36,623 bases of DNA from Mycobacterium sp. Root265 (GTDB lineage: Bacteria > Actinomycetota > Actinomycetes > Mycobacteriales > Mycobacteriaceae), in NCBI RefSeq assembly GCF_001428895.1, contig NZ_LMJA01000033.1, positions 237,547-274,169 on the forward strand, written 5' to 3'. Positions 1 through 36,623 of this stretch are shown here, in pieces. Position 1 is the first letter of the stretch; each line of letters starts with the position of its first letter. The position numbers and the translations under genes are program-made. The notes beneath the pieces are model-generated. The model was not told where the DNA came from. It did not search any database and saw only the letters and a list, made by a program, of their open reading frames with translations.

Positions 1-325
1 GGCCAGCGCCTGCTGACCTTCCAGCTCTACGACCAGCAGGCCAACGTCCCCCTGGGCATCATCCCGCTGCTGCAGGTCGACATGTGGGAGCACGCCTTCT
101 ACCTGCAATACAAGAACGTCAAGGCCGACTACGTCAAAGCCTTCCGTCCCCCTGGGCATCATCCCGCTGCTGCAGGTCGACATGTGGGAGCACGCCTTCT
201 ACCTGCAATACAAGAACGTCAAGGCCGACTACGTCAAAGCCTTCTGGAACGTCGTCAACTGGGCCGACGTCCAGGACCGCTACGCCAAGGCCACCGCGAA
301 CACCGGCGGACTCATCTTCGGCTGA
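1..325 (+). pseudogene. sodA: superoxide dismutase (Fe/Mn), 3' part, frameshifted by a 100-bp duplication
   Basis: The first bases translate in frame 1 as the C-terminal third of a mycobacterial Fe/Mn superoxide dismutase. It includes the metal-ligand motif [11 protein letters not shown], whose Asp and His bind the metal. The 5' end lies outside the window. After ...DYVKAF the frame breaks because bases 45-144 are repeated exactly as 145-244; 100 is not a multiple of 3, so the normal ending ([16 protein letters not shown]...GGLIFG, stop 323-325) is in frame 2. As written, translation would leave SodA after KAF and run about 127 codons out of frame to a stop at 526-528, entering the next gene. 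The product normally detoxifies superoxide and is a major mycobacterial protein. Either the gene is really broken or the assembly duplicated a segment. Family identity is near certain; pseudogene status is not. Confidence 0.9.
45..244. repeat. perfect 100-bp tandem direct duplication inside sodA
   Basis: Copy 1 is 45-144 and copy 2 is 145-244, identical at every base. The flanks diverge at once: 44 is a while 144 is c, and 145 is c while 245 is t. There is no shared sequence at the junction beyond the unit itself. Removing either copy restores one continuous SodA frame. Confidence 0.97.
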
Positions 326-347
326 GTTCTCGTCTCTCAGGTCTCGG

Positions 348-383
348 GCCCCGCGTGCTTCGGCACGCGGGGCTCTTTGCTTG
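348..383 (+). terminator. strong hairpin terminator after sodA (UUCG tetraloop)
   Basis: An uninterrupted 11-bp GC-rich stem (348-358 with 363-373) closes a TTCG tetraloop (359-362) and is followed by the T-rich stretch TCTTTGCTTG. It lies 23 bp after the sodA stop and fits an intrinsic terminator; UUCG is an unusually stable RNA loop. Confidence 0.85.
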
Positions 384-508
384 TCGTTTCCGCCGCGTTT
401 CTGGCACTCGTGTCCTCTTGCGTGCTAGTGCCGGACTACCGCATCCTGTGCACAGCGACCCACAGCAGTGTCGGAGGCGGTTACCAGCAAGCACTGTCGG
501 GAGGCCAC

Positions 509-1042
509 ATGGACACCGGAGCCGGTAGAGCGGTGGAGATCGCCCCATTCCATTCGCGGGGCACCCTCAAGGGTTTCGTGGTGTCGGGCCGCTGGCCGGA
601 TTCCACCAAGGAGTGGGCCCAACTGCTCATCGTCGCGGTGCGGGTGGCATCGCTGCCCGGCCTGCTCTCCACCACAACGATTTTCGGTGTCCGCGAGGAA
701 CTTCCCGACAAGCCGGAGCCCGGCACCGTCGGCCTGGTGATGGCCGAGGGTCCGGTCGTCGGTGAATCCGCGGTTCCGCCCGGATTTTTCGCCGACCATC
801 AGCCCGCGGCACTGCTGATGCTGCACCCACCGTCGGAGACCACGCCGTCGCTACCGGAGTGCGCGGGCGCGGCGTCGGGCTGCGTGTTGCTGCCGGGCCT
901 GCCCCATCTGGGCCTGGAGCATCGTGCCGCCTGGGTGGAAGCGGAGGCCGACGGCACCATCACCTCGATGGTGAGCCGGGTGGGCGTCGACCCGATCAGC
1001 CATCCGGACACCGCGATCCTGGCGATGCTGCTCGCCGCGTAG
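509..1042 (+). CDS. conserved mycobacterial protein, Rv3847-like
   Basis: The 177-residue product is the same length as Rv3847, the gene following sodA in M. tuberculosis, and sits in the same place. ATG 509 is chosen because GGGAGG lies about 7 nt upstream; an in-frame extension further upstream would run through the sodA terminator. The sequence is a mixed alpha/beta soluble type (hydrophobic strands such as [11 protein letters not shown] and VGLVMAEG) with no signal peptide and no catalytic motif I recognise. Function is unknown. It is separated from sodA by the terminator, so it probably has its own promoter in 384-508. Confidence 0.85.
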
Positions 1043-1552
1043 TTGCACTGGCCTTTCCAGCCGTCGGCGACCGACGGGGCGGGTGTGCCGCCGTGCGCGT
1101 GCACAGCAAACGTCTTCATAACGTTTCGGACACAGTTGGGCCACAATGCCGCGTTCAGCATGTGCCGAGCTCAGCAATGATGGTGTGGCCGTCGGGCCCG
1201 CCCATGTCTACCCTTCCTCCACTTCGCCGGCACTGACAGCAAAGGTGAAGTGCAGATTTGCTGTGCGACGCCTGTTAGCTCCTGATCGGCTATGGGGTTA
1301 CTGTGACAACAAGACAAGATCAACGAATCTGGGCAAAATGGCGAGGCCGTTATTTTTAGGTTCGCCAGATCACAACGCCGCAGCGTGTGTGTCGGGTTGA
1401 CGTGCTGCTACAGGACCCTGCAGCGACCCCGCGAGAAGGGTAGTGTTACTTTTCGGTGGTTTGCACTTGGTTGTGGCGACAACACTCGCTACGATGATCA
1501 GCAAATACGAACCTATTGCAGACAGCTCGTGAGCCATGTGGAGGAAAGTTAG
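1043..1552 (+). promoter_or_regulatory. espR upstream regulatory region with four EspR-type half-sites
   Basis: This 510-bp gap is clearly less GC-rich than the flanking genes and holds no convincing ORF. Four copies of the heptamer TTTGCTG (fitting the EspR half-site TTTGC[TC][GA] as I recall it) are present: 1104-1110 (-), 1237-1243 (-), 1257-1263 (+), 1499-1505 (-). A TACGAT -10-like hexamer at 1490-1495 would start transcription near 1502, inside or beside the last half-site. The ribosome site GGAGGA is at 1540-1545, 7 nt before the espR ATG. Spread half-sites suit EspR, which is known to bridge distant sites and to control its own gene in M. tuberculosis. Promoter position is inference. 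Confidence 0.65.
1061..1077 (+). terminator. hairpin after the Rv3847-like gene
   Basis: CCGTCGG / CCGACGG form a perfect 7-bp stem around CGA, 18 bp after the stop codon. There is no T-run, so it could be a Rho-independent site lacking a U-tract or just an RNA 3'-end stabiliser. Confidence 0.45.
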
Positions 1553-1951
1553 ATGAGCAAGACGTTCGCCGCCCGGCTAAACCGCCTCTTCGACACGGTT
1601 TACCCTCCCGGGCGCGGTCCGCACACTTCGGCTGAGGTGATCGGCGCACTAAAGGCCGAGGGTGTCACGATGTCCGCCCCCTACCTGTCGCAGCTGCGTT
1701 CCGGCAACCGCACCAACCCATCCGTGACCACGATGGCCGCCCTCGCCAACTTCTTCCGTATCAAGCCGGCGTACTTCACCGACGACGAGTACTACGAGAA
1801 GCTGGACAAGGAACTGACCTGGCTGGCCAGCATGCGCGACGAGGGCGTGCGCCGCATCGCGGCCCGCACCGTCGGCCTGTCCCCCGAGTCCCAGCAGGAT
1901 CTGGCCCTCAAGGTCGACGAGCTGCGTCGCCGGGAGAACCTCGACGGCTGA
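1553..1951 (+). CDS. espR: EspR, nucleoid-associated XRE-like regulator
   Basis: The 132-residue product has the same length as M. tuberculosis EspR (Rv3849) and the family layout: an N-terminal helix-turn-helix domain of about 80 residues (MSKTFAARLNRLFDTVYPPG, then SAPYLSQLRSGNRTNPSVTT holding the recognition helix) and a C-terminal helical dimerisation arm (GLSPESQQDLALKVDELRRR). EspR binds DNA as a dimer of dimers, bridges loops, and in M. tuberculosis activates espACD for ESX-1 secretion and represses or modulates many other loci. GGAGGA 7 nt upstream supports ATG 1553. M. tuberculosis has Rv3848 between Rv3847 and espR; here that gene is absent. The gene is convergent with the membrane protein at 2018-3181. 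Confidence 0.96.
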   Translation: MSKTFAARLNRLFDTVYPPGRGPHTSAEVIGALKAEGVTMSAPYLSQLRSGNRTNPSVTTMAALANFFRIKPAYFTDDEYYEKLDKELTWLASMRDEGVRRIAARTVGLSPESQQDLALKVDELRRRENLDG

Positions 1952-1966
1952 TCCCTTGAGGGATCA
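1949..1966. terminator. palindrome overlapping the espR stop codon
   Basis: TGATCCCT (1949-1956) and AGGGATCA (1959-1966) are perfect inverted arms around TG and begin with the espR stop codon itself. As RNA it would fold as a 7-bp stem with a 4-nt loop. It is the first of two hairpins between convergent genes. Confidence 0.55.
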
Positions 1967-1970
1967 CCGC

Positions 1971-2014
1971 CACACACGGTGTCGTCGCGCGCAAGCGTGA
2001 CGGCACCGTTTGTG
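1971..2014. terminator. large hairpin between convergent genes, probable bidirectional terminator
   Basis: Arms 1971-1986 (CACACACGGTGTCGTC) and 1999-2014 (GACGGCACCGTTTGTG) pair at 14 of 16 positions around a 12-nt loop. It fills the 66-bp gap between espR and the oppositely oriented gene ending at 2018, so it can serve both transcripts. Confidence 0.65.
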
Positions 2015-2017
2015 CGT

Positions 2018-3181
2018 TCAGTCGTGGGCCTGCGCCCCGAGCTCCAATTCCCGGAACTGCTCGGCGATGGCGAGTATCCACTCCCGATCCGAGAACGTGG
2101 TCGGCTGGCGCAGCCAGTTCAGGCCGGGGAACGCCGCGTGCGCGGTGCCCTCCGCAGCGGCGGACCGGCCCGCGAAGATCCACTCCGCGATGCCACGGGC
2201 CTGTTCGTCGGCGGGCACCGGGGGTGAATCGAGATCAGCGATATCGGCGATGTTCAGCGACTGCTCGATATCGCGCTGGCCCGCGGTGGCGTCCACCGTG
2301 CGGCGCCGCATGCCCTCGGCCGCAATGGCTTCCAGGTACAGCGAATCCGAGATCAGGGACATCTGCTCGGCGACCCGGAACAACAACGGCCCGCGGGGAC
2401 GCACCCCGATACCCACATCGGGATGCCGGGTGTTGAGTTCGGCCAGCAGCGGCTGGATCGTCCGCAGTTCCCGGCGCGCACCGAACCAGTCCTCCACGCT
2501 GGGCAACAGCGACCCGCCGGCCACCACCAGCATCGCGCAACCCAGCAGCGTCGCCGCCGCACCCACGCCCAGGACATCGGTATTGCCGACGGCCCGGAGC
2601 AGGAAGAAGGCGCTCGACAGCACCATGAGCACCATGCCGACGCTGAAGACGAAAAGCGCACGGCCCCGCCGGGTCCGGTTGGAATGACGCACCCCCGCCC
2701 ACGCGACGAGGGTCAGCGCGAGCAGCACATAGAGCAGCGGCAGCAGCCACGACGAGGACCCGCCCGGCGCCAGGTTGCGGCGCATGTACTCCTCGGGCGC
2801 CATCTCCGGCATCTGCGGGGCGCGGAAGAACGCCACCAGAGTGGCCGCCGCGATGGCGCCCGCCACGAGGTACTGGCCGATGGCGATGCGGCGGATGGCG
2901 GCCGGCTTGCGGCCCGACGCCACGGTCGTGATCATCACGCAACTGCCTGCCGCACAACCGATCAACGCCACCTGGCTGAGCGCGACGGCGATGTTCGGCC
3001 ACCGCAGCGCGGTGTCGATCAGCAGGGTCAGGGGCTGCCAGTTGAGCGCTGCGACAATCCCGAGACTGCCCAGCGCGAGGATCATCGCGGTGCTCACCAG
3101 GGATTGCTTGTTGACCAGCGCCCACCCGATTCGCAAGCCGGTCGCCAACCCGAGGAGACCGGCGATCACCCAGACGATCAA
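2018..3181 (-). CDS. multi-pass membrane protein, DUF6545 / MAB_1171c family
   Basis: The 387-residue product starts directly with a membrane helix (IVWVIAGLLGLATGLRIGWA) and shows about seven hydrophobic spans in the first 215 residues (for example STAMILALGSLGIVAAL, YLVAGAIAAATLVAFF, LLPLLYVLLALTLVAWAG, MLVVAGGSLLP), followed by a soluble cytoplasmic tail of about 170 residues. This matches the actinobacterial family labelled MAB_1171c putative transporter; transport has not, to my knowledge, been shown. Its ATG overlaps the stop of the metalloprotease gene by 4 bp (ATGA, 3178-3181), so the two are translationally coupled. Such proteins are typically paired with an ImmA/IrrE protease and an XRE regulator, which is the set seen here with espR. 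Confidence 0.85.
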   Translation of the reverse strand: MIVWVIAGLLGLATGLRIGWALVNKQSLVSTAMILALGSLGIVAALNWQPLTLLIDTALRWPNIAVALSQVALIGCAAGSCVMITTVASGRKPAAIRRIAIGQYLVAGAIAAATLVAFFRAPQMPEMAPEEYMRRNLAPGGSSSWLLPLLYVLLALTLVAWAGVRHSNRTRRGRALFVFSVGMVLMVLSSAFFLLRAVGNTDVLGVGAAATLLGCAMLVVAGGSLLPSVEDWFGARRELRTIQPLLAELNTRHPDVGIGVRPRGPLLFRVAEQMSLISDSLYLEAIAAEGMRRRTVDATAGQRDIEQSLNIADIADLDSPPVPADEQARGIAEWIFAGRSAAAEGTAHAAFPGLNWLRQPTTFSDREWILAIAEQFRELELGAQAHD

Positions 3182-3669
3182 CCAAACGCCTCCCCGAGCC
3201 GCACCTGCACGATCGACGAACGATCGGACGGTAGCCGCCCGAGACGGTAGATGAGTAGCGCGGCGAAGTCCTCGGCCTCCTGCTCGGCTTCCTCACCCGC
3301 GGGGCCCATGCACCCGGTCCGCTGATTGAGCATGTACCCGATGAGGTCCGACCCGGCCAGTTCCATGGTCTCGCGCGCAGCCTCCACCACCGGCATGCCC
3401 GCATGACCGAGTACCAGGTGGCCGAGCTCATGGGCCAGAGTGCGGTCCCAGGCGGGCAGTCCCTTCTGGATCAGGAAGACGTCGTGGTCGGCATATTGGC
3501 GCCACTGACCACAGACACCGGACGGCAGATCGGCCATCTTGATCTGGATCGGGCGCCCCTGGTCATCGGCGACCGCCTCGACCAGACGCGGCAGCGACAC
3601 CTCACCCCGGCGTGGCGCAAGGTCGAGCACCGAGCTGACGGCGCGCGTCACGCGGCGACTTGCTGGCAT
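3178..3669 (-). CDS. ImmA/IrrE-type zinc metallopeptidase
   Basis: The 163-residue protein carries the zinc motif HELGH at residues 80-84 in the context TLAHELGHLVLGH. Downstream EAEDFA (131-136) fits the ExxxFA third-ligand motif of the ImmA/IrrE family. Members of this family cleave or inactivate XRE-type repressors, as ImmA does to ImmR in ICEBs1 and IrrE/PprI to DdrO in Deinococcus. There is no signal peptide, so it acts in the cytoplasm. The start is supported by a strong GGGGGAGG just upstream of ATG 3669. It heads a two-gene operon with the DUF6545 membrane protein (4-bp overlap). The nearest XRE-type candidate substrate is EspR; that link is inference. Confidence 0.9.
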   Translation of the reverse strand: MPASRRVTRAVSSVLDLAPRRGEVSLPRLVEAVADDQGRPIQIKMADLPSGVCGQWRQYADHDVFLIQKGLPAWDRTLAHELGHLVLGHAGMPVVEAARETMELAGSDLIGYMLNQRTGCMGPAGEEAEQEAEDFAALLIYRLGRLPSDRSSIVQVRLGEAFG

Positions 3670-3732
3670 TGCCTCCCCCTTCTCCTCTGGTCCACTATGG
3701 CCCGCCGTTGGACGGCAGACTGCCGAATCCGG

Positions 3733-4728
3733 TCAACTTGAGAACCTTGCTGAGCCACCGGACCGGATCGCGCGGCCGGCTCGGGCCTGCCGATAGCCGA
3801 TGAGCCCGCCCGCGCCGGTGAGCAGCATGATGCCGGTTGCTCCCGGCACCGCGACGGCGATCACCTGAGGCATGCCGGCGGTCCGGAGGTATTCGCCGTA
3901 GCCGGCGCGGTAGGAGGCAGGCAGGACGGCATCGGTGCGCGGAGCCGCGGGGCGCTCGGCGGGCGGGGTGCGTGACGGGGCCGGTGGCCGTGCGGCATTC
4001 TCCGGCGCCGGCGCCCTCGGTCCCGCGCCGACACCACCGCCGCCGATCCCCGGCACCACCGGGGGCAGCACGATGACGGGCATCGACAGCACCGGCATGG
4101 CCGCGGGCGCGACGAGTCCGGGCAGCGGTTCCTGGGGATCCGGGACGACCGGCAGCACCGGGGACTCCGGTAGCAGTTCGGAGGGCACACCCGGGCGTCC
4201 GGCCGGCGGAGCCGTCGACGGCGCACCCCCGCCGTAGCCGTCGCCGCCGTTGGGCGCCGACGAGTCGGTGTCAGGGGGCAGCGGCCACCAGCCCCAACCG
4301 CATTCGTCGTCGTCTTCGTCCTCTTTGACGCCGTCGTCCTTGACGTCGTCTTTGACGTCGCCTTGTTCGCCGGGAGTACCACCGGGCAGGGTTTCGCCGG
4401 CACCGGTTCCGGCCTCGGGAAGTTTGCTGAGGTCGCCCTCGACGGCATCGGCGGGCGGCACCGGAGAATCCTCGGTTCCCGCTGGTGACACCACGGAGCG
4501 CTGGCCCGGTGACCCCGATCCGGCCCCGCTGACGCTGCCGACGCCACGAGGTGCGGTGCGACGGGGCTGACCGGTCGCCCCGTCGGATGTCCGGCCTGCC
4601 GTCCCGGTGCCCGCAGCGTCCCCGCTGCTGTCGGGCTCGGCTAACGCCACCGCAGCGGACACACCAGCCACGAACAGCCCCGATGACACCAGACAGGCAG
4701 CCGCGGCGACTCGCATGCGCGAACCCAC
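3733..4728 (-). CDS. Pro/Gly-rich exported or membrane-anchored protein of unknown function
   Basis: The N-terminus is a signal peptide (MRVAAAACLVSSGLFVAG then SAAVALAEP). The middle is low complexity: Gly/Ser/Thr/Pro-rich, an acidic run around KDDVKDDGVKEDEDDDEC, then the motif CGWGWWPLPP, then a Pro-rich segment. Near the C-terminus AVAVPGATGIMLLTGAGGLIG forms a membrane span followed by the positive tail YRQARAGRAIRSGG, so the bulk would lie outside the membrane. I chose GTG 4728, which has AGGGG upstream; ATG 4746 (6 residues longer) or ATG 4716 are possible. It is transcribed towards the metalloprotease gene with a 63-bp gap. The function is not known. Confidence 0.75.
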   Translation of the reverse strand: MGSRMRVAAAACLVSSGLFVAGVSAAVALAEPDSSGDAAGTGTAGRTSDGATGQPRRTAPRGVGSVSGAGSGSPGQRSVVSPAGTEDSPVPPADAVEGDLSKLPEAGTGAGETLPGGTPGEQGDVKDDVKDDGVKEDEDDDECGWGWWPLPPDTDSSAPNGGDGYGGGAPSTAPPAGRPGVPSELLPESPVLPVVPDPQEPLPGLVAPAAMPVLSMPVIVLPPVVPGIGGGGVGAGPRAPAPENAARPPAPSRTPPAERPAAPRTDAVLPASYRAGYGEYLRTAGMPQVIAVAVPGATGIMLLTGAGGLIGYRQARAGRAIRSGGSARFSS

Positions 4729-4766
4729 GTCGTCACCACCCCTCATGGCGTCTCACGGCGCACAGG

Positions 4767-4784
4767 CAATCGTTTGGACGATTG
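4767..4784. promoter_or_regulatory. perfect inverted repeat between divergent genes
   Basis: CAATCGT and ACGATTG are perfect 7-bp arms around TTGG. It sits between the start of the Pro-rich protein gene (minus) and the DUF6474 gene (plus), a position typical of an operator. A further EspR-type heptamer TTTGCTG lies at 4806-4812. Confidence 0.45.
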
Positions 4785-4930
4785 TCGCATATGCCCGCGT
4801 ACTTGTTTGCTGTCGGAAGTAATCGGTATCGCCCCAAGGCCGCCGAGAGTGGTAGGGACGGAGGAGCGATAGGGTTGGCCGCATCGTGGCGCCGTGATGG
4901 TGGCGGCGCGGATGAGATGACCGGGAGGCA

Positions 4931-5617
4931 ATGCCGATGGCCCTGTTCACGCAACGCAAGAGCCGGTCGGCCCGTCGCGCCGAGGCTCGGGCGATCGGGC
5001 GCGCGACCAAGCGCGCGCTCACCAAGGGAGCCAAGCTGGAGGCCAAACTCGCGGCGCGCAACGATGCGCGACGCATCAAGGCCGATCGCAAGGCGCAGAC
5101 CCAGGCGGTCAAGGCCCAGCTCAAGGCCCAGCGCGACAGCGACCGCGTGGCGCTGAAGGTTGCTGAGACCCAACTCAAGGCGGTCCGTGAGGGCAAGCTG
5201 CTGTCCCCGATGAAGATTCGCCGGACGCTGACCGTGTCCCGGCTGCTGGCACCGGTCCTGATACCGCTGGCCTATCGCGGTGCGATCGCCATCCGCGGCC
5301 TGCTCGACCAGCGCCGCGCCGACCAGCTCGGTGTCCCGCTGGCCCAGATCGGCCAGTTCTCCGGGCACGGAGCGGTGCTGTCGGCCCGCATCAGCGGTGC
5401 CGAACAGGCGACCCGGCGGGTGGTCGAGAAGAACCCGAAGGACGCCGAGACCAAGCAGTTCGTGGCCGCCATCACCGACCGGTTGACCGACCTGTCCACC
5501 GCCGTCGCCGCCGCGGAGAACATGCCGACGGCACGCCGCAAGGCCGCCCACGCCGCGATCGGCGAACAGCTCGACGGTATCGACGCCGATGTGATGGCCC
5601 GGCTCGGCCTGGTCTGA
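4931..5617 (+). CDS. DUF6474 family protein, Rv3850-like
   Basis: The 228-residue product is highly basic and Ala/Lys/Arg-rich in its first 90 residues, predicted as one long helix or coiled coil (KRALTKGAKLEAKLAARNDA onward). A short hydrophobic stretch follows (VSRLLAPVLIPLAYRGAIAI), then a soluble helical C-terminal domain. Length and position match Rv3850, two genes after espR in M. tuberculosis. ATG 4931 has GGGAGG 3 nt upstream; ATG 4937 is an alternative with better spacing. The stop overlaps the next start (TGATG, 5615-5619), so it is co-translated with the CopC-like gene. Role unknown; the basic helix could bind nucleic acid or the membrane surface. Confidence 0.85.
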   Translation: MPMALFTQRKSRSARRAEARAIGRATKRALTKGAKLEAKLAARNDARRIKADRKAQTQAVKAQLKAQRDSDRVALKVAETQLKAVREGKLLSPMKIRRTLTVSRLLAPVLIPLAYRGAIAIRGLLDQRRADQLGVPLAQIGQFSGHGAVLSARISGAEQATRRVVEKNPKDAETKQFVAAITDRLTDLSTAVAAAENMPTARRKAAHAAIGEQLDGIDADVMARLGLV

Positions 5618-6150
5618 TGACGCTCACCACACGGATCCTTTCGCCCGTGTTGGCGCTGGTGCTGACGGTGCTGGCGCTGGCGGGCGCCGGTGTCGCCGCG
5701 GCGCACGCCACCCTCATCTCCTCGGACCCGGCGCCCGGGACCGCGTTGACCGCATCGCCCACCAAGGTCAGTGCCACCTTCAGTGAAGACCTGCAGACCG
5801 CGTTCGCGGCGATGACCGTCGTCGGACCGGACGGCAATCTGTGGTCCACCGGCGACGTCCGGGTCACCGGTCCGGTGGCCGAGGTCGACGTGCGGCCGCT
5901 GGGACCGTCGGGCACCTATACCGCCAACTACCGCGTGACCTCCGCTGACGGCCACGTCATCACCGGTTCTTGGGCTTTCGATCTGACCGTCGCCGCGACC
6001 GGCACGCCCGGCCCCTCGGTCGCGCCGGCCCCTGCGCCCGCTGCCGCCCCGGTGACGCCCACCGACGACGGTGTCCCGGTCTGGCCGTTCGTGGTGGCGG
6101 CGGTGGTGCTCGTCGGCGCCGGCGTGTGGTGGAGCCGACGCCGCACGTGA
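5617..6150 (+). CDS. CopC-domain copper-binding exported protein
   Basis: The 177-residue protein has a signal peptide (LALVLTVLALAGAGVAA) cut before HATLISSDPAPG, giving a mature N-terminal His as in CopC copper-brace sites. The second ligand region is DGHVITGSW. The CopC beta-barrel spans about residues 30-125, then a Pro/Ala linker, then a C-terminal membrane helix (VWPFVVAAVVLVGAGVWW) with a positive end, so it is tethered facing outward. It overlaps the upstream DUF6474 gene by one base and the downstream CopD-like gene by 3 bases, giving a tight operon. CopC/CopD pairs handle periplasmic copper and import it; the direction of transport here is not shown. Confidence 0.9.
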   Translation: MTLTTRILSPVLALVLTVLALAGAGVAAAHATLISSDPAPGTALTASPTKVSATFSEDLQTAFAAMTVVGPDGNLWSTGDVRVTGPVAEVDVRPLGPSGTYTANYRVTSADGHVITGSWAFDLTVAATGTPGPSVAPAPAPAAAPVTPTDDGVPVWPFVVAAVVLVGAGVWWSRRRT

Positions 6151-7067
6151 CACGCACCCGGCGGGCGTGCCTGGGCGCACTCGTCGTCGCCCTGAGCGTG
6201 GCGCTGGCCTGGGTTCTCGCCCGCCCCGACGGGGCTCTGGTGCCGACCGTGACGCGGGTGCTCGCCGATGGTGCCGCCGTGCTGGTGCTCGGCCTCGCGG
6301 TGGTGCCGTGGCTGGACACCGCGCGCTACCGCACCGAACTCGCCCGGCGCAGCACCGCGGTCATGGCGGTCACCGCGTGGGTGTGGCTGGCCGCCGAACT
6401 GATCCGGCTGGTGACGACGGCGGCCGATACCGCCGCGGTGGCGGTTCGTGACCTGGGGGTGCGGACCGCGATCGAGTTCGCCGTGTCGACGACCGCGGGC
6501 CGGGCCGACCTGATCTGCGTGGCGGCGGCGCTTCTGGTGGTCGTGGTGACCCTCGCGGCGCGTAACCCCGGCGCATCGCTGGTGGTCGCCGGGGTCGCCG
6601 CACTGGGCACCGCGGCGCGCACCCTGGCCGGGCACCTGTCCGAGAGTGCGCTCGGCGGTCTGGCGGTGACGCTGCACGCGCTGGCGGCCGCGCTGTGGTG
6701 CGGCGCGCTCGCGGCGATCGTGCTGGTGGTGGATCGCCGCGGTCAGTGGGCCCGGGTATTGCCACGCTTCTCGCAACTGTCGTTGTGGTCGGTGCTGGTG
6801 CTGCTGGTGGGCGGGGTGTTCAGCGCCGTGGTGGTGATCGGGTCACCTGCCGAACTGGTCGGCACCGGGCACGGCAGGCTGCTCCTGGCCAAGATCGTCG
6901 TGACAGCGGCTCTGTTGGCGCTGGCCTGGCATAACCGGTCGCGGTGGCTACCGTCGGCGCGTGGTCACCGGGTCAGCGCCGAGGTGTCCACCCGACGCTC
7001 CGATACCGAGCTTGCCCTGATGGCGGTGGCACTGACGTTGGCCGCCGCCCTGGCGGTCACGGGCTGA
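6147..7067 (+). CDS. CopD-domain copper-transport membrane protein
   Basis: GTG 6147 overlaps the CopC stop (GTGA), giving 306 residues. About eight hydrophobic spans are visible (for example CLGALVVALSVALAWVLA, GAAVLVLGLAVVPWL, LICVAAALLVVVVTLAA, LWSVLVLLVGGVFSAVVVIG, LALMAVALTLAAALAV). The signature segment SALGGLAVTLHALAAALWCG and the GTGHGRLLLAKIVV loop fit PF05425 CopD, with conserved His in the membrane (LHALAA). It probably moves copper across the membrane together with the CopC-like partner. CopC and CopD are fused in some bacteria; here they are separate but coupled. It is followed 65 bp later by hns. Confidence 0.88.
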   Translation: MTRTRRACLGALVVALSVALAWVLARPDGALVPTVTRVLADGAAVLVLGLAVVPWLDTARYRTELARRSTAVMAVTAWVWLAAELIRLVTTAADTAAVAVRDLGVRTAIEFAVSTTAGRADLICVAAALLVVVVTLAARNPGASLVVAGVAALGTAARTLAGHLSESALGGLAVTLHALAAALWCGALAAIVLVVDRRGQWARVLPRFSQLSLWSVLVLLVGGVFSAVVVIGSPAELVGTGHGRLLLAKIVVTAALLALAWHNRSRWLPSARGHRVSAEVSTRRSDTELALMAVALTLAAALAVTG

Positions 7068-7132
7068 CGCCGGGCCCTGGGCTGGCATGATGGGACACAC
7101 TGCGCTGGACGACACTGCAAAGGAGCAGCACC

Positions 7133-7612
7133 ATGGCCGACGAGCAGGACCTTCCCGAACAGAAGGCCCCCGCTGAGCAGGTCCCGGCTGACCCACCTGC
7201 TGTGCCTCCCGCCGCCGAGGCTCCCGCGAAGAAGGCCCCGGCCAAGAAGGCACCGGCGAAGAAGGCCGCTCCCGTGAAGAAGGCCGCACCGGCCAAGAAG
7301 GCGGTCGCGAAGAAGGCCGCTCCGGCCAAGAAGGCACCTCCGGCGAAGAAGGCCCCGCCGGTCACAGCCACCCCTGCCGAGCCGGCTCCGGTCGTCGAGC
7401 ACTCTGCGGAACCGACGGCGGTCGCCAAAGAAGCCGCCAAAGAGGTTGCTGCACAAGCGAAGTCCGCGGTTGCCGCGGCCGTTCCGACACCGTCCGCGGT
7501 GCCGGCCCTCGGTCCGGAACAGTCCCGGCTGCCGCTGGCGGTCGCGCTGGCCGTCGGCCTGCTCGCGGTCCTGGTCGTTCTTCTGGCCCGCCGCAATTCC
7601 GACCAGGACTGA
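7133..7612 (+). CDS. hns: Hns, membrane-tethered histone-like protein (Rv3852-like)
   Basis: The 159-residue product has an acidic Pro-rich start, then a lysine-rich block of about 10 imperfect [A/P]AKKA repeats (residues ~28-75), an Ala/Glu spacer, and a C-terminal membrane helix (LPLAVALAVGLLAVLVVLLA) ending RRNSDQD. PAKKA-repeat DNA binding joined to a C-terminal anchor is the layout of M. tuberculosis Rv3852, and the gene sits in the same place just before rraA. The repeats resemble eukaryotic histone H1 tails. AAGGAG at 7119-7124 sets ATG 7133. It is longer than Rv3852 (134 residues); repeat number varies between species. It may attach DNA to the membrane. Confidence 0.92.
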   Translation: MADEQDLPEQKAPAEQVPADPPAVPPAAEAPAKKAPAKKAPAKKAAPVKKAAPAKKAVAKKAAPAKKAPPAKKAPPVTATPAEPAPVVEHSAEPTAVAKEAAKEVAAQAKSAVAAAVPTPSAVPALGPEQSRLPLAVALAVGLLAVLVVLLARRNSDQD

Positions 7613-7630
7613 GGTTCCGCGGGGCGGGGC

Positions 7631-7661
7631 TTGACCCTCACGCGACGTCAGGGCCGATAGT
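7631..7661 (+). promoter_or_regulatory. MerR-type promoter with 19-bp spacer and central dyad
   Basis: TTGACC (7631-7636) and GATAGT (7656-7661) are separated by 19 bp, the over-long spacer typical of MerR-controlled promoters. A dyad CCCTCACG-cga-CGTCAGGG (7635-7653, 7 of 8 pairs) lies between them where a MerR dimer binds. The -10 ends 6 nt before the ATG at 7668, so the message should be leaderless. It probably is the regulator's own promoter. Confidence 0.75.
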
Positions 7662-7667
7662 GAGTCC

Positions 7668-8423
7668 ATGGACGTGAGAACCGTCGGCAACGTCGCCGCC
7701 CTGACCGGGCTGTCCGTGCGCACCCTGCACCACTACGACCACATCGGCCTGGTGGTGCCCGGCGTGCGGACTCCGGCCGGTTACCGGGGCTACACCGATG
7801 CCGATGTCGAGCGGCTGCACCTGGTTCTGGTGTATCGCGCGGCCGGACTGCCGCTGGATGAGATCCGCGTCCTGCTCGATGACCCCGAGGTCGACGGGCT
7901 GACCAGGCTGCAGCGCCAGCATGCCCTGCTCCTGGAGCGGGCCGAAGGTCTGCAGCGCAGCATCAGGGCAGTGGAGGAACTCATGGACGCGCATCGCAGC
8001 GGTATTCAGCTGACCGCCGAGGAACAGGTCGAGATCTTCGGCACCACGGCATTCGGCGAGGAGTATGCGGTCGAAGCCGAGCAGCGCTGGGGCGACACCG
8101 ACGAATGGAAGCAGTCCCGGCAGCGGGTCGCGCAGCTGACGAAACAGGACTGGATCGATCTGAAAGTCGACGGGGATGCGCTGCTGGGCGACCTGGCGGC
8201 TGCAAAGCGCGCCGGTGTACGTCCCGGCTCGCCGGAGGCCGACGCGCTGGCCGGCCGGCACCGCGCGAGTATCGACCGCTTCTACGATTGCGGCGGCGAG
8301 ATGCACCGCGGACTGGTCGAGATGTACCTCGCCGATGCCCGGTTCACCGCCCACTACGACGATGTCGAACCGGGTCTGGCGCAGTTCGTCCACGATGTGG
8401 TGATCGCTAGCATCATGGCGTGA
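7668..8423 (+). CDS. TipA-like MerR-family regulator (MerR HTH + TipAS domain)
   Basis: The 251-residue protein begins with a MerR winged helix ([20 protein letters not shown], then [13 protein letters not shown]), a coiled coil at about 75-110, and a TipAS antibiotic-recognition domain in the C-terminal half ([20 protein letters not shown]). Cys208 in that segment aligns by eye with the cysteine that captures thiopeptides such as thiostrepton in Streptomyces TipAL. Binding of a drug turns such proteins into activators of their own promoter, and a matching dyad promoter lies directly upstream. It is not between hns and rraA in M. tuberculosis, so it is an insertion in this lineage. Its stop overlaps the rraA start by 4 bp. 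Confidence 0.92.
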
Positions 8424-8905
8424 GCATCGAACCGCGCGCGACCGCTGACCTTGTCGACGAGATCTACCCCGACGTCCGCAGCTGCGATCTGCAGTTGCGC
8501 AACTACGGCGGTGTCACGTCGTTCGCAGGCCCGATCACCACGGTGCGCTGCTTCGAGGACAACGCCCTGCTCAAATCGATCCTGTCCACGCCGGGTGACG
8601 GTGGGGTGCTGGTGGTCGACGGCGATGGCTCGCTGCACACCGCGCTGGTCGGCGACATCATCGCCGGCCTGGCCGCCGAAAACGGTTGGGCCGGGGTGAT
8701 CGTGCACGGCGCGGTCCGTGACGCGGCCGCGCTGCGGACCATCGACGTGGGCATCAAGGCACTGGGCACGAATCCCCGCAAGGGCACCAAAACCGGTGCC
8801 GGAGAACGTGATATCGAGGTGTCGTTCGGCGGTGTCACGTTCGCGCCCGGTGAGATCGCCTACAGCGACGAGGACGGGATTGTCGTCGTCGCTGCAGGCG
8901 ACTGA
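8420..8905 (+). CDS. rraA: RraA-like protein (RNase E regulator / aldolase fold)
   Basis: The 161-residue product matches the RraA/MenG family (Rv3853 in M. tuberculosis): [18 protein letters not shown], the core [20 protein letters not shown], then [20 protein letters not shown] and [15 protein letters not shown]. coli RraA binds and inhibits RNase E; some relatives are oxaloacetate decarboxylase or HMG aldolases, and the metal-binding segment GAVRD is kept. The earlier name MenG (methyltransferase) is not supported by sequence. GTG 8420 overlaps the TipA-like gene stop (GTGA), so its translation is coupled to that regulator. Confidence 0.93.
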
Positions 8906-8932
8906 ACGGCTCGTCGCTGTAGGCGGGTGAAC

Positions 8933-10402
8933 CTAGGCCGACACCGCGGCGCGGTGCTTGGTGAAGTGCAGCGACTCCTCGTCGACCTTGCCGTGCCGGA
9001 TGAGGCGCAGGTCGAAGAAGTAGTTCTGCTTCAGCTTCCAGGGCGCCTCCGAGCCGGACTTCGGCAAGGTGTCCATGGCACGGCGGAAGTATCCCGGCGT
9101 GAAATCCATGAACGGCTCTTCGTCGATCGCGTCGCCCGGATGCTGCGGTTCGACCCGGTCGAAACCGTTGGCGTCCATGTAGTTCAGCACGCGGCAGATG
9201 AACTCGGAGACCAGGTCGGCCTTGAGCGTCCATGAAGCGTTGGTGTAGCCGAAGGTGATGGCCATGTTGGGCACGCCGGACAGCATCAGGCCCTTGTAGG
9301 TCATCGACTTGGTCAGGTCGATCGGCTCGCCGTTGCGGGTGGCGGTGGCGCCGCCGAACAGCTGCATGTTCAAACCCGTTGCGGTGATGATGATGTCGGC
9401 CTGCAGCTCCTCGCCCGAGGTCAGCTTGATGCCGGTTTCGGTGAAGGTCTCGATGGTGTCGGTGACGACGTCGGCCTTGCCCGCCTTGATGGTCTTGAAG
9501 AAATCGCCGTTGGGGGCCAGGCAGACTCGCTCGTCCCACGGGTTGTAGCGCGGGCTGAAGTGCTTCTCGTAATCGAAGCCGTCCGGCAGCCGCCGGGTCG
9601 CCATGTCCTTGAGGGCTTTCTTGAACATCTTCGGGAACTTGCGCGCCAGCTGGTACTGGCCGGTGGCCATCGCGATCGCCTTCCAGCGATTCACCACGTG
9701 GGCGACGTTCTTGGGCAGGTACTTGTTGGCCTGTGCGGCAACGGGATCCACCAGCGGAAGCGAACCGATGTAGGTGGGCGAGCGCTGCAGCATGGTGACA
9801 TGGCCCGCGCCCTCGTTGACCAGCGACGGGATCAGCGTGATCGCGGTGGCGCCGGAGCCGATGACAACGATCTTCTTGCCCGTGTAGTCCAGCCCCTCGG
9901 GCCAGTGCTGGGGATGGATGATCTGGCCCGCGAAGTCCGCGGCACCCGGGAACTCGGGCGCGTAGCCCTCGTCGTAGTTGTAGTAACCGCTGCAGACCGA
10001 CAGGAACGACGCGGTGATCTGCTTGCGCTCACCGGCGTGCTCGATGTTGATGGTCCAGCGGTTGTCGGCGTCTGACCAGTCCACCGAGGTGACGCGGTGC
10101 CCGGTGCGGATGTGCTTGTCGATGCCGTTCTCGGCGGCGGCCTCGTTGATGTAGTTCCAGATGGAGGCGCCATCGGCGATGGCCTTCGCCGAGGTCCACG
10201 GCTTGAACCGGAATCCGAGGGTGAACATGTCGGAATCCGAGCGGATACCCGGGTACTTGAACAGATCCCAGGTGCCGCCGATGTTGTCGCGGCGTTCCAG
10301 GATCGCGTAGCTCTTGGTCGGGCAGCGGTCCTGCAGGTGCCAGGCCGTGCTGATGCCGGAAATACCGGCGCCGACGATCACAACGTCGAGGTGTTCATTC
10401 AT
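8933..10402 (-). CDS. ethA: EthA, FAD-containing Baeyer-Villiger monooxygenase
   Basis: The 489-residue product equals M. tuberculosis EthA (Rv3854c) in length. It has the FAD fold VVIVGAGISGISTA (GxGxxG 11-16), the Baeyer-Villiger fingerprint FAGQIIHPQHWP (157-168), and the NADPH fold KIVVIGSGATAIT (GSGATA 182-187). EthA oxidises ketones to esters and activates the prodrugs ethionamide, thiacetazone and isoxyl. It is divergent from ethR across a 78-bp operator region. No ribosome site precedes the ATG, so translation may be leaderless: TTGACT (10439-10434) and GATACC (10417-10412), 16 bp apart, could drive it. Confidence 0.97.
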   Translation of the reverse strand: MNEHLDVVIVGAGISGISTAWHLQDRCPTKSYAILERRDNIGGTWDLFKYPGIRSDSDMFTLGFRFKPWTSAKAIADGASIWNYINEAAAENGIDKHIRTGHRVTSVDWSDADNRWTINIEHAGERKQITASFLSVCSGYYNYDEGYAPEFPGAADFAGQIIHPQHWPEGLDYTGKKIVVIGSGATAITLIPSLVNEGAGHVTMLQRSPTYIGSLPLVDPVAAQANKYLPKNVAHVVNRWKAIAMATGQYQLARKFPKMFKKALKDMATRRLPDGFDYEKHFSPRYNPWDERVCLAPNGDFFKTIKAGKADVVTDTIETFTETGIKLTSGEELQADIIITATGLNMQLFGGATATRNGEPIDLTKSMTYKGLMLSGVPNMAITFGYTNASWTLKADLVSEFICRVLNYMDANGFDRVEPQHPGDAIDEEPFMDFTPGYFRRAMDTLPKSGSEAPWKLKQNYFFDLRLIRHGKVDEESLHFTKHRAAVSA

Positions 10403-10417
10403 GATACCGACGGTATC
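10403..10417. promoter_or_regulatory. palindrome abutting the ethA start codon
   Basis: GATACC-GAC-GGTATC is a perfect 6-bp inverted repeat touching the ethA ATG and overlapping its candidate -10 and the first EthR repeat by two bases. It may fine-tune ethA start or be part of the repressor site. Confidence 0.5.
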
Positions 10418-10470
10418 AACATGGTGTTGAGTGAGTCAACGGTATGTTGAGAAAGTCGACACGGTGTTAA
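10416..10470. promoter_or_regulatory. EthR operator: three TCAAC-N5-GTTGA units on a 20-bp repeat
   Basis: Three 15-bp imperfect palindromes lie at 10416-10430 (TCAACATGGTGTTGA), 10436-10450 (TCAACGGTATGTTGA) and 10456-10470 (TCGACACGGTGTTAA), each separated by exactly 5 bp. The array is 55 bp, the size published for the M. tuberculosis EthR operator, where EthR binds cooperatively as several dimers. It covers the promoters of both ethA and ethR. Confidence 0.85.
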
Positions 10471-10480
10471 GGTGGGGGCC

Positions 10481-11107
10481 GTGACCACCGCCAGCCGCGG
10501 CCGCCGGGCCGCCCGCCCCTCCGGGGACGAACGGCAGCAGGCGATCCTGGACACCGCCGCCCGCCTCATCCAGCAGCGGTCCTTCTCCGACATCTCGGTC
10601 GATGACCTGGCCAAGGGCGCCGGCATCTCGCGTCCGACCTTCTATTTCTACTTCGCCTCCAAAGAAGCGGTCCTGCTGTCGCTGCTCGATCCACTGATCA
10701 AGCTCGCCGACACCGGGTTCGACAACGCCCTTGAGCACATGCCGACGGATCCGAAACGTGCGGTCCGGCGGGGCATCGAGATTTTCTTCAGCTCGTTCGG
10801 ATCCCATCCGGCCACCGCGCGGGCCGGGACCGAGGCAGTGAGGAACAATCCCGAGTTCCGGGCGTTCTGGGCCGGCCTGATGCAGAAGTGGATTGCCATG
10901 ACGGCCGCACTGATCAATGCCGAACGCCGGCGCGGCGCGGCGCCGGAGACGCTGCCCGCCCTCGACCTGGCCACCTCGCTGAACCTCATGAACGAGAAGA
11001 TGATGATGGCGACGCTGGCCGATGACCGTCCCTCGGTCGAACATGACCGCGTCGTGGACACCCTCACCCACATCTGGCTGACCAGCATCTACGGCAGCAC
11101 GCCCTAG
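10481..11107 (+). CDS. ethR: EthR, TetR-family repressor of ethA
   Basis: The product has the TetR helix-turn-helix (FSDISVDDLAKGAGISRPTF, then YFYFASKEAVLLSLL) and a ligand-binding core whose segments FSSFGSHPATARAG, MQKWIAMTAALINAER and DTLTHIWLTSIYG match EthR (Rv3855) closely. EthR represses ethA, and its ligands lift repression and raise ethionamide sensitivity. I place the start at GTG 10481 (VTTASRGRRAARPSG, 208 residues) because AAGGTGGGGG precedes it; GTG 10472 would add three residues. It is followed after 33 bp by the polymerase gene, which has its own promoter. Confidence 0.96.
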   Translation: MTTASRGRRAARPSGDERQQAILDTAARLIQQRSFSDISVDDLAKGAGISRPTFYFYFASKEAVLLSLLDPLIKLADTGFDNALEHMPTDPKRAVRRGIEIFFSSFGSHPATARAGTEAVRNNPEFRAFWAGLMQKWIAMTAALINAERRRGAAPETLPALDLATSLNLMNEKMMMATLADDRPSVEHDRVVDTLTHIWLTSIYGSTP

Positions 11108-11126
11108 CCCACTGTCGGACCCGGAT

Positions 11127-11142
11127 GCGAACATGTGTTCGT
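11127..11142 (+). promoter_or_regulatory. LexA (SOS) box in front of the Y-family polymerase
   Basis: The core CGAAC-ATGT-GTTCG (11128-11141) is a perfect palindrome matching 10 of 12 fixed bases of the mycobacterial SOS box TCGAAC-N4-GTTCGA. Upstream CTGTCGGAC (11112-11120) and GAACAT (11129-11134), 8 bp apart, partly resemble the RecA-independent (PafBC) damage promoter. Transcription from GAACAT would start at about 11141. Confidence 0.7.
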
Positions 11143-12346
11143 GTCCCACTCCGGGCAGGCCAGCATTATGCACGCCGATCTCGACTCGTTCTACGCGTCG
11201 GTCGAGCAGCGCGATGACCCCTCCCTGCGCGGACTGCCGGTCATCGTCGGCGGCGGGGTGGTGCTGGCCGCCAGCTATGAGGCCAAGGCGTACGGGGTGC
11301 GCACCGCGATGGGCGGCGGGCAGGCCCGCCGCCTCTGCCCTCAGGTGATCGTCGTGCCGCCACGGATGCGCGCGTACACCGAGGCCAGTCGGGCCGTCTT
11401 CGACGTTTTCCGCGACACCACTCCCCTGGTCGAGCCGGTCTCGGTGGACGAGGCGTTCCTTGATGTCGGCGGGCTTGGCCGGGTGTCGGGCACGCCGGTA
11501 GAAATCGGCGCCCGGCTGCGCGAACGCGTCCAGGTCGACGTCGGCCTGCCGATCACCGTCGGGATCGCCCGCACCAAGTTCCTGGCCAAGGTCGCCAGCC
11601 AGGAGGCCAAGCCCGACGGGCTGCTGCTGGTGGAACCGGACCGCGAGCTGGCTTTCCTGCACCCGCTGCCGGTGCGTCGGCTCTGGGGCGTGGGCGCCAA
11701 GACCGCGGAGAAGCTGCGCCTGCACGGCATTCACACGGTGGCCGACGTGGCCGAGCTCAGCGAGACATCGCTGGGCGCCATGGTCGGCCCGGCCATGGGC
11801 AGGCAGCTCTTCGCCCTGTCCCACAACATCGACCGCCGCCGGGTGGTGACCGGGGTGCGCAGGCGGTCCGTCGGCGCGCAACGAGCGCTGGGCCGCGCCG
11901 GGAACACCATGTCCGCTCCTGAGATCGATGCCGTCGTGGTGAATCTGGTGGACCGCATCACCCGCCGGATGCGGACCGCGGGACGCACCGGCCGCACCGT
12001 GGTGCTGCGGTTGCGCTTCGACGACTTCGGCCGCGTCACCCGCTCGCACACCCTGCCGCGCGCCACCGCGTCGACCGAGGCCGTGCTGGGTGCCGCCCGC
12101 GAACTGGTTGCCGCCGCCGCTCCGCTGATCGCCGAACGCGGACTGACCCTGGTGGGCTTCGCGGTGTCCAACATCGACCGCGACGGTGCGGCGCAGCTGG
12201 AACTGCCGTTCGGCAGCGCGGCGGATCCGATCGCCCTGGACGCCGCCGTCGACGAGGTACGACAGCGGTTCGGCAACGCCTCGGTGACCCGCGGAGTGCT
12301 GCTGGGCCGCGACCCGGGACTGGAAATGCCGATGCTGCCGGATTGA
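11141..12346 (+). CDS. dinB: Y-family DNA polymerase IV (DinB3-like)
   Basis: This is a complete Y-family polymerase of about 401 residues. The palm motifs are IMHADLDSFYASVEQ and VSVDEAFLDV, holding the catalytic Asp, Asp and Glu. Then come the thumb helix-hairpin-helix (LWGVGAKTAEKLRLHGIHTV) and the little finger. Near the C-terminus QLELPFG resembles a beta-clamp-binding motif. M. smegmatis has a third dinB gene at this locus beside ethR. It would copy past DNA lesions. I choose GTG 11141: the SOS box sits across any earlier start, and a promoter there would give a leaderless message beginning at this codon. GTG 11135 (two residues longer) is the alternative. Confidence 0.93.
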   Translation: MSHSGQASIMHADLDSFYASVEQRDDPSLRGLPVIVGGGVVLAASYEAKAYGVRTAMGGGQARRLCPQVIVVPPRMRAYTEASRAVFDVFRDTTPLVEPVSVDEAFLDVGGLGRVSGTPVEIGARLRERVQVDVGLPITVGIARTKFLAKVASQEAKPDGLLLVEPDRELAFLHPLPVRRLWGVGAKTAEKLRLHGIHTVADVAELSETSLGAMVGPAMGRQLFALSHNIDRRRVVTGVRRRSVGAQRALGRAGNTMSAPEIDAVVVNLVDRITRRMRTAGRTGRTVVLRLRFDDFGRVTRSHTLPRATASTEAVLGAARELVAAAAPLIAERGLTLVGFAVSNIDRDGAAQLELPFGSAADPIALDAAVDEVRQRFGNASVTRGVLLGRDPGLEMPMLPD

Positions 12347-12394
12347 GTAGTTTCACGCATCCGGTTGAAGCGTGCCCTCCGGCAGGCTTGCCCC

Positions 12395-12685
12395 ATGAAC
12401 GCATTCAGCGACACGGCCAAGGTCACGGCGGCGTTTTCGCTCCAGGCCACCATCGCCTTCGGCGTCAGCTTCGTCGGCGTGCTCGGCGGCATCGTCTTCC
12501 TGCCGCTCGACATCTGGCAACGGCTCTTCCTGACCATGTCGGTGCTGTTCCTGGTCACCAGCGCCTTCACCCTGGCCAAGGTGATCCGCGATCAGCAGGA
12601 ATCGGCCACCGTCCACGCTCGCCTCGACGAGGCGCGCATGGAAAGACTCATCGCCGAGCACAATCCGTTCACGTCATCGACGTGA
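12395..12685 (+). CDS. YiaA/YiaB-type two-helix membrane protein
   Basis: The 96-residue product has two membrane helices (LQATIAFGVSFVGVLGGIVF and LFLTMSVLFLVTSAFTLAKV) joined by LPLDIWQR, the layout of the YiaAB domain (PF05360), with a charged C-terminal tail. ATG 12395 is preferred over ATG 12365 because it starts at the conserved region, although no strong ribosome site is seen. It ends 1 bp before the stop of the convergent PHP gene. Function is unknown for this family. Confidence 0.82.
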   Translation: MNAFSDTAKVTAAFSLQATIAFGVSFVGVLGGIVFLPLDIWQRLFLTMSVLFLVTSAFTLAKVIRDQQESATVHARLDEARMERLIAEHNPFTSST

Positions 12686-12686
12686 A

Positions 12687-13727
12687 TCAGTGCGCCCACT
12701 CCAGCAGCCGATCCGCCGACCAGGTGTTCACGATGCGGTCCACCGGCACCCCGGCGTCCAGGGCGCGCTGCGCGCCGTAGCCCAGGAAGTCGAGCTGACC
12801 GGGGGCGTGAGCATCGGTGTCGATCGAGAAGTCGCACCCGATCTGCAGCGCCAGATCCAGTAGCCGGCTCGGCGGGTCGCGCCGCTCGGGGCGCGAATTG
12901 ATCTCCACCGCAACACCATTGTCCCGGCACGCGGTGAACACCGCCTCGGCGTCGAATGTGGACTCCGGACGGATCCCCCGGCCGCCCGTGACCAGACGTC
13001 CGGTGCAATGGCCCAGGATGTCGGCCTGGCCCTCGGACACCGCACGCACCATGCGGCGCGTCATCGCCGGCGCGTCCATCTTCAGCTTCGAGTGCACGCT
13101 GGCCACCACGATGTCCAGCCGCTCCAGTAGTTCCGGCTCCTGGTCCAGGGTGCCGTCATCGAGGATGTCGACTTCGATCCCGGTCAGGATGCGCATCGGC
13201 CTGGGCGAGCGAAGCGACGGGGATGTCACCGAGAAGCGTTCGCGCAGTTCGTCGATGACATCGAGTTGCTTACGCAGGCGTTCCGGCGAAAGACCGTTGG
13301 CAATGGTCAGCCGCGGCGAATGGTCTGTCAGAGCGCAGTATTCGTGGCCGAGCTCCTGCGCGGTGGCCATCATCTCCTCGATCGGTGCGGACCCGTCGGA
13401 CCAGTTCGAGTGCAGATGCAGGTCCCCCTTGATCGCGGCGCGGATCTCCCCGCCACCGAGATCTGCCGCGGCTTCCTGCAATTCGACCAGTGTGTCGGGG
13501 ACACGACCGGCCCACGCCTGTGCGATCACCTTGGCGGTCTTGGGTCCGATCCCCGGTAGCGTCTGCCAACTGTTGGTCTTACCGACCTTCTCCCGGTGTT
13601 CGGGTGTCATCGCCTCCACCACATCGGCGGCGTTGCGGTAGGCCATCACCCGGCGCGAGTCCTCTCGGGCCCGGTCCTTGTAATACGCGATGCGGCGTAG
13701 TGCGGCCACGGGGTCGATGCGGTCCAT
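12687..13727 (-). CDS. PHP-domain phosphoesterase with helix-hairpin-helix (Rv3856c-like, PolX C-terminal type)
   Basis: The 346-residue protein starts with a helical HhH region (DPVAALRRIAYYKDRARED, then WQTLPGIGPKTAKVIAQAWA) followed by a PHP domain: motif I GDLHLHSNWSDG, CALTDHSPRL, TGIEVDIL, VASVHSKL, GHCTGR and FSIDTDAHAPGQ supply the usual nine metal ligands. It looks like the C-terminal half of a family X polymerase without the nucleotidyltransferase part. A nuclease or phosphatase role in DNA repair is likely but not shown. ATG 13727 gives the natural start; upstream GTG/ATG codons would overlap the next gene. The same gene lies after ethR in M. tuberculosis. Confidence 0.9.
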   Translation of the reverse strand: MDRIDPVAALRRIAYYKDRAREDSRRVMAYRNAADVVEAMTPEHREKVGKTNSWQTLPGIGPKTAKVIAQAWAGRVPDTLVELQEAAADLGGGEIRAAIKGDLHLHSNWSDGSAPIEEMMATAQELGHEYCALTDHSPRLTIANGLSPERLRKQLDVIDELRERFSVTSPSLRSPRPMRILTGIEVDILDDGTLDQEPELLERLDIVVASVHSKLKMDAPAMTRRMVRAVSEGQADILGHCTGRLVTGGRGIRPESTFDAEAVFTACRDNGVAVEINSRPERRDPPSRLLDLALQIGCDFSIDTDAHAPGQLDFLGYGAQRALDAGVPVDRIVNTWSADRLLEWAH

Positions 13728-13756
13728 GGCTTCAGTGTGCCCGTGACGCCGCCCGA

Positions 13757-14338
13757 TCACACCCGTCCCCATGCGGGGTCACGGCCGCTCAGCGCCAGCG
13801 CCCGCTCGAAATCACCGGCGTGATCGGCAACAGTCACCGGCGCGCCGAAGAGCCCCTCCACCGGGCCGGCGGCGGTGAAGGCGGTCAGATGCTCCAACAA
13901 GACCGCTGCGGTGTCGGCATCGACGGCATAGGCCTGCCCGGTGGCGATCGCAACGTCCCAGCCGTGCACCACCACCTCCGTCAGGGCCACCAGTCCGCAC
14001 ACCTCACCCGGCAGGTCGACGGCCCCAACCCGGGTCATTCCCTCCCACGCGTGCGGCGCCTGCCATGCCTCGGCGAACGCGGTGAGCCGGGCGGGATAGT
14101 GCTCGCGCCAGCCGTCGTCGAGTACGTAACCGCCCTCGCCGGGTGGGCTGTCGGTGAGCTCCCCGAAATCCTTGTTCGCCGCGGCCCCGAAGGCAGGCGC
14201 CAGTTGCCCGATGTGGGCCACCATCTCGCGCACGGACATCTGCGGGCAGGGCGTCGGTGCGCTCAGCTGTTCATCGTGCACGCCGCCGAGCACCGCGGCG
14301 GTACGCGCACTTGCCGTCGTCATATCGATCATGGACAT
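13757..14338 (-). CDS. TIGR03086-type DinB-like metal-binding protein (mycothiol-enzyme superfamily)
   Basis: The 193-residue protein has the four-helix DinB/maleylpyruvate-isomerase fold: SAPTPCPQMSVREMVAHIG near the start and ALTEVVVHGWDVAIATGQ in the third helix. His in MVAHI and His in VVVHGWD form the usual metal site. Many actinobacterial members are mycothiol-dependent enzymes, but the substrate here is unknown. CAGGTCGGT just upstream supports ATG 14338; GTG 14350 would add four residues. It is divergent from the F420 oxidoreductase gene (about 76-bp gap) and lies 29 bp before the PHP gene in the same direction. Confidence 0.85.
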   Translation of the reverse strand: MSMIDMTTASARTAAVLGGVHDEQLSAPTPCPQMSVREMVAHIGQLAPAFGAAANKDFGELTDSPPGEGGYVLDDGWREHYPARLTAFAEAWQAPHAWEGMTRVGAVDLPGEVCGLVALTEVVVHGWDVAIATGQAYAVDADTAAVLLEHLTAFTAAGPVEGLFGAPVTVADHAGDFERALALSGRDPAWGRV

Positions 14339-14414
14339 ACCGACCTGCACGGTGGATAGAAGTCATCGGCGCCGCATCCAGGAATTAACCGCTGCCCGAG
14401 TTCGTTTCCCAGGT

Positions 14415-15269
14415 GTGGACTTTGCCTTCAAGACTTCCCCGCAGAACACGACCTGGTCCGACATGCTCGCCATCTGGAAAGCAGCGGACGATATCGACGT
14501 CTTCCAATCCGGCTGGACGTTCGACCACTTCTATCCGATCTTCTCCGATTCCACCGGCCCCTGCCTGGAGGGCTGGACCACGCTCACCGCGTTGGCCCAG
14601 GCCACCGAGCGGCTCCGGGTCGGCGTACTGGTGACCGGTATCCATTACCGGCATCCCGCGGTGCTGGCCAATATGGCCGCCGCACTCGACATCATTTCCA
14701 ACGGTCGCCTCGAGCTCGGGATCGGCGCCGGCTGGAACGAGGAGGAGTCCGGCGCCTATGGCATCGAGCTGGGCACCATCAAGGAGCGTTTCGACCGCTT
14801 CGAGGAGGCCTGTGAGATTCTCAAGGGCCTGCTCAGCCAGGAGACCACCACCTTCGACGGCACGTTCTACCAGCTCAAAGACGCGCGCAACGAGCCGAAG
14901 GGGCCGCAGCAGCCGCACCCGCCGTTCTGCATCGGCGGCAACGGCGAGAAGCGCACCCTGAAGATCACCGCGAAATACGCCGACCACTGGAACTTCGTCG
15001 GAGGTACGCCGGAGGAGTTCGCCCGCAAGCGCGACGTGCTGGCCGCGCACTGCGCCGATATCGGCAGGGACCCGAAGGAGATCACGCTGTCGGCGCACAT
15101 TCGGCTGGGCGAGGATCGCAACTACCGCCGAGTCGTCGAGGATGCGATCGCCCTGGGCGCCGAGGGCTTGGATCTGGCCATCATCTACCTACCGCCGCCG
15201 TATGACACTGCGGTGCTGGAGCCGCTCGCGGAGACGATTCGGGACTCCGGGCTGCTGACCAGCGGCTAG
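14415..15269 (+). CDS. LLM-class F420-dependent oxidoreductase
   Basis: The 284-residue product shows the bacterial luciferase-like TIM barrel: FQSGWTFDHFYPIFSD, TALAQATERLRVGVLVTG, HPAVLANMAAALDIISNGRL, ELGIGAGWNEEESGAYGIEL and the C-terminal HPPFCIGGNGEKRTLKI. It matches the TIGR03560 group of F420-dependent enzymes, abundant in mycobacteria. The substrate is unknown. GTG 14415 (VDFAFKTSPQNTTW) is chosen since the conserved sequence begins there; sequence further upstream is unrelated. There is no strong ribosome site, so a leaderless start is possible. Confidence 0.9.
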   Translation: MDFAFKTSPQNTTWSDMLAIWKAADDIDVFQSGWTFDHFYPIFSDSTGPCLEGWTTLTALAQATERLRVGVLVTGIHYRHPAVLANMAAALDIISNGRLELGIGAGWNEEESGAYGIELGTIKERFDRFEEACEILKGLLSQETTTFDGTFYQLKDARNEPKGPQQPHPPFCIGGNGEKRTLKITAKYADHWNFVGGTPEEFARKRDVLAAHCADIGRDPKEITLSAHIRLGEDRNYRRVVEDAIALGAEGLDLAIIYLPPPYDTAVLEPLAETIRDSGLLTSG

Positions 15270-15651
15270 AACTGACGGTCACGAAATTATTACGATCTGG
15301 CAAACGGGTGTCGCGTAGGTCCTGAATCGGGATCTGCGCGGCGCCCGGGTCGGTCAGTAGCCGAAACGCATTAACTCGTCGGGGGTGATCAGCCGCTCGT
15401 GCTTAGCTGGGAATTCACGGCATCGGACCGGGTGACGGAACCATGACCAGGCGATTCGACTCACTCGGGACCGTGAAATGGGATTGTTGTACACGGTGAG
15501 AACTCCTGCGGTCGGCTAATAGCTGCACCGTGGGGTCACATTACCGCACGACCCCGCCGCAATCATTAGACACCTGTGACGCGGCTAACACCAACCGGCA
15601 CGCCGGTCACAAATCGGATGTTTCTCGTGTGACTGAAGTTGCTGATGTTGC
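15270..15651. other. 382-bp gap between F420 oxidoreductase and gltD
   Basis: Apart from the small ORF at 15354-15494, this lower-GC gap holds one EspR-type heptamer (TGGCAAA, 15297-15303, i.e. TTTGCCA on the minus strand) and no other convincing gene. No strong intrinsic terminator was seen for either flanking convergent gene. Confidence 0.6.
15354..15494 (-). CDS. unannotated 46-residue ORF downstream of gltD
   Basis: A GTG at 15494 opens a 46-codon frame ending in TGA at 15354. A well-placed CAGGAG lies 8 nt upstream. The peptide begins VYNNPISRSRVSRIAWSWFR and ends ERLITPDELMRFGY; it is basic and Trp-rich in its first half and has one Cys. It sits in the same place and orientation as M. 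tuberculosis Rv3857c, a short gene between Rv3856c and gltD, although I cannot verify sequence relatedness. It lies 157 bp after gltD and could be co-transcribed with gltBD or independently expressed. I recognise no family. Confidence 0.55.
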   Translation of the reverse strand: MYNNPISRSRVSRIAWSWFRHPVRCREFPAKHERLITPDELMRFGY

Positions 15652-17118
15652 CTACCGCTGCGGGGCCGCCGACGGCTCGATCGGCCGGGGCAACGCCGAC
15701 TGGCCCATCAGGTAGCGGTCGACACCGGCCGCCGCGGCGCGCCCCTCGGCGATCGCCCACACGATCAACGACTGTCCACGGCCCATGTCGCCGGCGACGA
15801 AGACGCCGGGAACGGTGGTCTGGAAATCCTTGTCGCGGGAGACGTTGCCGCGGTCGGTCAGTTCGACACCCAGGTCGGTCAGCAGACCCTCGCGCTCGGG
15901 GCCCACGAACCCCATCGCCAGGAAGACGATGTCGGCGTCCAGATCGAAGTCCGACCCCTCCACCTTCTCGAACTTGCCGGCCTTCATCTCCACCTCGTGC
16001 ACCTTGAGCGTGGTGACCCGGCCGTCGGAGCCGACGAACTGCTCGGTGTTCACCGAGAACACCCGCTCGCCACCCTCTTCGTGCGCAGAGGCCACCCGGA
16101 ACATCAGCGGGTAGGTCGGCCACGGGGTGGAGTCCGCACGGGTCTCGGGCGGGCGCGGCATGATCTCGAACTGGTGGATGCTGGCGGCGCCCTGACGGTG
16201 CGCGGTGCCCAGGCAGTCTGCGCCGGTGTCACCGCCGCCGATGATGACGACCTTCTTGTCCTTCGCGGTGATGGGCGGCTCGCCGTCGGGACCGGCGACA
16301 TCGTCGCCCTGTTGCAGTTTGTTGGCCCACGGCAGATATTCCATGGCCTGGTGGATACCGTCGAGCTCGCGGCCCGGGATCGGCAGGTCACGCCACGCGG
16401 TCGCACCGCCGGCCAACACCACCGCGTCGAACTCGGCGTCGAGTTGGTCGACGGTGATGTCGACGCCGACGTTGACGCCGGTGCGGAACTGGGTGCCCTC
16501 GGCCGTCATCTGCTCCAGACGACGATCGATGTGGCGCTTCTCCATCTTGAACTCGGGGATGCCGTAGCGCAGCAGGCCGCCGATGCGATCGGCGCGTTCG
16601 AACACCGTCACCGAGTGACCGGCACGGGTCAGCTGCTGGGCGGCAGCCAGGCCTGCGGGCCCGGACCCGACGACGGCGACCTTCTTCATGGTGCGCACCG
16701 TCGGGATCATCGGCTTGACCCAGTCGTTGTCGAAGGCGTGGTCGATGATCTCGACCTCGACCTGCTTGATGGTCACCGCATCCTGGTTGATGCCGAGCAC
16801 GCAGGAGGCCTCACACGGCGCCGGGCACAGCCGCCCGGTGAATTCCGGGAAGTTGTTGGTGGCATGCAGCCGTTCGATGGCGTCGCGCCAGCGGTCCCGG
16901 TACACCAGGTCGTTCCACTCGGGAATCAGGTTCCCCAGCGGACAACCGTTGTGGCAGAACGGGATACCACAATCCATACAGCGGGAGGCCTGGACTTTCA
17001 GGGTCTCGTCGGAGAACTCCTCGTAGACCTCTTTCCAGTCCTGCAGGCGCAGGTCCACCGGCCGCCGGGCCGGGGTCTGCCGGACGGTGTGCTTGAGGAA
17101 GCCGTTCGGATCAGCCAC
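15652..17118 (-). CDS. gltD: glutamate synthase (NADPH) small subunit
   Basis: GTG 17118 gives 488 residues, the same as M. tuberculosis GltD, and overlaps the gltB stop by 8 bp, indicating coupled translation. The N-terminal domain carries the [4Fe-4S] cysteines [14 protein letters not shown] and CPAPCEASC. The FAD fold is [19 protein letters not shown] and the NADPH fold [17 protein letters not shown], with the ending [20 protein letters not shown]. GltD takes electrons from NADPH and passes them to GltB for making glutamate from glutamine and 2-oxoglutarate. A longer start at 17148 overlaps gltB by 38 bp and is less likely. Confidence 0.97.
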
Positions 17119-20100
17119 GAGCGGCCGCCATGATCGCTTCGCCGACATCCTGCCCGGCGGCCTCGGCCTCCGAGATCGCCAGCAGCACCTTCTTGAAGTC
17201 GCGTGGCATCACCTTCACGAAGTGCGCCTGCTGTGCCGTCCAATCCGCCAGGATCCGTTGGCCCACCGCAGAATCGGTGGCGTCGACATGTGCCACGATC
17301 AATTCCTGCAACCCTTCGAGGTCATCGTCGTCCAGTGCGTCAAGATCGACCATCTCTCCGTTGATGTTGCCCGGCAACTTCTTCTCCGGGTCATACACAT
17401 AGGCGACACCGCCGGACATTCCCGCCGCGAAGTTACGGCCGGTCTGGCCGAGGATCACCACCCGCCCGCCGGTCATGTACTCGCAGCCGTGGTCACCCAC
17501 GCCCTCGACCACCGCGTGCGCGCCGGAGTTGCGGACCGCGAACCGTTCGCCGACCACACCGCGCAGGTAGGCCTGGCCGCTGGTGGCGCCGAACAGGATG
17601 ACGTTGCCGCCGATGATGTTGTCTTCCGCGACATAGTCGTTCGGGGCCTTGTCCGACGGGCGCACCACGATGCGGCCGCCGGAAAGTCCCTTCCCCACAT
17701 AATCGTTGGCATCGCCATACACCCGCAGCGTGATACCGCGCGGCACGAATGCGCCAAAGCTGTTCCCCGCCGACCCCTCGAAGGTGATGTCGATGGTGCC
17801 GTCCGGAAGCCCTTGGCCCCCATAGGCCTTGGTGACCTCGTGGCCCAGCATCGTTCCCACGGTGCGGTTCACGTTGGCGATCTTGGTGGTGAATCGCACC
17901 GGGGTGCCGGAATCCAGCGCCTCGCGGCACTGCACGATCAGCTGCTGGTCCAGCGCCTTGTCGAGGCCGTGATCCTGACGCGAGCTGCAGTACAGATCCT
18001 GGTTCATGAACGCCGACTCGGGCTCGTGCAGCACCGGGGCCAGGTCCAGCTTGTGCGCCTTCCAGTGCTCGGCGGCCTGGGTGGTGTCCAACGCGCCCAC
18101 CTGTCCGACCATCTCGTTGATGGTGCGGAAGCCCAACTGCGCCATCAGTTCCCGGACTTCCTCCGCGATGAACAGGAAGAAGTTCTCCACGAACTCGGGC
18201 TTGCCGTTGAACCGCTCGCGCAGCACCGGATTCTGGGTGGCCACACCCACCGGGCAGGTGTCGAGGTGACAGACCCGCATCATGATGCAGCCCGACACCA
18301 CCAACGGCGCGGTGGCGAAACCGAATTCCTCACCACCGAGCAGGGCGGCGACCACCACGTCACGACCGGTCTTGAGCTGTCCGTCGACCTGCACCACGAT
18401 GCGGTCGCGAAGCCCGTTGAGCAGCAGCGTCTGCTGCGTCTCGGCGAGACCGAGCTCCCAGGGGGCGCCGGCATGCTTCTGCGAGGTGAGCGGGGTGGCA
18501 CCGGTACCGCCGTCGTGCCCGGAGATGAGCACCACATCGGCGTGCGCCTTGGAGACACCCGCGGCGACGGTGCCGACGCCGTTCTCGCTCACCAACTTCA
18601 CGTGGATACGCGCGGCCGGGTTGGCGTTCTTCAGGTCGTGGATCAGCTGCGCCAGATCCTCGATCGAGTAGATGTCGTGGTGCGGCGGCGGTGAGATCAG
18701 GCCGACACCGGGCGTCGAGTGACGGACCTCGGCGACCCACGGGTACACCTTGTGCCCCGGAAGCTGACCGCCCTCACCGGGTTTGGCGCCCTGGGCCATC
18801 TTGATCTGGATATCGGTGCAGTTCGACAGGTAGTGGCTGGTCACGCCGAAACGGCCGGAGGCCACCTGCTTGATGGCGCTGCGGCGCCAGTCGCCGTTCT
18901 CGTCGGGCTCGAAGCGGTCGACGCTTTCGCCGCCCTCACCGGAGTTGGACCGGCCGCCGAGCCGGTTCATGGCGATGGCCAGCGTCTCGTGCGCCTCGGC
19001 GGAGATGGAGCCGTAGCTCATCGCGCCGGTGGAGAAGCGCTTGACGATCTCGGTGGCAGGTTCGACCTCGTCGATCGGAACAGACTCGCGCTCTTTGAAC
19101 TTCAGCAGGCCGCGAAGTGAGGCCATCCGGGCACTCTGGTCGTCGATCAGCTTGGTGTACTCCTTGAAGACCGAGTACTGCCCGGTCCGGGTGGAGTGCT
19201 GCAGCTTGAACACGGTGTCCGGGTTGAACAGGTGGTACTCGCCCTCGCGGCGCCACTGGTACTCCCCGCCCACCTCGAGCTCGCGGTGCGCCCACTCGTC
19301 GGGGCGGTCCAGGTAGGCCAGCTCGTGGCGGGCCGCGACGTCGGCGGCGATGTCGTCCAGGTCGATTCCGCCGGTGGGGCAGTGCAATCCGGAGAAGTAC
19401 TCGTCCAGCACCCGCTGGTTGATCCCGATGGCCTGGAACAGCTGGGCGCCGGTGTAGGACGCCAGCGTCGAGATGCCCATCTTGGACATCACCTTCAACA
19501 CGCCCTTGCCTGCGGCCTTGACGAAGTTGGCCTTGGCCTGGTCGCTGGACAGCCCGGTGATGACGCCACGGTCGATCATGTCGTCGATCGACTCGAAGGC
19601 CATGTACGGGTTGATCGCCGCCGCGCCGAAGCCGCACAGCATCGCCATGTGGTGCACTTCGCGGGCGTCGCCGGACTCGACCACGAGGCCGACCTGGGTG
19701 CGGGTGCGCTCACGGACCAGGTGATGGTGCACCGCGGCCACCGAGAGCAGCGACGGGATGGGCGCCAGCCACTCGTTGGACTCGCGGTCGCTGAGCACGA
19801 TGATGCGGGCGCCGTTGCGGATCGCCTGCGAGACCTTGGTGCGGACGTCCTCCAGCGCACGGCGCAGTCCGGCACCGCCGTCGGCCACCGGGTACAGGCA
19901 GCTGACGACAGCAGCCCGCATACCGTGCTTGCGGCCGCGGATCTCGTGGTCGGGATCCACGTCGATGAGCTTGGACAGGTCGGCGTTGCGCAGGATCGGC
20001 TGTGGCAGCACGATCTGGCGGCACGAGTTCTCGTCCGGGTTGAGCAGGTCGCCCTCGGGGCCGACCGTGCCCTGCAGGCTGGTCACCACCTCTTCACGGA

Positions 20101-21685
20101 TGGCGTCCAGCGGCGGGTTGGTCACCTGGGCGAACAACTGCTGGAAGTAGTCGTAGAGCATCCGCGGCCGCTGGGACAGCACGGCGATCGGGGTGTCGGT
20201 GCCCATCGAGCCCAGCGCCTCGGCGCCGGTGCGGGCCATCGGCGCCACCAGCAGGTTCAGTTCCTCGTAGGTGTAACCGAACGCCTGTTGCCGCATGACC
20301 ACCCGGTGGTGAGGCATCTTGACGTACTTGCCCTGCGGCAGCTCGTCGACGTGGAACAGCCCGCCGTCCAGCCACTCCTGATAGGGGTGCTCGGCGGCCA
20401 GCTGCGCCTTGATCTCCTCGTCGGCCACGATGCGGCCCTGCGCGGTGTCCACCAGGAACATCCGGCCGGGCTGCAGACGGATCTTCTTGACGACCGTGGA
20501 CGGGTCCAGGTCCAGCACGCCGGCCTCGGAGGCCATGACGACGAGTCCGTCGCTGGTGACCCACACGCGCGACGGGCGCAGGCCGTTGCGGTCGAGCACG
20601 GCGCCCACCACGGTGCCGTCGGTGAAGCACACCGACGCCGGTCCGTCCCAGGGCTCCATCAACGAGCCGTGGTACTGGTAGAACGCCCGCAGTGCGGGGT
20701 CCATCTCCTCGTTGCGCTCCCAGGCCTCCGGGATCATCATCAGCACCGAGTGGGCGATGCTGCGGCCACCGAGGTGCAGGAGTTCGAGGACCTCGTCGAA
20801 CCGCGCGGTGTCGGAGGCTCCGGGGGTACAGACCGGGAAGATCTTGTTCAGGTCGTTGTGGTAGCCGAACACGTCGGTGTGGATGAGCGCCTCGCGGGCC
20901 TTCATCCAGTTCTCGTTGCCGGTGACCGTGTTGATCTCGCCGTTGTGTGCCACCCGGCGGAACGGGTGCGCCAGCGGCCAGGACGGGAAGGTGTTCGTCG
21001 AGAACCGCGAGTGCACGATGCCGAGCGCGCTGGTCAGCCGATCATCCTGCAGATCGAGGTAGAACGCCCGCAGCTGCGGGGTGGTCAGCATCCCCTTGAA
21101 CACGAAGGTCTGACCGGAAAGGCTTGGGAAGTAGACGGTTTCACGTCCCGGTCCGTCCTGGCCCGGGCCCTTGGTGCCCAGTTCGTGCTCGGCACGCTTG
21201 CGGATCACGAAGGCGCGGCGCTCCAGGTCCATGCCGGAGGCACCGGCGATGAACACCTGACGCAGGGTCGGCATCGCGTCGCGGGCCAGCGCACCCAGGG
21301 AGGAGTCGTCGTGCGGGACGTCGCGCCACCCGAGCAGCTGCAGCCCCTCGGCTTCGACGATCTTGGCAACCGCCTCGCACGCCAGCGTGGCGTCGCGAGC
21401 GGACTGCGGCAGGAATGCGATACCGGTGGCGTAGCTGCCCTCCTCGGGCAACTCGAAGTCGACCACTGCGCGCAGGAACGCGTCGGGCACCTGCAGCAGG
21501 ATGCCCGCACCGTCACCGGTGTTGGGCTCCGCGCCGGCGGCACCGCGGTGCTCCAGGTTCAGCAGTGCGGTGATCGCCTTGTCGACGATGTCGCGGCTGC
21601 GACGGCCGTGGATATCGGCAACCATCGCCACACCGCATGAGTCGTGCTCGTATGCGGGGTTGTACAGACCCTGCTTGGCCGTCAT
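17111..21685 (-). CDS. gltB: glutamate synthase (NADPH) large subunit
   Basis: The 1524-residue protein begins [18 protein letters not shown]; Cys17 becomes the N-terminal nucleophile of the glutaminase domain after removal of a 16-residue propeptide. The amidotransferase domain (about 17-430), central domain, FMN-binding synthase domain ([23 protein letters not shown] segments, [32 protein letters not shown]) and Cys cluster [13 protein letters not shown] for the [3Fe-4S] centre follow in order. The C-terminal beta-helix has GxxGxxG repeats ([17 protein letters not shown]). It makes two glutamates per cycle with GltD. ATG 21685 starts just before the conserved propeptide; GTG 21727 would add 14 residues. 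Confidence 0.97.
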
Positions 21686-22180
21686 TCCCACCTGACCCTT
21701 TACTCTCAGAGCCTGCGCGCTGCTCACGTACTGCCGGCTGTCACCAGCGGCATCCGGTGGTCACCGGCTGGGCGGTCGCGGTGCCTTCGTGCAGCACTGA
21801 ACGTCGGTTTTGACCCGCTCGCCACAAGTGGACAAAACGATATGACAAACACCGGGTGACGTGCCAACTTAGTCAGACCTAAGTAGCTGGCTGTCGGCGC
21901 CGTCGCGACCACGCAGGCCGAGCCGGGCCGGAATCGGCAATACCCTTGGCGGCGAGGGTTTTTCGGGCTCGATACCGTCCAACGGCTCACCACCGCCCCG
22001 CCGGCCATAATCGAGACCCTCGTCACACCCGTTTGCTGTCCCTTGATTCGGTAATCAGCCAACTGGTAATACGAATAATCGACTGTTTGCTGAAAGCCTA
22101 GCCAGATTCTTAGAGATGTTCCTTTTTCCACGTTAAATACCCCGCGGGGGTACACGCCCGCGGCAACGGCACGAAGCTGG
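21686..22180. promoter_or_regulatory. divergent regulatory region between gltB and the hotdog gene
   Basis: This 495-bp, lower-GC gap holds no plausible gene but several ordered signals. Perfect palindrome CCGGTG-GT-CACCGG (21753-21766) lies 68 bp upstream of gltB. Inverted repeat ACTTAG-N6-CTAAGT is at 21867-21884. Two EspR-type heptamers TTTGCTG lie at 22032-22038 and 22086-22092, 54 bp apart, and a CsoR/RicR-type box is at 22138-22152. The first two are candidate gltBD operators; no known nitrogen-regulator site was recognised. Confidence 0.5.
22138..22152 (+). promoter_or_regulatory. CsoR/RicR-type copper operator (TACCC-N5-GGGTA)
   Basis: TACCC-CGCGG-GGGTA is a perfect inverted repeat matching the TACCC-N5-GGGTA operator described for the mycobacterial copper repressor RicR and CsoR relatives. 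It overlaps a TTAAATA -10-like sequence (22133-22139) and lies 28 bp before the start codon of the hotdog gene at 22181. No CsoR-family gene is in the window, so a regulator would act from elsewhere. Confidence 0.5.
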
Positions 22181-22996
22181 ATGACGATGGCATATCCGCT
22201 GACCACCCCACCCGGCCGCTTCGGCATCACCAATGTCGAGACCGGACCCACCCAGTACGCCGCCAGCATGGCACTGGACGGCTTGCTGAACCCGTTCACA
22301 GGTTCGGCTTCCTTGGGGCCGCTGGCAGTCCTCGTCGACCACATCGCCGGCTTCGCCAACCACGATCGTCGCCCCGAGGGTCACTGGACGGTCTCCAGCG
22401 AGCTCGCCATGGAATTCGCGCCCGGCGCCCAGGCGACCATCGCCGAGGACCCTGCGGAGCCCGTGCTGGCCGTCAGCAGGCCGGTGGGCGCTGCGGGCGC
22501 CACCTCACTGTCGGAGTGCACGCTGACCCACCGGGGCACCGAAATCGGCCTCGCCACGGTGCGCACGTTCTACATCACCGCCGCCGTGCACGTGCCCGGC
22601 GCGTTCGAGGAGCCCTCCGAGCCGGTCGAATCACTGCCGACCGGACTCGCCGAACTGATGGCCGTCGAGATCGCCGAAACCGGCGGCAGCGGCGTCGTGC
22701 TGCAACAGCGCGCGCATTCCGCGATCAACAACACCCTGGGTGCCGTGCACGGCGGAGTGGCCGCCGCCGGGCTGGAATTGGTGGGCTCGGCCGCGCTGAA
22801 CATCGATCGCGCCGACACGCCGCTGCTCACCGCGTCGCTGCGGATCAATTATCTGCGGCGCCTCATCGGCGGGGGTAGCTCGCACTACACCGCGACGGCT
22901 CTGCATGCGGGACGCAGCAGCGGCGTGGCCGAGGCCAAGGGCATCGGCGATGACGGGAAGGTGGCGTTGACCGCCCGGTTGACTGCCTACCGTTGA
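22181..22996 (+). CDS. double-hotdog PaaI-family thioesterase
   Basis: The 271-residue protein has two hotdog-fold halves: the first with LGPLAVLVDHIAGFANH (Asp/His helix), the second with SAINNTLGAVHGGVAAAGLE, the classic PaaI HGG active-site helix. A hydrolase for acyl-CoA thioesters is the likely role; the substrate is unknown. ATG 22181 and ATG 22187 are both possible; the ribosome site is weak (GAAGC). The gene has its own promoter region with a copper-type operator and is followed by a clear terminator, so it is a single-gene unit. Confidence 0.85.
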   Translation: MTMAYPLTTPPGRFGITNVETGPTQYAASMALDGLLNPFTGSASLGPLAVLVDHIAGFANHDRRPEGHWTVSSELAMEFAPGAQATIAEDPAEPVLAVSRPVGAAGATSLSECTLTHRGTEIGLATVRTFYITAAVHVPGAFEEPSEPVESLPTGLAELMAVEIAETGGSGVVLQQRAHSAINNTLGAVHGGVAAAGLELVGSAALNIDRADTPLLTASLRINYLRRLIGGGSSHYTATALHAGRSSGVAEAKGIGDDGKVALTARLTAYR

Positions 22997-23006
22997 CAAC
23001 TTCTGC

Positions 23007-23045
23007 GTCACCGTACGGCCAAGGTTCGGTGACAAGATTTTTGAC
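23007..23045 (+). terminator. intrinsic terminator after the hotdog gene
   Basis: GTCACCG (23007-23013) pairs with CGGTGAC (23027-23033) and is followed by AAGATTTTTG. A second perfect hairpin CGGCCT-TTCC-AGGCCG follows at 23045-23060. Together they separate the hotdog gene from aqpZ. Confidence 0.65.
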
Positions 23046-23114
23046 GGCCTTTCCAGGCCGGTGAATCGTGCGACTCTCAGCTGGTAAGCACTGCTTCCGG
23101 CGAAGGGTAGCACC

Positions 23115-23888
23115 ATGACCAAGCCCACAATGGCGCACCGGTTGGCCGCCGAATTCATCGGCACCTTCTGGCTCGTGCTCGGCGGCTGCGGCAGCGCAGT
23201 GTTCGCCGCGAAGTTCCTGTCCGGCGACGGTGTCTCGCTGGGAATCGGATTCCTCGGCGTCTCACTGGCTTTCGGCCTGACGGTACTCACCGGCGTGTAC
23301 GCCTTCGGCACCATATCCGGCGGCCACTTCAATCCCGCCGTGACGCTCGGTGCCGCGCTGGCCAAACGGGTGGAGTGGTCCGCCGTCGTGCCGTACTGGG
23401 TCACCCAGGTGATCGGCGGGTTCGTCGCCGGCGCCGTCATCTACGTGATAGCCGGCGGTAAAGAGGGCTGGACGGCCACCGGGAACATGGCCGCCAACGG
23501 ATTCGGCGACCACTCCCCCGGCGGCTACTCGCTGGTGGCGGTGCTCATCGCCGAGATCGTGCTCACCTTCATCTTCCTGCTGGTGATCCTCGGTTCGACC
23601 GACGACCGGGCGCCGAAAGGCTTCGCGGGCTTGTCAATCGGGCTGACGCTGACGCTGATCCACCTGATCTCGATCCCGATCTCGAACACCTCGGTCAACC
23701 CGGCCAGATCGACCGGTGTCGCATTCTTCAACGGCGACGGCGCACCGAGCCAGCTGTGGCTGTTCTGGGTTGCCCCGCTGGTCGGTGCCGCCATCGCCGG
23801 TGTCGCCTACCCGTTGTTGTTCGGGGTGGCAGAGGAGCTCGCCGAACGCCCGGTCCGCGACGATGCGCTGGAAGCGCGCACGGACTGA
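23115..23888 (+). CDS. aqpZ: aquaporin Z, water channel
   Basis: The 257-residue membrane protein has six spans and the two pore loops with NPA motifs, [11 protein letters not shown] and [14 protein letters not shown]. The opening [20 protein letters not shown] and residues typical of water-selective AqpZ (His in [13 protein letters not shown]-adjacent helix region, Arg after the second NPA) support AqpZ rather than a glycerol channel. GAAGGG lies about 7 nt before ATG 23115. It is convergent with dps, only one base apart. Confidence 0.95.
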
Positions 23889-23889
23889 G

Positions 23890-24432
23890 CTACTTGCGGG
23901 CCTTGCCGGCCGCGCCCTTCTCGGTCTTCTTGCCCTCGTGGGCCAACTGGCCGCCTGAGCTCTCCAGATGCGCACGGACGAACCATTGGAACTTCTCCAG
24001 CTCGCCGCTGTGCCCGATGAGCAGATCCTGTGAGACCAGGTCGATGTCGTCGAGGCGTTCGATGTTCTTGCGGGTGTCCTCGATGATGCCGGTGTACACG
24101 AGATCGAGCGCGGCCAGATGCGCCTGCACGTTGTCGCGGTTCACCGAGTAGTCGTCCCAGGTGCGGTCGTTGATGATCGCGCCCGGGGTGCCCAGCGGAG
24201 AAGCTCCCAGCGCCGCAATGCGTTCGGCGACCTCGTCGGCGTATCCGCGCACCAACTCAACCTGGGGGTCGATCATCTCGTGCACACCGATGAAATTGGG
24301 TCCGACGACGTTCCAGTGCACGTGCTTGAGCGTCAGGTGCAGGTCGTTGTAGCGACTCAGCTGCTTCTGCAGCAGCTCGGCCACCTCGGCACCTTGCTTG
24401 TCGGAAAGCCCCGGAACGGTGAACGTGGTCAT
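23890..24432 (-). CDS. dps: Dps, DNA-binding ferritin of starved cells
   Basis: The 180-residue product closely resembles M. smegmatis Dps1: SRYNDLHLTLKHVHWNVVGP and FIGVHEMIDPQVELVRGYAD supply the inter-subunit ferroxidase His, Asp and Glu. The C-terminal tail ends in a Lys-rich segment (EGKKTEKGAAGKARK), the DNA-binding part in mycobacterial Dps. It forms dodecamers, stores iron and shields DNA from peroxide. GAAGGAG sits 5-6 nt upstream of the ATG. Many mycobacteria, including M. tuberculosis, lack dps, so it marks a rapid-grower type genome. Confidence 0.95.
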   Translation of the reverse strand: MTTFTVPGLSDKQGAEVAELLQKQLSRYNDLHLTLKHVHWNVVGPNFIGVHEMIDPQVELVRGYADEVAERIAALGASPLGTPGAIINDRTWDDYSVNRDNVQAHLAALDLVYTGIIEDTRKNIERLDDIDLVSQDLLIGHSGELEKFQWFVRAHLESSGGQLAHEGKKTEKGAAGKARK

Positions 24433-24481
24433 GGTGTCTCCTTCGTATCGGCGTCATTGCGTCGTCTGGCTCCCCCGACGC

Positions 24482-24507
24482 ATACCCAACGCGCCTGATC
24501 GATAATC
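24482..24507 (-). promoter_or_regulatory. SigF-like promoter for dps
   Basis: On the minus strand GATT (24507-24504), a 16-bp spacer and GGGTAT (24487-24482) resemble the mycobacterial SigF promoter GTTT-N15-17-GGGTAT with one mismatch in the -35. It lies 50 bp before the dps start codon. SigF control of dps is known in M. smegmatis; here it is inferred from the match. Confidence 0.55.
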
Positions 24508-24515
24508 AATTCAGG

Positions 24516-25412
24516 TCACAGCGCACGTAAGTTGGGGATCGCCTGCCGAGGCCCGCGACGTTGCCGGACGGCCAGCCCGCTGGCTTCCAGCAACCGCACC
24601 GCCCGGTGCCGGTGCGGGCGCACCGGTTCGAGCAAATCAACCATCTCGGCGTCGTCGATGGGCCTGCCCAGCAAGCTCAGACCGACCACCTTGGCCAGGT
24701 GGTAGTCACCGACCGAGAGCGCGTCGGCGTCACCGAAGGCGCGTTGCATCGTCTCGGCCGCCGTCCACACACCGACGCCGGGCAGCGATGTCAGGCCGGC
24801 GGCGGCCTTGGCGGGGTGCAGCCGCTCCAGCGCGTCGGCGCGTTGCGCGCACCCCACCACCGTGCGGGCCCGACCCGGGTCCACATTGGCGAGATGGAAC
24901 TCCCAGGACGGAATGCGCCGCCACACGTCGGCGGTGGGCGGCACCCGCATCCCTGCCGGTGCCGGACCGGGCGCCGGTGCGCCGAACTTGGTGGTCAGCA
25001 ACCGCCACGCGCGGAAGGCGTCCTTGCCGTACACGCGCTGCTCCAGTACCGCGGGAATCAGCGCCTCCAGCACCCGGCCGGTCCGGCCCAGCCGCAGGTG
25101 CGGCACCCGCCGGTAGGCCTCGGCAATGGTCGGTTCCACCGGGTCGAAACCCGAAGTGTCGTCCTCGTATCCGAGCAACGCGCCGAATCCGTCCAGGAAC
25201 TCGGCCGCACCGGGACCCCATGCCTCACATTCCACCGTGTCGGGCGCCGTTTTGCGGATCCGTGCGGTGACCGCGCCGGTGCGCGTCATCGAGGTACGCC
25301 AGGTGTCACCGGCGATCAGTTGGAAGCACGGGTCTCCGCTTCCGCGGCGCAACGGTGACAAGGTGAACCCGGGACTCACGGGTCCGCCGAAGGTCACCGA
25401 TGTGGTGGGCAC
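24516..25412 (-). CDS. AlkA-like DNA-3-methyladenine glycosylase (HhH-GPD)
   Basis: The 298-residue protein ends in an HhH-GPD domain: ALIPAVLEQRVYGKDAFRAW, then the hairpin LTSLPGVGVWTAAETMQRAF and the catalytic loop ALSVGDYHLAKVVG, whose Asp is the expected catalytic residue. The N-terminal 100 residues form the AlkA-type beta domain. It would remove alkylated bases from DNA. The lack of FeS cysteines excludes MutY/Nth types. It lies 9 bp after the DUF427 gene in the same direction, probably one operon. No alkylation regulator is nearby. Confidence 0.88.
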   Translation of the reverse strand: MPTTSVTFGGPVSPGFTLSPLRRGSGDPCFQLIAGDTWRTSMTRTGAVTARIRKTAPDTVECEAWGPGAAEFLDGFGALLGYEDDTSGFDPVEPTIAEAYRRVPHLRLGRTGRVLEALIPAVLEQRVYGKDAFRAWRLLTTKFGAPAPGPAPAGMRVPPTADVWRRIPSWEFHLANVDPGRARTVVGCAQRADALERLHPAKAAAGLTSLPGVGVWTAAETMQRAFGDADALSVGDYHLAKVVGLSLLGRPIDDAEMVDLLEPVRPHRHRAVRLLEASGLAVRQRRGPRQAIPNLRAL

Positions 25413-25421
25413 CTGCCCAAT

Positions 25422-25781
25422 CTAGGCCAGCGAGATCTGCGCCTTGTCCGGGTAGAAGGCGACCTTGCCTGCGATGTCGGCCACCGCGGGGTAGGGCTGC
25501 TCGTAGGTCCAGATGGCGTCCTGCACATCACCGACGTGGTAGTAACTGGCCTCACCCTTGTAGGGGCAGTAGGTGGTCGTCTCGCTGCGCGCCAGGGCCG
25601 ATGGCACCACGTCGGCCAGCGGGATGTACTGCACCGCCGGATAGGTTGACTCCTGCAGCGTCACCGCGCCGTCCGACTCCGCCACGACCACCCCGTCGAC
25701 CGTGACGGTGACGTGTCTGCCGGTCGGCGTCACGGTGATCGGATGCTCGGCGGTGGGCTGCCACACGGGACGCTCGCTCAT
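25422..25781 (-). CDS. DUF427 family protein (Rv0140-like)
   Basis: The 119-residue product starts MSERPVWQPTAEHPITVTPT and has the DUF427 core: strands of VTVDGVVVAESDGAVTL, then ETTTYCPYKGEASYYHV, then AVADIAGKVAFYPDKAQI. It is a small cytoplasmic beta-rich domain of unknown activity, common in actinobacteria. I end the gene at ATG 25781; a much longer frame exists upstream but runs antisense through the SRPBCC gene. It is divergent from that gene (63-bp gap) and precedes the glycosylase. Confidence 0.88.
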   Translation of the reverse strand: MSERPVWQPTAEHPITVTPTGRHVTVTVDGVVVAESDGAVTLQESTYPAVQYIPLADVVPSALARSETTTYCPYKGEASYYHVGDVQDAIWTYEQPYPAVADIAGKVAFYPDKAQISLA

Positions 25782-25824
25782 GTGTCGGACAACGTTGGCC
25801 GCGATGCAGTGATTCCCGACACCC

Positions 25825-25841
25825 CCGATCGTTACGATCGG
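25825..25841 (+). promoter_or_regulatory. palindrome over a probable leaderless promoter
   Basis: CCGATCG-TTA-CGATCGG is a perfect inverted repeat ending 3 nt before the ATG at 25845. It contains TACGAT (25833-25838), a good -10 that would start transcription on the ATG. A second inverted pair, GTGTCGG (25782-25788) and CCGACAC (25816-25822), brackets the rest of the gap. Both suggest repressor control of the divergent pair. Confidence 0.5.
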
Positions 25842-25844
25842 CCC

Positions 25845-26303
25845 ATGAATGCACCGATTACCGCATCCGTGACGATCGCTGCCGAACCGGCGGAGGTATA
25901 CGCGCTGATCACCGACCTGCCGACGCTGGCGGCACTGGCCGAGGAGGCCTGCGCCATGCAGTGGACGAAGGGGCACTCGGCGGTCGTCCCGGGAGCGGTG
26001 TTCAAGGGCGAGAACCGCAACGGGTCGAAGTCCTGGACCACCACCTGCACCATCACCGATGCGGCCCCGGGGTCGACGTTCGCGTTCGACGTGAAATCTG
26101 CGGTCTTCCCGGTGGCGCACTGGCGTTATGACATCGCACCCGCTGACGGCGGATGCACCGTCACCGAGTCGATGTGGGACCGCCGGGCCGGATGGTTCAA
26201 GAAGGTCGCCGGCCTGGCCACCGGCGTGAGCGACCGGGCCGGTGCCAACGCCGAGCACATCAAGATCACCCTGCAGCGGCTCAAGGAACGCGCGGAGGCT
26301 TAG
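25845..26303 (+). CDS. SRPBCC (START-like) family protein
   Basis: The 152-residue product begins with the typical SRPBCC entry ITASVTIAAEPAEVYALITDLPTL, then has alternating strands (GAVFKGENRNGSKSWTTTCT, FAFDVKSAVFPVAHWRYDI) and a long C-terminal helix (AEHIKITLQRLKERAE). These form a deep cavity for a hydrophobic ligand, used for lipid or polyketide binding or cyclisation. The ligand is unknown. No ribosome site is present; the upstream -10 placement favours leaderless translation from ATG 25845. Confidence 0.87.
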   Translation: MNAPITASVTIAAEPAEVYALITDLPTLAALAEEACAMQWTKGHSAVVPGAVFKGENRNGSKSWTTTCTITDAAPGSTFAFDVKSAVFPVAHWRYDIAPADGGCTVTESMWDRRAGWFKKVAGLATGVSDRAGANAEHIKITLQRLKERAEA

Positions 26304-26313
26304 GCGCGTCCGT

Positions 26314-27723
26314 TCAGGGCTTCTGCGTGATGACGTCGGCGACCCGCGCGATGGGTGATGTCGTGCGGCGGCCGTTGGCCTCGTGCCGGTCGGCGAGTTT
26401 GTAGGCGATGTAGAGGCCGCGCACCCCGAGCCAACGCATCGGCTCGGGTTCCCAGTTACGCGACTGGTGGCCGACCCACGGCAATTCGGTGATCGGGGTG
26501 TTCCGGGTCAGCACCAGGTCGGCCAGTGTGCGCCCGGCCAGGTTGGTCGCCGTCACGCCGTGCCCTACGTAGCCGCCGGCCCAACCCAGCCCGGTGGTGC
26601 GGTCCAGGGCGACACCGGCTTCCCAATCGCGCGGCACCGCCAGCACACCGCACCACCCGTGCGCGATGGGGATGTCGCGGACCTGCGGCAGGATCGAGTG
26701 CAGCACCTCCGACAGCAGCCCGATGGTGCGGGCGGGCACCTGCCCGTCCTGATCGGTGCGTGACCCGAACCGGTAGGGCACGCTGCGCCCGCCGATGGCG
26801 ATGCGGTCATCGACGGTGCGCTGCGCGTAGAAGAATCCGTGCGCGGTGTCTCCGACGGTTTCGCGTCCCTGCCAACCGATCTCGTCCCAGATGTGCGCCG
26901 GGATGGGATCGGTGGCGATCATCGAGCTGTTCATCGGCAGCCACCGCCTGCGCAGGCCGGGCAGCGCGGGTGTGAAGCCCTCGGTGGCCCGCAGCACGAT
27001 CGGCGCGCGCACGGTGCCGGTCCTGGTGATCGCCTTGCCCTGCTGGATCTCGATGACCGCTGTCTGTTCGTGGATGGTGACGCCGAGGCGCTCGACGGTG
27101 TCGGCCAGACCGGCGGCGAGCGCGGCCGGTTGGATGCGGGCACAGTCCGGGCTGTGGTAGGCGGAGACCAGTCCGTCGATGTTGATCCGTTGCGCCGCTT
27201 GCGCTCTGGTCAGTTCGGTGACGTCGTTCTGCCAACGGCGTTCCTCGGCGACACTGGCGGCCAGCCGGGCCGCCTGCGCGGGGTTGCGCGCGATCTCCAG
27301 GTTGCCACCCTTGACCGCGCCCGCGTCGATGCCTTCGCGGTCGGCCACCTCGATGACCTCGTCGACGGATTCGTTGAGTGCCCGCTGCCAGGCCAGAACC
27401 TTGTCGCGGCCATAGGTTTTCGCCATCCGATTGCGATCGCCGGGAACCAGCCCGGACAGCCAGCCGCCGTTGCGGCCGGACGCACCGAAGCCGGCGAAGC
27501 GCGCCTCCAGGACGGTGATGCGCAGCGACGGGTCGGCTTTCTTGAGGTAGTAGGCGGTCCACAGACCGGTGTATCCGGCGCCGACGATGCAGACATCGGC
27601 ATCGCGGTCCCCGGGCAGCCGTGGCCGCAGCGACGGCATCTTGTCGAACCAGTGCGAGACACGACCGTTGATGGTGGACACCCAGTGATTCTGCCAGGCC
27701 GGGTTGTCGGTGGTGCGGCGCAT
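26314..27723 (-). CDS. FAD-dependent oxidoreductase of the DAO/amine-oxidase type (PuuB/OrdL-like)
   Basis: ATG 27723 gives 469 residues. The FAD fold DADVCIVGAGYTGLWTAYYL (GxGxxG 48-53) is followed by EARFAGFGASGRNGGWLSG, the substrate/FAD segment of gamma-glutamylputrescine oxidase and related amine oxidases. C-terminal GLGWAGGYVGHGVTATNLAG closes the flavin site. It likely oxidises a secondary or primary amine such as a polyamine derivative; the neighbours give no pathway. Frames extending further upstream run antisense through the DUF4262 gene and are not real. The two genes are divergent with a 33-bp gap. Confidence 0.9.
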   Translation of the reverse strand: MRRTTDNPAWQNHWVSTINGRVSHWFDKMPSLRPRLPGDRDADVCIVGAGYTGLWTAYYLKKADPSLRITVLEARFAGFGASGRNGGWLSGLVPGDRNRMAKTYGRDKVLAWQRALNESVDEVIEVADREGIDAGAVKGGNLEIARNPAQAARLAASVAEERRWQNDVTELTRAQAAQRINIDGLVSAYHSPDCARIQPAALAAGLADTVERLGVTIHEQTAVIEIQQGKAITRTGTVRAPIVLRATEGFTPALPGLRRRWLPMNSSMIATDPIPAHIWDEIGWQGRETVGDTAHGFFYAQRTVDDRIAIGGRSVPYRFGSRTDQDGQVPARTIGLLSEVLHSILPQVRDIPIAHGWCGVLAVPRDWEAGVALDRTTGLGWAGGYVGHGVTATNLAGRTLADLVLTRNTPITELPWVGHQSRNWEPEPMRWLGVRGLYIAYKLADRHEANGRRTTSPIARVADVITQKP

Positions 27724-27756
27724 CGTGTCTGCCAAGACCGACGAAAGGGGCACATC

Positions 27757-28224
27757 ATGTGCTGGCAATGCGATCACCCGGGGGCCACCCGGCAGGACTA
27801 TCTCGACGTGCTGCGGAGCACGGTGATGAAGGAGGGTTGGGCGGTGCAGTACGTCGAGACCGAACCGCCCTTCGGGTACACGGTCGGATTGAGCGAGGCC
27901 GGACTGCCGGAACTGCTCATCACCGGGCTTCCGCCCGAGCGGTCCATGCTGCTGCTCAATGCCGTGGCGGGGTACATGGTCCGCGAGGTCACGCCCGCGC
28001 CCGGTGACATATTCACCTTTCCGGACCGGTCGTGCGCGGAGTTCGTCGAGGTGACGCACCCGGACGTGCACATGGGGTGGGCGGTGGCGTTCCGCGACGG
28101 GCCGATCCGGGGCCTGCAGGTCGTCTGGCTGGACGCAGACGGGCACTCGCCCTGGTGCCCCGACTTCAACATCGGGGGTCCGCGGCAGCCCGTTCTCGGG
28201 GACCGGGGGCCGGTCGACACCTGA
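27757..28224 (+). CDS. DUF4262 family protein
   Basis: The 155-residue protein starts MCWQCDHPG and has the DUF4262 core: WAVQYVETEPPFGYTVGLSE, AGLPELLITGLPPERSMLLL and GLQVVWLDADGHSPWCPDFN near the end. GAAAGGGG lies about 8 nt before ATG 27757. The family is widespread but uncharacterised; a CxxC at the very start and a late Cys could bind metal. It is not linked by operon to either neighbour. Confidence 0.87.
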   Translation: MCWQCDHPGATRQDYLDVLRSTVMKEGWAVQYVETEPPFGYTVGLSEAGLPELLITGLPPERSMLLLNAVAGYMVREVTPAPGDIFTFPDRSCAEFVEVTHPDVHMGWAVAFRDGPIRGLQVVWLDADGHSPWCPDFNIGGPRQPVLGDRGPVDT

Positions 28225-28330
28225 CGGTTGCCATTCGAAAGTGCCCACCTATCAGCGACATTCGAGCGACAGCCGAGTCCCAGAAATTTCTTTGGACTCA
28301 TTGGTCACGGCCGTCACTTTCTGGGCGGTT

Positions 28331-28356
28331 TTGTCGGTGATCGCACGTATGTTCGA
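28331..28356 (+). promoter_or_regulatory. perfect PafBC-type damage promoter overlapping a LexA box
   Basis: TTGTCGGTG (28331-28339), 8 bp, then TATGTT (28348-28353) matches the RecA-independent damage promoter TTGTCRGTG-N8-TANNNT at every fixed position. TCGCAC-GTAT-GTTCGA (28341-28356) matches the SOS box TCGAAC-N4-GTTCGA at 11 of 12. The -10 ends 6 nt before the ATG at 28360, so the transcript should be leaderless. This promoter pair is known in front of 13E12-type genes. Confidence 0.8.
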
Positions 28357-28359
28357 GAT

Positions 28360-29813
28360 ATGAACGGTGACGTGGTGGGCGGTCGGGAGGCGGTGCAGCA
28401 CGCGCTCTCCGATCGCGCCGGGTCGGTCAAGGCACTGCTGGATGCCGACTTCACCGTCTTTGACACCGCGGAGTTGCTCGGGCTGTTGTCCGAGCGATCA
28501 CCGCATCCTGGCCGCCCTGATGGATCGGGCCACCCCGCACGAGATCGGCGGGAAATCCTGGAACGACGTACTGGCCACCCGGGACCGCCTCAGCGCCGCC
28601 GAGGCCGGGCGCCGGATCGCGCAGGCCCGCGACCTCGGACCCCGGCACGCGTTGAACGGTGAGGTGTTGGAGCCGCTGCTACCCGCATGCGCTCACGCGT
28701 TGGCGGCCGGGTCCATCAACACCGCCCACATCACAGTCATCCGGTCCGCGCTCAAGCAGGCCTCGCGATATCTCGACGCGACCGAGCGGGCCCAGATGGA
28801 GGCCACCCTGGTCGCGGTCGCCGAGGCCAATACCCCCGAGACGCTGGCCGAGCTCGCCGAACAGATGGTCCACGTGCTCAACCAAAACGGCGACGGCCCC
28901 GACCTGACGCGGCACAAGGTGGGGCTCACGATCGGTAAGCCCGATGTCGATGGATTGTCGAAGGTGTCGGGGCGGGTGGATTCGGAGTTCGCGGCCTACC
29001 TGCGCACCATCCTGGACGTGTGGGCGCGGCCTGGGATCAACAACCCCGACGACGCGGAACCCCAGCACAATCCGGTGCCCAACCCGCTCGAAGAGCAGCC
29101 GCCCGGCGAACGCTGCGGCGAAACCGAACCAACGCCGAAACCTGAGCCTGTCGAGGAGCGGCCGTTCCCACGCGACTTCGGCGAGCTGGCTGATCTCGCT
29201 GACACCTTGCCCCCACCGATCAAGCGTGACCTGGAGCCGCCGGCCGGTGATCACCGCACCCCGGCCCAACGCAACCACGACGCCATCAAAGCGGTCCTGC
29301 GCGACACCCTGATGTCCAAACGCCTCGGACAACACAACGGGCTACCCGTCACCGTCGTCGTGTCCACCACGCTAGCAGAACTCGAAGCCGGTGCCGGGAT
29401 CGCGGTCACCGGCTCCGGAACCCGCATGCCCATGCGCGATCTGATCCGCCTGTCCGAGCACGCCCATCACTACCTGATCGTCTACCGACACCACACCGCC
29501 GAACCGCTCTACCTGGGCCGGTCCAAACGCCTGGCCACCAAGGCCCAACGGCTACTGCTCTACAACCGCGACCGCGGCTGCACCCGCCCCAGCTGGCACC
29601 ACGGCGGGTACACCGACGCCCCCGACCTCGGGTTGGGGTGCGGACCGGACAACCGGCTCGCCGAACTGGGCTGGACCAACAGCATCGACCCCCGCACCGG
29701 CCGCGTGCACTGGCACCCGCCACCACTCATGGACACCGGTGGCGACACCCTCAACCACCACTTCCACCGGCGAAGAACTCCTCCCACTACCCGAGGAGGA
29801 CAACGATCCGTGA
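28360..29813 (+). pseudogene. 13E12 / DUF222 HNH-endonuclease family gene, multiply broken
   Basis: ATG 28360 starts a DUF222 protein (MNGDVVGGREAVQHALSDRA). The frame is lost near 28490 and continues in the next frame at DHRILAALMDRATPHEIGG. The DUF222 body then reads cleanly to CTRPSWHHGGYTDAPDLG. Here relatives have about 16 more residues carrying the Q-x-HH catalytic core of the HNH nuclease between CTRP and W-x-x-GG; they are missing in frame. A second frameshift near 29766 separates NHHFH from the natural ending EELLPLPEEDNDP, stop 29811-29813. The long read-through frame beyond is spurious. Three separate lesions, including loss of the active site, make a non-functional nuclease likely. 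Sequencing error could explain at most the two frameshifts. Confidence 0.85.
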
Positions 29814-29818
29814 CTACT

Positions 29819-30646
29819 TCAGAACGAATAGCGGTGGTACTGCGCCATATAGCGCAATATCGACACCCGCGACATGGCGTTCGCCAACAGCCGGTAGGCC
29901 GGCCGCACCAGATCGAAGGCTTCGGTGTCGAACGCCGATATCCAGGCCAGCAATCGCGTGCCAGGCACGGCAGAGAGGATGTCATCGGGGGCGTTGATCG
30001 CCCAATGCAGCGTGGCACCCGAACGGCGCACCACCGAATTGGACCACTGGGATTTGATGCCCAGCGAATTGAAGGCATCGAACTGCAATTCCCCTGTGCC
30101 GCAATGACCGACGATCCGGTTCAGCAGATCGATACCGTCGGCCTTGGTGAGGTACATGGTCAGTCCCTCCCCGATGGCCAGCACCGGGGCATCGACCGGG
30201 ATGTCACGCAGCCACCCCGGATCGGTCACCGAGGCGGGCACCACGTGATAGCCGGCGCCACCGGTGGGCAGCAGGCGGCCGCGCAGCTCGGCAACCTCCG
30301 GGTAGTCGATGTCGTACCACTGCACGTCCGGTGCCGGCGCCACCCGGAAGTATCTGCTGTCCAGGCCGCAACCGAGATGCAGCACAGTAGCTTTCGGATG
30401 GACCGCCAGGAACTGGCGCACCCAGGTGTCGAAGTGTGCCGACCGGGTGGTGACGGCCGGGGACCGCCGCGCGGTGATGGTGGTCTGCCTCCAGTCGTAG
30501 GCGATACCCGCGACGGTCGCTTTGGCCCAGCGGTCGTGCAGGATCGGCCGCGGCAGGTCGGCATCCAGCGCCTTGGCGTACAGCGTCGCGAGCATGGTCT
30601 GCGGCGCGCCGGTCAGATCGACGCGCACGTGGTCATCGGCGGTCAT
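29819..30646 (-). CDS. SAM-dependent O-methyltransferase, LCM/TcmP family
   Basis: The 275-residue product fits PF04072: ARRSPAVTTRSAHFDTWVRQ, motif I TVLHLGCGLDSRYFRV, acidic WYDIDYPEVAELR for SAM ribose, and LAIGEGLTMYL. TcmP-type members methylate carboxylates or hydroxyls of polyketides; mycobacteria have many relatives with unknown substrates. ATG 30646 begins MTADDHVRVDLTGAPQTM, the conserved start. It is convergent with the broken HNH gene (5-bp gap) and 62 bp downstream of the SDR operon, so it could be a late gene of that unit. Confidence 0.87.
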   Translation of the reverse strand: MTADDHVRVDLTGAPQTMLATLYAKALDADLPRPILHDRWAKATVAGIAYDWRQTTITARRSPAVTTRSAHFDTWVRQFLAVHPKATVLHLGCGLDSRYFRVAPAPDVQWYDIDYPEVAELRGRLLPTGGAGYHVVPASVTDPGWLRDIPVDAPVLAIGEGLTMYLTKADGIDLLNRIVGHCGTGELQFDAFNSLGIKSQWSNSVVRRSGATLHWAINAPDDILSAVPGTRLLAWISAFDTEAFDLVRPAYRLLANAMSRVSILRYMAQYHRYSF

Positions 30647-30708
30647 GCATCACACGGTAATACCGCACCGCGGACACGCCCCCAGTTGAACGCCGTCGGG
30701 CGTGGTGT

Positions 30709-31722
30709 TCAGCTCGCCTTTTTGCGCTTGGCCGCTCGCAGGCCCACCCAGAACCGGGCGGCCTCACGAATGGAATCCTCCACCGGCGTTGGCTGCCAGC
30801 CGAGTTCGCGGGCGGCCTTGCCGTGATCGACCGGGGCCTCGGCCCGCATCAGCCGCAGCGAGGCCAGCGACAGTCGCTCGTCGGTGCGGCGCAACCGGCC
30901 CTTGATGGTGCCCATGGCGGCCAGCAGATAGGTCAGCGGCAACGGGATGGACCGAGCGGGTGGGGGTACGCCGGCCGTCTCGGCCGCGATCCGGGCCACC
31001 TCGGCATTGCTGATCATCTTCTCTGAGATCAGGTAGCGCTCACCGACGCGCCCCTTCTCGGCCGCCAGGATCAGCGCGCGTGCCGCGTCGTTGACACCGA
31101 CCGCTTCCAGTTCGATCCCGCTCATCACAAACGGCAACTTGCCGAAGGCGGCGCCGGCGATGATGGCGCCGTGCGGGGTCCGGCCCCAGTCGGTGCCGCC
31201 GTAGGTGGTCGAGACGCACATCGCGACCGCGGGCAACCCGCGCTCCCGCGCGTACTGCAACACCAGCTTCTCGGCCTGTACGCGAGAGCGCACGTACGGT
31301 GTCAGCCCGCGCTCGTCGGCGATGTCCTCCTCGGTGGACACCCGGCCGCGGCGCCGCCCCACGGTGGCGTAGCTGCTGGTGAAGACAAATTTCTTTAAAC
31401 CTGAGGCGATCTCGGGGCGCACCGCGACGTCCAGCACGTGCCGGGTGCCCTCGACATTGGTGTGGAACAGCGGTGCCGGATCCCGCAGCCAGCCGCGGGT
31501 GTCCACCACGCAGTAGTAGATGACGTCGGCTCCGGTCATCGCCGCCGCCAGCACGTCGGCATCCCAGATGTCTCCGATGAACCGCTGCACGTCGAGGTCG
31601 TCGATGCCGATGGTGTTGGCGCCCTCGCGCACCATCACCCGCACGTTCTGCCCGTCGGCGACCAGCTGACGCGCCACGTGCGAGCCGAGGTAGCCGTTGG
31701 CACCGATGACGAGAGCACTCAT
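30709..31722 (-). CDS. NAD-dependent epimerase / 3-beta-HSD-type SDR (Rv0139-like)
   Basis: The 337-residue protein has the extended-SDR nucleotide fold MSALVIGANGYLGSHVARQL, GDIWDADVL and the Ser motif KFVFTSSYATVG. The usual YxxxK reads YVRSR here, with Arg for Lys, within TPYVRSRVQAEKLVL. Late segments GERYLISEKMISNAEVARI and HGKAARELGWQPTP support the 3-beta-hydroxysteroid dehydrogenase/dihydroflavonol reductase group. ATG 31722 overlaps the stop of the SnoaL-like gene (ATGA). The same two genes are adjacent in M. tuberculosis (Rv0138-Rv0139). A KstR box upstream of the pair suggests a steroid-linked substrate. Confidence 0.9.
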   Translation of the reverse strand: MSALVIGANGYLGSHVARQLVADGQNVRVMVREGANTIGIDDLDVQRFIGDIWDADVLAAAMTGADVIYYCVVDTRGWLRDPAPLFHTNVEGTRHVLDVAVRPEIASGLKKFVFTSSYATVGRRRGRVSTEEDIADERGLTPYVRSRVQAEKLVLQYARERGLPAVAMCVSTTYGGTDWGRTPHGAIIAGAAFGKLPFVMSGIELEAVGVNDAARALILAAEKGRVGERYLISEKMISNAEVARIAAETAGVPPPARSIPLPLTYLLAAMGTIKGRLRRTDERLSLASLRLMRAEAPVDHGKAARELGWQPTPVEDSIREAARFWVGLRAAKRKKAS

Positions 31723-32219
31723 CGGGCCATGCTCTTCATCCATTCGGCGGCCTCGTCATCGAGCGTGCCGAGTTCCTGTGCCTTCTTGCACCACTTCATT
31801 GCCGCGGACAGGAACCGCAGCGGGTTGTAGACGTCCTCCTGGCGGCGCCACAGCCCGTCGCCGGCGTAGGTGAGGATCGACATGTTGGTGGCGGTGATGA
31901 TGGTGCCGTCGCCGGGGTCGCGCATCGGGTTGTCGAGCTCGCAGATCACCCGCGACGTGGACTCGTCGATGACGGTCCACAACGCCGGAAAAGCGGTCAT
32001 GTGGTTTCCCGGAAAACTCTCCATCGTCTTCCAGATCCACGGGCGCACCTGGTCGCGTCCGCGCATCGTGCCGGCGGCGTGCTCCACGTATTCGACGTCG
32101 ACGGTGTACTGGTCGACCCACGGATCCCAGTTCCGGGTCCGGGCGGCTTCGGCGACTGTCTGCTCGAATGTCGCGAAGGCGTCTGTGAGCTCATCCCGGG
32201 TGAACAGCGTGCTCGTCAC
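31719..32219 (-). CDS. SnoaL/NTF2-like protein (Rv0138-like)
   Basis: The 166-residue product has the cone-shaped NTF2 fold: helix ELTDAFATFEQTVAEAARTR, WDPWVDQYTVDVEYVEHAAG, GRDQVRPWIWKTMESFP and the sheet WRRQEDVYNPLRFL. Such proteins are isomerases, cyclases or dehydratases (for example ketosteroid isomerase) or binding proteins. GTG 32219 lies 9 bp after a KstR operator on the transcript strand, with no ribosome site, so leaderless or weak initiation is likely. It is the first gene of a coupled pair with the SDR. Confidence 0.88.
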   Translation of the reverse strand: MTSTLFTRDELTDAFATFEQTVAEAARTRNWDPWVDQYTVDVEYVEHAAGTMRGRDQVRPWIWKTMESFPGNHMTAFPALWTVIDESTSRVICELDNPMRDPGDGTIITATNMSILTYAGDGLWRRQEDVYNPLRFLSAAMKWCKKAQELGTLDDEAAEWMKSMAR

Positions 32220-32228
32220 AACAGAAAC

Positions 32229-32242
32229 TAGAACACGTTCTA
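32229..32242 (-). promoter_or_regulatory. KstR operator (cholesterol regulon)
   Basis: TAGAAC-AC-GTTCTA fits the KstR consensus TnnAACnnGTTnnA at every fixed base and is palindromic except for the two central bases. It lies 10-23 bp before the SnoaL-like start codon. KstR represses cholesterol-catabolic genes until a cholestenoyl-CoA inducer appears. The TAG stop of the upstream secreted protein gene (32242-32240) is inside the operator. Confidence 0.85.
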
Positions 32243-32689
32243 CCTGGGTTTGTCGAGGGTCGTGCCGGCGGCCAGCACCACGCGGTCACCCAGCGGTTCG
32301 TCCAGCGCGATGTCCAGCGTGCCGGGTACCGCCAGTGTGATGCACATCCGCCCGATCGCTTCCGGCGGCACACCACTGTCGAGGTTCACCGTCACGTCCT
32401 CGGGGGTCTCCTGCACGGTGGCGTGCACACCGAAGCACTCCGCGGGTCCCCCGGTGAAGTTGACGGCCAGCCCGTCACCGGTGCGCGTCCAGGACTCGAC
32501 GCTGGTGACATGGGGGTTCAGGATCATCGGATTCTCGGCGAACACCGTGCGCCACTGATCGGCAGGCACTTCGGGCGGGGCGTCGACCGGAGGTACGGGC
32601 GGATCCGCGGAGGCCGATGGTGGAACGGCTAAAAGGAGGCCGCCGACCAGGATTAACCCGGCGTGCGCTGTGGTTACAGCTCTACGCAT
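32240..32689 (-). CDS. secreted protein of unknown function
   Basis: The 149-residue protein has a signal peptide (MRRAVTTAHAGLILVGGLLL then AVPPSASA, cut before DPPVPP). The mature part starts Pro-rich and contains two Cys (AECFG, GRMCITL) that could form a disulphide, plus Val-rich strands (DVTVNLDSGVPPEAIG, LDIALDEPLGDRVVLAAG). No family motif was recognised; the layout resembles other small mycobacterial exported proteins. It is divergent from msrA (70-bp gap) and 20 bp upstream of the SnoaL-like gene in the same direction, with the KstR box between them. Confidence 0.8.
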   Translation of the reverse strand: MRRAVTTAHAGLILVGGLLLAVPPSASADPPVPPVDAPPEVPADQWRTVFAENPMILNPHVTSVESWTRTGDGLAVNFTGGPAECFGVHATVQETPEDVTVNLDSGVPPEAIGRMCITLAVPGTLDIALDEPLGDRVVLAAGTTLDKPR

Positions 32690-32759
32690 GGGTTCCACCG
32701 TAGCGGCGGAGCACAATGGATGCTGACCGTCTACGTGACTGCTGAAGGAGTGATGGCGC

Positions 32760-33269
32760 ATGAGCGACAACCAGAAGGCGATCCTGGCCGGCGGCTGCTT
32801 CTGGGGTATGCAGGACCTGATCCGCAAGCAACCCGGCGTGGTGTCCACCCGGGTGGGCTACACGGGCGGGCAGAACGACCACGCGACCTACCGCAACCAT
32901 CCTGGTCACGCGGAGGCCATCGAGATCGTGTTCGATCCGGCCCAGACCGACTACCGCTCGATCCTGGAATTCTTCTTCCAGATCCACGATCCGTCGACCA
33001 AGAACCGTCAAGGCAATGATGTCGGTTCCAGTTACCGCTCGGCGATCTTCTACGTCGACGACGACCAGAAGGCCGTCGCGCTGGACACCATCGCCGATGT
33101 CGACGCATCCGGGTTGTGGCCGGGCAAGGTCGTCACCGAGGTCGTGCCGGAGGTCGACTTCTGGGAGGCCGAACCCGAGCATCAGGACTATCTGGTGCGC
33201 TACCCCACCGGGTACACGTGCCACTTCCCGCGCCCGGGCTGGAAGCTGCCCAAGCGCGCCGAGGTCTAA
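32760..33269 (+). CDS. msrA: peptide methionine-S-sulfoxide reductase A
   Basis: The 169-residue product has the MsrA active site GGCFWG with Cys13, the body [20 protein letters not shown] and [12 protein letters not shown], and [20 protein letters not shown]. It repairs oxidised methionine (S-epimer) in proteins. AAGGAG lies about 10 nt before ATG 32760. The stop overlaps the convergent P450 stop by 3 bp. In M. tuberculosis msrA (Rv0137c) is likewise next to cyp138. Confidence 0.96.
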
Positions 33270-34588
33270 GCAGCTCCTGCTCTCCGGTGCAACACCACCC
33301 GGCCACCGCGCTTGGGCGTGAAGGCCACTCCTCGCGAGTGCACCTTCTCCCCCGGCGCGGTGGTCGTGGCAATGGTGAAGTGCCGCAGCACCGTCCGTAG
33401 CACGATGTCCATCTCGACGTTGGCGAACACCGCACCGACACAGCGCCGGGTCCCGCCGCCATAGGGCACCCAGGCCAGCGGCGGACGGTTGCCGATGAAC
33501 CGCTGCGGGTCGAACCGTTCGGCGTCGTCGAATTCCTTCTCGTGCAATTGGGACAGGCTGACGACGATCGAATACCCCTGCGGTATCACCCATTCGCCGA
33601 GCTCGAAGGTCGGTGAGTAGACATGCCTGCCGGAGAAATCGATGACTGTCCTGGCCCGCTGGGTCTCCAGGATGACGGCCTGGCGGTACTCGTTGTCGTC
33701 GCCCCGGGCTTCCTCGACCAGCCTGTCCATGACCTCCGGATGACGGCTGATCCGCTCGAACACCCACCCCATGGTGGATGCTGTCGTCTCGTGCCCGGCG
33801 GCCAGCAGGGTCAGTAGCTCGTCGGCGATGTCCTGGCGCGACATCGCGGTGCCGTCCTCGTAGGAACTGCGCAGCAGCAAGGCCAGCACGTCATCGCGTT
33901 CGTCGAGCCGGGGGTCGGCCGCGACCTCGTCGATGAGCCGGCCCACGACGTCGTCATAACGGCGGCGGTACTCGGCCAACCGGCCCCAGGGATGCCAGCG
34001 GCCGTGCTCCCGCTTGGGGGTGGGCAGCGTCGCGCAGCGCGAGCCCAGCGTCACCCACGGCGGGATGATCCGGCGCAGCTCGTCCAGATGTGCCCCGTCG
34101 GCGCCGAACACCGCCCGCAGGATTGCGTTCAGGGTGATCCGCATCATCGGCTCCAGGGTCGGAAATTCCTGTCCCGCCGGCCAATTCGCGGATTCTCGGA
34201 GCGTCTCCTCTTCGAAGATCTTCTCGTAGTTCTTGATGCTCTTGCCATGGAACGGCGGTGTGAGCAGTCTGCGTCTGCGCTTGTGCTCGCCGCGGTCCAG
34301 CGCGAACACCGACCCGGGCCCGAGGATCCGGGACAGGTTGGGCTGGATGTTGCCGACGTCATCGGGGCTGGCGGTGAACAACTGCTTGGCCAGCTGCGAG
34401 TCGGTGACGATCACGGTGGGACCGAACACCGGCAGCTTCATCGTGAAGGCCGAGCCGTAGCGGTTGGCCAGTCGTGCCACGACGGGCCGACGGAACAAGG
34501 CGAATCCGATTCCGGTCAACGTCTTGCTCACGGTGGGGCCGGGTGGCAGATGTTCGGCGGGAACTTCGGTGATGGTCGCTTCGCTCAT
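33266..34588 (-). CDS. cyp138: cytochrome P450, CYP138-like
   Basis: The 440-residue P450 has the I-helix oxygen motif [12 protein letters not shown], the K-helix ExxR (ETQR), the ERFDPQRF segment and the heme loop [15 protein letters not shown] with Cys at about residue 383. Tyr replaces the common Phe in the heme motif. There is no membrane anchor, so it is soluble and needs ferredoxin partners encoded elsewhere. CYP138's substrate is unknown. The arrangement TetR - cyp - msrA equals M. tuberculosis Rv0135c-Rv0136-Rv0137c, which supports the assignment. ATG 34588 ([18 protein letters not shown]) fits the family start. Two operator repeats lie upstream. Confidence 0.9.
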
Positions 34589-34611
34589 GGACGCACTCCA
34601 GACCAGGGGTT

Positions 34612-34660
34612 GGTACTGCGTTGTACCGCAGGTATGCAGGTTACGGTACTCCGTGGTACC
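34612..34660. promoter_or_regulatory. paired operators GGTAC-N6-GTACC between cyp138 and its TetR
   Basis: Box 1 (34612-34627, GGTACTGCGTTGTACC) and box 2 (34645-34660, GGTACTCCGTGGTACC) share the same 5-bp arms, a 6-bp spacer and 13 of 16 bases. Their centres are 33 bp apart, about three helical turns, so two dimers could bind on one face. They fill the divergent gap and probably are sites for the TetR at 34696. Confidence 0.8.
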
Positions 34661-34695
34661 AGCGGGGGCAAGAGTAAATCGGCAAGGATGGCGCG

Positions 34696-36529
<1,834 letters not shown>

Positions 36530-36623
36530 TGTCCTGAGTCATTAATTACGATCTAGTTGTTAATCTGGGTTGTGCCGACCCCTCATGCTGCTGAGATTGT
36601 GTTGTCTGCCGCCGAGCGTGCCG
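36530..36623 (+). mobile_element. left end of an IS630-type insertion sequence, cut by the window end
   Basis: After the methyltransferase stop the composition falls abruptly to AT-rich (TGTCCTGAGTCATTAATTAC, then an AT-rich leader). GTG 36572 then opens VPTPHAAEIVLSAAERA, which resembles the N-terminus of IS630-family transposases. IS630 elements insert at TA; a TA lies in the adjacent stop codon. The terminal repeat and right end are not visible. Confidence 0.6.
36572..36623 (+). CDS. transposase N-terminus (partial, IS630-like)
   Basis: Seventeen codons are visible (VPTPHAAEIVLSAAERA) before the window ends. The pattern hydrophobic-LSAAERA is typical for IS630-type transposases just before their helix-turn-helix. 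There is too little sequence for more than a family suggestion. Confidence 0.5.
   Translation, partial: MPTPHAAEIVLSAAERA

Follow-up and report, generated by a model that had tools for sequence, protein, structure and literature searches.

Introduction

In the output of scaffolders such as SSPACE, a negative gap between two contigs is written as a single n. The possibility that scaffold gaps are negative, with the flanking contigs overlapping, is dealt with in a passage of PMC3158087, and the relevant part of PMC8110574 mentions negative gaps in passing. False duplications are treated in the corresponding parts of PMC2864568 and PMC9516828 in general terms, or for vertebrate or diploid genomes. 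Here we compare with these systems a perfect 100-base tandem repeat that interrupts a superoxide dismutase gene (sodA) of Mycobacterium sp. Root265. From the arrangement of the letters around it, this repeat is almost certainly an assembly seam, at which overlapping contigs were joined end to end, and is not present in the cell.

Results

The repeat as deposited and its place in sodA

The window, i.e., the whole stretch of DNA that was analyzed (36,623 nucleotides, bases 237547-274169 of contig C30), belongs to a genome whose 30 contigs sum to 6,668,100 bases. It begins in the middle of sodA, one base past a single N. Positions upstream of it are given in the coordinates of L003, a stretch of C30 that runs into the window and in which this N is base 8000, immediately preceding window base 1. 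In the deposited sequence, window bases 45-144 and 145-244 are identical at 100/100 positions and directly adjacent (period 100), which is far beyond chance. The bases at the edges are unlike (44 vs 144, and 145 vs 245), so that the repeat is exactly 100 bases long and has no extra homology at its borders.

When the raw pieces of the gene were searched separately, matches to PF00081 and PF02777 identified it as a Fe/Mn superoxide dismutase with both SodA domains present. Sod_Fe_N (PF00081) was found on L003 7602-7997, and Sod_Fe_C (PF02777) on L003 7602-7997, window 1-144 and window 146-322. As written, the frame shifts at the repeat, the codons being read from window 1 before it and from window 146 after it, up to a stop codon at 323-325. 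The initial annotation had described a perfect, adjacent 100-bp duplication that lacks junction homology and breaks the sodA frame, and its coordinates, length and identity were exact, as were the lack of junction homology and the frameshift in the sequence as written. The round length to which it drew attention holds as a count of identical bases, but is best read as 99 common bases plus one position. The features are as follows.

1-144, + strand: part of the C-terminal domain of sodA (Pfam PF02777), directly after the N at L003 8000 and continuing the frame of the sodA sequence that precedes the window
45-143, + strand: 99 bases taken as common to both assembly pieces, first appearance (identical to 145-243)
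144, + strand: single position between the putative pieces, now a letter; it takes the place that the N has at those 12 isolated-N sites (of 64) where a duplication abuts
145-243, + strand: the 99 common bases again (identical to 45-143), with which the right-hand piece of the assembly would begin
244, + strand: base directly following the repeated 99 bases (145-243), unlike between the C30 and C4 copies of sodA (column comparison)
145-325, + strand: C-terminal end of sodA to the stop codon (PF02777 on 146-322, stop 323-325), in a frame other than that of 1-144 as written

A second duplication in the same gene and a second sodA in the genome

Another duplication with a period of 100 was found in the same sodA, 354 bases upstream of the window repeat. 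Here L003 7492-7590 is identical to L003 7592-7690 (99 bases), and a single N at 7591 stands between the copies. This N lies 553 bases before the putative seam in the window, and two period-100 duplications and two Ns are contained within 753 bases of the gene (L003 7492-8244). Window 1-144 was taken as the end of a left-hand assembly piece, with base 144 at the position that the N occupies in the upstream duplication, and base 144 would then be a former single-base gap, once written as N.

The genome carries a second, near-identical sodA, of which C16 and C4 each hold an outer part at a contig end. The end of C4 holds the 3′ part of this other gene, and over L003 7901-8144 (244 columns) it was unlike C30 only at 8000, which is N in C30, and at 8144. 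Past the start of the second repeat copy, C4 and C30 differ at 8244 and 8272-8274 within the gene, which ends at 8325, and all along the flank beyond it. The terminal base of C4 corresponds to L003 7901, exactly 99 common bases before the N column 8000. The 5′ end of C16 has exactly 99 bases in common with L003 7492-7590 of C30 (99/99 by blastn) and diverges at base 100. In the window, the 99 common bases 145-243 are likewise followed by a base, 244, that is unlike C4. The repeat lies at the border of sequence of which the genome has more than one copy. The middle of the second sodA, which is absent from C16 and C4, has probably been collapsed into C30.

Contig-end overlaps and isolated Ns in the assembly

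The sample of the same genome comprised both ends of the contigs (five short ones were taken whole), 14 interior stretches of 20 kb and the 20 kb upstream of the window. After L047, L048 and L053, which are wholly or mostly N, had been dropped, 67 stretches with 1,306,848 bases were kept; this sample is rich in contig ends, so that its rates are not those of a random sample. An isolated-N site was defined as a run of at most 3 N, and three longer runs (34, 92 and 64 bases) were set aside. An exact duplication abutted the N at 12 of the 64 isolated-N sites, with lengths of 99 (five sites), 98 (four), 97, 82 and 72 bases (one each), so that 10 of the 12 were 97-99 bases long. Many of the Ns that had no such duplication cluster near contig ends (L046, L060).

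Fifteen further arrays with a period of 60-160 were present in the 67 stretches, one of them being the upstream duplication in sodA. An N was found inside 13 of these arrays, and the two that have none are at L049 1273 (period 100, 97 bases) and in L072 (period 77). Among the 14 interior stretches, only one contained arrays (L088, two arrays, both with N).

When the contig ends themselves were compared, 23 exactly overlapping pairs were detected among the 55 usable ends (of 60), with 34 of the 55 ends involved. The overlaps measured 72 (one pair), 95 (one), 96 (three), 97 (two), 98 (seven), 99 (eight) and 243 bases (one), i.e., 95-99 bases in 21 of the 23 pairs. The 99 common bases at the window repeat are equal in length to these contig-end overlaps of the same assembly. 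In addition, the terminal 99 (27 ends), 95 (20) or 60 (2) bases of 49 of the 55 ends recur elsewhere in the contig-end stretches sampled. As a control, 24 stretches from related genomes, which overlap in part (110,389 bases), were scanned in the same way and yielded neither an array nor an N. A single array, with a period of 74 and outside the sodA match, was observed in Nocardia vaccinii among 80 named relatives (491,857 bases; 80 kept of 586 confirmed).

Apart from the N at L003 7591, eleven single Ns have 72-99 duplicated bases abutting them: L036 1312, L043 13898, L045 301 and 3191, L046 1269, L060 17794, L061 14487, L076 18860, L083 18402, and L088 651 and 1009. These are likely to be seams of the same kind, and could mislead gene calls.

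Other features of the window

The end of the window is also the end of its contig, and its last 98 bases (36526-36623) are identical to the first 98 of contig C1, and its last 30 bases are identical to bases 1-30 of C7 after reverse complementation. Judged by these matches, window 36526-36623 is the border of a multi-copy element. The copy of this element in C1 has a 366-aa ORF, which we take to be an insertion-sequence transposase by resemblance. Elsewhere in the window, a 159-aa ORF (7133-7612) combines a repeat of lysine, alanine and proline (TRF, 7220-7358) with a hydrophobic segment close to the C-terminus, and presumably resembles mycobacterial Rv3852 (Hns).

The locus in related genomes

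With window 45-330 as the query, 46 of 61 genomes were matched, the own genome included, and 15 gave no match. Among the matches listed for the 45 (of 60) other genomes that matched, none spans both copies, i.e., the repeat was not found to be kept in these relatives. The exact junction pattern gave 0 matches in the GTDB r220 genomes, a result that covers other genomes only, as records of the own genome may be left out of that search. In the plasmid collection 30 records matched, and none of the 20 listed covers 80% of the query; the features at these matches were superoxide dismutases, none, or unannotated.

In the sister genome G034 (2 contigs, with the matches on one of 5,801,417 bases), sodA is found at two loci. 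On either side of the gene, locus A runs collinear with C30 at about 86% identity, in alignments of 4,688 and 2,882 bases. Locus B has the flank of C4 on one side (3,791 bases, 86%), separated from sodA by about 1.2 kb of B without a match, and the flank of C16 on the other (3,039 and 921 bases, 84-86%). At each locus, the two window copies align to one and the same set of 100 bases, so that the block is present once per locus, and an open frame extends across the gene as far as its end; the sister has intact sodA copies. This arrangement supports the two-locus layout proposed for the genome of the window. The two matches of G014 were left out, being identical 6,152-base stretches and possibly a duplicate in that assembly, and so was an ungapped comparison with the two loci of G035, which did not end at stop codons. 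The two stretches of G012 had no blastn match to each other.

The sodA pairs were compared by means of L003 7492-8325 (which runs into window 1-325), L004 5004-5328, L055 and L056. Over the last 180 bases of the gene, without gaps, the two copies within a genome are 97.8% identical in the own genome and 98.9% in G034, and the identity between the genomes is 92.8-95.0%. Over 651 bases, the G034 copies show 97.5% identity to each other, with no match between their flanks. In the own genome the identity between the paralogues begins at L003 7492, ten bases before the GTG taken as the start. The pattern of identities suggests that the sodA loci have been homogenised both in the species of the window and in G034, perhaps through gene conversion between the paralogues. 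Among the publication titles listed in a literature search, none was on gene conversion of mycobacterial sodA.

Discussion

The seam is the preferred reading of the repeat because the length of the repeat is that of the contig overlaps, the 99 common bases end where the paralogues differ, and a second, N-bearing duplication is present in the same gene. Such a seam would have arisen in the following way. In a strain with two almost identical sodA genes, a short-read assembler, presumably one that works on a de Bruijn graph, would collapse the common part and break where the copies differ. The pieces cut from the graph would carry terminal 99 bases in common with their neighbours, and a branch-specific piece would open with these 99 bases, followed by its first specific base. 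A scaffolder would then have set two pieces side by side with a one-base gap and with the 99-base overlap unmerged, so that the overlap is written twice (99+1). The gap letter would have been filled later at the window repeat, and was left as N at the upstream one.

Some observations count against a seam. There is no N between the copies at window 144, which holds a letter, unlike the 12 N sites and L003 7591. However, an N is the usual mark of such a seam and does not define it, since gap filling can remove it, and the arrays of L049 and L072 show that an array without N is not unique to the window. In addition, two of the 12 duplications are shorter (72 and 82 bases), a duplication is lacking at 52 of the 64 isolated Ns, and lengths outside 95-99 bases were measured for two of the 23 overlaps (72 and 243).

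Besides a join artefact, for which the overlap length, the paralogue border and the second duplication in sodA provide strong support, the initial annotation had offered a very recent duplication, with loss of the normal SodA C-terminus or a phase-variation-like switch. A real duplication that frameshifts one of the two sodA genes, while the cell relies on the other, agrees with the letters as deposited; the loss of one gene could be tolerated, as a second one exists, and a natural duplication of 100 bases is conceivable even in the absence of junction homology. Nevertheless, chance alone would have to make its length agree with the 99-base overlap and its end with a base that differs between the paralogues, and would also have to put a duplication of the same period, with an N, in the same gene, so that we regard a real duplication as highly unlikely. 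A form of it in which the strain would be losing or switching one of its near-identical sodA genes, reversibly through recombination between the paralogues, is a shade less likely still. For a reversible duplication that would switch SodA by phase variation, the one argument is that recombination between perfect tandem repeats is possible in principle, but the same coincidences are needed, no listed match extends across both copies in the 45 matching genomes, and the lone array in the 80 named relatives lies outside sodA; the probability of such a switch is close to negligible. Both the real duplication and the switch were rejected on the geometry of the seam and on the relatives. A read-length artefact of another type (a duplicated read end or a polishing error) would account for a length of 100, but contig-end overlaps cluster at 95-99 and not at 100, and the common stretches at sodA end where the paralogues differ, which makes it extremely improbable.

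Read as a seam, the repeat is almost certainly an ordinary artefact, and evidence for neither a broken SodA nor a switch. It has no biological import, and nothing here shows that the sodA genes of the strain are broken. For this assembly, frameshifts or exact duplications of about 97-100 bases, above all those next to isolated Ns, should not be taken as pseudogenes. Comparing the duplicated length with the length of the contig-end overlaps is a quick check by which such findings can be sorted.

In its relation to known systems, the repeat resembles the negative-gap scaffold joins of de Bruijn assemblies, in that an exact duplication of overlap length is found at the border of a sequence present twice, and in that the genome sample has another 12 places, including one in the same gene, at which an N separates the copies. 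It differs from the usual joins of this kind here in that its gap position holds a letter and not an N. It is also like the false duplications described in the pertinent parts of PMC2864568 and PMC9516828, in which the assembly shows a duplication that the genome lacks; unlike the cases treated there, the one proposed here would result from a bacterial paralogue combined with a contig overlap.
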